NCBI GenBank assembly: GCA_025351345.1
Contig: JANXWB010000080.1
Coordinates: 1 to 64,000, forward strand
DNA from: Synechococcales cyanobacterium GL140_1_metabat_312
GTDB lineage: Bacteria; Cyanobacteriota; Cyanobacteriia; Leptolyngbyales; Leptolyngbyaceae
Length of the DNA: 64,000 bases
Direction of reading: 5' to 3'
Positions within the stretch are counted from its first letter, which is position 1. Every line of letters starts with the position of its first letter. The position numbers were made by a program, and so were the translations under genes. Shown piece by piece: positions 1-64,000 of the stretch. The notes under the pieces were generated by a model. It ran no database searches. It had not been told where the DNA came from and was given only the letters and a program-made list of their open reading frames with translations.

Positions 1-918
1 CGATCGGTCCTGACCGCATTAGAAGATTGTCGGGATGCACTTCATAGATTGCCCATTGAGACCGTGACGATTTATGGAATGCAGGGCACTCGGACTATTC
101 TGTGGAAAAAATCATTTAGCATTGAACAAGTTTTGAATGAAACGGCTACTCGGAACAATCGTGATTTGTTCTCATTTAGCAATAAGCATATGAATCGGGC
201 GGCCTTTCCATCGGCATTGTTATTCAGTGCTATTGCCCATTGGACCGGATTAGATAGTCTTTTTCTGGGATTGAGAATTTGGACTCATGAGTTTGGTCAT
301 GCCACTGTAGCTTGGTTCTCTGGGCATCAGGCGACTCCCCTTCCCTTTGGTTGGACAAATGTGGGGGCTGAACGATCGATCGTTGTGTATGTCTGTTTTT
401 CGGCGTTGTGCGGACTTTTGTTTTATACAGGTTGGAATGAAAAGAAACGTGGAATTATGGCCTGTTCGATGGTGGCTATTATTGTTCAGTTTTGGATGAC
501 TTGGTTTACCTCTCAAGATATGTTTGAGTTGCGTTTGGCTTTTGGTGGTGTGGGTGGTGAGTTTTGTTTAAGTACTCTATTGATGTTGGCATTTTATGTT
601 CCGCTGCCCGAAAAATGGCGCTGGGATTGTTGGCGCTATCCGATTTTATTGATTGCTGCAAGTACATTTTTCAATTCAGTGAGTTTCTGGAATCAAATTA
701 AACGTGGAACTGCCGCTATTCCGTGGGGATCGATGCTGAACGGATCGGGTGATGCGGGCGGCGATATGAATCAATTGAGTGATATGGGTTGGAGCGATAT
801 GCAGATTGTCAAAACTTATGCGGGGTTAGGTCAAGTTTGTTTGCTGATTTTAATTGGATTCTATGGATTTCAATTCTTGCGGACTGCAAATTTTGGACGA
901 TCGCAGGGGTTAGATTAA
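1..918 (+). CDS. Membrane protein with HEFGH zinc-protease motif (5' partial)
   Basis: The reading frame is open to the left edge, so the N-terminus lies outside the window; a TTG at 49 is the first possible start inside it but is probably internal. About 50 soluble residues after that codon are followed by several hydrophobic segments. The first carries HEFGH (residues 80-84 counted from the TTG), the HExxH zinc-binding signature of membrane-embedded M50-like peptidases. A second NxxPxxxLDGG-type motif of classical site-2 proteases is not apparent, so the exact family is uncertain. A MGWSDMQ segment precedes the last transmembrane helix. Two genes downstream lies a second S2P-like protein on the other strand. 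Protease activity is inferred from one motif only. Confidence 0.6.
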   Translation, partial: RSVLTALEDCRDALHRLPIETVTIYGMQGTRTILWKKSFSIEQVLNETATRNNRDLFSFSNKHMNRAAFPSALLFSAIAHWTGLDSLFLGLRIWTHEFGHATVAWFSGHQATPLPFGWTNVGAERSIVVYVCFSALCGLLFYTGWNEKKRGIMACSMVAIIVQFWMTWFTSQDMFELRLAFGGVGGEFCLSTLLMLAFYVPLPEKWRWDCWRYPILLIAASTFFNSVSFWNQIKRGTAAIPWGSMLNGSGDAGGDMNQLSDMGWSDMQIVKTYAGLGQVCLLILIGFYGFQFLRTANFGRSQGLD

Positions 919-919
919 A

Positions 920-951
920 TTATCAATTCATTAGATTATCAATTCATTAAG
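920..951. repeat. Short tandem repeat after the first gene
   Basis: Two copies of a 16-bp unit, TTATCAATTCATTAGA-like, follow the stop codon directly. They lie in the short convergent gap before the DUF815 ATPase gene. No function is apparent. Confidence 0.5.
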
Positions 952-982
952 CTAGTCGTTAAGATGATTATTAATCTAATTA

Positions 983-2293
983 TTAGGCTAATCGTTCTCC
1001 TAGTAAAAAATCTACAAACTGCCGTGCTGTCCGTCCCGATCGGCCATTGTTTCTTTGTGACCATTGCAATGCCCGGAATTCCAGATCTTCACTTGAAATT
1101 ACTAAATCCGATCGCCGCACCAAATGATTCACAATTTCTAAATAGGTCTCCTGATTAGCGGGTTCAAAGGTCAATGTCATCCCAAACCGATCGCTAAACG
1201 ATAATTTCTCTTGCACCGTATCCCAATTGTGCATTTCGTCTGCATCCTTTGGCCGGGGCCGATCGCCATAAAATTCTCGAACCAAATGACGACGGTTGGA
1301 GGTTGCATATACAACAACATTTTGCGCCCTTGCAGTTACGGTCCCTTCCAATACAACTTTCAATGATTTATAGCTTTCGTCATCTTCTTCAAAGGATAGA
1401 TCATCAACAAAAATAATAAATTTATTGGGTAATCCGCGCAATATTTCAATTAAAGTCGGCAATCCTGACAATTCTGATTTCATCACTTCAATTAGTCTCA
1501 GCCCATTCCCAGACCAGTGTGATAATAATGCTTTTACCAATGACGATTTTCCCGAACCCCGACTGCCATACAACAACACATGCAGTGCAGGTAAACCCGC
1601 CATTAATGCTGCCGTATTCTTAATCAATGCGTTCTGCTGCCAGCTATAGCCAACTAATTCTTCAAGTACAATAGGGTCAGGGGTTTCTAAACCAATTAAT
1701 TGACTATTTTCATATCGAAAAGCACGAAATCGAACAAATTCACCAATTCCCATCCTATGGTACCAACTCGCAAGCTGGACTCCATAATCCCCCCAATCGT
1801 TCACTTCAAACCATTTCAAAAACGGATCATTCGTTCCATCCACCTGCACATCGTCATACCAAACAGGTAAATCATTCACCTCCGGCACCACGGCCCGCAT
1901 CCAATCCGCCACATCCTCACACACCACACCATACACACGCTGCAATACTCGCAAATCAAGGCGAGCTACATCCATCATCATCGGCACTACGTCTTCCCCC
2001 ATGGCTGCTTGCCGAGCGAATCGATTGTCCGCACTCAAAATCCGATCGCGTAAATGCTCTTGCCACCCCATCCCCCGATCGGCCAAAGCACCCATCCATT
2101 CGCTGTAGGCCATCAATATCGCATCAATTTCATCGGCATTTGCTACCGTATTTGTCCCTGAACTTGCCCGCAGCAATAACAATCGTACCAATGTATTCCA
2201 GGCTCGTCCTACAGTATCATTCAGAACATCTCGAAACAGCACCAACGATAATACGCCTTGTCGTACTCGCGTCATGTCCTGCAAACTTATCAT
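983..2293 (-). CDS. DUF815-family AAA ATPase
   Basis: A 436-residue predicted P-loop ATPase of the DUF815 (COG2607) type. The N-terminal 200 residues are helical and family-specific. The ATPase core has a Walker A motif GSRGSGKS (residues 243-250) followed by a Walker B-like FIIFVDDLSFEE (about 292-303), an ATSNRRHLV sensor-1 region near 350, and a C-terminal lid with RQFVDFLL. The spacing of these motifs and the phrase TSNRRHLV are typical of the family, whose cellular role is unknown. The ATG at 2293 is preceded by GAGG eight bases upstream. The gene lies 55 bp downstream of an S2P-like gene on the same strand and may be cotranscribed with it. Confidence 0.85.
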   Translation of the reverse strand: MISLQDMTRVRQGVLSLVLFRDVLNDTVGRAWNTLVRLLLLRASSGTNTVANADEIDAILMAYSEWMGALADRGMGWQEHLRDRILSADNRFARQAAMGEDVVPMMMDVARLDLRVLQRVYGVVCEDVADWMRAVVPEVNDLPVWYDDVQVDGTNDPFLKWFEVNDWGDYGVQLASWYHRMGIGEFVRFRAFRYENSQLIGLETPDPIVLEELVGYSWQQNALIKNTAALMAGLPALHVLLYGSRGSGKSSLVKALLSHWSGNGLRLIEVMKSELSGLPTLIEILRGLPNKFIIFVDDLSFEEDDESYKSLKVVLEGTVTARAQNVVVYATSNRRHLVREFYGDRPRPKDADEMHNWDTVQEKLSFSDRFGMTLTFEPANQETYLEIVNHLVRRSDLVISSEDLEFRALQWSQRNNGRSGRTARQFVDFLLGERLA

Positions 2294-2348
2294 GTCGTTA
2301 CCTCAAATCTAAAAAGCAAATCTAAAAACATATCAAAGCATTAATTCG

Positions 2349-3845
2349 CTATAGCCCCAAAACTGAAATCAACACTTTAGGAGCGGGAATAATAATAATC
2401 AATAGGATTAATAACATCACGATTCCGAGTAAATCACGACGACTATCCAATGGAGTTACATCGTTCAATGCAGGTTCATCCATTGTGGGTAAAAAGAACA
2501 ATAACACCGACAATAACAACAAATGGGGTTGCATAAATGACAACAATAACAATGAAATTCTAGCCACCTGACCAATCATTGAACCTTGACGTTGGCCAAA
2601 AATTGCATGAACCATACGTCCCCCATCCAATTGTCCCACAGGCATTAAGTTAAACGCCGTAAATAGAGTTCCGAGCCAACCCGCTACTGCGATCGGGTGC
2701 ATTGCAATGGCTGATTTTGTGGCTAATGAACTTCCCAAAGCTAACTTTGCAATTAATGCGAGGGCAATGGAATACTGCGGTAACATCGCCTCAAACTTAA
2801 ACACACTAGGCCGAAATGCGGGTGGTTGCGGAATCACCTCGGATAACGTCAATCCCCAGCCGAGTAATCCGATCGCCACGACTAGCCCCATCACTGCACC
2901 AATGACCCCCACATCAAACAAAGCCCGACGATTTGGAATGGGCGATCGGATTTGAATGAATGCGCCCAATGTCCCGATCGGTAATTGTGGTAACGGTACG
3001 ATCGGAATAAAGTACGGCAACGTCGCTAAAATCCCATAGCGCATGGTTGTCCAGTAATGTCCACCTTCTCGCACCAAAAAGAATCCCATTAACCCCAGCG
3101 CATAGGGTAATCCTTCCAAAAATGCCGGACTTGCACTCGTATCCACTTGCATCAACAGCAGTTGTCCCGACCACATGCAACTTACAGCCGTCGCTACCAT
3201 TAACAGCAGTGCTTGTTTGGGCCGAAACATCATTTGAGGAGTAATCCGCATCGCCATTTGCGGATTTGGAACTAGTGCAAAGAATGGACGCTCTTGAAGC
3301 CCTTCTTGAAAAACCAAGAAAAATCGATCGCCAAAGGCATCATGCACGCGAGATTCAATGGTTTGGTAGGCGGTTTCCGAAGAGACCGATCGTAAATTCC
3401 CGCGACAAATTACCGCTTGAGGCCGATATTCAATGCTGCTGAGATAATAACATTCCCACGGGAAACAGGTCCGAAGCTGCTTCTCTTCATCAGACGACAG
3501 CGATCGAACCACTGGCTCCATGGCCTTTGCAACGGGTATTTCGGGTGGACTCTCGATCGTCGGGGGTTCGATGCGGCCTCGTTGAATTAAGTACAAGTAC
3601 AGAATAAAAAAGCCTAAAAACGTGCTAAATCCAAGTAACGGCGGCATCGGCACCCGAGGCCCATAGACTAATGCCCAAGCAGTAAGGCAAAAAGCAGGCA
3701 TCATCACCACTATCCACAATAGCAGTGGCGATGTTCGCGTGACTAAGCGTACCCGTTCCACAATGAAAAAGTAGCAAAAGAAACCGAGTAATACGACGAG
3801 AATGAATAACCAGAGCATGGGAGTTGAAGAACGGGTGCAAACCAT
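2349..3845 (-). CDS. Site-2 protease-like membrane protein, degenerate active site
   Basis: A 498-residue polytopic protein resembling the cyanobacterial/chloroplast EGY-type branch of M50. Two N-terminal hydrophobic segments are followed by a soluble domain (about 110-205) and then a membrane core. The core shows the branch-typical LATLPYFIP (273-281), LGAFIQIRSPIPNRRALFD (293-311) and the second metal motif NLMPVGQLDGG (399-409). The first metal motif, normally HExxH, reads REGGH at residues 259-263: Glu and the second His remain, but the first His is Arg (codon CGA, two base changes from a His codon). Proteolysis is therefore doubtful; plant EGY3 is a known protease-dead relative. An alternative ATG at residue 10 exists; neither start has a strong ribosome-binding site. 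Confidence 0.85.
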   Translation of the reverse strand: MVCTRSSTPMLWLFILVVLLGFFCYFFIVERVRLVTRTSPLLLWIVVMMPAFCLTAWALVYGPRVPMPPLLGFSTFLGFFILYLYLIQRGRIEPPTIESPPEIPVAKAMEPVVRSLSSDEEKQLRTCFPWECYYLSSIEYRPQAVICRGNLRSVSSETAYQTIESRVHDAFGDRFFLVFQEGLQERPFFALVPNPQMAMRITPQMMFRPKQALLLMVATAVSCMWSGQLLLMQVDTSASPAFLEGLPYALGLMGFFLVREGGHYWTTMRYGILATLPYFIPIVPLPQLPIGTLGAFIQIRSPIPNRRALFDVGVIGAVMGLVVAIGLLGWGLTLSEVIPQPPAFRPSVFKFEAMLPQYSIALALIAKLALGSSLATKSAIAMHPIAVAGWLGTLFTAFNLMPVGQLDGGRMVHAIFGQRQGSMIGQVARISLLLLSFMQPHLLLLSVLLFFLPTMDEPALNDVTPLDSRRDLLGIVMLLILLIIIIPAPKVLISVLGL

Positions 3846-3971
3846 ACGGCCAATAGAGTTCTAATTCTCCCATCTTTCGCCACGCCCTGCACCTACCTCA
3901 CCCCTAATACCCATCCCAGCTAGAATCGAAATCGAAGCTAAAATCGAAGCCCTGTAATATCTCTGTCCACC

Positions 3972-4649
3972 ATGATCTCCGTCACTAAGTCGCCGCGCCC
4001 TATTCCGGGTCAACTCAACCCTACTATTTTTGCCTTTCCCCCTAATCGTGACATCTTGGGGGGCACAGCATATTTCATTCAAGATCCCGCTGGGAACCTC
4101 TTAATCGACTCTCCGGCTTGGACCGAAGATACTATTACCTGGCTCAATGAAAAAGGTGGCGTTCGGTGGTTGGTTCTCACGCATCGCGGCGGAATGGCTA
4201 AGGTTCGATCGATTCAGGCGGCGATCGGCTGTGAAATTGTTATTCAAGAACAGGAAGCCTACCTATTACCTAATCTCACGGTCACCAAGTTTCACCATCA
4301 TCACAGGATTACTCCCGATAGTGAAATTATTTGGACTTCAGGACATTCTCCTGGAGCCTCTTGTCTTTATAATCAGCAGCAGGGGGGAATTCTTTTTACT
4401 GGACGACATTTACTGCCCGATCGCAATGGAGACCCCGCGCCGCTACGAATTTCTAAGACCTTTCATTGGCACCGACAGTTAAAAAATGTGGCGGTTCTAC
4501 GCGATCGTTATTCTTCCGAGACCTTGCGGTGGATTTGTCCTGGAGCCAATACAGGTTATTTACGGGGGGAGACGGCTATTGATAATGCTCATCCCAAGTT
4601 AATGGCGATTGACTTAGAACAGCTTCAGAATGTAGAGCCGGGACTATAG
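3972..4649 (+). CDS. Metallo-beta-lactamase-fold protein, degenerate metal site
   Basis: A 225-residue protein with the order of elements of an MBL-fold hydrolase: GGTAYFIQ and LLIDSPAW near 30-50, a strand ending in LTHRGGMA at 69-76, GHSPGASCLY at 124-133, and LFTGRHLL at 141-148. The canonical HxHxDH metal motif would fall at the THRGGMA position; only the first His survives. The Asp that normally bridges metals (TGD) is replaced in TGRH. The protein is therefore probably not a standard dizinc hydrolase. Similar degenerate MBL proteins are recalled from other cyanobacteria, with unknown role. It is transcribed divergently from the S2P-like gene, and the two share a roughly 125-bp upstream region. 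Confidence 0.7.
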   Translation: MISVTKSPRPIPGQLNPTIFAFPPNRDILGGTAYFIQDPAGNLLIDSPAWTEDTITWLNEKGGVRWLVLTHRGGMAKVRSIQAAIGCEIVIQEQEAYLLPNLTVTKFHHHHRITPDSEIIWTSGHSPGASCLYNQQQGGILFTGRHLLPDRNGDPAPLRISKTFHWHRQLKNVAVLRDRYSSETLRWICPGANTGYLRGETAIDNAHPKLMAIDLEQLQNVEPGL

Positions 4650-4859
4650 CCCTCCTGTAGCGTTCTATCTTGGATTTATAACATACATGATTTTTCGAGT
4701 GAGGTTCTCCTAACTGTTTCACGGAGATTACCGATATGTCTATTTCAGGGTCCGACGCGCTATCTTAAAGTGAAGTCAGATTTACATTTTTTGAAAATGT
4801 TTAAGTTCGGCTCGTTCTAACTCAGGCTAAAGTATTTTCGAGAAAAGGGCGATCGCAGC

Positions 4860-5378
4860 ATGAAACGCATCGGCAGCAAAGTTGGACAATTTGTTGGTTC
4901 CTTGATGACCACGGGCGGGAGCGTTATCGCGTTAACGGTGTTTGTTAGCACTATGGGATTTTCTGCCCTCGTCGGCCTCCTGTTTGGGCTGAAATGGGGC
5001 GCGGTTTCGGCGATTCTGTTGTTATTGGTGTCGTCACCCGCTCTTTTAAGCTGGGGTATTATTCCAGTCGTGTTGGGCTGGGTGATGCTGCGGGGAAGCA
5101 AGAACTTGCAACGGGAAGCCATTCGCGATCGGTTTCTACAATTGGTGAAAGCAAAACGCGGACGGTTCACGGCAGTAGAATTTTCGCGGGTTGCACAACT
5201 AGAATTAAGTGTGGCCCGGACCTATCTCGATCGGTGGGCGCGGGAATGTCATGCAGACTTTGATGTCACTGAGGCCGGGGAAATTCAGTATTTGTTTTTG
5301 GAACCTAATCTATTGACCAGCGGTGGGCAGCCGTTTGAGATTTTTGAACAGATGCGAGAAAAGGTAAGTTTGCCCTAG
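4860..5378 (+). CDS. Small membrane protein with winged-helix-like tail
   Basis: A 172-residue protein of unrecognised function. The N-terminal third contains two strongly hydrophobic segments (about 12-42 and 47-77), rich in Gly and Leu. A basic stretch follows (LRGSKNLQREAIRDRF), then a roughly 60-residue soluble region (FLQLVKAKRGRFTAVEFSR... DRWARECHADFDVTEAGE) whose helix-turn-helix-strand pattern looks like a winged helix. The arrangement occurs in conserved cyanobacterial hypothetical proteins. The ATG follows a HIP1 site. A hairpin with a T-run lies just after the stop codon, so the gene is probably monocistronic. Confidence 0.6.
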   Translation: MKRIGSKVGQFVGSLMTTGGSVIALTVFVSTMGFSALVGLLFGLKWGAVSAILLLLVSSPALLSWGIIPVVLGWVMLRGSKNLQREAIRDRFLQLVKAKRGRFTAVEFSRVAQLELSVARTYLDRWARECHADFDVTEAGEIQYLFLEPNLLTSGGQPFEIFEQMREKVSLP

Positions 5379-5385
5379 GGACTGG

Positions 5386-5406
5386 TATCCTCTTTGAGGA
5401 TATTTT
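5386..5406 (+). terminator. Rho-independent-type terminator
   Basis: Inverted repeat TATCCTC-TTT-GAGGATA followed by TTTT, eight bases after the stop of the small membrane protein gene. Confidence 0.6.
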
Positions 5407-5532
5407 AAAATCAGAGTCCGTCAATACACCAATTTTAAAATCAAAAATCTCAGAGGCTAAAATCCTTAACTTCCAGTTCTATCTAAGCTGCACTGAGGGA
5501 GTTAAAATAAGCATTTAGTAATATTCCGCACT

Positions 5533-6267
5533 ATGGCTAAGTTTCTAAACACAAGCGCAACGAACTACTTCTTGGAGGAACTGATCAAAAATGCAAGAGA
5601 TCGGCTCATTCTGATCAGTCCGTTCCTGAAGTTGAATGATAGAATCAAGGAGCTTTTGGATGATAAGAATCGTTTAAAGATTGATGTTCGTGTCGTCTAC
5701 GGGAAAAGTGAACTGCAGCCACAGGAGATGGATTGGCTCAGGGAGTTGACCTATGTTCGCACGAGCTTCTGCAAGAACCTCCATGCCAAGTGCTACTTGA
5801 ATGAAGAACTCTGCATCATCACGAGCTTGAATCTCTACGAGTTCAGTCAAGTGAATAACAATGAGATGGGTATCTTGATCCGACGTGCCGAGGATTCCGA
5901 ACTTTACAAAGATGCATACGAGGAAGCGCAACGGATCATTCGCGTCAGTGAAGAAGTGCGGATTTCACTAGAGCGAGTTACTCCGAATGCTGCCGATAAA
6001 CCACGAATTTCACTAGAGCGAGTTGCTCCGAATGCTGCCGATAAACCCAACGATGGTGATCAGTCGTCTAAGCTCACGTCATCTAAGCTAGCGCAGAAAC
6101 TAGGCTTCAAAACTATCGAGTTTCTTGAGAAGCTTGTCGCTTCGGGGCACCTGGAGGCAAAAGATGGAGAGTATCACCTTACTACCAAGGGCAAAGAGAT
6201 TGGTGGCGAGTTCAAAGGTTCAAGGTTCGGCCCTTATTTTCTTTGGCCAGAGTCGTTAAAGCTGTAG
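5533..6267 (+). CDS. Phospholipase D-like protein with duplicated linker
   Basis: A 244-residue protein with one PLD-like half-domain: NARDRLILISPFLKL at 20-34 and the catalytic-type HAKCYLNEELCIITSLNL at 84-101, matching HxK(x)n(S/T)xN. A linker holds two tandem copies of a 15-residue unit, RISLERVxPNAADKP (143-157 and 158-172). The C-terminal 65 residues (LAQKLGF..., LTTKGKEIGGE, YFLWPE) resemble the DNA-binding tail of phage antirepressor/KilA-C proteins. One PLD motif implies a dimeric active site, as in Nuc-type nucleases. The gene lacks the CGATCG sites common in its neighbours, suggesting recent acquisition. A nuclease or defence role is inference. Confidence 0.7.
   Translation: MAKFLNTSATNYFLEELIKNARDRLILISPFLKLNDRIKELLDDKNRLKIDVRVVYGKSELQPQEMDWLRELTYVRTSFCKNLHAKCYLNEELCIITSLNLYEFSQVNNNEMGILIRRAEDSELYKDAYEEAQRIIRVSEEVRISLERVTPNAADKPRISLERVAPNAADKPNDGDQSSKLTSSKLAQKLGFKTIEFLEKLVASGHLEAKDGEYHLTTKGKEIGGEFKGSRFGPYFLWPESLKL
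5959..6048 (+). repeat. 45-bp in-frame tandem duplication
   Basis: Two adjacent 45-bp copies encode residues 143-157 and 158-172 of the PLD-like protein. They are nearly identical at the DNA level (one Thr/Ala difference plus few silent changes), so the duplication is recent. Confidence 0.9.
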
Positions 6268-6389
6268 TGCAACCAGGGTCTTGCCGCCGCGAGCCGCCTA
6301 ACCAAATGGCTTAATTTAAACATATTCAGAGGGATTCAAACGTTAGGTCGGCTCTAAATCCTAAATTATTCAACCGATCGGTCTATCCC

Positions 6390-6405
6390 ATTCCAAATTT
6401 GGAAT
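6390..6405. promoter_or_regulatory. 16-bp perfect palindrome upstream of antiporter gene
   Basis: The palindrome ATTCCAAATTTGGAAT sits 50 bp before the antiporter start codon. It could be an operator for a dimeric regulator; no factor can be named. Confidence 0.3.
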
Positions 6406-6454
6406 TGCTGCTGATAATGGCGTTATGATCGCGATCGTTGTATCGCTCTAACCT

Positions 6455-7852
6455 ATGCCTTTGAGTATGCTTTTTAGTCCTATTTTGACCGCATTGACCA
6501 ATAGGGCTATCCCTTCATCTTTACTCGCAACCGTAGAAGCTGAAAATGCTCCGATCGTTTTGAGTTCTGTGTTGTTGAGTCTAGTCGTGATCTATCTAGC
6601 GAGTAAAGTGGGTTCTGAATTAGCCCAGCGTTTTGATTTGCCACCCGTCTTGGGGGAATTACTTGCTGGGGTTGTGGTTGGGGTTTCAGCCCTTCACTTA
6701 ATTATATTTCCCGAAGGCGATCTGACGGCCACCGATTCTCTTATCATGACCGCCGTCCAATTGCTCAATCACCTCACACCAGACAATCTTGTCAATGTTT
6801 TTGCATCTCAAAGTGAAGTGATTTCAGTCCTAGCTGAGATTGGTGTGATTGTTTTACTATTTGAAATTGGGCTGGAATCAGATTTAAAGCAACTTAAAGC
6901 AGTGGGTACTCAGGCGGTAGTGGTTGCCTGTGTGGGAGTTGCTGTGCCGTTTGGGGCGGGGACGTTGGGATTGATGAGTATTTTTCATGTTCCTGCGATC
7001 GCGGCTATTTTTGCCGGGGCAGCGCTCACTGCAACCAGTATTGGCATTACTTCAAAAGTGTTGTCTGAAATGGGACAACTGAAATCAAAAGAAGGCCAAA
7101 TCATTGTGGGTGCAGCCATTATTGATGATGTTCTTGGCATTATTGTATTGGCGGTTGTGGCGAGCCTCGCTAAGACGGGTTCAGTGGATGTAGTGAATGT
7201 TGGATATTTGATTGTGAGTGCAACTGCATTCCTAATCGGATCAATTCTGCTCGGCCAATTATTTAATTCATCCTTTATTACGATTGCTTCTAAGTTAAAA
7301 ACCCGTGGAAATATTGTTATTCCCGCCTTAGTGTTTGCATTTTTTATGGCATTTATAGGCAATGCAATTCATTTGGAAGCGATTCTAGGTGCATTTGCCG
7401 CCGGACTCGTACTGGAAGAAAGCGACGCGCGTGAAGAATTGGATGAATTGATTAAGCCGATCGCAGATCTATTAGTCCCTATTTTCTTTGTCACTGTTGG
7501 AGCTAGAGCCGATTTAAGTGTTCTAAATCCAGCCGTTGCGGATAATAGAGCGGCACTGTTGATTGCTATTTTTTTAGTAGTCGTTGCGATCGTGGGTAAG
7601 GTTGTGACTGGTTGGTTTGTATTTGGAATTCCTAATATCAACCGATTGGCAATTGGAATTGGGATGGTGCCCCGAGGTGAGGTTGGGCTTGTGTTTGCAG
7701 CAATCGGCTCCACTAGCGGAGTTCTAAGTAAACCTTTGGAGGTGTCGATTATTATCATGGTAATTTTAACGACATTCTTAGCACCACCACTCTTGCGCAT
7801 TGTGTTTGGAAAACCTACAGAATCGAATATAACGGTTGATTCTGTGGAATGA
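6455..7852 (+). CDS. Cation:proton antiporter, CPA2 family
   Basis: A 465-residue integral membrane protein with about 12 hydrophobic segments. LPPVLGELLAGVVVG near residues 64-78 is the highly conserved entry to the ion path in CPA2 antiporters. AALTATSIGITSKVL (about 190-205) and IVGAAIIDDVLGIIVLAV (about 220-237) carry the conserved substrate Asp pair: the DD of AIIDDVLG matches the ND/DD ion-binding motif. A later segment, IGMVPRGEVGLVF, is also typical. No cytoplasmic TrkA-N or USP domain follows, so this is the short NapA/KefB-like form. The family exchanges Na+ or K+ for H+ across the plasma or thylakoid membrane; the ion cannot be read from sequence. Confidence 0.9.
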   Translation: MPLSMLFSPILTALTNRAIPSSLLATVEAENAPIVLSSVLLSLVVIYLASKVGSELAQRFDLPPVLGELLAGVVVGVSALHLIIFPEGDLTATDSLIMTAVQLLNHLTPDNLVNVFASQSEVISVLAEIGVIVLLFEIGLESDLKQLKAVGTQAVVVACVGVAVPFGAGTLGLMSIFHVPAIAAIFAGAALTATSIGITSKVLSEMGQLKSKEGQIIVGAAIIDDVLGIIVLAVVASLAKTGSVDVVNVGYLIVSATAFLIGSILLGQLFNSSFITIASKLKTRGNIVIPALVFAFFMAFIGNAIHLEAILGAFAAGLVLEESDAREELDELIKPIADLLVPIFFVTVGARADLSVLNPAVADNRAALLIAIFLVVVAIVGKVVTGWFVFGIPNINRLAIGIGMVPRGEVGLVFAAIGSTSGVLSKPLEVSIIIMVILTTFLAPPLLRIVFGKPTESNITVDSVE

Positions 7853-7870
7853 GAATTTAACTAAAAAAAT

Positions 7871-7914
7871 AACTAAAAAGCGATCGACATTCAGATAACG
7901 ATCGCTTTTTAGTT
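7871..7914. terminator. Bidirectional terminator between antiporter gene and hetR
   Basis: Perfect 16-bp inverted repeat with arms AACTAAAAAGCGATCG and CGATCGCTTTTTAGTT separated by 12 bases. The arms supply an A-run on one side and a T-run on the other, serving the convergent antiporter and hetR genes. The stem contains HIP1 sequence. Confidence 0.85.
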
Positions 7915-7964
7915 TAAATACTTTTTAGTTTAAGTAATTTAGCTTTAAATTTTGATTGTCTAGA

Positions 7965-9199
<1,235 letters not shown>

Positions 9200-9400
9200 C
9201 TACACCATGATCCGACCGCTGCCCCGATATTCATCATCGGTTTCAACACGACCGCTACCCCGATACTGATTATTAGTTTCAACGCGGCCACTGCCCCGGT
9301 ATGCGAGATTTACCGTGGGTGCCGTACTTAAAAATAGAAGGGTGATAGGGGGAGCGAGGACGAGAAGAACGGAAAGAAATAAAGTAGATTGAGTGCTCAT
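9200..9400 (-). CDS. PatX/PatS-like precursor with three RGSGR pentapeptides
   Basis: A 66-residue protein. Residues 7-25 are a hydrophobic core (LFLSVLLVLAPPITLLFLS) that looks like a Sec signal or anchor, though no Lys or Arg precedes it. From residue 34 the protein is a tandem repeat: YRGSGRVETNNQ, YRGSGRVETDDE, YRGSGRIMV. RGSGR (35-39, 47-51, 59-63) is exactly the PatS C-terminal pentapeptide that binds and inhibits HetR. PatX proteins, known from filamentous cyanobacteria, combine an export signal with an RGSGR-like motif and are often encoded near hetR. Codons of the three copies differ silently, so the peptide is under selection. The gene lies immediately upstream of hetR. Processing, export and signalling are inferred. 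PatX is the closest name, but homology beyond the motif is unproven. Confidence 0.88.
   Translation of the reverse strand: MSTQSTLFLSVLLVLAPPITLLFLSTAPTVNLAYRGSGRVETNNQYRGSGRVETDDEYRGSGRIMV
9212..9301 (-). repeat. Tandem 36-bp repeat encoding RGSGR units
   Basis: Two full 36-bp units and a partial third, each encoding Y-RGSGR plus a spacer. The pentapeptide segments lie at 9284-9298, 9248-9262 and 9212-9226. RGSGR codons are CGG GGC AGT GGC CGC, then CGG GGT AGC GGT CGT, then CGG GGC AGC GGT CGG. Confidence 0.9.
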
Positions 9401-9412
9401 AATAGTTTGTTG

Positions 9413-9447
9413 GGTATGTAACTATTCACTCATACAGACTCTCCGTA
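9413..9447 (-). promoter_or_regulatory. Possible promoter of the triple-RGSGR gene
   Basis: On the minus strand TACGGA (9442-9447) is followed after 17 bases by TAGTTA, ending about 20 bp before the ATG. TACGGA is one mismatch from TCCGGA, the DIF motif proposed at the -35 position of some differentiation-linked promoters, including those of patX-type genes. The match is short and could be chance. Confidence 0.25.
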
Positions 9448-9558
9448 GTCTGATCAGGAGATATTGAAAGATTTCTCAAAATTAAAGGTTGAAATTAGCC
9501 GATCGGACTATGACTTCTATCGGCTGGCAAATTCTTACTAATGAGGCTTAAGTCATGA

Positions 9559-11421
9559 TCAATGGTCATTGATGCCATGTTTCGATGGCTCAGAATTAAC
9601 GCTCTTCACAAGAATCCATTCACCAGATAAATTTATTCGCCCATGTAATGATAGAGGTGATTGGTGAGAATAGGTTCTCAGGGCGTAATCGATTTTGGGG
9701 TCAGTAGTCACTAAATGATACAGATGCTTACTTAGTTCTACGGGAGAATTGATTTCGAGTTGGTAAGAATTTTCATCTAGTCTAATAAACGTTCCAGCAA
9801 AAAATTGGTTTTGTGTAGCTTGTGGTGAAGTTGGCTCCAGGTCAGTGATCTCTGAAGGTGCATCGCCTTTTCGGGGGTAGGCTTCTGGGTTATCAAGATA
9901 GTAGTGCTGCCAGAATTTCCATTTGGGATGAGTCAGGGGTTGGTTATAAAGTGGGATGACAGCAGCGGGTGCGATCGGATCGTTGATTAAGGCCGTTTGT
10001 AGCGATCGGATGGGCAAATTTCGAGGCTGACAAGCTTGTTCAATACACAGAGCTGCGGCCATTCCAGTAGCTTGACCGAGATTCAGCACGAGAGGCTGGA
10101 GTCGGGTCGCGCCATTAGCCATGTGGGTAACGGAGATGTTTTTTTCGCAGGCCAAAAAGCCGTCAATCTGTTCAGGAATTAGGGCCGTGTAGGGAATAGT
10201 GAAGGGGGTTCCGGTCCAGCGTCCGCCCCATTTGATAGATTTTGGAGCGAGGGGAATATCGCCGCTGGGGTAATGGTGATCGTTGGCGTAGTTGCCGATC
10301 GCGATCGCGGTGCAGCAATGTTCGACATAATCGCAACCCATGCCGCTGATGGTGAAAGGCAGCGATGCGGTGCGTTGGCCTTGGGGCAGAAGATCTTGTT
10401 CACGGACGGTGGTTAGGCCAATGATTCGACGACTTTCACGGTGATAGGGATGGAGGGCCAGCGCTGGATGGAGCCGCTGGTGGTGGTTTTCGATCGATCG
10501 TAGGTGATCGGGTAAGGGCGGGAAAACGTCTGTTGCCAAGCCGTACCGCATTCCTAATTTTTGCTGGATCCAATAGGCAAAGGCTAAACTATGGCGTTGT
10601 GCTTCCAGTCCATAGGCGAATCGTGCTGCTTCGGATTGAATCAACCGATCGACTCCTTCACCGTAGTCGTTGCCGTGAATTGGCCAGTTGATCATGAACC
10701 GATCGCCGGGAAGTCTGCCGTAGTTGAGAAATTTTTCACCGCCGTAGTTTTCCCATGCCTGTTCAAACTGGGTTAAATCAAAATCGTCGTTCGGTGCCTC
10801 GATCGCGGGTGCGGTTTGGCCTTTGCCGTAGTCTTTAAGCACTACAACCCAAGTGGGCACTTGAATGGGATAGCGTTTCATCCAATCTTGAAGTTCTGTT
10901 GGGGCACTGGGTTCTTTAAAGTGATGACTATCCCAGCCCCAGCGATGGGGAATATCACCGAAGGGCAACAAGTCTCCCAGTTCGGTCGCGTCGATCGTAA
11001 TTTTGGCGGTGATTTGATACTGGTCAGTAGTTACGCCTGTGATTTGGTGGCCCGATCGTTGGACCGATCGAGGGATTTGGTTACAAATCCATTTTAGGTT
11101 AGGCAATTCTGTGACCCAGCGTTCAAAAATTTCGGCTCCAATACGCGGTTCATAGGTGAAAAAGCTGACCCAAGCGTTGTCTAACCCGCCCGGTTGACAG
11201 CGTTCAAGTTCTTTTAAAAACTGCCCCCAAATCCCGGTCTGCCATGCCAGCAATTCATTCCCATCGGGAGCCGCAACTCCAGCGCTCGTCAGCATTCCAC
11301 CTAACCATTCAAATTCGCTGACCAATACAACTTGGACACCGCGTCTTGCGGCTTGAATGGCAGCGGCAGTTCCGCTAGTAGTACCGCCAATGATGAGAAT
11401 ATCGGTGCTGAACGATCGCAT
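9559..11421 (-). CDS. FAD-dependent oxidoreductase (FAD_oxidored type)
   Basis: A 620-residue flavoprotein. The N-terminus has the dinucleotide-binding fingerprint DILIIGGTTSGTAAAIQAARRG (about 7-28) with an acidic VLVSEFEWLGGM segment where the FAD ribose is held. TIDATELGDLLPFG in the middle and ANGATRLQPLVLNLGQATGMAAAL near the C-terminus are typical of the FAD_oxidored group (PF12831). The substrate is unknown; members have been misnamed xanthan lyase. The frame extends to a TTG at 11436, but the ATG at 11421 directly precedes the Rossmann motif and is preferred. It lies upstream of the RGSGR gene on the same strand, with a 158-bp gap. Confidence 0.85.
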   Translation of the reverse strand: MRSFSTDILIIGGTTSGTAAAIQAARRGVQVVLVSEFEWLGGMLTSAGVAAPDGNELLAWQTGIWGQFLKELERCQPGGLDNAWVSFFTYEPRIGAEIFERWVTELPNLKWICNQIPRSVQRSGHQITGVTTDQYQITAKITIDATELGDLLPFGDIPHRWGWDSHHFKEPSAPTELQDWMKRYPIQVPTWVVVLKDYGKGQTAPAIEAPNDDFDLTQFEQAWENYGGEKFLNYGRLPGDRFMINWPIHGNDYGEGVDRLIQSEAARFAYGLEAQRHSLAFAYWIQQKLGMRYGLATDVFPPLPDHLRSIENHHQRLHPALALHPYHRESRRIIGLTTVREQDLLPQGQRTASLPFTISGMGCDYVEHCCTAIAIGNYANDHHYPSGDIPLAPKSIKWGGRWTGTPFTIPYTALIPEQIDGFLACEKNISVTHMANGATRLQPLVLNLGQATGMAAALCIEQACQPRNLPIRSLQTALINDPIAPAAVIPLYNQPLTHPKWKFWQHYYLDNPEAYPRKGDAPSEITDLEPTSPQATQNQFFAGTFIRLDENSYQLEINSPVELSKHLYHLVTTDPKIDYALRTYSHQSPLSLHGRINLSGEWILVKSVNSEPSKHGINDH

Positions 11422-11588
11422 AGTACTATATAACAAATGATCTGTCGAAATATTGTAAAGGGAATAGGTGTAAAGGGAATGGGGCGAAATTCAATCTGTA
11501 TGCGATCTCTGTATTTACGATCTCTGTATACGATCGGAGAACCCGTGATAGATTCAGAGACGATCGTATTTGAATGAAAAGAAGTCCT

Positions 11589-12635
11589 ATGAAAGCTCAA
11601 GTATTTCGCGGTGTGAATGATTTGCGGTTTGAAGATGTGCCAAGGCCGGAGGTGGGACCGGATGAGGTGTTGGTGAAGGTGAAGGTGGTCGGGCTTTGTC
11701 AGTCAGATATTAAAAAAATCAAGTATCCACTCTATGAGCCGCCTCGAATTTTTGGCCATGAGACGGCGGGGACAATTGACCAGATCGGTAATGCGGTGAC
11801 CAATTGGCGGGTGGGCGATCGGGTGGTGGTGATGCATCATGTTCCCTGTATGAAGTGTGGGTACTGCGATACGGGCAGCTATTCCATGTGCGACACCTAT
11901 AAAAATGTCACGACGACTGCCGGGTTTTCGCCCAGTGGCGGCGGGTTTGCGGAATATGTGAAGGTGCCGGGACATATTGTGACGAGTGGCGGATTGATTG
12001 CGATTCCGGATGATGTGACCTTTGAGCAGGCTAGTTTTGTCGAGCCAACCAATTGCTGCTTGAAGGCGGTGAAAAAGGCGCAAATTCGCGAAGGTCAAAC
12101 GGTATTGGTGACGGGCGCTGGACCGATCGGATTAATGCTGATTATGTTGGTCAAACATTTTGGGGCGCGGGCGATTTCAACCGATTTGATTCCATCGCGC
12201 ATTGAAAAAGCTCTGTCGATCGGTGCAGATGCAGCATTTGATGCGAGGGATCCTGATTTGGCTCAGAAAATACAAGCTGAAACGGGCGGATATGGGGTCG
12301 ATGTGAGTTTGTTGGCCGTTCCAAGCGATCGGGCATTTTTCCAAGCGATGGATTGTACGCGTAAGGGCGGCAAGGTGTTGTTTTTTGCAGAATTCCCTGA
12401 TGAATTGGAGATTCCTATTAATCCAAACTTAATCTATCGTCGTGAGATTGATTTGATGGGGAGCTATAGTTCGGCATTCCCCTTGCAAGCGTTGTCGGCG
12501 GAGTTGGTCTTTGAGAAAAAGATTGATGTTGATGCATTGATCAGTGACAAATATCCGTTGAGTGATTTGGCAATAGCGGTGGAACAAGCCGTAAAACCCA
12601 CGCCAGAAACTTACAAAATTTTGCTGTACCCGTAG
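11589..12635 (+). CDS. Zinc-dependent alcohol/polyol dehydrogenase (MDR superfamily)
   Basis: A 348-residue medium-chain dehydrogenase. Catalytic zinc ligands are visible as Cys37 (GLCQSD), His57 and Glu58 (GHETAG). Structural zinc ligands are Cys87, Cys90, Cys93 and Cys101 in PCMKCGYCDTGSYSMC. The nucleotide-binding motif is VLVTGAGPIGLM. The nearest general groups are sorbitol and threonine dehydrogenases; the substrate is not determinable. The frame begins at an ATG at 11574, but the ATG at 11589 has AAGAAG at suitable distance and the family-typical MKAQVF start, so it is preferred. It is divergent from the FAD oxidoreductase, and the two could be coregulated. Confidence 0.9.
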   Translation: MKAQVFRGVNDLRFEDVPRPEVGPDEVLVKVKVVGLCQSDIKKIKYPLYEPPRIFGHETAGTIDQIGNAVTNWRVGDRVVVMHHVPCMKCGYCDTGSYSMCDTYKNVTTTAGFSPSGGGFAEYVKVPGHIVTSGGLIAIPDDVTFEQASFVEPTNCCLKAVKKAQIREGQTVLVTGAGPIGLMLIMLVKHFGARAISTDLIPSRIEKALSIGADAAFDARDPDLAQKIQAETGGYGVDVSLLAVPSDRAFFQAMDCTRKGGKVLFFAEFPDELEIPINPNLIYRREIDLMGSYSSAFPLQALSAELVFEKKIDVDALISDKYPLSDLAIAVEQAVKPTPETYKILLYP

Positions 12636-12690
12636 TCAATGATCGGGAGTCATAGAATCGAGGCAATCACCGACTTAAATCATTAATCGC

Positions 12691-12725
12691 CAGGTAATGT
12701 CCGAGAATATTTTGGACATTACTTG
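12691..12725. terminator. Hairpin between convergent genes
   Basis: Arms AGGTAATGTCC and GGACATTACTT surround a loop of about 11 bases, between the dehydrogenase and mltA stop codons. It lacks a clear T-run, so its terminator function is tentative. Confidence 0.5.
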
Positions 12726-12751
12726 ATGAACTCTATGAATCAACCTTTTCC

Positions 12752-14026
12752 TTATTTCAACAGCAAGTAATAGAGTTTTCCGATCGATCGGACCAATCCA
12801 GCTTTTGCTTTTGCCCGATCGCCTGTTCCCATAAATACATCAACACGACCCGGACCCACGATCGCACCGCCCGTATCTTGATCTAAAACAAACTGTCCAA
12901 CCTGCTCTGAAGTAAGTTGATTGTTTGGCAACTCGGTATTAATCAATGCGAGTGCGCCCGGTGGCATTTTTTTCTTATCTGTAGCAATGCTTCGGTTTGC
13001 GGTGACGGGGAGGCCAAGACTGCCTGTTGCGAGTGCGCCTTGGGTGTTGCGGAAAAAGACGAAGCGATCGTTTCGAGGTAAATAGAGATCAAGATCCGCT
13101 GGATTATCTTGAAAATATTGCAAAATTTTCGGCAACGTTAATTCATCTAATTTAAATTTTCCATCTTTGATCAATTCTCGCCCAATACCCACATAAGGAT
13201 AATCCGTATTCCCATCAAACCCGATCGCCATGGTGGTTCCATCCGTCAAGGACAGCCGTGCCGACCCTTGCACCTGAACTAGAAATGCCTGAAGCCGATC
13301 GTTCATCCAGACCAATTCCGTATCCTTGAGTTTGCCTTGTTGGGCACCTAATCCATCATTTCCTTCAAGTTCAGCTCTAGTGGGGTGCGGCTTGGGCCAG
13401 TTTGCAAATCCACTGGGTTTCCGATAGAGCGGATAGTGGAACATTGCATTGGGCGTGCGACTCGCGGCATACACGGGTTCAAAGTATCCCGTAAAGTCAA
13501 CAATTCTATTGCCATCTTTGCCTGAAGATTCATAAAAATCGAACTCTTGAATTACCCGTTGTTGCAATTGTTCTGGTGTTTTGCTGGTCTGGACTAAAAC
13601 TCGAAACCGTCGTAACGATCGCAGCACCCGACCCCGCGTCACACCCACGATCGGATAGTTGGCATAGGCTCGATCGGCAACATCTGTTTGCAAATAATTA
13701 AGGCTTCGATCGATTGATTTTAGTAAGGCCGATCGATCGTTATTCAAGCCAAATAGAGAACGATCGAACCCCAGTTTTTTTGGCGCTGTCGTCAAACGTT
13801 TGAGCGCCGGGACCGTGGGAGAGGCTTTCGGGCTGGGAATTGGCGGTGGCGTTATATCAGGAATTCTAGGTGGACCTTCGCATCCGGCTGAGGTCACAGA
13901 TGCTGAGGTTACAGATGCTGAGATTCCACCTCTAGACCAAGCTGGAGTAACGGTGATGATGGTCGTCAGAACAATGCATCCGGCGACTATTGCCCTATTC
14001 ATTTTCTGATGATTCGATCGCGTCAT
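12752..14026 (-). CDS. mltA: Membrane-bound lytic murein transglycosylase A
   Basis: A 424-residue protein of the MltA family (GH102), which cleaves the glycan strands of peptidoglycan to 1,6-anhydromuramyl products. An N-terminal signal peptide (NRAIVAGCIVLTTIITVTPAWS) is followed by a Pro-rich linker and then the MltA domain: FTGYFEPVYAASRT, WMNDRLQAFLVQVQGSARL, the catalytic-region YPYVGIGRELI, and the C-terminal 3D domain QDTGGAIVGPGRVDVFMGTG, whose Asp residues form the active site. The ATG at 14026 has AGGAG seven bases upstream; the frame continues to a TTG at 14047, which is not preferred. It is the first of four peptidoglycan-cleaving enzymes in the window. Confidence 0.93.
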   Translation of the reverse strand: MTRSNHQKMNRAIVAGCIVLTTIITVTPAWSRGGISASVTSASVTSAGCEGPPRIPDITPPPIPSPKASPTVPALKRLTTAPKKLGFDRSLFGLNNDRSALLKSIDRSLNYLQTDVADRAYANYPIVGVTRGRVLRSLRRFRVLVQTSKTPEQLQQRVIQEFDFYESSGKDGNRIVDFTGYFEPVYAASRTPNAMFHYPLYRKPSGFANWPKPHPTRAELEGNDGLGAQQGKLKDTELVWMNDRLQAFLVQVQGSARLSLTDGTTMAIGFDGNTDYPYVGIGRELIKDGKFKLDELTLPKILQYFQDNPADLDLYLPRNDRFVFFRNTQGALATGSLGLPVTANRSIATDKKKMPPGALALINTELPNNQLTSEQVGQFVLDQDTGGAIVGPGRVDVFMGTGDRAKAKAGLVRSIGKLYYLLLK

Positions 14027-14078
14027 TCCGTTGCTCCTGTGACCCAATTTGATGACTCAAGGTTGTTTTAATCACCTA

Positions 14079-14333
14079 TCAACCATACCGATCGACGCTA
14101 CCCGAGAAAATCGGTTCCACCCGAATCCCCAAAATCGACGATGGACGGATGACCATGTACTCGCCTTGAATATTCTTAATTGGCACCTGCACAAAATCAT
14201 TCGAGTTCGCCTTAGCCTGAACCTCAGCGGTATACCACTTCTGAAAGTCTTGCAGTGCGGGAAAACGGACCTCTTCTCGGTGTCCGCCTGCTATTAACAG
14301 ATGGACAGCGTATTCGCTTGCAGTTCTAGCCAT
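14079..14333 (-). CDS. Conserved small cyanobacterial protein
   Basis: An 84-residue soluble protein of unrecognised function with a plausible mixed alpha/beta composition (EYAVHLLIAGGHREEVRF, LQDFQKWYTAEV, GEYMVIRPSSILGIRVEPIF). It looks like a short cyanobacterial hypothetical that is conserved among relatives, but I cannot assign a domain. It lies 53 bp upstream of mltA on the same strand and could be cotranscribed. Confidence 0.6.
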   Translation of the reverse strand: MARTASEYAVHLLIAGGHREEVRFPALQDFQKWYTAEVQAKANSNDFVQVPIKNIQGEYMVIRPSSILGIRVEPIFSGSVDRYG

Positions 14334-14448
14334 AACAATAGTCTCGATATAATTAACCCAGACTATTATGGTCTGTCTTTTCAGGAAGTTAGCACAGACT
14401 GCTTAAAAAACTTACGATATATCCAGAAGTCCTGAGTCATCGCATTCC

Positions 14449-15363
14449 ATGAAGTCTCCCATATCATTTAGCCGTCGCCATCAACGCCCTGTTCGCATTG
14501 CCCGTCATGGCGCAAAATTTAGTATCGATACTGGAAACATTTGGCAACAATATTGGCGAGACCCCTATCATTTGATGCTGTCGGTTTCTTGGCGCACATT
14601 TTTTCTATTAATTGCGATCGGAGACCTCTGCATCAATGGTTTATTCGCGATGTTGTATTTAGCGGGCGGCGATTGCATTGTGGGGGCAAAGACAGGAAAT
14701 TTTGAGGATTCATTCTTCTTCAGTGTCCAGACATTCGCATCCATTGGATATGGAGTGATGTCACCCAAAACGACCTATGCCAACATCATTGTCACTATGG
14801 AATCAATCATGAGCCTGTTGAGTATTGCCATTGTCACAGGACTCGGATTTTCACGATTTTCACGACCATCGGCGCGGGTTATTTTTAGTCACCATGCCTT
14901 GATTACTACTTATAACGGTGTCCCGACATTAATCCTAAGAGCCGCGAATGAACGCTGTAATCATATTGTTGAAGCCCAAGCCCAGCTCTACTTTACCTGT
15001 GACGAAATGACAATAGAAGGGAGTCGAATGCGACGGTTTTATTCGTTGGGATTGTCTCGTGCCCATACTCCTAGTTTTGCCCTAAGTTGGAATATTATGC
15101 ATACTATTGATTCAGCGAGTCCACTGTATAAGATGACTGCCGAAGAGTTTCGATCGGCCAATGGGCAATTGATTATTTCAATAGCAGGAATTGATGAAAC
15201 TGTGAGTTATAACATTCATGTCCGCAATATTTATGACATTAATGATATTCTTTGGGACCATCAATTTGTAGATATTATTTATATTGATCAAGTGGGCGAT
15301 CGCTATATTGATTACACCCACTTTCACAGCACCCGACCAAACGAAGTTAATACAGACTACTAA
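14449..15363 (+). CDS. Inward-rectifier-type (KirBac) potassium channel
   Basis: A 304-residue protein with Kir architecture: an amphipathic slide helix (WRDPYHLMLSVSW), TM1 (about 50-72), pore helix and selectivity filter FASIGYGVMSP (96-106), TM2 (about 112-136), and a roughly 165-residue cytoplasmic beta domain (RVIFSHHALI, LILRAANERCNHIVEAQAQL, HTIDSASPLYKM). The filter GYG signals potassium selectivity. The immunoglobulin-like cytoplasmic domain gates channels of this family in response to ligands or lipids. It is divergently oriented from the 84-residue gene, and the two share a 115-bp upstream region. Confidence 0.92.
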   Translation: MKSPISFSRRHQRPVRIARHGAKFSIDTGNIWQQYWRDPYHLMLSVSWRTFFLLIAIGDLCINGLFAMLYLAGGDCIVGAKTGNFEDSFFFSVQTFASIGYGVMSPKTTYANIIVTMESIMSLLSIAIVTGLGFSRFSRPSARVIFSHHALITTYNGVPTLILRAANERCNHIVEAQAQLYFTCDEMTIEGSRMRRFYSLGLSRAHTPSFALSWNIMHTIDSASPLYKMTAEEFRSANGQLIISIAGIDETVSYNIHVRNIYDINDILWDHQFVDIIYIDQVGDRYIDYTHFHSTRPNEVNTDY

Positions 15364-15377
15364 CAACTAATTAAGAT

Positions 15378-16454
15378 TTAATAGCCATCAATCGACCAAT
15401 GCGGGGCATCGGCAGGCAATTTATAGACTTCATAGGTTTCGCCTACTGCCCACAAATCCTCATCCTTCCAGCCTTCACCGGGACCATCCAATTGAACAAA
15501 TTTACCATTTCCATCTTTGACTCGAATCGATTTGCTCCAATCAATTTCGCAATCCACCGCATAGCCAATAGTATGGTTCGATCGTAATGCCGGACGGAAT
15601 GCGATGTCATAGGCCGCCACCATTTCCTTTGCCCTCTTGAGAGACAGATCGGGTGTGTAATGGACCCATTCAATATTCACCCCAGGAAACGTCGGAACAT
15701 TCTGCGGATCTAAGCCTTCAGCCGATATGCGATAGGAATAATGCATTAAATGAACCCGTTCTGGTGGTCGAAGGGTATTGTTTATTTTGACAGTCGCACC
15801 TGCATCTTGAACTGCTTTTAAAAAGGCTTGAGCATTTTGACGAAACGGCGATGCGAGATCATCTAGAGAACTACTAGCGCGTTTAAAATCGACCCATTCT
15901 TTGCCGCTGAGACGTTGGCGCAAACGCCTGGAAAATTCCGTCAGAATATCAAGGCCGGGTTCAAAATCGGTACCAATTTTCTTCTTGGTCGCCGCTGATA
16001 ATTGCGACGCTAAAGCCGATCGGAATTTGGTATCAAGCCCTCTATAAACCTCTACCATGCCTCGGGTGCTGTTGGCCCCAAAGTCTCCGTCGGTTTGAAG
16101 AATGGGAGTAAGCTTACCCATTACCGTCAGCGATCGTTGCAGATCTTTCACCTCATCCACGCCATAGTTCAGCGCTTGTAAAAGTTTGGATGCAGTTAGG
16201 TTTGCTACATAAAAAATGAAATTTTGTTGCAATGCCACTTGATAGGTCGCCCCATCAACAATTCCCGTCACGGGCAGTTTATTGTTCGTTTGATAGGTGC
16301 GAGTGGCTGCATCAGTAGCTTTGCCAAAGTCTCCATCAGGCGTACCTACGGGCAAGCTTTTATCCCGCAAAAAACGCTGCCAAGCTAAGGCAAGATCATT
16401 TTGCGTCCCGCGCTGTATTGTGGTTAAGCCTAAAACACTTGCATTAAAAACCAT
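15378..16454 (-). CDS. M15-type peptidoglycan peptidase with PGB repeats
   Basis: A 358-residue protein. The first 80 residues form a peptidoglycan-binding-like module (TPDGDFGKATDAATRTYQ), and a second (QTDGDFGANSTRGMVEVYRG) lies near 120-139. The C-terminal domain has the M15 zinc signature SxHxxGxAxD, as S292, H294, G297, A299 and D301, and a terminal HW pair (352-353), as in VanY and phage L-Ala-D-Glu peptidases. It likely cleaves stem peptides. There is no obvious signal peptide. The ATG at 16454 has GGGAGG upstream and is preferred over an ATG at 16520. It is divergent from a GH25 muramidase, so glycan and peptide hydrolases share one promoter region. Confidence 0.82.
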   Translation of the reverse strand: MVFNASVLGLTTIQRGTQNDLALAWQRFLRDKSLPVGTPDGDFGKATDAATRTYQTNNKLPVTGIVDGATYQVALQQNFIFYVANLTASKLLQALNYGVDEVKDLQRSLTVMGKLTPILQTDGDFGANSTRGMVEVYRGLDTKFRSALASQLSAATKKKIGTDFEPGLDILTEFSRRLRQRLSGKEWVDFKRASSSLDDLASPFRQNAQAFLKAVQDAGATVKINNTLRPPERVHLMHYSYRISAEGLDPQNVPTFPGVNIEWVHYTPDLSLKRAKEMVAAYDIAFRPALRSNHTIGYAVDCEIDWSKSIRVKDGNGKFVQLDGPGEGWKDEDLWAVGETYEVYKLPADAPHWSIDGY

Positions 16455-16603
16455 AAGTTCTGCCTCCCGATCGCTACTAAATATAGTGAGAATAACTGCC
16501 TCTGTTATACCTTGAAGCAATCCTCTAGAGCTATAAAATTGGATGATATGGGAGCCACTGTGTAAAATAAGGCGTAAGTTAAGTCAAGCTAGGGAGGATC
16601 TAA

Positions 16604-17728
16604 ATGTTAAAAGGAATTGACGTTTCTGAATATCAAGGTGACATCAATTGGAAAGCAGTTGCGGATAGTGGCGTGACTTACTGCTTTGTCAAAGCCACCG
16701 AAGGCGTGGAAAGTCGAGACCCAATGTTTGCCAAGAACTGGGCGGGCTTGCGCAGCGTCGGCATTATTCGGAGTGCTTACCATTTTTTTATCGCCAGCAA
16801 AGACCCAAAAGTACAAGCCAAGAACTTTTTAGACCTAACCCGATCGATCTGGGAGACCAACGATCTTCCTCCCGTATTAGATTTAGAAAAAAGCTATGGC
16901 TTAGATCCAGACACCGTGATTAATCAGGCCGGGATCTGGCTTGATACCGTTGAAGCTTCGATCGGTCGTCGCCCAATCATCTACACCTTCCCCAACTTTT
17001 GGGACGCAACCCTAAAAAATACGCCTCGTCTGGGTGCCAACTATCGCCTTTGGATTGCCCACTACGAGACTAATAATCCGTGGGTACCGGGCGGCTGGAA
17101 ATCTTGGACCTTCCATCAATACAGCGAATCCGGCAGCGTTCCTGGGATTTCGGGAGCCTGTGATCTGAATAATTTTAATGGCGATCTTGATACATTACAA
17201 ACCCTACTCAACTCAAAAGCACCGTTGCGCCAGGGTCAATCGGGTAAAATTGTCGCTGAACTACAAACCTTACTCAATGCTAAAGGCGCAAATATTGGCA
17301 TTGCTGATGGTCAATTTGGGCCACGCACTGGACAAGCGGTAATAAATTTCCAAAAATCAGTCGGCCTACTCTCCGATGGCATTGTTGGCGGACGTACTTG
17401 GTCGGCTCTCATGTCCAGTGGCATTGCCGTAACACCATCAGTCTCAACTCTAGTTAATGTTTGCAAAAGCTATAAATCCTTAGCGCACCAAGATAAAGCC
17501 TTAAATTGGCTGAATCAAGCGATCGCCCAACCCATCATGCAGACCTTTATTCAGCAATGGCGACAAGTAGGTCCGACATCCTCCATGGCAACAGCACCCT
17601 TGCTTTTGACCAATGTCTGCAAAAGTTATAAAGCTTTACCTCATCAAGATAAAGCGCTTCAGGATCTCCAGAAACAGCTCCCACCCGAAACGATGGACCA
17701 GTTCATTAAGCTTTGGCGTAATGCCTAA
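16604..17728 (+). CDS. GH25 muramidase with PGB domain and duplicated C-terminal motif
   Basis: A 374-residue protein. Residues 1-200 are a GH25 (Cellosyl/Lyc-type) lysozyme domain: GIDVSEYQG with Asp6, FVKATEG, SAYHFF, and the catalytic VLDLE with Asp93 and Glu95. Residues 205-272 form a peptidoglycan-binding-like domain (LRQGQSGKIVAELQTLL, GIADGQFGPRTGQAVINFQ). The tail has two copies of a roughly 38-residue unit beginning NVCKSYK-L-HQDKAL (283-320 and 335-372), which I do not recognise. A strong GGGAGGATC ribosome-binding site precedes the ATG. No signal peptide is visible, so export, or lysis-coupled release, is unexplained. It is paired divergently with the M15 peptidase. Confidence 0.9.
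   Translation: MLKGIDVSEYQGDINWKAVADSGVTYCFVKATEGVESRDPMFAKNWAGLRSVGIIRSAYHFFIASKDPKVQAKNFLDLTRSIWETNDLPPVLDLEKSYGLDPDTVINQAGIWLDTVEASIGRRPIIYTFPNFWDATLKNTPRLGANYRLWIAHYETNNPWVPGGWKSWTFHQYSESGSVPGISGACDLNNFNGDLDTLQTLLNSKAPLRQGQSGKIVAELQTLLNAKGANIGIADGQFGPRTGQAVINFQKSVGLLSDGIVGGRTWSALMSSGIAVTPSVSTLVNVCKSYKSLAHQDKALNWLNQAIAQPIMQTFIQQWRQVGPTSSMATAPLLLTNVCKSYKALPHQDKALQDLQKQLPPETMDQFIKLWRNA
17450..17719 (+). repeat. Duplicated 38-residue coding unit in the GH25 gene
   Basis: Copies at 17450-17563 and 17606-17719 share NVCKSYK, HQDKAL and a final F-I-x2-W-R. They probably form a small helical wall-binding or protein-binding module. Confidence 0.7.
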
Positions 17729-17911
17729 AAAGAGTTGAATCTTTATAAAGATAATTACAAAAATAAATAGATCTGGTGACGTGACTCAGATGGCGGGCAC
17801 TCTAGGGGAAAGTTCAAACTTTTAAATCCCAACCTCTAAATCCAAACCTTAAGTCTAGGGCGTTAAACCCTTTTATTTTCTTTGTAATTAATTATCAGTT
17901 AGCTGCTCATC

Positions 17912-19102
17912 ATGAAAACTCCGATCGTTCCTTTCGCCGATATTACTCGTCAGCACGAGATGATTCAGGCCAAACTCGAAGCTGCCGTCCTTGGTGTGAT
18001 GCGCCGAGGTGATTACATTATGGGCCAAGCTGTTCAAGACTTTGAAGCGGATTTCGCGGCTGCCTGCGGAGTGACCCATGGGGTGGGGGTGGCCTGTGGC
18101 ACTGATGCGATCGCCCTAGGACTACAAGCCTGCGGAATCGGTAAAGGTGATGAAGTGATTTTGCCTGCTAATACCTTCATCGCAACCCTAATTGGCGTAT
18201 TGAGATCGGGGGCCACACCGATCTTAGTAGACTGCGAAGCTAGTACAGGTCTCATTGATTTGGTCGCCGCAGAACGGGCTATCACTCCCAGTACAAGGGC
18301 TATTCTCCCGGTCCATCTCTATGGCCAGATGGTCTCTCCGAAGTGGCTGATTAATCTAGCCTCCACCTATGATCTTCTAATTTTTGAAGATGCAGCCCAA
18401 GCCCACCTAGCCGAACGAGAAGGCTATCGGGCGGGGTCTATTGGTATCGGCGCAGCATTTAGCTTCTATCCAAGTAAAAATCTAGGTGCCATGGGTGATG
18501 GTGGCATGTTTGTCACGCGGGACGAAGGAGTTGCTAATCAAATGAGAACTCTGCGTAACTATGGCGCACCGAAAAAATATTTTCACACTGAAGTCGGCAC
18601 AAACAGTCGTCTCGACACTATACAAGCCGCAATTTTACAAGTTAAGTTACCCTATCTAAACCGATGGAATCAAGAACGTAATGCTCTAGCTACGGCCTAT
18701 CAACAATTACTCAATCCCCTCATCCGTCAAGGCATTTCGCCCCTGCAAAACCATGTTGGGATGGGACATGTTTATCATCTGTATATTGTCCGCGTGGTTC
18801 AATCTGGCGAAGCGAATTTTACCTGCAATCTCGATCGTGACACTCTTATCGCCTATCTGGAAGCTAACGGGATCCAAGCTGGAATTCACTACCCCTTGCC
18901 CTGTCATCTCCAACCGGGTTTTCAATTTCTTGGGTATCGTCAAGGTGATTTCCCGGTAGCCGAAAAACTGGCAGCGGAAATTCTGTCGTTACCTATTTTT
19001 CCTGGAATGACCCGATCGCAAGTTGAACAAGTGGTGAGCGTCCTGACGGATGCGATCGTTCAACCCGTGGTTCAGTCTACTGATCTACTAATTGCAGCAT
19101 AG
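17912..19102 (+). CDS. DegT/DnrJ/EryC1/StrS aminotransferase
   Basis: A 396-residue PLP enzyme of the sugar-nucleotide aminotransferase family. Recognisable parts are GVACGTDAIALGL (59-71), LPANTFIAT (84-92), EDAAQAHLAE (159-168) and the PLP lysine region FSFYPSKNLGAMGDGG with Lys189. Such enzymes aminate keto-sugar nucleotides for surface polysaccharide or O-antigen synthesis. It is the first gene of a plus-strand run that continues with an exosortase, its partner and Wza/Wzc-type proteins, so the amino sugar probably feeds a cell-surface glycan. The product sugar cannot be read from sequence. Confidence 0.92.
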   Translation: MKTPIVPFADITRQHEMIQAKLEAAVLGVMRRGDYIMGQAVQDFEADFAAACGVTHGVGVACGTDAIALGLQACGIGKGDEVILPANTFIATLIGVLRSGATPILVDCEASTGLIDLVAAERAITPSTRAILPVHLYGQMVSPKWLINLASTYDLLIFEDAAQAHLAEREGYRAGSIGIGAAFSFYPSKNLGAMGDGGMFVTRDEGVANQMRTLRNYGAPKKYFHTEVGTNSRLDTIQAAILQVKLPYLNRWNQERNALATAYQQLLNPLIRQGISPLQNHVGMGHVYHLYIVRVVQSGEANFTCNLDRDTLIAYLEANGIQAGIHYPLPCHLQPGFQFLGYRQGDFPVAEKLAAEILSLPIFPGMTRSQVEQVVSVLTDAIVQPVVQSTDLLIAA

Positions 19103-19114
19103 ATCCCAGCGAAG

Positions 19115-19141
19115 CTTTTCGTAATACCTTTTCGTAATACC
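19115..19141. repeat. 13-bp tandem repeat before the exosortase gene
   Basis: Two adjacent copies of TTTTCGTAATACC lie between the aminotransferase stop and the exosortase ATG. No Shine-Dalgarno sequence is evident there. Confidence 0.6.
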
Positions 19142-19151
19142 TTGGTTTGCC

Positions 19152-20069
19152 ATGCCTGTCCTTTCTGTTAATACCCGATCGTTATTGAACGGTAAGTTTA
19201 ATGCCAACAAATTTCCTTGGATAACCGGGGCGATCGGATTAGTTTTGTCACTGATGTATGTGCCGCTGTTGTTTCATTGGGTTCATGGTTGGATGTTCAA
19301 ATCCATTAGCATTGAACATGAATATTTCAGTCACGGCATGATTGGGATTCCATTTGCGGCGTATTTAGCATGGCAATCCCGATCGAAACTCATTTCCTTG
19401 ACTGCATCAGTTCGCGATCAATTCTCGGGGGTAGCGGTTTGTGCGATCGCGGGCATTCTCTATCTCAGCAACCTTGTCGAACCCATCAATCTCTCACTTC
19501 CTGTAATGTTGACGGGCATTATTCTCACCTTTACGGGCCGTGCTGGACTTCGCATTTTAGGGTTTCCGATGCTGTTGCTATGGCTGGCAACCCCTAATGA
19601 ATTGCCTTACTTAGTTGCGCCTTTTACTGCACCCCTGCAAATATTGATTGCAAATGTGGCAGGCATGATTCTAAAACTGCTCGGGTTCCCGGTTACGGTC
19701 GATCAGTTTTATCTTTATTTGAATGGAAGGCAAGTTGAGGTCGCGCCTTATTGTGCGGGATTAAAGATGATGTTTACCAGCGTCTATGTTGCGCTGCTAT
19801 TGCTGAACTGGACCGGGTTAGATCAGCGTCGCAAGTTTGTTCTCTTTTTTGTGAGTTGTGCAGCCGGACTCAGTGTCATCGGTAATATTATGCGTAATAC
19901 TATCCTGACTTATTTTCATGGTACGGGCCAAGATGGGCTATTTTTCTGGCTGCATGATAGTTGGGGCGGCGATCTTTATTCAGCGGGACTTTTAGGAATT
20001 TTGGTGTGGTGGATTGGGAAATTTGAATCTCGATCGATCCCTCTCTCCCCTAAAGAGGACCAGAGTTAA
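19152..20069 (+). CDS. Cyanobacterial exosortase (cyanoexosortase B type)
   Basis: A 305-residue integral membrane cysteine protease/transpeptidase of the exosortase family, which sorts and cleaves PEP-CTERM proteins at the cell surface. The catalytic triad elements are visible: Cys201 in VEVAPYCAGLKMM, Arg248 in GNIMRNTIL, and His268 in FFWLHDSWGG. An EHEYFSHG motif (55-62) precedes the helical core. I favour the cyanoexosortase B subtype because the next gene matches the partner usually linked to that subtype. No PEP-CTERM substrate was found in this window, so substrates must lie elsewhere. Confidence 0.88.
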   Translation: MPVLSVNTRSLLNGKFNANKFPWITGAIGLVLSLMYVPLLFHWVHGWMFKSISIEHEYFSHGMIGIPFAAYLAWQSRSKLISLTASVRDQFSGVAVCAIAGILYLSNLVEPINLSLPVMLTGIILTFTGRAGLRILGFPMLLLWLATPNELPYLVAPFTAPLQILIANVAGMILKLLGFPVTVDQFYLYLNGRQVEVAPYCAGLKMMFTSVYVALLLLNWTGLDQRRKFVLFFVSCAAGLSVIGNIMRNTILTYFHGTGQDGLFFWLHDSWGGDLYSAGLLGILVWWIGKFESRSIPLSPKEDQS

Positions 20070-20119
20070 TCTCTACCTGAAGATTTCGTTCCCACAACCC
20101 TTCCTGTTTCTTAACCCCT

Positions 20120-20830
20120 ATGGCTACCCTTTCTAACCGCGATCGTCTCCCTCGAATTCTGCTTTTACTGTTCCTAACCGTAATCCTAACGATCGGAGCA
20201 GTCCCTGGCTATCTAGCGGGTAAATGGCAGTGGCAAAATCCACCCGCTGTTAAAACTCTGGCTCAACTCAAGGCTATTCGTAAACAAGGTATTCAAGTTT
20301 CCGGTTGGCCGACCCAAGAGCAGCGCTCAGTGATTTTGGGTGAACATCCTTGGTCGATTCAACAGATTAAAAACGATCGTAATGAAGAGGCTAGCCTGTT
20401 TCTATTTACTCAAAATGGTCCCAAAGATCAACCTGAGATTGAATGGTCTGAAATTAATGGAATTCAGCGCTGGCAGACTGATTCCGAGGGAGAGCAATCA
20501 TTTAACTTTAAACTGGCCGATAGTAGTACTTCTGTCACAAATTCTGTCCAAGCAAAAATCTTCCGCGCTTGGACTGAAAAACGGACCTATGCCGTGATGG
20601 AGTGGTATGCCTGGAGCGATGGTGGGCATTCTAGTCCTAGCCGTTGGTATGTTGCCGATCGTCTTGCTCAACTCAAGGGTCAACGTCAGCCCTGGGTTGC
20701 TGTTGCGATTATGGTCCCCATGGAACCGCTTGATGATCTAAACAAATACCGCGATCGTCTAACCGAACTTGCCAAAACGGTTCAAGTACAGCTTGTCAAC
20801 CAAGCCCTCCGTCCTCAACCGCCTGCCTGA
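20120..20830 (+). CDS. Cyanoexosortase B system-associated protein
   Basis: A 236-residue protein with one N-terminal transmembrane segment (ILLLLFLTVILTIGAVPGYLAG, about 13-34) and an extracytoplasmic domain with VSGWPTQEQRSVILGEHPW, MEWYAWSDGGHSSPSRWYVADR and VAIMVPMEPLDDL. The pattern resembles EpsI/DUF3485-type exosortase partner proteins in their cyanobacterial form. It starts 50 bp after the exosortase gene and is probably cotranscribed. Its biochemical role is not established; a structural or substrate-presenting function in the exosortase system is inferred from linkage. Confidence 0.75.
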   Translation: MATLSNRDRLPRILLLLFLTVILTIGAVPGYLAGKWQWQNPPAVKTLAQLKAIRKQGIQVSGWPTQEQRSVILGEHPWSIQQIKNDRNEEASLFLFTQNGPKDQPEIEWSEINGIQRWQTDSEGEQSFNFKLADSSTSVTNSVQAKIFRAWTEKRTYAVMEWYAWSDGGHSSPSRWYVADRLAQLKGQRQPWVAVAIMVPMEPLDDLNKYRDRLTELAKTVQVQLVNQALRPQPPA

Positions 20831-20866
20831 TCCTTCCCCCTTTCTGACCTAGCCCCGGTCCCCGCC

Positions 20867-22084
20867 ATGAAACGTGCCTCTGTTCTGCTCTCACTTTTAC
20901 TCGTTCACGGAATCGTGCCCAGCGCTATTGCTCAAACTGCTATGCCACCGGATATTCAGTCAAACGTGAAGCCAACCGGAGCCACGGCCCAAGAATTGTT
21001 AGAACAAGCTCGTCAACGATTGCGCGATCGGGGTGAATTGCCTGCGGAAAGTAGGCCGATCTTACAGTCTGATGTCCCGATTCCCGCCATAACTCCCGCA
21101 CTACTTGCGCCGCAACCCTCTAGCTTCAGCACCTATCGCCTGGGTCCGTCAGATGTGATTACGGTGTATGTGCAGCGGTTTCAAGATTTGAGCTTTCAGG
21201 CGGCGATCGATCAAGAAGGTAAAATCACTCACGCCGTACTAGGTAAAATTTCCCTACAGGGTTTAACCATTGAGGACGCTCAAGAGCGAGTCCGTCAAGC
21301 CGTAAGTCGTTACATCATTAATCCGATCGTTCTTCTTTCTCTTTCGACTCCCCGCCCGGTCCAAGTCACGATTTCGGGTGAAATTGCTAAACCTGGTCTC
21401 TATCCGTTACTTCAAACGACCGGTCGAGTTTCATCCGTGTTACTCGCGGCAGGCGGGACCACTGAACGCGGGGATTTGCGAGCCGTCAAAGTCCGCCGAA
21501 CTTTCACCAACGGTACGATTCAAGAGCAAAACATTGATTTGTATACACCGCTTAAGGATGGTTCAGCATTGCCAGACTTGCGGTTACAAGATGGTGATGC
21601 AATTGTCATCCCGACACTAGATCCGACCAAAGTGGGAGATTACGATCGATCCATTGTTGCCCGATCGACCTTAGTCAAACCCATCCTCACCGTTAGAATC
21701 CTTAGCTATGCCCGAGGTGGTTTAACTGAAGTCCCGGTGCCTAATGGAAGTAAATTTGTTGATGCCTTGGCAAAAAGCGGTCTGAATCCGGACCAAGCAA
21801 ATCTAGCTCACGTTGCGATTGTTCGGTTTGATTCCGTTCAGCAAAAAGCAATCACCTTTCAAGTGAATGGAAAAGAGGCGCTCATGGGTGATCCGAAGCA
21901 AAACATCGTACTTCAAGATAGCGATGTTATTGTCATTGGCCGTAATTTTGTGGGCCGAATCAGCTATGCCCTGAATTTATTCACCCAGCCATTTCGAGAT
22001 GTGCTTGGATTCACTTTATTTTTCAAACAATTAGGCACCAGTGCCTCAGATCTATTTGGTCCAACCGGAGGAACAGGACGGTAG
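20867..22084 (+). CDS. Polysaccharide export protein, Wza/SLBB type
   Basis: A 405-residue periplasmic or outer-membrane exporter. A Sec signal peptide (MKRASVLLSLLLVHGIVPSA) ends near AIAQ. After a Pro-rich linker, the poly_export domain starts at YRLGPSDVITVYV (about 89-101) and includes GKISLQGLTIEDAQERV. It is followed by SLBB domains, for example VTISGEIAKPGLYPL and GGTTERGDLRAVKVRR. A lipobox Cys is not evident. Wza-type proteins form the outer-membrane channel for capsule or exopolysaccharide. The gene sits directly upstream of the Wzc-like kinase, its usual partner. Confidence 0.92.
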   Translation: MKRASVLLSLLLVHGIVPSAIAQTAMPPDIQSNVKPTGATAQELLEQARQRLRDRGELPAESRPILQSDVPIPAITPALLAPQPSSFSTYRLGPSDVITVYVQRFQDLSFQAAIDQEGKITHAVLGKISLQGLTIEDAQERVRQAVSRYIINPIVLLSLSTPRPVQVTISGEIAKPGLYPLLQTTGRVSSVLLAAGGTTERGDLRAVKVRRTFTNGTIQEQNIDLYTPLKDGSALPDLRLQDGDAIVIPTLDPTKVGDYDRSIVARSTLVKPILTVRILSYARGGLTEVPVPNGSKFVDALAKSGLNPDQANLAHVAIVRFDSVQQKAITFQVNGKEALMGDPKQNIVLQDSDVIVIGRNFVGRISYALNLFTQPFRDVLGFTLFFKQLGTSASDLFGPTGGTGR

Positions 22085-22183
22085 GGAATTGAGAAGGTAG
22101 AATTGAGACCTATAGACTATTCAATTCTTTATCTTTTTCTCTTTTTTATTCAACATTCTTAAGCCTTCATTCCCCTATCTCCC

Positions 22184-24373
22184 ATGGCATCTGTTCTTGT
22201 TAAACGTTATTTTCTGGCTGTCGATCGTTATAAATGGTTGCTCCCGACTGGCTTGGTTTTGGGCCTAGTGGGGGGCAGTTTAGCACTTTCTATTCCGAAT
22301 GCAGCTCCGGTGTATACGGTGGAATCGATGCTGGTAGGAAATCGACCGACGACTATTTTTTCGGCGACGGGGACAGAAGTGCGCCAACCGATTGAGAGCA
22401 TTACCGCAGATGTGATCTTGAGTGATGAGATTATTACTAAAACGGCGAAGGAAGTAGGACTTGAGCCTCGGGCCATGATGCTAAATCTTAAGGTTACTTT
22501 GCCGACGACGGCAGCAGCAGCGGCTAAAGATAAAAAAGCGCCGACCGGCAGCGCAGAACGGGTTAAGTTGGAATACAAAGATAGTAATCAAAATCGAGCA
22601 AAACAAGTTGTTGAACGGCTTTCACAGAGTGCGATCGATCGGAGTAAAGGCGGAAATACGGCGCGTTTGAATGAAGTGATGAAATCGCTAAATCAACGAT
22701 TGCCGAAGGTTCGGAATGAATTGACAATTGCCGAGCAAAGCCTAGAAGCATACGATCGTGCGGAAGGCCCTGCATTAATTGCCGCACAGAATGGAAGTAT
22801 TAGTAGTGCAATTTCTCAGGGTGAAAATCAACAGCGCGCCCTACAGGTTCAAATTGAGGGCGTGAATGCAGAAATTGCTAGTCTGCAAAGTAAGCTTGGG
22901 ATGACCGCTGAGGAAGCCTACGTGTCTTCGGCTCTGAGTGCAGATCCGCGTCTGAGCAGTCTCAATACCCAAATTGCCCAATTGGAAACTCAACTTGCGA
23001 TCGCGAGTAAAGACTTTCAGCCTGAGCATCCGACAATCATTCAACTCACGACCCAAATCAAAGTTTACGAAACTCAGCTTCGACAACGCGTCGGTGAAGT
23101 GATGGGTGGTGGCGGTGTGGCTAGACCATTCCCTGGTGATGTGCGTCAAAGTAGCAGTCTTGATCCCGAGCGTCAAAGGCTGGCGATGCGTTTAGTTGAA
23201 CTCACCACTCAGCGCGATAGTTTAACTCGACAATTGACCATTGTTGGGGGTTCGGGGGTAAAGCTTCGAGAACAACTGCAAAATCTCCCCAATAAACAAC
23301 TTGCTCGCGTTCGCTTAGAAGACCAACTCAAACTAAAAAAAACGCTCTACGATCAAATGCAAGCCAAACTTGTAGATGCTCGAACGGCTGAAGCGGAGAC
23401 GGTTAGTAGTTTGAGTCTTGCGCAACTTAATGCATTACCGCTTGAACCCGTCGTCCCTAAAAATCCATTGTTATTCATTATCGGTGGCGGTGTTGGTGGA
23501 TTGATTTTGGGGGCTGGAATTATCTTTCTGTTGGATATGTTGGAAGGGACACTGTATATGGCAGAAGATCTACGGGATGGTCTCAAGAATCAGGATGTAT
23601 TGGTGTTGGGAATGTTGCCGGATATGCAAATTCAAGAATTACATCAAAGTATTCCCCTGTTGACTCATAGTGAATTGCTTTATGGAGAATCCTACGATCG
23701 CTTCCGCAGCAATCTTCGGCTGAATGAAGGTAAGTTACCGCGTATTGTTTTGATTACTAGTGCGATCGCCTCTGAAGGGAAGTCAACGGTTGCCTATAAT
23801 CTGGCGATCGCGGCGGCTAGATCTGGGAGGCGCAGTTTGATTATTGAATGGGATTTACGGAGTTCATCCCATAGCCGATCGGTGGATGTCGTGTTGAATG
23901 CGGACCAACAGCTTGAGCCATTGCGCTATTTTTCTCAAGCTAATGACTGTGTTCAGATTGTTCCAAAGATTGAGAATTTATATATCATTCCGAGTCCTGG
24001 AATCCAGCGTCAAGCTTCGTCAATTCTTGAATCTAATGAAGTTAAACGTTTGATCGAAGATGTTCGTGGACGCTTTGATTTTGTGGTGGTGGATGCTCCG
24101 GCGTTGAGTCAAAATAATGATGCCTTGCTATTGGAACCGATGACGGATGGATTGATTTTGGTGACTCGTCCTGGAATTACGCAGCAAAGTATGATGAATG
24201 AGGCAATAGAGCAACTGAATGAATCGGAGACTATTCGATTTTTAGGTGCGGTTGTGAATGGTATTGAAATTGTTATCCCTAAACGTATTGTGCAAGAAGT
24301 CGATCGATCGTTTACCCCTGTAAAGCATCAGGTCCAATCGGTTGAGGCGAGGGCCGCTGCACGGTTAAATTAA
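22184..24373 (+). CDS. Wzc-like polysaccharide copolymerase/BY-kinase
   Basis: A 729-residue inner-membrane protein. TM1 (about 17-39) and TM2 (about 425-447, LLFIIGGGVGGLILGAGIIF) enclose a long coiled-coil Wzz/GNVR periplasmic region. The cytoplasmic kinase half has a Walker A ASEGKSTV (about residue 530), a Walker A'-like LIIEWDLRS and a Walker B FVVVDAPAL (about 630). Two features differ from standard BY-kinases: the A' motif has EWD instead of DAD, and the C-terminus has no tyrosine cluster, which is the usual autophosphorylation site. Chain-length control with Wza is the likely role; kinase signalling may be absent or altered. Confidence 0.9.
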   Translation: MASVLVKRYFLAVDRYKWLLPTGLVLGLVGGSLALSIPNAAPVYTVESMLVGNRPTTIFSATGTEVRQPIESITADVILSDEIITKTAKEVGLEPRAMMLNLKVTLPTTAAAAAKDKKAPTGSAERVKLEYKDSNQNRAKQVVERLSQSAIDRSKGGNTARLNEVMKSLNQRLPKVRNELTIAEQSLEAYDRAEGPALIAAQNGSISSAISQGENQQRALQVQIEGVNAEIASLQSKLGMTAEEAYVSSALSADPRLSSLNTQIAQLETQLAIASKDFQPEHPTIIQLTTQIKVYETQLRQRVGEVMGGGGVARPFPGDVRQSSSLDPERQRLAMRLVELTTQRDSLTRQLTIVGGSGVKLREQLQNLPNKQLARVRLEDQLKLKKTLYDQMQAKLVDARTAEAETVSSLSLAQLNALPLEPVVPKNPLLFIIGGGVGGLILGAGIIFLLDMLEGTLYMAEDLRDGLKNQDVLVLGMLPDMQIQELHQSIPLLTHSELLYGESYDRFRSNLRLNEGKLPRIVLITSAIASEGKSTVAYNLAIAAARSGRRSLIIEWDLRSSSHSRSVDVVLNADQQLEPLRYFSQANDCVQIVPKIENLYIIPSPGIQRQASSILESNEVKRLIEDVRGRFDFVVVDAPALSQNNDALLLEPMTDGLILVTRPGITQQSMMNEAIEQLNESETIRFLGAVVNGIEIVIPKRIVQEVDRSFTPVKHQVQSVEARAAARLN

Positions 24374-24510
24374 GTCTATTCTATTTTTCCGGCATTTCTC
24401 AGATATTTCTTAGAGGGGCGAGGTTGTTGGGACGTTGAAGAGGGCGATCGTTTTTCTCAACTACGGCTTCGATCGGTTGTCTATTCAAATAGTTCAAACA
24501 AATTTGCCAA

Positions 24511-24541
24511 ACAAAAAGGGCAAGCCAAAACTCACCCTTTC
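24511..24541 (-). terminator. Terminator of the aldolase gene
   Basis: On the minus strand AAAGGGTGAG-TTTTGG-CTTGCCCTTT is followed by T-rich sequence, shortly after the aldolase stop codon. Confidence 0.75.
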
Positions 24542-24567
24542 TTAAATTCTCAATTCAAAATTGAAAA

Positions 24568-25638
24568 CTAGACCTTAGCAGCAACCTGTTTGAAATCACC
24601 CTTAGCGTATTTACGGCTGAATTCTTCCATGCTGACTTGCTTGATCTTGCTAGCTTGACCCGCTGCCCAGAACTCTTGATAGCGATCGGCACATACCTTT
24701 TGCATGTACTTAATCGAAGGCTTCAAGAAATGGCGAGGATCAAACTCTTCAGGTTTTGCAAGCAATGCTTCACGCACAGCAGCGGTAATTGCCAAACGGT
24801 TGTCGGTGTCGATGTTAATCTTCCGAACGCCGTTTTTGATGCCCTTTTGGATCTCTTCGACAGGAACGCCATAAGTTTCAGGAATTGCGCCGCCGTTTGC
24901 ATTGATTAATGCGATCAAGTCTTGGGGAACGGAGGACGAACCGTGCATGACCAAATGGGTATTGGGCAAACGTTTGTGGATTTCAGCAATCAAGCTAATT
25001 GCCAAAATTTCGCCTGTCGGTTGGCGAGTGAATTTGTATGCACCGTGGCTGGTTCCAATAGCAACGGCCAAAGCATCCACTTGAGTGCGCTCAACGAATT
25101 CAACGGCTTCATCCGGATCCGTCAAGAGCTGTGACTCATCCAACTTCCCTTCAAAACCATGACCATCTTCTGCTTCACCCATGCCTGTTTCTAGGGAGCC
25201 GAGGCAACCCAATTCACCTTCAACAGATGCACCGATTGAGTGCGCCACTTTCACAACTTCAGCCGTGACATTGACATTATATTCAAAGGTGGAAGGTGTT
25301 TTAGCATCGGCACCCAACGACCCATCCATCATGACGGAGGTGAAGTTGTTTTTCAGTGCGGTGTAGCAAGTCGCAGGTTCGTTCCCGTGATCTTGGTGCA
25401 TCACAATGGGGATGTGGGGGTAGGTTTCCACCGCTGCCAAGATTAGATGGCGCAAGAAGTTTTCCCCAGCGTAGTTCCGGGCACCACGGGAAGCTTGCAA
25501 GATAACCGGACTGTCGGTTTCGTGCGCCGCCTGCATGATGGACTGGATCTGCTCCATGTTATTGACGTTGAACGCGGGAATGCCATAGCCATTCTCAGCC
25601 GCGTGGTCGAGCAAGAGACGCATAGGTACGAGCGCCAT
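24568..25638 (-). CDS. fba: Class II fructose-bisphosphate aldolase, Calvin-cycle type
   Basis: A 356-residue zinc aldolase that interconverts fructose-1,6-bisphosphate with DHAP and glyceraldehyde-3-phosphate, and forms sedoheptulose-1,7-bisphosphate in the Calvin cycle. Recognisable segments are [16 protein letters not shown] (18-33), PIVMHQDHG with the zinc His and catalytic Asp (about 76-84), [34 protein letters not shown] and KINIDTDNR. Its length matches the cyanobacterial CbbA form. A clear AGGAGAA lies six bases before the ATG. The upstream 270 bp is shared with a divergent glycosyltransferase gene. Confidence 0.97.
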
Positions 25639-25915
25639 AAAAAATTCTCCTAAAGTTGGGTCAGCGTGTGGATGGATTTCAATCCTAAAGATAATCTTAA
25701 GGCAATAGCGGCTTTTCGTATCAGTCTTGACGGAATAGGTCCAAATTCTTATTGAGTTTGGATATCCAAGGTCGGATTTAGATAACTACAGCTTATGTTT
25801 CTTGTTGTGATAGTGGAGTTTCTGATCATTTTTGCTGTTCTTGATGTGTACCGGGTGACAAGATTCGGTAAGATTGCGATCGCGCTTTTTTATGCCGCTT
25901 TAGCAAGGTTTGTCC

Positions 25916-27001
25916 ATGGCTTCTCCTGTACTCTATCTCGCAGTTACAAATCATGGATTTGGTCATGCTACCCGTACGGCTTCGATCGCGGCGGAAATTA
26001 AGCGGCTGAATCCAGATATTTCGATTATTTTGGCTACGACTTCGCCCCGATCGGTAATTGATGCGTATTTTCCTGGGAAGTGGATTCATCGGCAGCGATC
26101 GTTTGATTGTGGTGTGATTCAATCGGACAGCATCACGATGGATTTGCCGGGGACGTTGGCGAAGTTGCGAGACATTCGGGAAAAGAGTGCGAAATTGATT
26201 GCGTCTGAGGCAAAGTGGCTGGAGCAGCTTCGGGTAGGGTTGGTTCTGGGTGATATTCCGCCGATGGTGGCTCCGATTGCGAAGGCGGCTGGGTTGCCTT
26301 GTTGGATGATGGGGAATTTTGGTTGGGATTTTATTTATGAGGCTTGGGTGGATGAGTACCCAGAGTTTGCTGAAGAAGTGGCCTGGATTCGGGATTGTTT
26401 TGGTCAGTGCGATCGGTTGTTTCGGATGCCATTCAGTGAGCCGATGACGGCGTTTCCTAATGTCGAGGATGTTGGGTTGACGGGGGTTAAGCCGCGCGTG
26501 GGGATGGATGTGGTGCGATCGGCGTTTAAGCTTCAGGTGCCAAGGGAAAAGATTGTTCTGTTGACCTTTGGCGGGTTGGGATTGAATCGAATTCCCTATG
26601 AGAATATGAATCTATTTCCAGACTATAAGTTTATTTGTTTTGATTTGAATGCGCCAGATTTGCCAAATTTAATTCGGGTAGACGATCGGTATTATCGTCC
26701 AATTGATTTTGCACCCTTGATTGGTCGATTGATTTCAAAACCTGGTTATAGTACGTTTTCTGAGGCTTGTCGGTATGATGTGCCGATCGTTAGTTTGACT
26801 CGTGAAGGCTTTGCGGAAGCGCCGATTTTGATTCAAGGGATTCAAGATTGTATTCCCCACCAGGTTGTTGAGACAGAGACATTCTTTACGGGGAAATGGG
26901 AGTTTTTGCGAGAACCATTGATTCAGCCGCGTACGGATAAACGGTTTACAAAAGATGGCACGGAGACGATCGCACGGGCTGTTGTGGAGTTCTTTGGTTA
27001 A
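25916..27001 (+). CDS. Glycosyltransferase-like protein, GT-B fold
   Basis: A 361-residue protein with a GT-B-like layout. The start VLYLAVTNHGFGHATRTASIA has the Gly-rich HGxGH loop typical of MurG/UgtP-like enzymes. The middle section includes GLVLGDIPPMVAPIAKAAGLP. The C-terminal half has ILLTFGGLGL, then LISKPGYSTFSEACRYDVPIV, which resembles the nucleotide-sugar-binding KPGxxTxxE motif. Donor and acceptor are unknown. The frame begins at a TTG at 25910, but the ATG two codons later is preferred. It is divergent from the aldolase gene and ends at a hairpin terminator. Confidence 0.75.
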   Translation: MASPVLYLAVTNHGFGHATRTASIAAEIKRLNPDISIILATTSPRSVIDAYFPGKWIHRQRSFDCGVIQSDSITMDLPGTLAKLRDIREKSAKLIASEAKWLEQLRVGLVLGDIPPMVAPIAKAAGLPCWMMGNFGWDFIYEAWVDEYPEFAEEVAWIRDCFGQCDRLFRMPFSEPMTAFPNVEDVGLTGVKPRVGMDVVRSAFKLQVPREKIVLLTFGGLGLNRIPYENMNLFPDYKFICFDLNAPDLPNLIRVDDRYYRPIDFAPLIGRLISKPGYSTFSEACRYDVPIVSLTREGFAEAPILIQGIQDCIPHQVVETETFFTGKWEFLREPLIQPRTDKRFTKDGTETIARAVVEFFG

Positions 27002-27026
27002 GCGGACGTTTAAACCGCTTTTGTTG
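27000..27026 (+). terminator. Terminator after the glycosyltransferase gene
   Basis: AAGCGG-ACGTTTAAA-CCGCTTTT with a following T-rich tract starts at the stop codon. Confidence 0.7.
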
Positions 27027-27034
27027 TTATCGAA

Positions 27035-27141
27035 GACTCAATCCCCCTAAATCCACATTGTGAAGGGGGACTAAGAGTTAAACTATAGTTTTTCCTTTTT
27101 TCTAGTTCCCCCTTTTTAAGAGGGCTAGGGGGATCGGGTTT
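27035..27141. repeat. MITE-like imperfect inverted repeat
   Basis: Two roughly 38-bp arms in opposite orientation (27035-27072 and 27104-27141) share ATCCCCCTA at their outer ends and AAGGGGGA..CT at their inner ends. ATCCCCCTA...CCCCC repeats are common interspersed elements in cyanobacterial genomes. The element would fold into a long hairpin and lies near the decayed IS element. Confidence 0.65.
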
Positions 27142-27417
27142 CAGTCGTTACAACCTTCGATTTCTCAAATATCTTCTAAATCAATTCAAACTATATTTCT
27201 TTTCTAATGTCGATCGCCCCTTTTTCAATTCAACATTCTCAATTCTTACTTCTCCCCCGGTGCCCAAGATCCGATCGTTCTTTCCCCATTCTTTCTCTGC
27301 CAATTCCTGCTAAAATAATGCTGATGGTATACTTTGAAACAACAAGAATAGATTGATTGATTGCTCGGAATTAGAAATGAAAATTCAATAAGGTATACTG
27401 CAATTAGGAGATTAGTC

Positions 27418-27471
27418 ATGAATGAGATTTTAAGTTATAACGAAATTCAGCGGCGTTATGATGGTGAATAA
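27418..27471 (+). pseudogene. 5' fragment of a small hypothetical gene
   Basis: An ATG with TAGGAG upstream opens 17 codons (MNEILSYNEIQRRYDGE) before TAA. The phrase resembles the start of short cyanobacterial hypothetical proteins that continue with WVL; here the next codons after the stop read VLMD, so the frame was broken by a stop and then joined to IS sequence. Confidence 0.45.
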
Positions 27472-28180
27472 GTTTTGATGGACTTACCGCCCTATTCAAC
27501 CGTTTACTGGCACTACAAACAATGGCGATCGGCAGGTTCGATTGATAAACTGATGACCCTTCTTCATCAAGACATTCGCGAACAGGTTAAAAAAAAGAAA
27601 GTGGACGATTCTAATTATTGTTGACTCCCAAGCTGTTAAAAATACATGTAATGCAAATGTTGCATCAAAAGGCTTTTGTAAATACAAAGCAATAAATGGA
27701 ATCAAAAGACATCTAGCCTTTGATACGCTTGGATTTCCGTTCTTTACTCATTGCACGACCGCCAATATATCTGACGATGCGGGCTTAGTCGGAAATGTTT
27801 ACGATAAATATTGGATACTTCAAATCAAAACCTGTCAATATCAAAAAGACGACAATATTGTTAGACCATGGATACCAGATTGATTATCTGGTGCGAGAAC
27901 TCCAAAACATCTACCTGGGATCATGACGAAAATTAGATTTGAGCGTTCAAAGAAGCCTTCAAAGCAAGAAGAAAAATAAGAACAAGGAAAGAAAGGTTTT
28001 GTTCCAGCCATTGCGCGTTGGGTCATTGAACGATGACCTCAGGTCGGTCGTAGACCATCGAATGCTTGGATAGGATGCAATATATTGGTTAAGAACTATG
28101 AAAGAACATTGGCCAATGCAACAGCAAAAATGAACCTTTGTTTTGTCAGGCTGATGCTGAAGCGGCTTTCGGCTTCTGGC
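27472..28180 (+). pseudogene. Decayed IS5-family transposase
   Basis: Translations in shifting frames give the order of an IS5-family transposase: PPYSTVYWHYKQWRSAGSID, then after a frameshift IVDSQAVKNT, SKGFCKYKAINGIKRHLAFD, TLGFPFFTHCTTANISDDAG, and near 28000 FVPAIARWVIERS, followed by ILVKNYERTLANATAKMNL and CFVRLMLKRL. The DSQ, the KRHL region and the RWVIERS/NYERT block are recognisable from intact IS5 members. Several stops, frameshifts and probably deletions make it non-functional. Terminal inverted repeats were not found with confidence. Confidence 0.8.
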
Positions 28181-28308
28181 CAAGATATCAAATAGGTTCT
28201 ATAAGTCTCAATCCAATCGATCGGACCTCTATTGATTAGATGGGAAAGGAGCAGCGATCGTCTTTGATTTAAAGTAATTTTTAGAGCCTATGAAGCTCAT
28301 TTAATGCA

Positions 28309-29424
28309 TTACTCAAGTCGTTTGCGTAACGCTGGGAGCCAGTCTTGAGCTTGATCGTAGGCTGTTGTACCAATAGGAATTTTCTTGAGATGGGCTTCGA
28401 TCGCCATCAGTTCTGCTTTAGCTTGATCTCGGTTGAGCGACGTATGATTACGCACGAGGGTATTGATTTGAGACTCAGTTCTTTGCAGTAAAGTACTAGC
28501 ATTATCTTCTTCATTTAAACGGACTTTAGCACGTTCGACTTGTTGTTGATAATCAGCAAGCACTTTGCGAGCCTGTACATAGTCTGGATTCTGAACTGGA
28601 ATAGATTGTAATTGCCCGATCGCTGATTCCCATTGTCGGACGATCGCTTGCCATTCAGCCACAGTATGGCTCTTACCCTCAGTTAGCTTTTGTGCAGATA
28701 GGGCAAAGGGAACAGCGGCTTGCATGAGTTTGCCAGATTGGTTTATGGCTTGATTTAATCCAGTAATTTTCTGAAAGTCTGTTCTGATTCGATCGTGTTC
28801 AGTATTGGCGATGCGTCCCATTAAACCATTAGAATTTAACAAATTAATCTGGTTAATTTCTCGTTCCCACTGAGTTAGAATCGATTGTTTTTCGGTTTCA
28901 TTCTTTGCCTTTGAATAGTTGTTCTGATAATCGGCTATTTTATCCGTGCCTTCTTTAAGTTGGGATTGGATATTACGCTCTTGAAATAAGATAGCTTCAG
29001 TTCGCCCTGCGGATTCTCGACGCTGTTGAATTTCCCAACTGCTGAATCGCCATCTACAACTACGAAAATAACAGTAATAGCTATCATTATAATTCTCAAG
29101 TCCTTGCAAAGGCAGAGCATTTAAATGAGACTGTGCAGATTTGAGTTCCCGATCGCCCAGATCTAAATCATTAGGGTGCTTTGCATTTTGAATCAATTGT
29201 TCAGCTTTCTGTAAATTCACCATCCCTCTTTGATAGTGATAATCCCAACTAGCAATGCTGGGCAATAATAGTATCGGCGCTTTTTGGGCGATTGTCTCTC
29301 GAATACCCGGAATGGGAAGATTAGCAATTGTGAGTCCTGCTGTCAAAGTCCCGATCGTAATCCCTAAAAATTTGATCCGTCGCCATGCAGTTTTGAAAAC
29401 GTTAGGTTTTGTGGGATTGGACAT
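28309..29424 (-). CDS. Coiled-coil protein with N-terminal transmembrane anchor
   Basis: A 371-residue protein of unrecognised function. One hydrophobic segment (FLGITIGTLTAGLTIANLPI, about 19-38) anchors it near the N-terminus. The rest is charged, Gln-rich and predominantly helical, with several heptad-like stretches such as NIQSQLKEGTDKIADYQNN and DYVQARKVLADYQQQVERAK, and a repeated theme of LxxIPxxxxDYxxA (SIPVQNPDYVQAR and KIPIGTTAYDQAQ). Such anchored helical-repeat proteins are frequent in cyanobacteria. It is transcribed alone; neighbours give no hint of role. Confidence 0.6.
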   Translation of the reverse strand: MSNPTKPNVFKTAWRRIKFLGITIGTLTAGLTIANLPIPGIRETIAQKAPILLLPSIASWDYHYQRGMVNLQKAEQLIQNAKHPNDLDLGDRELKSAQSHLNALPLQGLENYNDSYYCYFRSCRWRFSSWEIQQRRESAGRTEAILFQERNIQSQLKEGTDKIADYQNNYSKAKNETEKQSILTQWEREINQINLLNSNGLMGRIANTEHDRIRTDFQKITGLNQAINQSGKLMQAAVPFALSAQKLTEGKSHTVAEWQAIVRQWESAIGQLQSIPVQNPDYVQARKVLADYQQQVERAKVRLNEEDNASTLLQRTESQINTLVRNHTSLNRDQAKAELMAIEAHLKKIPIGTTAYDQAQDWLPALRKRLE

Positions 29425-29554
29425 AGCAGGAAATATCTAACGATTATGATCACTTGTTATCACTGTAGAGGATTACGTGGGGACGATCGGCACTTAATCA
29501 TAATTTCATGAGATTGTAATTATATAGAATACCCTTGGGCATTACGCTTCTAGT

Positions 29555-31990
29555 CTAGTCATTTTCTATCCCATAAATTCCCCAAATCGCCATTGCCCGT
29601 AAATAATGGCAAGCCCGAAAGGTTGCATTCGCTGTAAGTGCCTCAGGAGTTCGGAACTGCAATCCATTTTCATAGATTTGATTCACAACTGCCTCCGCGA
29701 TCGCCATTCCTTCCGTCTTCATTCCCGACTGCACTAAGAATGCGGCCAGCCCAAAATTGGTCCCCGTCCATACTTCTAGAGGATGGGTTGAATTTGCATT
29801 TTCCGGTTCACCTGAAGGCCGCACACCGTTAGCCGCACCTATTGGCAGCGTAGATTTACCCAAAACCCGATCGCCCTCAGAAATCCGCCCATCATTCCCA
29901 CTCGCACCACCTGACGCTAAATACCGATTGAATTTTACAAAACAAGAATCATAAATTGTCTTCAATGCAATATTTGCACAATCGATCGGCACCACATCCG
30001 GCAAATTCAAAAGCCGCGCATAGAACTGTCCACAAAGTTGATCCGCCATCACCACATCAGAACCCGATTCACTATCAATTCGATAATACGATCCATTCCA
30101 AAGTTTATCCTGATACACCGATCGCGCTTGCCCAACCCATTGTTCAAATAGACTAATATCTTCATTGAGAATACGTCCGATCGCGCAAGCCGCCTCCAAC
30201 GCCGCAATCCAAAGCCCACCACAATATGCGCTCACGCCTTTCAATCGCCAATCATCAAAGGTTTGATCCGGCGCACCACTATTTTCAGGAATACCATCAT
30301 TATCCAGATCAAATGCTTTTGTATAGTGCAAAGTCTCAACAACCGCCGTCCAACATTCTATTAAAAAGTCCCGATCGGTCGCACCCGTTAATAAATAATC
30401 TCGGTACACCTGCAATACAAAATCAGAACTTAAGTCTTTCCACAAATTACAATCTTGATAACTCGTATAATTCGTTTTCTCCCAAACATGTTCATTTGGC
30501 GCACCCAAATCATGAGGCGTAGAACCACGAACTTTACGCAAAGCATCGGGGCTTTCTTGGCCGATCGTCGCGTAGTAGCCAATTTTACGAGTCCGATCGT
30601 CTTGTTTTGGAATCGCTCGTGCAAACGCTAAAATTACGGATTTTTCAAGCTTTTGCCACAACATCAACAATCCAAAAGATCCATACAACCGAACATCAAG
30701 ACTCTCATACCAACGATAGTCAATACATTCTAAAACTGCAAATTGTCCAACCGGATCATCTTCACTCGCCGCACTCCACAACGCACAACCCTGCGTTAAA
30801 TCATACAATTCATTCATCAACGCCATTTTGAACCAATCTGGCAAATCAGCCCGGTCTAAAATCGGCGCTTGCCACGCTTCAATTTGTTCACGCCACAAAC
30901 TATGACGTTTTAATCCTTGTTTTGCGATCGTCCAAGCATTGTTTCCCGATCGGCCAAAGAAATCAGTGTAGCGTTTAAAATATGTTACACCTTGAGCAAA
31001 CTCTATAATAGGAAAATCCCAGGCAAGAATGAATGGAATTTGTTTAGTCTTACCCGGACGAATAGTGAACTTGACTGCGATCGCGCCCCCAATACGTTCA
31101 GTTTCAGCCGCTGGTGATTCATCATCAAGATTACTTAATGTTCCATCCTGAGCAAACGATCGCCACAGATCTTCCCCATTCCCCCCAGCATTCCACCTCG
31201 TGTTATGAGTGGTCTCGTGCAATGGATTTAGTAATGTTGCGATCGACCATTCTCCGTCGCCTTCCTCTGGCTTGTTAATATTGTTTCTAGTATTGCCCAT
31301 CACAATACCAATCTTACTTTCATCACCAATCAACTGATTGAAGTTACCAGAACTTTTTTTAATACGGGGCACATACTCATAAAACGGACTACCATCATCA
31401 CGAACTTGAATTTCTGGAGATTTGGCAGTATTCAAAAACCATCCCGCTAAATTTTCCCAACTCATCATGATGCTGATTGTGATGGGTTCATTGGTCGGAT
31501 TATGAATAGTCCAGAGGAATGTTGCGATCGGATAACTGGTTTCCTGATAATTATTAGCAACGATCGGCGAAAACTGTTCACAAGTAATTTGGGCTTTGAA
31601 TACATTTTGATATTCATACCAACTTCTCGGATAAAGGGCTGAATATTTGCCCGATCGTTCTGGATACCATTGCCAAGTGTCTAAACTGCCATCTTCTGGG
31701 CCTTGAGTGGCCAGTGCATAGACTTGAGCTTGGCCCGCAGATTCTTCAAAGATGCTAAATTGACAACCCGCAAAATTCTCAAAGGTATGCTCGCCGCCAT
31801 CAATATGCCATAGATTAAACTGTCCATGGGACGATCGACCAATACACCCAGCACCAAATCCACCCAAGGGCGCACCATGCCAAGGCCCATCATCAAGATT
31901 ACTTGGATAACGCACCACGTAAGGCTGATCCCAACCTTCTCCTAGTTCTCGCGACCAGGCACTTTTGGGAATCTCAGGGACATTTTGCAT
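29555..31990 (-). CDS. GH116 beta-glucosidase (GBA2-like)
   Basis: An 811-residue glycoside hydrolase of family 116, related to non-lysosomal glucosylceramidase. The N-terminal beta domain contains GAPLGGFGAGCIGRSSHGQFNLW. The C-terminal (alpha/alpha)6 domain has LECIDYRWYESLDVRLYGSF, whose first Glu corresponds to the nucleophile, and PDQTFDDWRLKGVSAYCGG, whose Asp corresponds to the acid/base. WTGTNFGLAAFLV near the end is also typical. It likely removes beta-linked glucose (or related sugars) from glycolipids or oligosaccharides; no signal peptide is seen, so it should be cytoplasmic. It is monocistronic. Confidence 0.93.
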   Translation of the reverse strand: MQNVPEIPKSAWSRELGEGWDQPYVVRYPSNLDDGPWHGAPLGGFGAGCIGRSSHGQFNLWHIDGGEHTFENFAGCQFSIFEESAGQAQVYALATQGPEDGSLDTWQWYPERSGKYSALYPRSWYEYQNVFKAQITCEQFSPIVANNYQETSYPIATFLWTIHNPTNEPITISIMMSWENLAGWFLNTAKSPEIQVRDDGSPFYEYVPRIKKSSGNFNQLIGDESKIGIVMGNTRNNINKPEEGDGEWSIATLLNPLHETTHNTRWNAGGNGEDLWRSFAQDGTLSNLDDESPAAETERIGGAIAVKFTIRPGKTKQIPFILAWDFPIIEFAQGVTYFKRYTDFFGRSGNNAWTIAKQGLKRHSLWREQIEAWQAPILDRADLPDWFKMALMNELYDLTQGCALWSAASEDDPVGQFAVLECIDYRWYESLDVRLYGSFGLLMLWQKLEKSVILAFARAIPKQDDRTRKIGYYATIGQESPDALRKVRGSTPHDLGAPNEHVWEKTNYTSYQDCNLWKDLSSDFVLQVYRDYLLTGATDRDFLIECWTAVVETLHYTKAFDLDNDGIPENSGAPDQTFDDWRLKGVSAYCGGLWIAALEAACAIGRILNEDISLFEQWVGQARSVYQDKLWNGSYYRIDSESGSDVVMADQLCGQFYARLLNLPDVVPIDCANIALKTIYDSCFVKFNRYLASGGASGNDGRISEGDRVLGKSTLPIGAANGVRPSGEPENANSTHPLEVWTGTNFGLAAFLVQSGMKTEGMAIAEAVVNQIYENGLQFRTPEALTANATFRACHYLRAMAIWGIYGIEND

Positions 31991-32176
31991 GGGTATTGAG
32001 AAGATATATCGGATTCAAGAATACAGGAAAACAGGAATATTCAGAGTATCGATCGTCATAATTCGATTGAATTAGGGCACTCTATTCTATATCATGGCCA
32101 AATTTTGTGCGTAGATATCTCTAGGAAGCCCCTTGTTCAAAATTTTCATTTTTTACCCTGTTTTTAGCCCAAATTT

Positions 32177-33082
32177 ATGATTCCTAGCTATCTCGTTTTT
32201 TCTCAGCATGGCATGGCAAACACACATCACGGGATGGAGGCACTTGCTAAACGAAATTCCGACCATACAGATCGAATCATTGCATCAGATTTGGGTTGTT
32301 TCAAGACACTTTTCAGTATTGAACCCTTAATTGCGAAGATGGAAACAATCGCGGCACAGGAAATTTGTAATTATCCTGATGTCCCTATTCGGATCATCGG
32401 GTTTTCCTTAGGTGGAGTCATTTGGACGGAGATTTTGACCCGTCATCCAGAGTGGTGGTCCCGTATTGAGTCACTAGTTCTATTAGGTTCTCCCATTGGC
32501 GGCGCGCATTTAGCGAAAATTATGGACCCCTTAGACTTAATGCATTCTGCTATTGCTCAGGATTTAGGGATCGATCGGCGGCCTTTGGCGGAAACAATCG
32601 CAAAGGTTGTGCCAACATTGATTATTGCAGGCGATCGTAAACGGGGTAGTGATGGTACAGTTTTGGTCCAGACGACGCAGTTTCAACACGCAGAATTTAT
32701 TTGTATTCCAGGGGTAAAACATTCCAAATTAAAATCTAATGAAGCAGTAGATAGAAGCATTCAATCATTTTGGGCGAAGGAGGTGAAGACGATTGTTTTA
32801 TCAGAAAAGACATCAATAACTGAGACAATTTCACAATTGCGATCGGTTCCCGGAATGACCGATGCCCGTTCCAAGTACTTCAAGCGATCGAAGCCGATCG
32901 GGACGGTAAAAGAAGGTGTTGTTCTTCGGGTGTGGAAGAATCCAGTGGGCGTAAAATATATATTTCTAGAGAATAAAAGTGGTGAATGTGCGTTTAGTGG
33001 GTATGTCGGCTTGGTACATCGCGGAGGTCTCGATCGAACAATTCAATTGATACTACGATCGCCCACACATCCGCTACAGTAG
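32177..33082 (+). CDS. Alpha/beta hydrolase, lipase-like
   Basis: A 301-residue protein with an alpha/beta-hydrolase core. The nucleophile elbow is GFSLGG with Ser77, the acid is probably in GSDGTV (about 153-158), and the His lies in GVKHSKLK (about 178-185). This order fits PGAP1/triacylglycerol-lipase-like hydrolases. The C-terminal 95 residues (LRSVPGMTDARSKYFKRS... VLRVWKNPVGVKYIFLEN) form an added domain that I do not recognise. There is no signal peptide. Substrate unknown. It is divergent from the GH116 gene, with a 186-bp shared upstream region. Confidence 0.75.
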   Translation: MIPSYLVFSQHGMANTHHGMEALAKRNSDHTDRIIASDLGCFKTLFSIEPLIAKMETIAAQEICNYPDVPIRIIGFSLGGVIWTEILTRHPEWWSRIESLVLLGSPIGGAHLAKIMDPLDLMHSAIAQDLGIDRRPLAETIAKVVPTLIIAGDRKRGSDGTVLVQTTQFQHAEFICIPGVKHSKLKSNEAVDRSIQSFWAKEVKTIVLSEKTSITETISQLRSVPGMTDARSKYFKRSKPIGTVKEGVVLRVWKNPVGVKYIFLENKSGECAFSGYVGLVHRGGLDRTIQLILRSPTHPLQ

Positions 33083-33112
33083 CTGACTCTCCCTTACACA
33101 GAGGTAACTCTA

Positions 33113-33205
33113 ATGCTGGTCGTTCAATTGTATGCAGAACTTTATAGTGAAGATGATGATTTGCAGGTATTGCCATCAAGTACGATCGAAGGCTGGGAAA
33201 AGTGA
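33113..33205 (+). pseudogene. Small ORF, possible antitoxin remnant
   Basis: An ATG with GAGGTAA upstream opens 30 codons (MLVVQLYAELYSEDDDLQVL...EGWEK) and stops. In-frame-like continuation fragments (LQQYEEW, AQLEDLYHIGTV) follow in another frame with several stops, so this looks like the start of a degraded short acidic protein. Its position before the MazF-like tail suggests an antitoxin remnant; that is weak inference. Confidence 0.35.
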
Positions 33206-33323
33206 CTACAGCAGTACGAGGAATGGTGATTGATATAGATTTAGGCCCAACTAGAGGATCTGTATCACATTGGAACCGTCTAGCGTAAATGGACTGCTCA
33301 AATGATCGATAGCAGACTGTTTA

Positions 33324-33434
33324 CAGACTTATCCGATCGACTACAAATATTACTTGACCAGAGTTTGTGGACAACTCGACAGTAATGAATTAACTCAAAT
33401 TGATATCACTCTTCGTAAAGTTCTCGGAATCTGA
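33324..33434 (+). pseudogene. Possible MazF/PemK-type toxin 3' remnant
   Basis: An open frame of 36 codons reads YYLTRVCGQLDSNELTQIDI then TLRKVLGI and stops. The pattern G-x-L-(x)n-L-(x)2-(V/I)D-(x)2-L-(x)2-(V/L)LG(L/I) is the usual C-terminal helix of MazF-type toxins. There is no recognisable N-terminal part. The stretch 33206-33323 between the fragments contains only broken frames. Confidence 0.35.
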
Positions 33435-33482
33435 TCTTTGTCGATGATTCATATTTATGAGGAATCACCTTAAAGTTTCCAT

Positions 33483-33512
33483 AAAAAAAGGAACATCCCG
33501 AAGGACATTCCC
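33483..33512 (-). terminator. Terminator of the ribosomal-protein operon
   Basis: On the minus strand GGGAATGTCC-TTCG-GGATGTTCC is followed by TTTTTTT: a stem with a stable UUCG-type loop (some G-U pairs), 60 bp after the rplL stop. Confidence 0.9.
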
Positions 33513-33571
33513 AATTATCAGATTAGATCAAAGATTCAAATCAATAAGCCCATAGACTATTTGATTTCGAG

Positions 33572-33952
33572 TTATTTGACTTCAACCTTACCGCCAATTT
33601 CTTCGATCTGCTTCTTGATTGCTTCAGCATCGTCTTTAGAGACAGCTGATTTAATTGCCTTAGGTGCTGCTTCAACCAAATCTTTCGCTTCTTTCAGGCC
33701 CAATCCAGTGATTTCACGGACTGCCTTCAAGATTGAGATCTTCTTATCAGCAGGCACATCAGTCAAGATCGCGTCAAATTCAGTCTTCTCTTCAACAGCT
33801 TCAGCTGCGCCGCCGCCGCCACCCATCATCATGACAGGTGCTGCTGCTGCTGCACTAACGTCGAAGGTTTCTTCGATGCCTTTTTTCAGTTCAACCAACT
33901 CAAGAGCAGTTAAGCCCTTCATGATTTCAATAACTTCAGCAACCTTAGACAT
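33572..33952 (-). CDS. rplL: 50S ribosomal protein L7/L12
   Basis: A 126-residue stalk protein that recruits translation factors to the ribosome. The N-terminal dimerisation domain ([22 protein letters not shown]-like) is followed by an Ala/Gly hinge ([16 protein letters not shown]), then the C-terminal factor-binding domain with [21 protein letters not shown] and GGKVEVK at the end. The ATG has AGGAGA upstream. It is the last gene of the operon, 97 bp after rplJ. Confidence 0.98.
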
Positions 33953-34049
33953 GGATATTCTCCTGAGTAATAAACGAGATTTGACAATCTCAAAATGTTC
34001 GGTCTAGCAGGGTACGACTCGCATCGCAACACCTTCAATTCAGCAGCAC

Positions 34050-34577
34050 TTAAGCAGCCTGCTTGTCGGCCACAGCTTGAACGGCACGAGCAACCCCAGT
34101 CGGGATTTCTTGAACCAGAACCGCAATATTGGACACAATACTGTTGACAGCACCAGCAATCTGCGAGTAAAGCTGTTCCTTAGATGGCAGATCTGCAACA
34201 TCTTTGAACTGAGCTTGCGTCAGCAGTTTGCCGTCCATAACAGCACCAATGACTTCCGTCTTTTTGGTAGCTTTCTGGAATTCTTGGTATGCCTTAACAG
34301 CACCACCGACATCTTCTTGAACCAGAATGAATGCTGCGGAATCCTTTAGAAGGCTTTCCATGGCAGTCCATTTTTCGTTCCCTTCGATCGCCTTGCCCAT
34401 GAAGGTGTTTTTGGTGACTTTACACACCGCACCTTTGGCACGTAGACGAGTCCGAAGATCTGTGATTTCACTCACAGTCAGACCGCGATAGTTAATCGCG
34501 AAGGCAAACGTTGCGGTTTCAAGAGAGTTCTTGAGTCCAGCGACGATTTGCTTTTTGTTTTCGAGTGTTCTACCCAT
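34050..34577 (-). CDS. rplJ: 50S ribosomal protein L10
   Basis: A 175-residue L10 protein, which anchors L7/L12 dimers to the ribosome. Typical segments are MGRTLENKKQIVAGLKNSL, FAINYRGLTVSEITDLR, AVCKVTKNTFMGKAI and the C-terminal helix AVNSIVSNIAVLVQEIPTGV that binds L7/L12. The ATG has an excellent AGGAGGTGAT site seven bases upstream. In bacteria L10-L7/L12 represses its own synthesis by binding the leader RNA; the 324-bp leader here carries suitable structures. Confidence 0.98.
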   Translation of the reverse strand: MGRTLENKKQIVAGLKNSLETATFAFAINYRGLTVSEITDLRTRLRAKGAVCKVTKNTFMGKAIEGNEKWTAMESLLKDSAAFILVQEDVGGAVKAYQEFQKATKKTEVIGAVMDGKLLTQAQFKDVADLPSKEQLYSQIAGAVNSIVSNIAVLVQEIPTGVARAVQAVADKQAA

Positions 34578-34901
34578 TCGACCATCACCTCCTGGCTTGG
34601 GGTCTAGACGTTAAAACCCTTCTCTTACTGGTCAAAAACAAGAACCAAAAAACAAAACCTCGGTCTATTCTAGACACGAGGCTTTACATTTAAAACGCAC
34701 TCTTTCAATGAATCGGAGCGTCTCAAACCTCGGTAGGATTTAAAAACCTACTGTCTGTGGCTTGCTATTCAATTGAAGAGAATGGTTCGACTAATCTTTT
34801 GCCTCAATGGGACTATTAATGGCGTTAAACTCCGAGAAGTTTTACAGCCGGACTACATTACACCATAGTCCCAGTGAAAACACAAGAGTTAATCGTTAAA
34901 A
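34578..34901 (-). promoter_or_regulatory. L10 leader (rplJ 5' region)
   Basis: This 324-bp gap between rplA and rplJ is far longer than the other spacers of the operon and fits an L10 (rplJ) leader, the autoregulatory RNA bound by L10-L7/L12. On the transcript it holds a hairpin GTAGG...CCTAC (34731-34754), a potential intrinsic terminator (34646-34682) and two copies of ACCGAGGTTT, only one of which is the terminator 3' arm. Whether it has its own promoter is not visible. Confidence 0.65.
34646..34682 (-). terminator. Intrinsic terminator/attenuator in the rplJ leader
   Basis: On the minus strand GCCTCG-T-GTCTA-GAA-TAGAC-CGAGG is followed by TTTTGTTTTTT. Because it lies inside the leader, before rplJ, it would act as an attenuator. 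The 5' arm can also pair with an upstream CCGAGG copy at 34728-34733. Confidence 0.7.
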
Positions 34902-35615
34902 TTAGCTTTCAATAGACTTGATGTCACGAAGCGCACTGATGTCCACTTCGATCGCAGGACCCATGGTCGATGAGATATAAAGCGTACGCCAGTAACGACC
35001 CTTGGCACCCGATGGACGGTTCCGCTCAATGCTATCTTGCAAGGTCTTTAAGTTAACCAAAAGATCTTCGGCAGAGAAGGCAGACTTTCCAAATAGAACG
35101 TGAACAATTCCGGTTTTGTCGGCTTTATACTCGATCTTCCCGGCTTTAAATTCAGCGATCGCTTGAACTAAGTCTGTGGCAACAGTTCCAGCTTTCGGAG
35201 AAGGCATCAAACCCCGTGGACCCAGAACACGACCCAGCTTTGCCACTTGTGGCATCACATCAGGCGTTGCGATCAATAGGTCGAAATCCATCCGGCCCTT
35301 TTGAATTTCTTCAATCAACTCTTCCGAACCCGCAATATCTGCACCAGCGGCGGTTGCTTCTGCAACTTTCTCACCCCGTGCGATGACCGCGACGCGAATG
35401 GTTTGTCCAGTGCCCTTCGGCAAGGCGACCGTTGTCCGTAACTGTTGATCGTTATACTTCGGATCGATCCCGAGACGAACGTGAGCTTCTGCTGATTCAG
35501 CAAATTTTGCTGTAGCCGTTTCCTTCAGCAGTTGAATCGCTTCGAGCGGAGCATAAATCCGATCTTCTACTTTGGACTGTAACTCGCGTGTCCGCTTTGA
35601 AAGCTTTCTAGTCAT
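34902..35615 (-). CDS. rplA: 50S ribosomal protein L1
   Basis: A 237-residue L1 protein of the ribosomal L1 stalk, also a translational repressor of rplK-rplA in many bacteria. Diagnostic parts are [68 protein letters not shown] and [11 protein letters not shown]. The ATG at 35615 has CAGGAGT upstream and gives the family N-terminus [12 protein letters not shown]; a TTG seven codons further upstream is not preferred. It is 94 bp downstream of rplK. Confidence 0.98.
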
Positions 35616-35709
35616 TGTCTTACTCCTGGGGTGCAAACGAGATTCCTCTCTTCCCCTAAAATTTACGATTTTGGTAAAATTTGGCCAACCAGTAGAAAAT
35701 AATTTCTAA

Positions 35710-36135
35710 CTAGTCGTTGATGGTTACGCCCATGTTCTTGGCAGTTCCAGCAATAATCTTCATTGCGCCTTCGATGTCGATCGCATTCAAGTCAGGCATT
35801 TTGACTTTTGCGATGTCTTCGAGCTGAGCGCGAGAGATAGATCCAACTTTTTTAGTGTTGGGTTCACCGGATCCAGTTTCAATTCCGGCAGCTTTTGCAA
35901 TCAACTTAGACGCTGGAGGCGTTTTCAGAATGAAGGTAAAGCTACGATCTTCATACACAGAGATTTCAACAGGCACGACCATTCCGGCTTGGTCGGAGGT
36001 GCGTGCATTGTACTCTTTACAGAACATCATGATGTTCACACCATGTTGACCCAATGCAGGACCAATGGGAGGTGCTGGGTTCGCTTTGCCCGCATTAATT
36101 GCGAGCTTAATCATTGCTACGACTTTCTTGGCCAT
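35710..36135 (-). CDS. rplK: 50S ribosomal protein L11
   Basis: A 141-residue L11 protein of the GTPase-associated centre. Diagnostic segments are [62 protein letters not shown] and [11 protein letters not shown]. It follows nusG by 51 bp in the operon and precedes rplA. Confidence 0.98.
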
Positions 36136-36186
36136 CGATCGAACTACTCACTAGCTAATAACGAGACTCAAGCAATGGCAGAACCA

Positions 36187-36849
36187 CTACTCAATCTTTT
36201 GAACTTGACCTATTTCTAACTCCACAGGAGTTTCCCGTCCGAAAATTGAGAGTAGTGCTTTCAGTTTGTTCCGTTCAGCACTGACTTCCACAACTTCCCC
36301 TTCAAATTCCTTAAAGGGTCCAGACAGGACCATAATTTTATCACCTGTTGCCAGGTTAATTTTACGAACTGGTTCTTGCTCTTGAGTCCGTTTAAAGATC
36401 CGCTCTACTTCCGAATGCGCCAACGGCATCGGTTTTACGTGACCACGACCTCGCCCATAGCGACGTTTCTGCTCAGATCCCACAAAGTTAATGACGTGAG
36501 GTGTATTTTTAATCACCTGCCAAGCATCATCGTCCATGATCATGCGAATTAATACATAACCTGGAAACACCTTTTCACTGCCTTCTTTCGGCTTTCCATC
36601 TTTCTGATGTTTCAGAATAGGAGTTTCGGGGATTTGGACATCCAAGATTCGATTGAATACATCCAAGGTTTGGATGCGTTGCTCTAAGTTCATCTTGACG
36701 CGTTTTTCGCAACCCGACGCGACCTGAACGGCATACCATCGGGACTGCTTCAGGAGAGCTTTGCGATTGTACTCCTCCTCTCCGAGTACTTCAAGATCAA
36801 CTAGGTCTCGTGGATCCATTTCTTGTGATTCTTCAGTGGTGTAAGTCAT
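36187..36849 (-). CDS. nusG: Transcription antitermination factor NusG
   Basis: A 220-residue NusG. The NGN domain is seen in RWYAVQVASGCEKRVKMNLE and GYVLIRMIMDDDAWQVIKNT, and the C-terminal KOW domain in GDKIMVLSGPFKEFEGEVVEV. The N-terminus carries an acidic extension of about 30 residues before the NGN domain, as in other cyanobacteria. The ATG at 36849 overlaps the secE stop as ATGA, so the genes are translationally coupled; an upstream ATG at 36876 would lie inside secE and is not preferred. Confidence 0.97.
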   Translation of the reverse strand: MTYTTEESQEMDPRDLVDLEVLGEEEYNRKALLKQSRWYAVQVASGCEKRVKMNLEQRIQTLDVFNRILDVQIPETPILKHQKDGKPKEGSEKVFPGYVLIRMIMDDDAWQVIKNTPHVINFVGSEQKRRYGRGRGHVKPMPLAHSEVERIFKRTQEQEPVRKINLATGDKIMVLSGPFKEFEGEVVEVSAERNKLKALLSIFGRETPVELEIGQVQKIE

Positions 36850-37103
36850 GAGGGGAATACCTGCGCTTGTGCCCATGAAAACAATTGGTCTAGGAAATAG
36901 ACGACAGTGGCGGATAGGGCAACCATCGCAATCACCGCGATCGATTCACTAATCAACTGCTGACGACTGGGCCAGCTGACTTGACTAAGTTCTTTTTTTG
37001 TTTCTTGAAAAAATATATTTGGATTCAACGATGCTTTAGTGGGATCTTTACCCTTGAGAGCGATCGCATCCGGTTCGGGACGGGAGGTGTCTTCGTCTGC
37101 CAT
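36846..37103 (-). CDS. secE: Preprotein translocase subunit SecE
   Basis: An 85-residue single-span SecE, the essential small subunit of SecYEG. FFQETKKELSQVSWPSRQQL precedes the C-terminal transmembrane segment SIAVIAMVALSATVVYFLDQ. The first 30 residues are a poorly conserved hydrophilic extension. Its stop overlaps the nusG start. The tRNA-Trp gene lies 125 bp upstream. Confidence 0.96.
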   Translation of the reverse strand: MADEDTSRPEPDAIALKGKDPTKASLNPNIFFQETKKELSQVSWPSRQQLISESIAVIAMVALSATVVYFLDQLFSWAQAQVFPS

Positions 37104-37228
37104 TGGTAATTACCATCCTAATTCTACAGACAATCAATCTCTAACCCCTTTCAGAAAAGATAGGTACAGCCTAACCCTGTAACCAGGAGACTATACCTAT
37201 TTTTAGGAGCTTAAATGAAGCAATTCAA

Positions 37229-37301
37229 CGCGCCCTGAAGGACTTGAACCCTCGACATCAGGTTTTGGAGACCTGCGTTCTACCAACTGAACTAAGGACG
37301 C
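37229..37301 (-). tRNA. trnW: tRNA-Trp (CCA anticodon)
   Basis: A 73-base cloverleaf on the minus strand. The acceptor stem GCGTCCT pairs with AGGGCGC and leaves discriminator G. The anticodon stem CAGGT/ACCTG encloses CTCCAAA with anticodon CCA. The T loop is GTTCAAG. No 3' CCA is encoded. Its position between rplS and secE is usual in cyanobacteria. Confidence 0.97.
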
Positions 37302-37385
37302 ATGTTATGAACTGCTTCATTGTAACCCGGTTTTGTCTTTAGTGTAACAGAGTTTCTTAAAGACAAAACCTAGCGAGATCTGAGA

Positions 37386-37748
37386 TTAAATCTCTCGATC
37401 GAAACGCTGCTTCAAGCGAGCAGACTTACCGGTGCGTTGACGTAAGTAGAACAACTTAGCGCGACGGACTTTACCGCGACGCAGAACTGTAACACTTTCA
37501 ATTCGAGGGGAGTGAATCAAGAACACCCGCTCAACGCCGACATTCTGGAATACTCGACGAACAGTAATGTTCTGAGTAACACCAGCACTGCGTTTAGCAA
37601 TGACAACGCCTTCATAGGGCTGAGTCCGTTCTTTTTCTCCTTCGCGAATCTTCACGCCGACCCGTACGGTGTCGCCCACATGAACAACGGGAAGATCACT
37701 CTTCATTTGTTCCGCTTCAATTGAGCGGATGATTTCCTGCGCTTTCAT
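37386..37748 (-). CDS. rplS: 50S ribosomal protein L19
   Basis: A 120-residue L19 protein at the 30S-50S interface. Diagnostic parts are [70 protein letters not shown] and [14 protein letters not shown] chose the ATG at 37748 since [11 protein letters not shown] matches homologues; a GTG at 37769 would add seven residues. No clear Shine-Dalgarno sequence precedes either. Confidence 0.97.
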
Positions 37749-37937
37749 AGAGGGAGGCCAAAAACTCACAATTGCTAAATATAGCTTATGAAGTGGAAAT
37801 CGTCTATTTATTTTTAAAGTAATTTGGTAAATCTTAGAAGTATCGATCGTGTCTTTATATCGTCAACTTCTTCCAATTCAAGCTAAGTTTAGAACAAGGC
37901 TCAATTCTAGTCCACCTCTTTAGATTCCACGATCTCC

Positions 37938-38753
37938 ATGAACATCTTCAGCAATCTTCTTCCCTCGCCACTGCTTCGTAAGCGCCGAGGTGGGATGGTC
38001 AAAACATCTGATGAAATCGCCATCATGCGTCAGTCTTGTCGGATTGTCGCCACAGTATTAAAAGAGGTTGGGGAGTTGGTTGAACCGGGAATGACTACCG
38101 CCGACTTGGATGCGTTCGCCGAAAAACGGATTCGGGGATTTGGGGCAACGCCAAGTTTTAAGGGCTATCACGGATTTCCGGCCTCACTCTGTACCTCTGT
38201 CAATCATGAAGTGGTGCATGGGATTCCGAGCCGAAAGAAAATTTTACGATCAGGAGATGTTCTTAAATTAGATACTGGAGCCTATTTCCAAGGATTTCAT
38301 GGCGACTCCTGTATCACCGTTGTCGTGGGTGGTAACGCTCCAGCCAAAACGGCTCATTTAATCAAGGTTGCAGAACAGGCTTTGTATAAGTCGATCGAAC
38401 AGGTCCGCGCTGGAGCCTATTTATTAGATATGGCGATCGCGGTCCAGACTTACGTAGAAGCAAATGGTTACAGCGTTGTCGAAGAATACACGGGCCATGG
38501 AGTAGGACGGAATCTCCATGAGGAGCCACATGTCTTTAATTTCCGAACCAATGAAATTCCTAATGTGAAATTGAAAGCGGGGATGACCTTGGCAATTGAA
38601 CCTATTGTCAATGTTGGATCCAATGCAACCCGAGTCTTGGCCGACCGCTGGACAGTGGTGACGATGGATACAAAGTTATCAGCTCAGTTTGAACACACGG
38701 TGCTAGTGACGGAGACGGGATCGGAAATTTTGACCGATCGTTCTCTCATCTAG
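37938..38753 (+). CDS. map: Methionine aminopeptidase, type I
   Basis: A 271-residue metalloprotease that removes the initiator Met. Metal-ligand and substrate motifs are visible: [19 protein letters not shown], the two Asp in [30 protein letters not shown] with its His, LAIEPIV with a Glu ligand, and [11 protein letters not shown] with the last Glu. A basic extension of about 20 residues ([19 protein letters not shown]) precedes the catalytic domain, as in other cyanobacterial Map proteins. It is divergent from rplS. Confidence 0.96.
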
Positions 38754-38842
38754 ATCAACGTGAGAACCAACTTGTTGCCCCTGCTCCTCAACCTTTGCTT
38801 TAGTTCATACACTCTTTTGAAACAGCCTTTTCCACGACGATA

Positions 38843-39508
38843 ATGTTCAAAAATACCCTTGGACTTCCGGATCAGCTACATGACTACATTTTGGACAATT
38901 CTTTAAAAGAGCTGCCAATCTTAGCGGAACTCCGAAAGGAAACTCAAGACCACAAGCAAGCCCGAATGCAGATTTCTCCTGATCAGGGGCAACTAATAGC
39001 GCTGTTAATTCGCCTGATGTCTGCACGGCGTGTGTTAGAAATTGGCGTATTCACCGGATATAGCTCATTGACGATTGCTTTGGCCTTGCCGATGGACGGG
39101 CGTTTGGTAGCTTGTGATATCAGTGAAGAGTATACTTCGATCGCAAAACGCTATTGGCGGCTGGCTGGCGTTCAGGAAAAAATCGATCTGCGCATAGCGC
39201 CTGCGTTACAAACATTAGATTCCCTTCTCGAATCTGGACAAGCGGAGACCTTTGATTTTGCTTTTGTTGATGCAGATAAGGCTAATTATTCCAATTATTA
39301 CGATCGGGCGCTTAAACTATTGCGTCCGGGTGGACTAATGGCCATTGACAATGTTTTGTGGTCTGGACGAGTGGCTGACATGCAATCGACCGATAAAATT
39401 GTCCAGACAATGCGGATTTTTAATGAGAAAGTAGCCCAAGACGATCGGGTTCAAGTTAGTCTTCTTCCGTTGGGTGACGGTATTACGCTCGCCTTGAAAA
39501 AAGCTTAA
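38843..39508 (+). CDS. Class I SAM O-methyltransferase (caffeoyl-CoA OMT-like)
   Basis: A 221-residue methyltransferase of the Methyltransf_3 family. SAM-binding motif I is RVLEIGVFTGYSSLTIALAL (about 63-82). FDFAFVDADKANYSNYYDRA provides the metal-binding Asp residues, and LLRPGGLMAIDNVLWSGRV completes the pattern. Such cation-dependent enzymes methylate catechol-type substrates; the natural substrate in cyanobacteria is usually unknown. It lies 89 bp after map on the same strand and may be cotranscribed. Confidence 0.92.
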   Translation: MFKNTLGLPDQLHDYILDNSLKELPILAELRKETQDHKQARMQISPDQGQLIALLIRLMSARRVLEIGVFTGYSSLTIALALPMDGRLVACDISEEYTSIAKRYWRLAGVQEKIDLRIAPALQTLDSLLESGQAETFDFAFVDADKANYSNYYDRALKLLRPGGLMAIDNVLWSGRVADMQSTDKIVQTMRIFNEKVAQDDRVQVSLLPLGDGITLALKKA

Positions 39509-39530
39509 ACTCATGGTTCAAATCACTGCT

Positions 39531-39920
39531 TTAAACCAATGCTTCAGAGGCTTTTAAATCACGGTGACGATCGAGAAACGCTTCAAAATCTGGGGCAAAA
39601 ATTCCATGGCCTAAGGTTGAGTTGCAGGATGAGGATTCTACAGAGCATTGAATACGGTACTCTAGTTCAAGCTTGGCAGTATGCTCCAAACCAAGAAATG
39701 TAATATCCTTGCCGGAAGCCTGCGATCGAATCATAGATTGAGCCAACAAATTAATACCATCACTATCGACTGTTTCCACCCAGAGTAAATCAACAATTAC
39801 GCCCCTAGCATGAGTCAACGCTTCCTCTAGAGATTGCTGGAAGACCTGACCTAAGGATCCATGAAGGCTCTCTGGTTGCAAAATAGTATTGGATGTGATG
39901 GGTTCCTGGGAAATAAACAT
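39531..39920 (-). CDS. STAS-domain protein with Asp at the phospho-Ser position
   Basis: A 129-residue single STAS domain, as in anti-sigma-factor antagonists. The strand-loop-helix signature is VIVDLLWVETVDSDGINLLA (41-60). In SpoIIAA-type proteins this loop is DSSG and the second Ser is phosphorylated by the partner kinase; here it reads Asp52-Ser53-Asp54-Gly55, so the phospho-site is an acidic residue that could mimic the phosphorylated state. The final 30 residues are an extension rich in Ser and Cys (SVESSSCNSTLG). The ATG at 39920 with GAAGG upstream is preferred over a TTG at 39932. No kinase or phosphatase partner is adjacent. Confidence 0.75.
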   Translation of the reverse strand: MFISQEPITSNTILQPESLHGSLGQVFQQSLEEALTHARGVIVDLLWVETVDSDGINLLAQSMIRSQASGKDITFLGLEHTAKLELEYRIQCSVESSSCNSTLGHGIFAPDFEAFLDRHRDLKASEALV

Positions 39921-40455
39921 AGATACCTTCAATCTACCCGTGAACGTAGGCTTATAGACAAGACATAAAAGACTTGAAAATCAGAACACTTAGACGCGTC
40001 TATTATTGAATTAACGGATCCATAAAATTATCCGATCGGATTTCAGATTTAAGCTTAAAATCCATGGACAACTCTAAGTTTAAATAAATCAAAAGACTGC
40101 GACGCGGGTGATATCTAGAACTTACAAAATCTTGATGCCCAACGCTTTTTGTTTTAAAGCCAAATTGCTGAGAACTGAGAAAATCGGACTGGATTTCACC
40201 TGTGCAGGGGAGTGGGACTCCTGTTGATAATCTGACACGAAATATCGATAAAGGTTGATCTAACCCTAGTTTTGGATTGAGGTTACTTTACGAATTGACA
40301 TAATATGACTACACTCTAAAGCCTATAGATATCATATTTTTTACTTTTGCGATCGCTTTAAGTGTGTTGCAGGTTTTAGTTTATATCCATCAAAATTTAC
40401 ATTCTACCTATATATTTTCGATAGCCCCCTCCTCACTAAAGATAGGAAAACGAGC
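39921..40455. other. 535-bp intergenic region between STAS gene and guaA
   Basis: The region is AT-rich, with no coding frame that I can support. It contains a TTGACA hexamer (40295-40300) on the plus strand followed by A/T-rich sequence that could be the guaA promoter, though the -10 box is uncertain, and one HIP1 site near 40350. It must also hold the promoter of the divergent STAS gene. Confidence 0.5.
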
Positions 40456-42096
40456 GTGACTCCTCCGGTTGATTCCTCAGTCCTCTCGGCTCAGCCGACA
40501 GTACAGGCCAATATTAATTCCTCAGATTTCGGTTCACTCGATCGCCAGATGATTGCAATTCTAGACTTTGGATCGCAGTATTCTGAGCTGATTGCTCGTC
40601 GAATCCGGGAAACGGAAGTATATTCTGAAGTCCTTTCCTATCGGACAACTGCCGATCAACTTCGCGAGCTTAATCCTAAAGGTATTATTCTTTCGGGTGG
40701 TCCTAGTTCGGTGTACGACGATCGTGCGCCCCTTTGTGATCCTGAAATATGGACTCTAGGGATTCCTGTGATCGGGGTTTGTTACGGGATGCAACTCATG
40801 GTTCAGCAGTTAGGTGGCATCGTTGAGCGAGCCGAACGCGGTGAATATGGAAAAGCAAATCTTCTGGTTGATAGCGCATCCAAATTGCTTGATGCTGTGC
40901 CAGATAGCTCGGTCATGTGGATGAGTCATGGCGATTCAGTTATGCAAATGCCAGATGGTTTTGAGCTACTGGCCCACACTGAGAATACGCCTTGTGCTGC
41001 GATCGCGGACACGAAACGCAATTTCTATGGTGTACAGTTTCATCCGGAAGTAGTCCATTCCCAAAGCGGCCAAATTCTAATTCGCAACTTTGTCTATCAA
41101 GTTTGTGGATGTAAGCCAACTTGGACAACGGAAGCATTTGTGGAGCAGGCCATTCGCGAGGTGAAGGAACGAGTCGGTGATAAGCAAGTACTTCTGGCAT
41201 TATCCGGCGGGGTTGATTCTTCGACTTTGGCATTCTTATTGCATCGGGCGATCGGCGATAAGCTGACCTGCATGTTTATCGACCAAGGTTTCATGCGTAA
41301 GGGTGAACCGGAGCGTTTAGTTAAGCTTTTCGATGAACAGTTCCATATTCCTGTGGTTCATGTGCAAGCTCGCGATCGGTTTCTAAGTGTTGTAAAAGGA
41401 ATTAGTGATCCCGAAGAAAAACGCAAAAAAATCGGCCATGAGTTTATCCGCGTATTCGAGTCAGAGTCGAAACGCCTAGGTCCATTTGACTACTTGGCTC
41501 AAGGAACTCTTTATCCTGATGTGATTGAGTCGGCAGACACGAATGCGGATCCTGCCACAGGTGAACGGGTTGCGGTCAAGATCAAAAGTCACCACAATGT
41601 CGGCGGCTTACCCAAGGATCTACAATTTAAGTTGATCGAGCCTCTCCGTAAACTATTTAAAGATGAAGTCCGAAAAGTGGGCCAAATTTTGGGCTTGCCG
41701 GATGAAATTGTTAAGCGCCAACCCTTCCCCGGTCCTGGATTAGCAATCCGAATTTTGGGCGAGATTACTGAAGAAAAGCTTAATATTCTGCGCGATGCGG
41801 ACTTAATCGTTCGTCAAGAGGTTAATAAAGCAGGTCTTTATAATGAGATTTGGCAGGCATTTGCGGTCTTATTACCTGTGCGAAGTGTTGGCGTGATGGG
41901 AGATAAGCGAACCTATGCGTTCCCGATCGTGCTTCGTATGGTGAAGAGTGAAGATGGGATGACAGCAGATTGGGCGCGGGTTCCCTATGATCTACTTGAA
42001 ACAATATCGACCCGTATTGTTAATGAAGTAAAAGGCGTAAACAGAGTAGTGTATGACATTACATCTAAACCACCAGGGACGATCGAGTGGGAATGA
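40456..42096 (+). CDS. guaA: GMP synthase, glutamine-hydrolysing
   Basis: A 546-residue enzyme converting XMP, glutamine and ATP to GMP. The class I amidotransferase domain starts at [18 protein letters not shown] and has the nucleophile Cys in GVCYGMQL and the His/Glu in [10 protein letters not shown]. The ATP pyrophosphatase domain has the P-loop [16 protein letters not shown]. The dimerisation domain includes [13 protein letters not shown] and ends in the canonical [13 protein letters not shown]. The start is GTG, with AGGA upstream and a variable leader of about 30 residues, usual for cyanobacterial GuaA. Confidence 0.98.
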
Positions 42097-42122
42097 GTCT
42101 TGAACAATAATTGATAAATACC

Positions 42123-42161
42123 AAAAAAGGCGGAGAACTTTAAAATCCTCCGCCTTTTTTG
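42123..42161. terminator. Bidirectional terminator after guaA
   Basis: AAAAAAGGCGGAG and CTCCGCCTTTTTT form a GC-rich stem with an A-run and a T-run, serving guaA and the convergent pentapeptide gene. Confidence 0.92.
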
Positions 42162-42174
42162 TACGTACTGTCTT

Positions 42175-42714
42175 TTATTCTCGACAGCCAAGAGATTCTC
42201 TTGTATCAACCCCTGTTTTGGAATTAGTGCCACTGGCAAACGCGCAAAGTTGCTTGACCTGAAATGCATTGAGAATTGCACCAGAGAAATCTGCACCTTC
42301 AATTTTTACATTTCGGAATTCGGTGCGCAGCATCATGGCATCTTCCAAAATAGCATCACTGAAATCGACATCCAACAGTCTGACTTGATCCATGATGGTC
42401 TGGGTCAGATTAGCGCCTCGAAAAATGGTCCCGGTTAAGGTCGAGGTACTAAAAACGGTGCCAATCAGATTTGCTTTACTCAAATTCGTACGATCGAGAT
42501 CAATATTAGCAAATTCTTCTGTCGGCAATTGCGCCCCGGTCATGTCTCGTCCCGCCAAGGTTCCTCCTTCTTCGGCTAATGGGTTTCCACTGGCAGCAGC
42601 AGATGCAGCAGCTTGAGCGCTCCCCGAAAATCCTCCCAAACTAAGCCCGATTACAATCGCAAAGGCAATTACCCGAGATAGCCAACTAGACCAAAAATGA
42701 CGATCGACAGCCAT
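42175..42714 (-). CDS. Exported pentapeptide-repeat protein
   Basis: A 179-residue protein. A signal peptide (VIAFAIVIGLSLGGFSGSAQA) suggests export to the thylakoid lumen or periplasm. The body is a right-handed beta-helix of A(D/N)LxX repeats (IDLDRTNLSKANLIGTVFST, RGANLTQTIMDQ, VDFSDAILEDAMM, IEGADFSGAIL). The C-terminus, QLCAFASGTNSKTGVDTRES followed by LGC, is a conserved cap with two Cys, as in chloroplast lumenal pentapeptide proteins. The ATG at 42714 has CGGAG six bases upstream and is preferred over an ATG at 42750. Function unknown. Confidence 0.85.
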   Translation of the reverse strand: MAVDRHFWSSWLSRVIAFAIVIGLSLGGFSGSAQAAASAAASGNPLAEEGGTLAGRDMTGAQLPTEEFANIDLDRTNLSKANLIGTVFSTSTLTGTIFRGANLTQTIMDQVRLLDVDFSDAILEDAMMLRTEFRNVKIEGADFSGAILNAFQVKQLCAFASGTNSKTGVDTRESLGCRE

Positions 42715-42783
42715 GACACTCCGTTCAATATTGGGACGAAAATAGTACATTCCATCAGTGTAGAGCGTTATCTGCCTTCATAC

Positions 42784-42829
42784 AAAAATCCCCGATCGCG
42801 AACCTACTCAAGTCACGATCGGGGATTTA
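42784..42829 (-). terminator. Terminator after the FG-GAP protein gene
   Basis: Long hairpin with arms ATCCCCGATCG and CGATCGGGGAT plus T-run on the minus strand, 30 bp after the stop of the 959-residue gene. The stem contains HIP1 sequence. Confidence 0.85.
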
Positions 42830-42858
42830 GTTATACAAGCTAATATCCGAAACTATAT

Positions 42859-45738
42859 TCAAGTGATTGCTGCAATCTTCACATTAATAGCAACGAGATC
42901 TTTAGTCAGACCTTGATTGGCATTGTTAGCTGGGTTTCCATCCAGAGCGACACGTTCTCCATCAATGATCATGCCAATAAACCCAGAGATGATACTACCA
43001 ATCGGACCTCGTGAACTCCAATAGTTGACATAATCAGGGTTAGTCCGATCAAAGAGTGAGAAACTATAACTTCCCGGCACGTTTCCACTTGCTGCAATTG
43101 GAGTAATTGTGACATTCCCTAGGAATAAGTCACTACTGCTGTTAATGTTTACATCAGTCGAGAAGTAGAATGACACGCTTTGAGCCACCGAAGTAACACC
43201 ACCTATATTGTTAATAGTGAATGTTCCAGTTGCTAGATCTGTATTAGAAATAGTAGCGGTATTCCGTGTCAAACCTCCTCCTGTCAAATCAGGATTTCCT
43301 AGACCTGTGATAGTTATAGCGGTGGATGCTTTAGCGTTGTCATCAAACTTCTGTTCATTAACTACCGCTCTAGTTGGATTCTCCGGATTAACTACGGCAA
43401 TAATTTGATAATTGGAGCCACTTTGTCCACTCCAATAAGCATCATTTTTACCGGGTAGATTTAGTACAATCTGACCAACATTAGCCTTGGTAGGAACGCC
43501 TTGAGTTGTAATCACTCCATTTGTGACTTTCTCTGCCACACCCTTTAATACTGTTCCGACCGATGAAGCTAAAGCCCCCGGAGTCAAAAGACGGTCCCCG
43601 GCATCTAGTACGCCATCTTTTGATAAGTAGTAAGCCACAGTGACATTGCTCGCCGCAAAATCTCCCGTATTTTCTAGTTGGTAAGCTGCGATCGTAACTT
43701 GGTTATTAGCCGAGTTTACATCTAGTGGGAGGGATGATTTATTGAGTGCGATCGTGCTATTCGCTAAACTTAGATTAGTAATTCCCAGGCGCCCAGTAAA
43801 ATTCAAAGTGTAAGGCAGTGGAGTTCCGGGAGTTGCATAAGCTTGGGGAAAGACTACATTGACATAATAGGTATTGGGCTGAAAAACATCTACCATGCCA
43901 GTGTCAGAGACGATATTTAAATCGCTAACAGTAATAGGCACGAGACCAGGTCGTTGTGAATAAACCTTAGTGATAACACCAGGAGTTGTATTTATGCCTG
44001 TAAGAAGGCTTGCGGTTTCTACTGTAAACTTATACCAGTCACTGCGATCTGTTGTGCTATTACCACCGATTTGATCGAGAAAGCTTCCAGATCCATTCAA
44101 AACTCCCAAATCAAATGCCTGCGGTACAGAAAGCCCTGCGGTGAATTGAGGTCTTTTCGTAGTAGTTGCTTTTAGTGAATTAGTCGTCCTGAAACCATCA
44201 TACTGAATTCCAGGCATAACATTAGAAAGTGGAACAATTTCTAATAAATTACTCCCAACTAAAACATCCCCACTCATTTTCCAGAAGAATGTTTGCCCAC
44301 TATTTTGATCACGCCATATGATATCGGCTTTGTTGTCTCCATCTAAGTCTTTAACCAAGTCAGCAGAATATCCTTCAGACTGGATATTCAAATCTTTGGT
44401 AACATTAGGGTCCGAAGTTGGTTGTTTGACACGAGTTGAATTAATGGTTAATCCATCCGATAGGAACTCCCAGCAAAATAGGGTTCCCCCATAGGCAAGA
44501 TCAACTTGTGTAGTTTTACCATTCCAAAAGAGGACATCAGGTCGTCCATCTCCTGTAAAGTCTGCGATCGCTGAGATCCGAAAATTGTTTGAAACTTGGT
44601 ACCCAACGCTCTCAGGTGGTGTTTCAAATGTATTTTTCATCTTCCAGAAAACAATTGTTTCCGTTTGGGAATTTCGCCACAAAACATCAGCAATGCCATC
44701 ATTATTAAAATCTCTAAACGCAACAACCTTCCAATCCTGAGAAACAGGGGTTCTCAACACTTGCTGTCCAAGTTTAATTCCACTTCGATCGATATCCCAA
44801 GTTACAACGGCACTACTATTTATGTTGCGCCAAAGAACCCGACCATTTGAAAATCCCGAGATCTGCCAATCAGAATATAAACGAAATCCATTGGTAAGAT
44901 TTACATCATTAACTACCACATTACCTTTCATAAACCAAGTGTTCATTTCTCCGCTAACTTGATTTCTTAAGAGTAGATCTGTAGAGCCGTCTTTATCTAT
45001 ATCCTCTATTCCAACAATCTTCCAATTGCTATCTTTTGGAGCTAAAGCTTGATTTGTACCATCTGTGAGGTAAACATTTAAGTTATCTTTCCGAACAGTT
45101 CCATTTTCCATGAACCATACAAAAAACTGATTCTTTACTGTATCTTTCCAAAGAATGTCATCAACACCATCAGCGTTGAAGTCTGCGGTCCCAATCAGTT
45201 GGGAAGTCGCCGGTGCAGCAGTCGCATCAAATTTTCCTTTTGCATCAATACTAGGCCCTGTCGTTTGCCATACATCCAGTCCACCTGCGGGATTACTCCA
45301 AAGCGCACTCACCGTCTTTTGGCTACTGCTCGCAAACACATCTAGACTGTAGGTCGAATCAACTGGGACAAGCCCCGATCGTTCAATCTTCACATAGTAA
45401 GTACCAGCCGCAAGGTCGGCTAATGTGGCATCTGATGTCGAATTATAAGACTCAGAGATTGCGCCTTTATTCTCAGGACGGAGGGAAATTGCGATCGGGT
45501 TGACGTCGGGCGTAGTCTCAGATGATGCTTTGAACAGTGAAAGCTTAACATCACCTTTAATTCCTGTGACATTCAACCTTAGATTAGTACTACTACCTGA
45601 AATCTTGAAACGGTAGAAGTCAAGAGGGTTAGTTGAATTGTTGAGGAGCTGATCGACTGCGCCTTGAGCGGAATTATTAATTCCAATCAGTTGAGTGGCA
45701 GTTGCAAAGGAATTATTGGTGACGTTAGAAGTAGGCAT
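42859..45738 (-). CDS. Large FG-GAP/VCBS, PPC and CARDB repeat protein
   Basis: A 959-residue extracellular-type protein. Residues 1-135 are a PPC-like beta domain (DFYRFKISG, AGTYYVKIERSG). Residues 140-515 hold at least five FG-GAP/VCBS units with Ca-binding loops: DFNADGVDDILWKD, DIDKDGSTDLLLRN, DFNNDGIADVLWRN, DFTGDGRPDVLFWN, DLDGDNKADIIWRD. A second PPC-like domain follows (DWYKFTVETASLL), then two CARDB-like domains (about 655-959). No catalytic domain and no Sec signal peptide are seen, which fits type I secretion with an uncleaved C-terminal signal. A surface adhesin or matrix role is inferred. Confidence 0.8.
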   Translation of the reverse strand: MPTSNVTNNSFATATQLIGINNSAQGAVDQLLNNSTNPLDFYRFKISGSSTNLRLNVTGIKGDVKLSLFKASSETTPDVNPIAISLRPENKGAISESYNSTSDATLADLAAGTYYVKIERSGLVPVDSTYSLDVFASSSQKTVSALWSNPAGGLDVWQTTGPSIDAKGKFDATAAPATSQLIGTADFNADGVDDILWKDTVKNQFFVWFMENGTVRKDNLNVYLTDGTNQALAPKDSNWKIVGIEDIDKDGSTDLLLRNQVSGEMNTWFMKGNVVVNDVNLTNGFRLYSDWQISGFSNGRVLWRNINSSAVVTWDIDRSGIKLGQQVLRTPVSQDWKVVAFRDFNNDGIADVLWRNSQTETIVFWKMKNTFETPPESVGYQVSNNFRISAIADFTGDGRPDVLFWNGKTTQVDLAYGGTLFCWEFLSDGLTINSTRVKQPTSDPNVTKDLNIQSEGYSADLVKDLDGDNKADIIWRDQNSGQTFFWKMSGDVLVGSNLLEIVPLSNVMPGIQYDGFRTTNSLKATTTKRPQFTAGLSVPQAFDLGVLNGSGSFLDQIGGNSTTDRSDWYKFTVETASLLTGINTTPGVITKVYSQRPGLVPITVSDLNIVSDTGMVDVFQPNTYYVNVVFPQAYATPGTPLPYTLNFTGRLGITNLSLANSTIALNKSSLPLDVNSANNQVTIAAYQLENTGDFAASNVTVAYYLSKDGVLDAGDRLLTPGALASSVGTVLKGVAEKVTNGVITTQGVPTKANVGQIVLNLPGKNDAYWSGQSGSNYQIIAVVNPENPTRAVVNEQKFDDNAKASTAITITGLGNPDLTGGGLTRNTATISNTDLATGTFTINNIGGVTSVAQSVSFYFSTDVNINSSSDLFLGNVTITPIAASGNVPGSYSFSLFDRTNPDYVNYWSSRGPIGSIISGFIGMIIDGERVALDGNPANNANQGLTKDLVAINVKIAAIT

Positions 45739-46030
45739 GGCAAGTTGACCTTGGGATAGATGAGTTTCGATGGAGCCAATTCACGATGAATTGATATGAT
45801 CAGGAAAATGTCGCATACTCTTTTAAAAGTAGCTTTCCCTATTTCGAGTCAGTTATTTCATCGTAACGATCGGGCTTGGACTAAAATATAGAAATCCTCG
45901 CTATTTTCGCTGGATATTCCGGTCAACTGTAACCACAAGTAGTTTTAGTCATAACTATAACTGCGATTTCAATGAGGAAAAAGAACATTCAGCCGATTTG
46001 CGTAGCGTGGTCGCTAGGGTGGTGGACAAG

Positions 46031-46684
46031 TTAAAATTCAATTCCTGCTTGTGCTTTGATGCCTTGAGCTTTAAATGGATGCTTGATAATTTTCATCTCA
46101 GTGACAAGATCGGCACGATCGATGAGAGCTTCCGGTGCCCCACGTCCCGTTAAAATGACATGCTTCAAGTCAGGTTTCAGCGCGAGTCCGTCCAAGACTT
46201 GCTCGGTGGTTAGATACCCCAATTTTAAGGCGATGTTAACTTCATCAAGAAGTACTACGTCATAGTCTTGACTTTGGATGTATTCGAGGGATTTTTTCCA
46301 CGCAGTTTGAGCCATTTCAATATCCCGATCGCGATCTTGGGTATCCCAGGTGAAGCCTTCCCCCATGGCATGAAAGGTGAGTTGGTCTCCCCAGGATGCG
46401 AAGGCGGCTTTTTCAGCAGGTTCCCAGGCTCCCTTAATGTATTGAATAATAGCTACTCTGAAACCGTGACCCAGCGATCGCAGTACCATCCCTAACGCTG
46501 CTGTGGTTTTGCCTTTACCATTTCCGGTATGCACGATGATGAGACCCTTGGGTTCAGCGCAGGATTCCAGGCGTTTGACTTGAACGGCTTGGCGACGTTG
46601 CATTTTTTGCTGGTATTGGCTGTCGCTGAGTTGGAGATCAGCAGCGGTTTGTTCGAGGTTGCGCGGGAGATCAGACTGGGGCAT
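46031..46684 (-). CDS. cobO: Cob(I)yrinic acid a,c-diamide adenosyltransferase
   Basis: A 217-residue CobO/BtuR-type ATP:corrinoid adenosyltransferase, which adds the adenosyl ligand in cobalamin (or pseudocobalamin) synthesis and salvage. The P-loop is IVHTGNGKGKTTAALGM (about 50-66). IQYIKGAWEPAEKAA, GEGFTWDTQDRDRD, VVLLDEVNIALKLGYL and VILTGRGAPEALIDRADLVT are characteristic of the family. The first 48 residues are a variable extension. No cobalamin riboswitch was recognised upstream. Confidence 0.96.
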   Translation of the reverse strand: MPQSDLPRNLEQTAADLQLSDSQYQQKMQRRQAVQVKRLESCAEPKGLIIVHTGNGKGKTTAALGMVLRSLGHGFRVAIIQYIKGAWEPAEKAAFASWGDQLTFHAMGEGFTWDTQDRDRDIEMAQTAWKKSLEYIQSQDYDVVLLDEVNIALKLGYLTTEQVLDGLALKPDLKHVILTGRGAPEALIDRADLVTEMKIIKHPFKAQGIKAQAGIEF

Positions 46685-46825
46685 GGAAGTAAGAAGTGGG
46701 GAGGAATTTGTATTTTCCCATTGTGCCGGGTTTTTGTGCCGGGTTTTCGCGAATGTGTGGCTTCAGGATGTTGATTTTAAACAGAATTAGGGCAAAACTA
46801 TATCAACAGAAAATTCAGCCATTGT

Positions 46826-47788
46826 ATGGAACTTATGGAATACACAATTCCGGATTTGGATAGCATCAGTCGCCAGTTAATAAGTCTTGAACGTCCGAAA
46901 AAAGCAAAGATGCTTGTGGTGGACGATGAACCAGATAATTTAGATCTGCTGTATCGCACCTTTCGTCGTGATTTTCAGGTTTTAAAAGCTGAGAGTGGTG
47001 TGCGCGCTTTGGAACTTTTGGATCAAGAGGGCGAGGTGGCGGTGATTATTTCTGATCAACGGATGCCGGAGATGAAGGGAACTGAGTTCCTGAGCCGGAC
47101 GGTCCCTGAGTTTCCAGATACGGTACGAATTATTCTAACGGGTTTTACTGATGTAGAAGATTTGGTGGAGGCAATTAACTCTGGCCAAGTTTATAAATAT
47201 ATTACGAAGCCATGGGATCCTGATGAATTAAAGGCGGTGGTTCAACGGGCGGCGGAAACCTATGAATTATTGAAGCAGCGCACTGAGGAATTAAATCGAT
47301 CGCAGGCGCAAATGGCGTTACTGGCAACGATCGTTCGGGTAGCTCAGGATGCCAACTCGATAGTAGCGACGTTAAATCCTTTGGCAGAGTCTTTTGGTCG
47401 AAGTTTCTCAGCCGATGGTGCGGTTTTACAGATGGTGGAACAGTCGCAGTTGGGGGTAGCTCAAGGATATTATGGGGCGACGGCTAGTTGGATTATGGCT
47501 GATGAGTTGGTGAAGGGGGCGATCAAGACTCGGAAGATGCAGGTAACAATGAGTATTCCGTCGGACCCACAGTTAGCAACTCAGCCGCATTATGTGTCAG
47601 AGAATATTCAGGCTCATGTGGTGGTTCCGGTAATCTGGGGCGATGAGGTGCTGGCGGTGTTGTCGTTGTATTGGCATAAGCCAGCACTGTTGCGCCAAGA
47701 TGAGTTGGTACTATTGCATCTCTCGGCACAGCAAGTTTCACTGGTATTGACTTGTAATGCCTATGATCGATCGGTAGTTTTATCGTAA
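46826..47788 (+). CDS. Response regulator with GAF-like output domain
   Basis: A 320-residue protein. The receiver domain (about 28-145) has acidic DDE residues at 33-35, phospho-acceptor Asp77 in IISDQRMPEMKG, ILTGFTDVEDLVEAIN and Lys in YKYITKPWD. This receiver type (LTGFTD, AINSGQVYKYITKPWD) is the one found in RpfG-like and FrzZ-like regulators. A helical linker (AAETYELLKQRTEELNRSQA) leads to a GAF-like domain (about 168-318; VVPVIWGDEVLAVLSLYW). No DNA-binding, HD-GYP or GGDEF domain follows, so it probably signals through protein contacts. No histidine kinase is adjacent. Confidence 0.85.
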   Translation: MELMEYTIPDLDSISRQLISLERPKKAKMLVVDDEPDNLDLLYRTFRRDFQVLKAESGVRALELLDQEGEVAVIISDQRMPEMKGTEFLSRTVPEFPDTVRIILTGFTDVEDLVEAINSGQVYKYITKPWDPDELKAVVQRAAETYELLKQRTEELNRSQAQMALLATIVRVAQDANSIVATLNPLAESFGRSFSADGAVLQMVEQSQLGVAQGYYGATASWIMADELVKGAIKTRKMQVTMSIPSDPQLATQPHYVSENIQAHVVVPVIWGDEVLAVLSLYWHKPALLRQDELVLLHLSAQQVSLVLTCNAYDRSVVLS

Positions 47789-48023
47789 ATTCTATATTGA
47801 ACAAATAGCTTGAATTCTGTTGATTATGTTATGTAATCTAGATTGGCTCTGGGGATTCCTAGAGCTTTTGTCCTGGCGATCGGACCTCAGACAAGTAGAG
47901 AATTTAGAATGATGAATGTAGAGATAAATTTCCTTAATTTTAGATTTTACATTCTTAATTTCGATCGGTTGTACTCATTGTAGTGCGATGGTTTGTTAGT
48001 AGCTTAAATCAGATAAGCAAGTC

Positions 48024-48554
48024 CTAACTATCAGGTTTTTCAAGACCACCCCAAATTAGTAACCAATTGACAACGATCGCCCAATGAATCAACATTGGCA
48101 TCCAAATGCATCGACTCTGCAAATACGACAAGGTACAAAGAGTGCCCAGAAGTCCCGCACCTATTAGAAAAGGCAGTTGGTGGAAAAAGGCTGGTGTCCA
48201 AGGAGTCAAATGTGCAAGTAAGAATAAAATCCAACTTAAAACAATTAGTTTTTGTCGGGTAATCGGTCCGATCGGTTCTGTTGGATGGGGAATGAGCAAA
48301 ACTCGAAAGATAAGTTCTTCATTAAATGCTGGCCTAATCAGCGAGGCGATCGTAACGTTCATCCAAACCCGAGAATTTTCTACAGGTTGCCACTGGAGTA
48401 GTCCTGTACTAAGACCGATCGGCAGAAATACTACGGCATAGACGGCTAGAAAAACGATCGCAAAAATCCAATCCTTGCCTTTCGGTTTGGTTAAAAAACC
48501 TGCCCAAAGTCGGTATTTAAAACGATCGGCCCAGGAGAGATGACGGTGCTTCAT
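48024..48554 (-). CDS. CPBP-family intramembrane metalloprotease
   Basis: A 176-residue membrane protein of the CPBP (CAAX protease and bacteriocin-processing) family. Motif 1 is FNEELIFRVLLIP with Glu79, Glu80 and Arg84; motif 2 includes FLLAHLTPW with a His, and the final helix has MLIHWAIVVNWLL with another His. About four or five transmembrane segments surround these. The protein is short for the family. Substrate unknown. It lies between a response-regulator gene and aroB, with no functional link visible. Confidence 0.8.
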   Translation of the reverse strand: MKHRHLSWADRFKYRLWAGFLTKPKGKDWIFAIVFLAVYAVVFLPIGLSTGLLQWQPVENSRVWMNVTIASLIRPAFNEELIFRVLLIPHPTEPIGPITRQKLIVLSWILFLLAHLTPWTPAFFHQLPFLIGAGLLGTLCTLSYLQSRCIWMPMLIHWAIVVNWLLIWGGLEKPDS

Positions 48555-48606
48555 GGTGCTTCATTCGCTTGTGAAAAAGCCATATAAAATCGTCAAAGTA
48601 GCAGTC

Positions 48607-49713
48607 TTACATTGTTTTTAATACAGCGTTCATTAACTCCGGGGTCACTTGATCATTAATTTGGACAGAGCCGATCGTAGAGGGGAGTACAAATCGAACT
48701 TTACCGGATTGTACTTTCTTATCATTCTGCGTCAAAGCAATGATTTGAGAAAGATCTAGATTGGGGGGAAGCATTGTTTGTAAACCACATTTTTCGATAA
48801 TGGCATTTTGCCGATCGCATTCTTCTCGCTTCCAAAGCCCCATATTCACTGCCAGTTCTCCAGCAGCAACCATCCCAATACCAACCGCTTCCCCATGGTT
48901 CACAACTTTGTATTGCGTGATGCTTTCAACCGCATGACCCAGAGTATGACCGTAGTTCAAAATCTCGCGTAAACCTGATTCTTTTTCATCTTTCGCAACT
49001 ACGATCGCCTTAGCCCCACATGATGCCGACAAAATATCTTGCAATAGTTCATCACCAATAAATCGCAGTTGATCGAGTCGTTTTGCTGCTTCTAGTTTGC
49101 CAAACAAATCCGCATCCCAAATTACGCCATATTTAATCACCTCGGCCATCCCCGCCCGCAGTTCTCGCACCGGGAGAGTTTTTAAAACTTCCGGATCGAT
49201 CAACACAAGTTTTGGCTGATGAAAAGCACCAATTAAATTTTTGCCCTGGGGATGATTTACACCTGTTTTACCTCCGATCGAAGCATCCACCATCGCCAAC
49301 AAACTAGTTGGCACCTGTACAATATTTATTCCTCTCAACCAGGTCGCGGCTGCAAATCCTGTCATATCACCAATCACTCCACCACCTAGCGCCACCATGA
49401 CACTCGATCGTTCCAGCCGATGAGCCAATGCCGCGTCATATATTTTTTGTAAAGTTGCAGGAGTTTTATACCGTTCGCCCGGTTGAAGGATTACGGTGGC
49501 AACGGTGAATCCAGCATTTGTCAGGGATTTCAGAACCCGATCGCCGTAATGCTTAAAAATTGTTGGATTAGAAACTAAAAGAGCTTTCCGACCTAGAGGC
49601 TTCGCGCTGTCCAGTTTATCAGTCATCCAAGTGCCGATCGTATCTAAGCTTCCAGGAGCAATGACGATCGAATACGGCTTATCAGGCAGAGCGACGGGAA
49701 TGATGGATTGCAT
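48607..49713 (-). CDS. aroB: 3-Dehydroquinate synthase
   Basis: A 368-residue enzyme of the shikimate pathway, converting DAHP to 3-dehydroquinate with NAD+ and a divalent metal. Diagnostic segments are [77 protein letters not shown] with a metal-binding His, and [12 protein letters not shown] with another. Its length is normal for cyanobacteria. The gene is on the same strand as, and 52 bp upstream of, the CPBP protease gene. Confidence 0.98.
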
Positions 49714-49819
49714 GATGATGAGAGATAGGCAGGGGTTCTATTGTGCCATGTTACGATCCGCTATGGTGCTGAAATCGTTGTATAGTCCTAGATAGAGAAA
49801 TGACTAAGGAGATAAGGAA

Positions 49820-49915
49820 ATGGATTCTGCAATTTTGTATGTTGTGTTTTTGGGCGGCTCTTTCGTAGTAGCGATCGGGCTATTTAAAGTGATGCGCGGA
49901 ATTAATCTGATTTAA
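49820..49915 (+). CDS. petL: Cytochrome b6f small subunit, PetL-like
   Basis: A 31-residue single-span peptide, MDSAILYVVFLGGSFVVAIG then LFKVMRGINLI. Its length, the N-terminal hydrophobic helix and the C-terminal GLxxxxRxIxLI pattern resemble PetL of the cytochrome b6f complex, which stabilises the dimer. AAGGAG lies eight bases upstream of the ATG, and a strong hairpin terminator follows, so it is a complete small transcription unit. Similarity at this size is weak evidence; another small thylakoid peptide is possible. Confidence 0.6.
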   Translation: MDSAILYVVFLGGSFVVAIGLFKVMRGINLI

Positions 49916-49935
49916 GCTTTTTCAACTATTTGATT

Positions 49936-49974
49936 TCCGCTGGTCTGCCCTAATTGACAGAGAGCGGATTTTTT
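49936..49974 (+). terminator. Terminator after the petL-like gene
   Basis: TCCGCT-GG-TCTG and CAGA-G-AGCGGA form a stem followed by TTTTTT. Confidence 0.85.
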
Positions 49975-49995
49975 GTGCGTTAATTTGGTCTTAGT

Positions 49996-50964
49996 TTAAA
50001 GGTGGGATCTAACCTCTTCCACCCCACAAGTTTTAAGAATATCAGCGAGGGTTGGGGCGATCGAAGTAAGGCCATAGGTTGAAGGATTAACGATATTTTT
50101 GTGAGTAAAATGGCGATGGATAATAGAAAAGCGATCCCAGTCTGCCATTTCAATATTGAAGACTTGTAGAATTACATCAATTAGCCAAGGGGTAAGTGGG
50201 AATTGGAAATAGATGGTTTTTTTTAGATATACGGATGCTTCCTCAATCACACGTTGAACACTGTATCGATCGTGGCCAGTGACAATATCGCGCCGATCGC
50301 CTTCACTAGGTGGATGATCGACCAAATAACAAACCACTTGGGCAATATCGTAGGCATGACTAAAGTGAAAGCTTGCATCGGCTTTTAAAAAACGTGCCAG
50401 TTCCATCCACTTGACTACACCTGGTAAGCCTGCTGTGATGTGTGACTTGGGAAAGCGATCGTCTCCGCCAAAAACAAGCGTGGGATAGATAGTCGTAATT
50501 TTGGACCTCAACGGCGACTGAAGTAGCTTCTCGTGGCATTGATACTTGGTGCGGATGTAATCGGTTCCAAGACTCCCAGCTTCAGCAAGAGGCTGATTGT
50601 CGCGGTTGAGGATGCTGGCAGTGGAGAAGTATAGGATTTGCTCACACCGATCACCGGACAGTAAATCGATTAGTTCTAAGGTTTTAGCAACATTGATGGT
50701 GTAAGTCTCTTCCGCGTCGCCCCAAGATGTCGCGATTAAAATAGCACTGTCCATGGTCAGCAACAGCTCACGATGGTCCTCGATCGCCCGCATATCGCCT
50801 TGAATAAGATGAATATTGGAACGAACTTGGTAATCAAATTTGAGTTTACGCGGATCGCGGACAAGGAGAAAAATCTCGTGGTCAGTGTTTCGGATGAGTT
50901 GATCTGCGATGTAGTGGCCAATGCAACCGCTGGCACCAGTCACGAAAATACGCTTTGAAGTCAT
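49996..50964 (-). CDS. NAD-dependent epimerase/dehydratase-family protein
   Basis: A 322-residue extended-SDR protein. The Rossmann motif is IFVTGASGCIGHYIADQL (5-22). LIQGDMRAIEDHREL and AILIATSWGDAEETYTINVA are typical of the next strands. The catalytic Tyr-x3-Lys is probably in YIRTKYQCHEKLL, preceded by FSTASIL with the Ser. The substrate is unknown; the family includes sugar-nucleotide and plant-type reductases. The ATG at 50964, next to the Rossmann strand, is preferred over an ATG at 50994; neither has a clear ribosome-binding site. Confidence 0.82.
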   Translation of the reverse strand: MTSKRIFVTGASGCIGHYIADQLIRNTDHEIFLLVRDPRKLKFDYQVRSNIHLIQGDMRAIEDHRELLLTMDSAILIATSWGDAEETYTINVAKTLELIDLLSGDRCEQILYFSTASILNRDNQPLAEAGSLGTDYIRTKYQCHEKLLQSPLRSKITTIYPTLVFGGDDRFPKSHITAGLPGVVKWMELARFLKADASFHFSHAYDIAQVVCYLVDHPPSEGDRRDIVTGHDRYSVQRVIEEASVYLKKTIYFQFPLTPWLIDVILQVFNIEMADWDRFSIIHRHFTHKNIVNPSTYGLTSIAPTLADILKTCGVEEVRSHL

Positions 50965-51121
50965 GAGCCGATGAATCGAAGAGAATAGAACCATTCAAAA
51001 TTTACACCGTTCTTAGGAGTAATTACGAATTCTGTAGGTTGTTATCTCAAAAAACTAATTTAACTATATAAATTATTCTAAAAGCCAGACTAGAATTGAC
51101 TCTAATCTGGCTTTCAATCTA

Positions 51122-51195
51122 CGGGATTGACGAGATTCGAACTCGCAACTTCCGCCGTGACAGGGCGGTGCTCTAACCAATTGAACTACAATCCC
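51122..51195 (-). tRNA. trnD: tRNA-Asp (GTC anticodon)
   Basis: A 74-base cloverleaf on the minus strand. The acceptor stem GGGATTG pairs with CAATCCC, leaving discriminator G. The anticodon stem CCGCC/GGCGG encloses CTGTCAC, anticodon GTC. The T loop GTTCGAATC is canonical. No CCA is encoded. Confidence 0.97.
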
Positions 51196-51296
51196 TTGTG
51201 TCTTAAAGGCTTGCGACTGACTCGCTTTGCTCCGACATATGTAATACTGCCAGATAACAATGGGATTTGTCAAACATTTAATTAGGAATTTAGATT

Positions 51297-52475
51297 ATGC
51301 GATCGATCGCGCTGATTAATGAACGGATTCAAGCGGGTCGGGCCGTAGTTTTGACGGTAGAAGAGGTGAAGGCACGCGTCCAAGAGCAAGGAGTTCAGGC
51401 CGTAGCGGCGATGGTAGATGTGGTCACGACTGGGACGTTTGAGCCGATGGAGTCGTCAGGAGCAATTTTAAATCTGGGGCAGACGGATCCACCGATTAAA
51501 ATACGACAATGCTGGATTGATGGCGTTCCGGCTTATGCGGGCTTTGGTGCTGTGGATTTGTACTTAGGGGCCAGCCAGATAGCGGAGTCGGGTAGTGAGG
51601 GTGATGATGAGGGGGCCGGACGACAACGAGGTGGGGGACATGTGATTGAGGACTTGGTGGCTGGTCGTGCAGTGTCGCTGCGGGCGATCGGTCAGGTGAC
51701 GGACTGTTATCCAAGATCTTCGTTTGAGACGACGATTACACGCGATCGAATTAATCAGTTTTATTTATTCAATCCCCGCAATCTCTATCAAAATTTCATT
51801 GTGGGGGTAAACGGTGGAGAACGTCCTCTTTATACCTATCTTGGGATACTTCAGCCACGCTTAGGGAATGCTGTGTTTTCTAATCCAGGTTCGGTATCAC
51901 CGTTGCTGAATGATCCAAATCTGGAATCTGTGGGGATTGGCAGCCGAATTTGGTTGGCAGGTGCCCAGGGGTATGTGACGTGGGAAGGGACTCAACATTT
52001 TCCGTTGCAAAAGCGATTACCGAATGATACCCCTGTCGGTCCAGCGGCGACATTGGCATTGATTGGGGATGCAAAGCAGATGGATTCTAAGTGGGTCCGG
52101 GGTTGCTATTTTAAGGGCTATGGGCCGTCAATGATGTTGGGGGTGGGAGTGCCGATTCCAGTGTTGAGTGAGCAGACGATCGCCTATTGTTCGGTTTTAG
52201 ATAAGGATTTGGTGGCTCCAATCGTCGATTTCTCGATTCCGCGCCGGGTCCGTCCGACATTTGGGCTGGTGAGTTATGCCCAATTGAAGTCGGGGAAAGT
52301 AAGTATTGACGGGCGGATGGTGCGGGTGGCTCCGTTGGCAAGTTTGTATTTGGCACGAAAGGTATCGATCGCATTGCAGGAAGAGATTCGATCGGGACGC
52401 TTTTTACTATCAGAACCTGTGGCGAGTTTGCCCCGCGATCGAATGTTTATTCCGCAGGATATGCGAGGGAATTAG
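51297..52475 (+). CDS. Homocysteine biosynthesis protein (HcyBio/DUF39)
   Basis: A 392-residue protein of the HcyBio family (PF01837, COG1900), implicated in archaea and some bacteria in sulfur insertion to make homocysteine from aspartate semialdehyde. Supporting segments are INERIQAGRAVVLTVEEVKA, GTFEPMESSGAILNLGQTDP, IRQCWIDGVPAYAGFGAVDL, VSLRAIGQVTDCYPR, GVNGGERPLYTYLGILQP, GIGSRIWLAGAQGYVTWEGT and RGCYFKGYGPSMMLGVGVPI. Cys72 and Cys137 are candidate catalytic residues. Residues 98-114 form a Gly/Asp/Arg-rich loop that looks like a species-specific insertion. The associated ferredoxin-like subunit seen in methanogens is not adjacent. Confidence 0.85.
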   Translation: MRSIALINERIQAGRAVVLTVEEVKARVQEQGVQAVAAMVDVVTTGTFEPMESSGAILNLGQTDPPIKIRQCWIDGVPAYAGFGAVDLYLGASQIAESGSEGDDEGAGRQRGGGHVIEDLVAGRAVSLRAIGQVTDCYPRSSFETTITRDRINQFYLFNPRNLYQNFIVGVNGGERPLYTYLGILQPRLGNAVFSNPGSVSPLLNDPNLESVGIGSRIWLAGAQGYVTWEGTQHFPLQKRLPNDTPVGPAATLALIGDAKQMDSKWVRGCYFKGYGPSMMLGVGVPIPVLSEQTIAYCSVLDKDLVAPIVDFSIPRRVRPTFGLVSYAQLKSGKVSIDGRMVRVAPLASLYLARKVSIALQEEIRSGRFLLSEPVASLPRDRMFIPQDMRGN

Positions 52476-52545
52476 GGAGATTAGTCTAGGGTCGATCGGA
52501 GATCATCGCGCTTGTAAATAGGAGTTTGATTACCGTAATTCAATT

Positions 52546-52576
52546 AAAAAAGAGAAGGTTGGTCGCCTTCTCCTGA
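52546..52576 (-). terminator. Terminator of the NDH-2 gene
   Basis: On the minus strand GAGAAGG-CGACCAA-CCTTCTC is followed by TTTTTT. Confidence 0.88.
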
Positions 52577-52594
52577 TAAATCAACTCTCTAAAC

Positions 52595-53962
52595 CTACTT
52601 ACTCGCCATTGCCGGAATTTGGTCATTGGTGGGAACACTGGTCTCCGATAACCCGTAAGTCATAGTTTCATCGTCTGGCTGCAAAGAGGTGCGTGTAATA
52701 ATTCGTGAGCCTCGGTTTTTAGTGAAGTAATTCCAACCCCACTGAACCATGACCACCAATTTGCTGTCGAATTGAATTAGGAAGTAGATATGCACCACCA
52801 CCCAAGCCAACCAGGCGAAGAACCCGCCAAACTTGATGAAGCCTAGGTCTACCACCGCTTCATTGTCACCAATCACCGCCATGCTGCCAAGATCGGTGTA
52901 TTTGAAAGGTCTATCGAGGGCTTGACCGTTGGCCTGTTTGACCAATAGCTCAGCCATATATTCGCCTTGTTGCATGGCCACACCCGCCACACCAGGCAGC
53001 GGTTTATCCCCTTGGTGGGCAAAGTTGGAAAGGTCACCGATGACGAAGATTTCAGGATGATTTCGGACGCTGAGATCGGGTTCCACAATGACGCGACCAA
53101 CCCGATCGAGCGTTGCTCCCGCATGAGTTTCCAAAATTTTACCCATTTCTGATGCCTTCACACCAGCGGCCCAAAGAATGGTTTTTGCCAGGACATCATG
53201 ACTTTTGTCATCTTTTAGATAAGTAACTTGTCCATCCGTGACGTTGGTGACGCGGGTGCTGGTGCTGACGGTGACCCCAAGGCGGACGAGTCCAGCGTTG
53301 GCTTTGACAGACAGTTCGGGTGGATAGGGCGGTAGAACCCGATCGAGTCCTTCTAGTAGGAGAACTTGAGTCTCGGACGGATCAATTGATGCGAAGTCAT
53401 CCTTCATGGTTTTGTAGGCCAGTTCAGCGATCGCCCCCGCCATTTCTACACCAGCGGGTCCAGCACCGATGACGATGAATGTTAACCAAGCTTTTCGAGC
53501 GGCTGGGTCAGATTCTTTTTCGGCGGCTTCAAAGGCTGAGAAAATCCGACGGCGAATTTCAACGGCATCTTCCAAGGTTTTTAGCCCCGGCGCAACATCT
53601 TTCCATTGGTCATTGCCAAAGTAGTGGTGGCTGGCTCCGGTTGCGACTATTAGTTTATCGTAGTGAACGTCTTGGCTCAGGAGCTTGACGGTTTGGGTGA
53701 CGGGATCGATGTCTACGGCTTCATCCATCAGGACGCGTACATTTTTATGTTTGCTTACGATCGATCGCAAGGGTGCGGAGATGTGTGAGGGGGCGAGCGA
53801 TCCGGTGGCCACTTGGTAAAGCAAGGGCTGAAAGAGATGGAAGTTGCGTTTATCGATTAGGGTGACATCGACATCAGAACTTCCGAGGGCTTTGGCTGCA
53901 TAAAGACCGCCGAATCCTCCGCCGATGATGACGATCTGTTGCCGTTCTGATTGCTCTGCCAT
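52595..53962 (-). CDS. Type II NADH dehydrogenase (NDH-2)
   Basis: A 455-residue FAD-dependent NAD(P)H:quinone oxidoreductase. The first Rossmann motif is IVIIGGGFGGLYAAKALG near the N-terminus, the second (NAD) is FIVIGAGPAGVEMAGAIAEL, and FVIGDLSNF marks the second FAD contact. LLYQVATGSLAPSHI is typical of NDH-2. The C-terminal region includes a hydrophobic stretch, FFAWLAWVVVHIYFLIQFDS, for membrane contact. It may set the redox state of the plastoquinone pool. The frame extends upstream to a TTG at 54046, but the ATG at 53962 directly precedes the fold and is preferred. Confidence 0.92.
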   Translation of the reverse strand: MAEQSERQQIVIIGGGFGGLYAAKALGSSDVDVTLIDKRNFHLFQPLLYQVATGSLAPSHISAPLRSIVSKHKNVRVLMDEAVDIDPVTQTVKLLSQDVHYDKLIVATGASHHYFGNDQWKDVAPGLKTLEDAVEIRRRIFSAFEAAEKESDPAARKAWLTFIVIGAGPAGVEMAGAIAELAYKTMKDDFASIDPSETQVLLLEGLDRVLPPYPPELSVKANAGLVRLGVTVSTSTRVTNVTDGQVTYLKDDKSHDVLAKTILWAAGVKASEMGKILETHAGATLDRVGRVIVEPDLSVRNHPEIFVIGDLSNFAHQGDKPLPGVAGVAMQQGEYMAELLVKQANGQALDRPFKYTDLGSMAVIGDNEAVVDLGFIKFGGFFAWLAWVVVHIYFLIQFDSKLVVMVQWGWNYFTKNRGSRIITRTSLQPDDETMTYGLSETSVPTNDQIPAMASK

Positions 53963-54249
53963 GGTTAACCTGTCCGTTGGGATAAAGCTAAAAGTGTTAG
54001 CGGGATGTGTCTTACTCTTAGGATCAATAGGTTCATTGTTACCCAATGCAAGAAATTAAGAACTTCACTTTAGCGGATTTTTTAATATTACTCCTATGAT
54101 CTCGGTTCCTTTGTGAAAATCTGGTGAGTTTTGCGGAGTTCTGTCTGGAGAGCTAAGACGCTTGAAAGAATTGAACGGGTCACGATCGCGCTAAATTCAC
54201 TAAGTATTTGATGGTGATTACTTAGCGCGATTCGGTGCAGGTGGGTGGG

Positions 54250-54612
54250 CTACTGGACGATCGCTTCTGCTTCGATTTCGACAAATAGCGCGGGATCAAT
54301 TAGTCGGCTGACTTCAAGTATGACGGTTGCGGGTCGGATTTCACCGAAGACTTCGCCGTGGGCCTTGCCGACGCTTTCCCAGTCGTCGATGTTGGTGAGG
54401 TAGATGCGGGTTTTGACGACATCGTTGAGGCTTGCTCCAGCTTCGGCGAGAACGTCTTTCATTGTCTTAAGAATGCCAATAGTTTGTTCGTAGGCGTTGC
54501 TGCCAGGAGCGGTGGTGCCGGAAATTTGGATATTAGATCCGACGCGGACAGCGCGGGAATATCCAATGAGGAGTTCCCATTTTGAGCCTGTAGAAATATT
54601 TTGTCTTGTCAT
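54250..54612 (-). CDS. ridA: RidA-family reactive-imine deaminase
   Basis: A 120-residue Rid-family protein. Such proteins hydrolyse reactive 2-aminoacrylate-type imines released by PLP enzymes. Recognisable parts are YSRAVRVGSNIQISGTTAPG, QTIGILKTMKDVLAEAGASL, DVVKTRIYLTNIDDW and FGEIRPATVILEVSRLIDPA. The Arg that contacts the carboxylate in RidA appears to be present in VKTRIYLTN. The C-terminus LFVEIEAEAIVQ is standard. Members outside the RidA subgroup have other roles, so the exact activity is uncertain. Confidence 0.9.
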   Translation of the reverse strand: MTRQNISTGSKWELLIGYSRAVRVGSNIQISGTTAPGSNAYEQTIGILKTMKDVLAEAGASLNDVVKTRIYLTNIDDWESVGKAHGEVFGEIRPATVILEVSRLIDPALFVEIEAEAIVQ

Positions 54613-54879
54613 TATTTTAGTCTGTGGTTCTAGAGGTATACGGTTAAATCACCTTTTTGATTATGATTGGGATTGATTTCTTTCACAACTGTAGAAACGG
54701 ATGCTCCGAGAAGATGAAGTTCCGATCGGAGCACGTCTGTCTTACGGGGAATTTTATTTATCGGTTTATAACTCTTACTTAAATCGATCATTGCCATATA
54801 ATTTAGTAAAAAAGCAAGACCATTAAAAACCTCCTAGATTTAGGAAGTTTTAAACTTGATTTAAATCAAATATTAAAAG

Positions 54880-55190
54880 TTGCCGTTAGTGGCGTTTGCT
54901 TTGACTAGCCAATCGCTCACGGTAGCAATATTAATAGAACCCAATTCACCTTCAGCACTAGTATTAATACTTTGTCCTTAATCCTGGCCCTAGATAAACC
55001 CTCAACAGCAGATTTTGAGCCGTGATAGAGGATACAGAGGGGAAGTGTTATGTTGCGTAGCGATTACATTCCAGCCCTTTTCCTGAAAGTATTTCGCAGT
55101 TACTTTGCCAATACCGCTACTGGCTCCCGTGGTCAAAATTGTCGGCTCATATTCCAGCTCTAATGTCGTTTCTAGAATTAGGCACCAACT
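54880..55190 (-). pseudogene. Decayed short-chain dehydrogenase/reductase
   Basis: The minus-strand translation gives the SDR cofactor motif TGASSGIGKVTAKYF, then QEKGWNVIATQHN. About 100 bp later, in another frame, SKSAVEGLSRARIKD matches the Lys-containing helix that normally lies about 140 residues downstream. Most of the domain is thus deleted and the reading frame is broken. The surrounding 54613-55459 region contains no other supported gene. Confidence 0.65.
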
Positions 55191-55459
55191 CAGTTATTAA
55201 ATTTAAGCAGATAGTCAATCTACTGGAGTTCAAACCCCTCAATGACAAGTGCAACAGCCGCCAAGATTATTGCAATTCGTGCCATTTCGCCATTCAGTGA
55301 ACTATTCGATCGTAGACCACCCTGGTTACAGCAAATAACGCTAGAAACGACCTATCTTTGCAACAAATCCACGCTTTCCAATAGATCAATTTTAAATTGT
55401 TAGGTTAATTATGCTGCTTTCCAATAATTTGTAATATTCATATCTTAATAATCATGACA

Positions 55460-55939
55460 TTAGGCTTGATTTGCAAGCTCCTTTATTTTATTATCGTTAT
55501 AAGATACTTTGTTTGCTGAAACTGTTACGGCCCCCTGTGTTACTAATAATCTAAAAGCTTCTGCGGCGGCTCCAGGAGAATCTTGGAACTTACTTTTAAT
55601 GCTATTAAGTAGAGTATCTTTTTTAGTTGGTCTATGTTTACTGCATGTAATGAGATGCATACAATACATTTTAATTGGTGAGATCGAAACTATAGCTTCA
55701 GTTTTATTTTTTGTAGCTTCAGCTGTAGTTTTGACGGCTTGAGTAGTTTCCTTTTCTTCTTTTTTGTTACCCATACGTTCAGCAGAACGTCCTTGGCTTT
55801 TCAGTAAATTTACAACATGATCTAAGTCAGTATCATTTGAAATAATTACAAAATGTGTTTCTTTGTGCGATTGTTGCATTAAGACTCCAGCAAAAAAGCA
55901 AATACCAAAATCTGCCGCGTTTTTACCACCAGTTGTCAT
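55460..55939 (-). CDS. PIN-like protein, distal part of a split gene
   Basis: A 159-residue frame that continues a PIN/NYN-like domain begun in the preceding frame. GGKNAADFGICFFAGVLMQQ and THFVIISNDTDLDHVVNLL are the later acidic motifs of this nuclease fold (Asp in NAADF, SNDTDLD). A basic linker, KKEEKETTQAVKTTAEATKN, leads to a C-terminal region (TLLNSIKSKFQDSPGAAAEA, FRLLVTQGAVTV) that looks like a winged helix. The ATG at 55939 overlaps the stop of the upstream frame as ATGA. It may be a translationally coupled second polypeptide or the result of a frameshift mutation. Confidence 0.6.
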   Translation of the reverse strand: MTTGGKNAADFGICFFAGVLMQQSHKETHFVIISNDTDLDHVVNLLKSQGRSAERMGNKKEEKETTQAVKTTAEATKNKTEAIVSISPIKMYCMHLITCSKHRPTKKDTLLNSIKSKFQDSPGAAAEAFRLLVTQGAVTVSANKVSYNDNKIKELANQA

Positions 55940-56160
55940 CTTAAAAATTTTAACTTATTTGAACTCACCGTTACACTTAACGGTATAAGCCAATCAAGAG
56001 GTATTTTTACGCCAGTCTGTGCATAACAAATCACAACTTGTGAGAATTGTTCCAATTTTTCTTGTAGCTGATAAATCTGGTCAGGACAATTTTCTAAGTC
56101 AATTAACAGTATTCTACCTGCATCATCATTTTTATGAGTATTTTGATTGTTCTCAAGCAT
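55936..56160 (-). CDS. PIN-like protein, proximal part of a split gene
   Basis: A 74-residue frame giving the start of a PIN/NYN-like nuclease domain: ILLIDLENCPDQI supplies the first catalytic Asp, QVVICYAQTGVKIPLDWLIP the second strand, and the frame then stops at TGA after KLKFLR. A one-base backward shift at the A4T5 run would fuse it to the downstream frame (KIFKMTTGGKNAADF), giving one protein of about 233 residues with a normal domain order. No transport or toxin-partner gene is adjacent. Together with the distal part this is probably one gene with a frameshift. Confidence 0.6.
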   Translation of the reverse strand: MLENNQNTHKNDDAGRILLIDLENCPDQIYQLQEKLEQFSQVVICYAQTGVKIPLDWLIPLSVTVSSNKLKFLR

Positions 56161-56218
56161 CGTTCTTCATAAATATGAGATTAATAAATAAGCCGCCAAT
56201 CGACCTACGATCGTAAAA

Positions 56219-56252
56219 CTAAAAAATGTGGCCCTCAAAGAGAGGGCTAAAA
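56219..56252 (-). terminator. Terminator after the 108-residue gene
   Basis: On the minus strand AGCCCTC-TCTTT-GAGGGCC is followed by ACATTTTTT. Confidence 0.8.
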
Positions 56253-56254
56253 TA

Positions 56255-56581
56255 CTAAACAGCAGCGAGCAATTGCAATAATGGATCAAGAGTGTTGATT
56301 TTGATGTCTGTCACAACCTCTTCCTCTCCTAAGGCGCAGTCATACACAACATAAGTCCAGATTCCTGGATTACCAGCTTCAGCACTTTCTCCTTCATAAA
56401 AAGTGTATGTACCATCGTCCTCATGCTCAAAGTAGGCCGAATAGATATCGTCCCACTCACAATCCGAGTTCTCAAGGGTCTCTCTAATATTGGCTAAAAC
56501 TCCAGCAATATGATGAGGCTGCGATTCTACCTGTACAAGGCGCTCTTCTTCCCAAACAAAATTGTGTAATTCAATAGACAC
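56255..56581 (-). CDS. Small acidic conserved protein
   Basis: A 108-residue acidic protein (SIELHNFVWEEERLVQVESQ, EWDDIYSAYFEHEDDGTYTF, GIWTYVVYDCALGEEEVVTD) of unrecognised function. The composition is mixed alpha/beta with no transmembrane segment. GAGAGGTAA precedes the ATG, giving a clear ribosome-binding site. It has its own terminator and is likely monocistronic. It looks like a conserved cyanobacterial hypothetical rather than a random frame. Confidence 0.65.
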   Translation of the reverse strand: MSIELHNFVWEEERLVQVESQPHHIAGVLANIRETLENSDCEWDDIYSAYFEHEDDGTYTFYEGESAEAGNPGIWTYVVYDCALGEEEVVTDIKINTLDPLLQLLAAV

Positions 56582-56696
56582 TACAATTTACCTCTCGGCA
56601 TTAACTTAATGGTTATAGAACTGAATCTAGCGATAGTGTACCCACAAAATCCGATCGCCTCTTTACTACAGCCCAAGTCCGATCGTTAACAGCATA

Positions 56697-56727
56697 AAAA
56701 AAGAGAGGACTAATCCTCTCCCATTCA
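56697..56727 (-). terminator. Terminator of the atpB-atpC operon
   Basis: On the minus strand GGGAGAGGA-TTAG-TCCTCTC is followed by TTTTTTT, shortly after the atpC stop. Confidence 0.92.
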
Positions 56728-56757
56728 AATTGCAATCAGAAATCAAATTGAATTAAA

Positions 56758-57168
56758 CTAAGCATTTCCGCCCGCCGCTTGAACTCTTGCTCTAGCACGT
56801 TTATATTGCTGAGTTGCTAAAATTAATTCAGGACGATCGGTACCATTTTGAGCCTTAGTGAATCGAGCTTCAGCCGTATTTAAAACAGCTTTTGCATCTT
56901 CCAAATTGATACCTACACCAGGTTCAGCATCATTCACCAACACCGTTACTTCGCTATTCTCAACTTCCGCAAACCCGCCCATCAATGCAATGGAAGTCCA
57001 TTCATTATTCGCACGGACGCGCAATACACCTGTTTCAAGCGCAGTCAACATAGGAGCATGACCGGACAGAATTCCCATCTGACCCGTTGTACTCGGTAGA
57101 ATCACTTCATCAGCAGGTGCATTCCACACGGTTTTATCCGGTGCAATCACACGAACAGTCAATGTCAT
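56758..57168 (-). CDS. atpC: ATP synthase subunit epsilon
   Basis: A 136-residue F1 epsilon subunit that links gamma to the c-ring and regulates hydrolysis. Typical parts are [50 protein letters not shown], and a C-terminal two-helix region ([20 protein letters not shown]). In cyanobacteria atpB and atpC (called atpE in some schemes) form a unit separate from the main atp operon, as seen here. Confidence 0.98.
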
Positions 57169-57196
57169 ATAAATCTCCTGTTTATAAACGAATTAA

Positions 57197-57238
57197 GAAA
57201 AAACAGTGAAGTTAAAGCCTAAACTCTAACTTCACCAT
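57197..57238 (-). terminator. Terminator-like hairpin between atpB and atpC
   Basis: On the minus strand GTGAAGTTA-N12-TAACTTCAC is followed by TGTTTTTTC in the 101-bp spacer. It could attenuate atpC expression relative to atpB or stabilise the atpB mRNA end. Confidence 0.6.
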
Positions 57239-57269
57239 TTACCCTTCGGCATTCACCATTCTCGATGGC

Positions 57270-59137
<1,868 letters not shown>

Positions 59138-59785
59138 ATGGCTCAAAATATGGCCTCGCTGCCCTTTGTGTTCAAACAGGTATTTAAACAGGCCGTCACC
59201 TCGATCGTTCTTGCGGGCGGACAAAGCAAACGGATGGGCCGAGATAAAGCATTGTTGGAACTAGATGGAACTCCATTACTCACCCGCACTTGTAACTCAG
59301 CCTTGACTGTGAGCAATATTGTTTATGTTGTGAGTAGCCGAGACTACGTTGGGGTAATTCCTGAAGGCTGCGATCGGATTGACGATGGGGTTCTCAATGG
59401 TCCGCTCTATGCATTTGCCGAAGCCTTAAATCAAATCGGCGACAAACTGCAAACCAATTGGATTTTGTTATTGTCTTGTGATTTACCTTATTTAGATTCT
59501 GACACTATCAACCAATGGATTTTGCAATTAGATCAAGTCCCAGACGATGCGATCGCCTATCTCGCGAAAAACCAAGCGGGATTCTCTGAGGTTCTCTGTG
59601 GGTTTTATCGGATTGAATGTAAATCTTCACTAATTGAATATATCAATCAGGGCGGACGATCGTTTCAACGGTGGCTAAGTTCTCAAAATGTTGCAGAACT
59701 CCATTGGGACGATCGAACTATATTTTTTAACTGCAATACATTAGAGGAATGGAATGTCGTTAATCACATCACCGAAACCCAGTAA
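59138..59785 (+). CDS. mobA: Molybdenum cofactor guanylyltransferase
   Basis: A 215-residue MobA-type nucleotidyltransferase that links GMP to molybdopterin to form the bis-MGD precursor, used for example by nitrate reductase. The nucleotide-binding signature is IVLAGGQSKRMGRDKALLEL (near residues 22-41), followed by VVSSRDYVGVIPEGCDRIDD, GVLNGPLYAFAEAL and LLLSCDLPYLDSDTI with a metal-binding Asp. The C-terminal 60 residues are divergent. Its 3' end overlaps the convergent muramidase gene by 22 bp. A tandem repeat lies directly before the start. Confidence 0.9.
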   Translation: MAQNMASLPFVFKQVFKQAVTSIVLAGGQSKRMGRDKALLELDGTPLLTRTCNSALTVSNIVYVVSSRDYVGVIPEGCDRIDDGVLNGPLYAFAEALNQIGDKLQTNWILLLSCDLPYLDSDTINQWILQLDQVPDDAIAYLAKNQAGFSEVLCGFYRIECKSSLIEYINQGGRSFQRWLSSQNVAELHWDDRTIFFNCNTLEEWNVVNHITETQ

Positions 59786-61494
59786 TTATAAGAATCCTGG
59801 AGCTTTTCATCATAGGCATTCGCACGATAACTTTCGCCATTGTATCCCCGTGCAAAGGTGGCCCAATCTCGACGAATTAAGGCCCGATCGAGTCCATTGG
59901 ATTTAATAAAATTGAACATTGCCATGAGCTGTTTACCTTCGCTCACATGCATATCTCGAACAAAAGTTTCCACATCCCCGTAGCCTGCGGCCTTGTAGTT
60001 AAACCCCATGACTTGACCTAATCCCCAAGATGCAGACTTCATTGCGGCAGCCCGATCGAGCGTGCAGGCTAAATACAGTCGATCCCATTCGCCAACGCCG
60101 CCAATGTAGAGATTGCGATTCCAAACTGGGCTAGAAATTGACGGGTAATCATCATCGTAATCATCGTTGGTTAAATCGCCAAACCAATGCGCTTCAAATA
60201 GAATCTTCGGACGACCATCGCTATAAAAACCTGATCCCGCCGCTTCGACAGAGACAACTGCACGGACCGCAGCAACCTCACACCCAATAGCATTAGCAAC
60301 GGCTTGATAATCCGCCATAGCGAGTTTGGGGGGCGCAGGCAAGACTAATGGAATCCCAGGAATTTCGGGTTCCACTAGGAGTTTGGCCGATCGGACCGAT
60401 AGGGTTTTGTTGTCGAGTTTGTAGGCAAGAGAAAACCGATCGTAAAATTTCTGACTCAGTGGACCCCATTGTCCATCCGCTGTCCCGATGTCATATCCTA
60501 TGGCTGACAGAGAGAACTGGATTTCTTTAGCGAGATTAAGGCTAGTGACAATTTGAGCGATCGGGAAATCTCTTGTACCTTGGGATATAAGACGTAGATT
60601 GGCTGGGAGTGCTGGGGCCGGAACGATCGGATATTTAGGCATGACATCTTTAGGAATCACAACAGGCGGCATTGTGAGCAATTTAGTCGCGGCAGCAGGA
60701 GAAATTTGATTGGGTTCAAACTTAAACGCTTTTGCAAACGCACTATAGGATGAATCAGTTTTATCTCCCCAATCGCCATCAGCTACCCCCGGCGTTTGTC
60801 CCCAAACCGTTAGGCGTTGCTGCACTTCTTTGGTAAATGTTGCATTAGATTTCAGAGAAGCGATCGGCCAACTGGTGGTTTGATCGGCCAACGCTTTAAG
60901 GGTGGTAGGTGCGATCGGCTCTACAACAACGGGTGGTGGAACGACGACTTTCGGCGGGGTTGGATTGGACAGCAATTGCTGAGCGGCGGCGGGAGAGAGT
61001 TCTGTATCTTTGAATGAATAGGCTTTAGCAAAGGCAGCATAGGCTCGTTGGGACGTTGGTCCCCAATCTCCATCGGGCGCACCGACATCATAGTTCCAAA
61101 TTTTGAGACGACGCTGAATATCTAAGGCAAGCGACACATTATCAACAAGGTTTGCGATCGGCCAAGTGATCAACTGCGCGCCCACGTCCCGGAGCATCTT
61201 CGGCATCACAGGTTTTGGCGCTGGGGTGACGGGTGGGGTCGCGATCGGTGGGGTCACATTTTTGAGGAGTTGACGGGCGGCAGCTGGAGATAATTCGCGA
61301 TCGTCAAACCTATACATCTTCGCAAACGCGCCATAAGCCCGCTGAGTTGTCGGTCCCCAGTCTCCATCGGGAGTTCCCACATCGTAGCCCCAAGCTTTAA
61401 GCCGACGCTGAATCTCTAACGTAAGTGGCACATCATCACTCACGTCGCCGATCGTCCAGGAGTCTGAATTGAGTCCGATATTGATGAGAGTCAT
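59764..61494 (-). CDS. N-acetylmuramidase with four PGB-like repeats
   Basis: A 576-residue protein. Four repeats of about 80 residues, each with (D/I)Q-R-L, PDGDWG or DGQWG and S-(P/V)-x2-A-x2-LL, are joined by Pro-rich linkers (TPPIATPPVTPAPKPVMP). Repeats 1-3 end SPAAAxxLL, while repeat 4 is more divergent. The C-terminal domain (about 390-576) matches the N-acetylmuramidase family (PF11860): ILFEAHWFG with the catalytic Glu, SASWGLGQVMGFNYKAAGY, and WATFARGYNGESYRANAYDE. No signal peptide is visible. The frame extends to a TTG at 61587, but the ATG at 61494 (MTLINIGLN) begins the first repeat and is preferred. It overlaps mobA at its 3' end. Confidence 0.88.
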   Translation of the reverse strand: MTLINIGLNSDSWTIGDVSDDVPLTLEIQRRLKAWGYDVGTPDGDWGPTTQRAYGAFAKMYRFDDRELSPAAARQLLKNVTPPIATPPVTPAPKPVMPKMLRDVGAQLITWPIANLVDNVSLALDIQRRLKIWNYDVGAPDGDWGPTSQRAYAAFAKAYSFKDTELSPAAAQQLLSNPTPPKVVVPPPVVVEPIAPTTLKALADQTTSWPIASLKSNATFTKEVQQRLTVWGQTPGVADGDWGDKTDSSYSAFAKAFKFEPNQISPAAATKLLTMPPVVIPKDVMPKYPIVPAPALPANLRLISQGTRDFPIAQIVTSLNLAKEIQFSLSAIGYDIGTADGQWGPLSQKFYDRFSLAYKLDNKTLSVRSAKLLVEPEIPGIPLVLPAPPKLAMADYQAVANAIGCEVAAVRAVVSVEAAGSGFYSDGRPKILFEAHWFGDLTNDDYDDDYPSISSPVWNRNLYIGGVGEWDRLYLACTLDRAAAMKSASWGLGQVMGFNYKAAGYGDVETFVRDMHVSEGKQLMAMFNFIKSNGLDRALIRRDWATFARGYNGESYRANAYDEKLQDSYNYWVSVM

Positions 61495-61632
61495 GGGCTT
61501 AAGCTGAAGATGCAAGGGGTAACAGGGTCTATCGTATCTAAAAAATCCCCCGTGGAACAGAAATCTGAACCTCGGGTTGATTAACAATTGCTACAGAGTT
61601 ACGGTGCTACCAAATTAGGGATAGCACTACGA

Positions 61633-64000
61633 CTAAGCGGCAGCTTTCTGGCGCTCGTAAAGGGCATAGTAGGCACCTTTTTTACGCACTAGCTCATCAT
61701 GAGTCCCGCGCTCCACTACCACCCCTTTCTCCATCACCAAAATCAAATCGGCCTTGCGCAATGGGGCAAAACGATGAGCAATCATAATAATGGTGCGATC
61801 GCTAGCCACCTTTTGCAGATTTTGCAACACCTGCTGCTCAGTCTCACTATCCAGCGCACTCGTCGCCTCATCTAAGATCATAATGGGTGAATTTGCTAAG
61901 AAAAGCCTCGCCAAGGCCACCCGCTGACGTTGACCACCAGACAAAGCCGTCCCACGCTCTCCTACATTCGTTTCATATCCTTGGGGTTGGTCACTAATAA
62001 AGTCATGGGCCGCTGCATTACGGGCCGCTGAGACCACCGCTTCCGCCGAGACATCGGGGCGACCGAGGCTGATATTTTCAAGAATGCTGCCGTTGAATAG
62101 GAAATCTTCCTGAAGCACCACGCCCATTTGGGTCCGCAATGAATGCAAATCCGCACTCTTTACATCAAAACCATCAACGGTAATTCGGCCCGCTTCAGGC
62201 AAATAAAGCCGCTGAATCAGTTTAGATAAGGTGCTTTTACCGGATCCACTTCGGCCCACCACCCCCACCAGCATTCCGGGCTTAATATCAAAGGAAATTC
62301 CCTTAAGAACGGGTTCTTGTTGTGGGTTGTAGCGGAAAACTACTTGATCAAAACTAATTTCACCTTGTAACGGCGGCAACACTAAACCTGTACCGGGTTC
62401 AGCTTCCGGGGCTGAATTGAGAATATCGCCGATCCGATCGACGGACAGAAGCACCTGCTGAAGATTTTGCCAAAGTTGCACAAGCCGCAGAAGTGGCCCG
62501 GTGACTTGCCCAGAGAGCATTTGGAAGGCAATCAACTGACCAATAGACATTTCCTGCTTAATCACTAATGTTGCCCCCACCCACAGAATCAGAAGGTAAG
62601 ACAGTTTAGTTAAAAAGTCGGCAATATTTCCGCTGATATTCTGAGTTGTGGACGCTTTGAAGCTAGTGCGAATATAGCGAGCGAATAAGCCTTCCCACCG
62701 ATCGCGGGATACCTTTTCTGCGGTGTGCGCCTTCACGGAGTGAATTCCAGTAATGGTCTCCACCAAAAAAGATTGGCTGTCGGCACTGCGGTTAAAGGTC
62801 TCATTCAGCCAGTTGCGCAAAATTGGAGTACTGACGATCGTCAATATTGCAAACAATGGCAACACCGCCAACGCAACCCCCGTCAACACTAGACTGTAGT
62901 AGGCCATTAGCGCCAAATACACAACGGTAAAGACGCTATCCAAAACAACCGTCAACGCCGTCCCGGTCATAAACTGACGAATATTCTCCAACTCCTGAAC
63001 TCTCGCCACAGTGTCGCCCACCCGACGGGATTCAAAGTATTTCAACGGGAGTCGCATCAAGTGGCGAAATAATTGCGCTGATAGGGACAAGTCCAGTCGC
63101 CGAGCGGTGTGGGTAAAGATAAATAACCGCAATGCACCAAGCGTGGCTTCAAAAATTGCCACCCCTAACATTGCGATCGCCATCACATCCAGCGTCGGCA
63201 AGCTGCCCTGCACCATGACTTTATCGATCACCACTTGGGTAATCATGGGCGTGGTTAGGCCCAAAAGCTGCATGGTAAACGAGGCAACCAAAACCTCAAG
63301 TAGCAATCGGCGATATTTCCAGACCGCAGGCAGAAACCAGCTTAGATTAAAGACTTCTTGTTTAAGAACTGCTTCGGCTTGCCAAACTTGTCGATCCCAC
63401 GATCGTTCAAAATCAACCCGTGATACCCGTTCACAGGTCATGGCTGGATTTACAGGATCAGCAACGATCGCCCCTTCCCCACGAATGCCATAAATCACGA
63501 GCCAATGGGGATCGCTCTGGCCATCTTTTAAAATAAGCGCTGGAAAATCAAGTAACCGTAGCCCTTGCCAATCCGTAGTCACTCGTCGCAAATGCAAGCC
63601 TAGTTTTTCGGCCCCATCCACAATTTGAGATGGACTTTGGCCCCGAATTTGGCGCTGCACCCACTCTTGCTGCACTGAATTTTGTAGGTGATTGGCAACC
63701 ATGGTTAGGCAAGCCGCCCCGGTATTGATGCCTGAAACAAAGGGAAATCCAGACACCGCTTTTGGAGCATCATCGGACTTCGGTAAATAGTTCTGACGTT
63801 GCACCGCCCAAAACCGATCGATTTCCGAATGGCGCGCACTGTCCCAAAGATCGCGACTCCACACCAACGCCTCGACCCCATCCGCCGCCGCCCGAGCCTT
63901 GAATCCTGGTAAATCCATCAATCCGCCAATCCAGTCCCCCGATGTCAGCAAAATCGACTGATTTTCCTCCGTAACAAGACGAACTTTCCCGGCGACAATC
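61633..64000 (-). CDS. Peptidase-like-domain ABC exporter, HlyB type (5' partial)
   Basis: The frame is open to the right window edge, so the start lies outside. The visible N-terminus (GKVRLVTEENQSILLTSGDW, then KARAAADGVEALV) resembles a cyclic-nucleotide-binding domain, as in some cyanobacterial type I exporters. A C39-like domain follows with GINTGAACLTMV, where the catalytic Cys of DCGAAC is Thr (codon at 63721-63723), while His (DPHWLVIYG) and Asp (IVADPVN) remain. The six-span membrane domain is followed by the ATPase: GRSGSGKSTL, signature LSGGQRQRVALARLF, Walker B IMILDEATSALD and H-loop IAHR. A dead C39 domain is typical of HlyB, so type I secretion of unprocessed proteins is likely. 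The 959-residue FG-GAP protein is a possible client. Confidence 0.9.
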   Translation of the reverse strand, partial: IVAGKVRLVTEENQSILLTSGDWIGGLMDLPGFKARAAADGVEALVWSRDLWDSARHSEIDRFWAVQRQNYLPKSDDAPKAVSGFPFVSGINTGAACLTMVANHLQNSVQQEWVQRQIRGQSPSQIVDGAEKLGLHLRRVTTDWQGLRLLDFPALILKDGQSDPHWLVIYGIRGEGAIVADPVNPAMTCERVSRVDFERSWDRQVWQAEAVLKQEVFNLSWFLPAVWKYRRLLLEVLVASFTMQLLGLTTPMITQVVIDKVMVQGSLPTLDVMAIAMLGVAIFEATLGALRLFIFTHTARRLDLSLSAQLFRHLMRLPLKYFESRRVGDTVARVQELENIRQFMTGTALTVVLDSVFTVVYLALMAYYSLVLTGVALAVLPLFAILTIVSTPILRNWLNETFNRSADSQSFLVETITGIHSVKAHTAEKVSRDRWEGLFARYIRTSFKASTTQNISGNIADFLTKLSYLLILWVGATLVIKQEMSIGQLIAFQMLSGQVTGPLLRLVQLWQNLQQVLLSVDRIGDILNSAPEAEPGTGLVLPPLQGEISFDQVVFRYNPQQEPVLKGISFDIKPGMLVGVVGRSGSGKSTLSKLIQRLYLPEAGRITVDGFDVKSADLHSLRTQMGVVLQEDFLFNGSILENISLGRPDVSAEAVVSAARNAAAHDFISDQPQGYETNVGERGTALSGGQRQRVALARLFLANSPIMILDEATSALDSETEQQVLQNLQKVASDRTIIMIAHRFAPLRKADLILVMEKGVVVERGTHDELVRKKGAYYALYERQKAAA

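Follow-up and report, generated by a model that had tools for sequence, protein, structure and literature searches.

What might a cyanobacterial precursor do with three copies of the HetR-inhibiting pentapeptide RGSGR in one chain? The question is raised by a small open reading frame (ORF) upstream of hetR in the window, by which we mean the whole 64,000-nucleotide stretch of DNA analysed here. HetR and PatX are considered to form an ancient signalling pair in filamentous cyanobacteria, and the original prediction offered two mechanisms for the triple motif: the release of several peptides per precursor, or an uncut chain acting as one multivalent ligand. The triple motif proved to be real and not unique, and its interest lies in a signal precursor whose copy number varies.

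A patX gene with three motifs

The ORF (9200..9400, minus strand) encodes a protein of 66 amino acids, MSTQSTLFLSVLLVLAPPITLLFLSTAPTVNLAYRGSGRVETNNQYRGSGRVETDDEYRGSGRIMV, and has the properties first ascribed to it: a position upstream of hetR, a hydrophobic N-terminus and three YRGSGR units at 12-residue spacing. Residues 1–33 (9302..9400, minus strand) form a predicted export-type N-terminus that ends in TVNLA directly before the first YRGSGR; within it residues 5–28 are strongly hydrophobic and conserved among relatives, N-terminal hydrophobicity being common to PatX proteins related to this one. The three units occupy residues 34–39 (9284..9301), 46–51 (9248..9265) and 58–63 (9212..9229), all on the minus strand, with an in-frame period of 12 amino acids or 36 nucleotides and linkers of 7 and 7 residues. 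A DNA repeat search returned the same region as a 36-bp tandem array of 2.5 units with 77% matches (9213..9302). The codons of copies 1, 2 and 3 (TAC CGG GGC AGT GGC CGC, TAT CGG GGT AGC GGT CGT and TAT CGG GGC AGC GGT CGG respectively) differ synonymously and specify identical peptides.

At the residue frequencies of the window the chance of three RGSGR motifs in 66 amino acids is about 5e-14, which rules out a chance origin, and RG[ST]GR was not found in any other window ORF of more than 60 amino acids. An assembly artefact was likewise ruled out, as copy-number variation recurs on long contigs of independent genomes; nine-copy patX genes, for example, lie on contigs of 8.2 Mb (genome G182) and 0.79 Mb (G351). 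The window gene is kept in three congeners (G001–G003), where its orthologues adjoin hetR as they do in genome G026 of the sister genus.

The next gene downstream is hetR itself (7965..8864, minus strand), encoding 299 amino acids and scoring 527.9 bits against the NCBIfam HetR equivalog (cut-off 489). It is separated from patX by an intergenic region of 335 nt (8865..9199, minus strand) that contains no TCCGGA. The definition of PatX given by Elhai and Khudyakov in 2018 reportedly includes a DIF1 motif no more than 69 nt ahead of the start. The canonical DIF1 sequence TCCGGA was not found upstream of the window patX; a DIF1-like TCCTGA box, a putative promoter element of the -35 type, is present at -59 from the ATG (9454..9459, minus strand). 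Of 130 sequences upstream of patX, 125 contain the same hexamer, almost invariably some 60 nt ahead of the start codon, compared with 6 in shuffled sequences, and on that account TCCTGA probably serves as the promoter element of patX in cyanobacteria that do not form heterocysts. The DIF1 promoter of Nostoc patX is HetZ-dependent (PMC7377430).

An inverted repeat, AATAGTT...AACTATT, occupies the leader directly before the ATG (9401..9426, minus strand). Such dyads are enriched across patX promoters (39 of 126 reach a net score of at least 7, with about 4.6 expected from shuffles) and are centred some 30–45 nt after TCCTGA; an operator or a leader hairpin is possible.

The RGSGR motif, the linkage to hetR, the hydrophobic N-terminus and the DIF1-like box at -59 together identify the ORF, by its sequence, as a patX gene, best named a multi-copy PatX; the original assignment to a PatX-type, predicted exported precursor adjoining hetR therefore stands. 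Nif genes, as a mark of the diazotrophy that belongs to a heterocyst patterning system, were sought through nifH, and no nifH over the curated cut-off was found in the window genome (best match 220 bits, against 394). The closest named relative of the window HetR is that of Alkalinema sp. RU_4_3 (83% identity). From these two results the host is probably a non-diazotrophic, Leptolyngbya-like filament, in keeping with the non-heterocystous filament that had been proposed.

Copy number and selection among PatX genes

To place the window gene among its relatives, we searched 390 genomes of the class for hetR loci and obtained matches in 196 at E 1e-30; upstream DNA was examined for a subset of these loci, together with added named contigs. 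To be counted, a PatX had to be encoded on the hetR strand, no more than 3 kb upstream of that gene, and to pass a hydrophobicity filter, so that the 69 hetR loci without PatX under this filter are not evidence of absence. This search of relatives for small hetR-linked ORFs with multiple RGSGR motifs, as the original prediction had proposed, yielded 133 distinct PatX proteins, 97 with one motif and 36 with two to nine, and nearly all of the multi-copy genes found were directly upstream of hetR. The earlier belief that PatX carries a single motif is thus wrong, Leptolyngbya sp. BL0902 being among the 36; that belief reflects the small number of examples studied. Elhai and Khudyakov may already have seen multi-copy PatX, as genomes of this kind had probably been released by 2018.

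PatX anatomy adjoining hetR was found in all four genomes of the window genus and across the family. Within the genus there are three copies in the window, two in G002, five in G003 and one plus a decayed RGSDR in G001; the sister genus (G026) has eight, and a single copy is present in G013 and G010, the nearest outgroups. Family f13 carries four to nine copies in genus g103 and two to five in most of its other genera. Several Microcoleus-type genomes have two patX genes, most Microcoleus loci having one only; at loci L054, L058, L077 and L157 two separate single-copy genes of the ERGSGR and RRG(S/T)GR types lie upstream of hetR.

Genes of this kind are probably overlooked by annotation pipelines, as the NCBIfam model NF047413, an annotation classifier named for heterocyst PatX rather than a defining trait, misses them: the window PatX scored 8.7 bits against a cut-off of 30, a single-copy family relative was also below it at 14.5, and a five-copy PatX gave no match. 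Related precursors were also seen away from hetR. Genome G010, of a sister genus and with a single-copy hetR-linked patX of its own, encodes on contig C4 a predicted exported protein of 103 amino acids with three RGSGR and three RASGR motifs (locus L080, 1447-1758, plus strand), which is not linked to hetR. In family f11, loci L097 (genome G100) and L098 (G121) encode predicted exported proteins of about 155 amino acids with RASGR units and RGSER or RASER pieces; both genes have a TCCGGA-type box at -50, and hetR was absent from the flanks examined. HetR of three f11 genomes (G077, G100 and G110) has Ala at position 254, and the pairing of RASGR precursors with an Ala254 HetR may reflect a shifted peptide specificity in this family.

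A 128-row HetR tree places the multi-copy clade of the window (eight; five; three, two and one copies) within single-copy relatives, with branch supports of 99 and 98. The tree requires at least eight switches between single and multiple copies overall, and four independent pairs fall on well-supported branches. The DNA repeat unit is 36 bp in the window, 30/60 bp in G003 and 63 bp in G026, and the linker length between motifs is 5–7 residues for the window clade, for g103 mostly 7 and for most others 11–19, with an overall range of 5–30.

So rapid a change in copy number within one genus (1, 2, 3 and 5), in an array that is a true DNA tandem repeat and with a few decayed units present, could mean that only one copy matters and that the others are neutral products of repeat slippage. 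The decayed units are RGSDR in congener G001 and in G189, and RGGGR in G300, some of them in genes that are now single-copy. Codon comparisons, however, make neutral slippage highly improbable. With all multi-copy genes pooled, RGSGR codons within genes differed at pN 0.013 and pS 0.53, a dN/dS of 0.015 against 0.44 for the flanks, in an estimate conditioned on genes with at least two intact motifs; the ratio was 0.017 once units with one mismatch were included. Synonymous sites of the motif have thus diverged greatly around an unchanged protein sequence, and the multi-copy genes hold 164 exact motif copies compared with three near-misses. The copies do not drift, given this difference from their flanks, and on these codon counts they are under strong purifying selection.

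Also against neutral slippage, the residues before successive motifs run H, Y, H, Y across several genera of f13, the second unit being RGTGR, and from the recurrence of both this order and the RGTGR unit some f13 copies are judged to be old. The same two features raise the prospect that one f13 precursor may yield peptides of differing affinity. Four-copy f13 PatX proteins that keep the RGTGR second unit and the H/Y/H/Y order were seen at loci L092, L093, L094, L107, L167 and L175.

Proposed processing and the HetR pocket

The motif units of multi-copy PatX share a local context. In 65% of units the second residue ahead of the motif is Ala or Ser, the residue immediately before it is mostly Y, D or H, and an aliphatic residue (I, V or L) follows it in 88%; in single-copy PatX the following residue is most often Arg. 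In a sample with a family bias, this context suggests cut sites flanking an X-RGSGR hexapeptide. Nostoc PatX requires both export and cleavage by PatP; its hexapeptide binds HetR at 88 nM, and a signal-less, uncut PatX gave no two-hybrid interaction with HetR (PMC12756182).

The structure of HetR bears on the choice between the two mechanisms first offered. The HetR dimer has two peptide clefts, so that an uncut chain might bind both clefts or bridge dimers, and three motifs per chain would permit avidity. Its ligand, however, is X-RGSGR, where X is any residue whose free N-terminal amine is gripped by Glu254 and Asp256, and an N-terminal extension should hinder binding (PMC4649674). The need for a free N-terminus and the failure of uncut PatX to interact both fit the release of several peptides better than a multivalent chain; linkers of 5–30 residues have no fixed length, and export would part the chain from cytoplasmic HetR. 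On these grounds the first of the two mechanisms is retained, and we regard the multivalent ligand as most improbable.

We consider it reasonably probable, therefore, that the window patX encodes a multi-copy peptide precursor that releases several HetR-inhibiting hexapeptides, with copy number setting the dose. In such a scheme the DIF1-like TCCTGA promoter would drive patX directly upstream of hetR and the hydrophobic N-terminus would export the PatX chain. Each repeat would then be cut out, typically by cleavage between a small residue and X on its N-terminal side and after Arg, ahead of an aliphatic residue, on its C-terminal side, so that one window precursor would give three X-RGSGR hexapeptides (YRGSGR). 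Once inside cells, the peptides would detach HetR from DNA in the manner of the PatS and PatX hexapeptides in Nostoc, and the tandem gain or loss of repeats would alter the yield of inhibitor per transcript (1, 2, 3 or 5 units in the genus, 8 in the sister genus).

The window HetR keeps five of the six peptide-contact residues tested (R223, E253, D256, D270 and D278), residue 254 being Thr rather than Glu. Its nearest relatives have Ala at this position, and Glu254 is also lost in HetR of genus g103 (Ser; four to nine copies) and of the Microcoleus type (Thr). In Anabaena HetR the substitution E254A weakened PatS6 binding about eightfold, from 12 to 91 nM (PMC4649674). Repeat number might accordingly be read as an evolutionary control of dose that co-evolves with HetR affinity, the loss of Glu254 being offset by more inhibitor, either through added repeats (the window clade with Ala or Thr and up to eight copies, g103 with Ser and four to nine) or through a second patX. 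This is a hypothesis that we think rather unlikely to hold, as the independent-pairs test of Glu254 loss against copy number, which takes the tree into account, lacked power (median p of 1, with too few supported pairs) and most Microcoleus loci have a single patX.

Comparison with known systems

PatX reportedly occurs in non-heterocystous filaments too, as described by Elhai and Khudyakov in 2018. The window protein resembles the PatX of the Nostoc PCC 7120 type in being a small exported protein, as predicted from its N-terminus, with an RG(S/T)GR motif, a position near hetR and a DIF1-like box; it differs in having three motifs rather than one, an aliphatic residue after the motif and TCCTGA in place of TCCGGA. 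The single-motif Nostoc PatX is thus not the general form. PatS and HetN of Nostoc PCC 7120 resemble it as sources of a HetR-inhibiting RGSGR peptide. PatS is a 17-amino-acid peptide with one C-terminal motif and HetN a large reductase-like protein; to our knowledge neither is a tandem precursor.

A close match in gene design is PatX of Leptolyngbya sp. BL0902 (GFS31_32390, locus L203), a non-diazotrophic filament like the probable window host, in which three RGSGR motifs also lie directly upstream of hetR. Its units are DRGSGR, IRGSGR and YRGSGR, separated by 12 and 17 residues, and its HetR keeps Glu254 where the window HetR has Thr. The main text of the report on this strain (PMC11298460), as searched, makes no mention of the copy number of the motif. 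Deletion of BL0902 patX had effects on transcripts that were judged basically independent of HetR (PMC11298460), and this result is the main caution against a HetR-directed function. Together with the multi-copy precursors that carry RASGR and are unlinked to hetR (L080 in G010; L097 and L098 in f11), it would fit a PatX that acts mainly on a target other than HetR, for example in an extracellular or filament-breakage role served by the repeats. We hold such a role to be unlikely, though deserving of attention: nearly every multi-copy gene found adjoins hetR, the pentapeptide is the exact HetR ligand and the residues that contact it are largely kept. For the release of HetR-inhibiting hexapeptides, the strongly selected copies, numbering from one to nine, form a natural series of doses against which peptide yield, processing and receptor affinity could be gauged, and the tractable BL0902 already holds a three-copy gene.

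If that reading is true, multi-copy PatX would be a cyanobacterial parallel to the multi-copy pheromone precursors of Bacillales. The RRNPPA propeptides of that group (partners of Rap, NprR, PlcR and AimR) contain up to six copies of the mature peptide, are exported and have the receptor gene adjacent, and their copies are proposed to raise the pheromone-to-receptor ratio, or 'chattering' (PMC9765709). The two systems differ in their receptors (TPR proteins versus HetR), in their unrelated peptides, in phylum and in the copy number reached, which is up to nine in PatX; the receptor gene beside the window patX encodes HetR, with the Pfam domains Peptidase_S48 and HetR_C and no TPR. By analogy, then, multi-copy PatX would work like the multi-copy RRNPPA propeptides while being unrelated to them.
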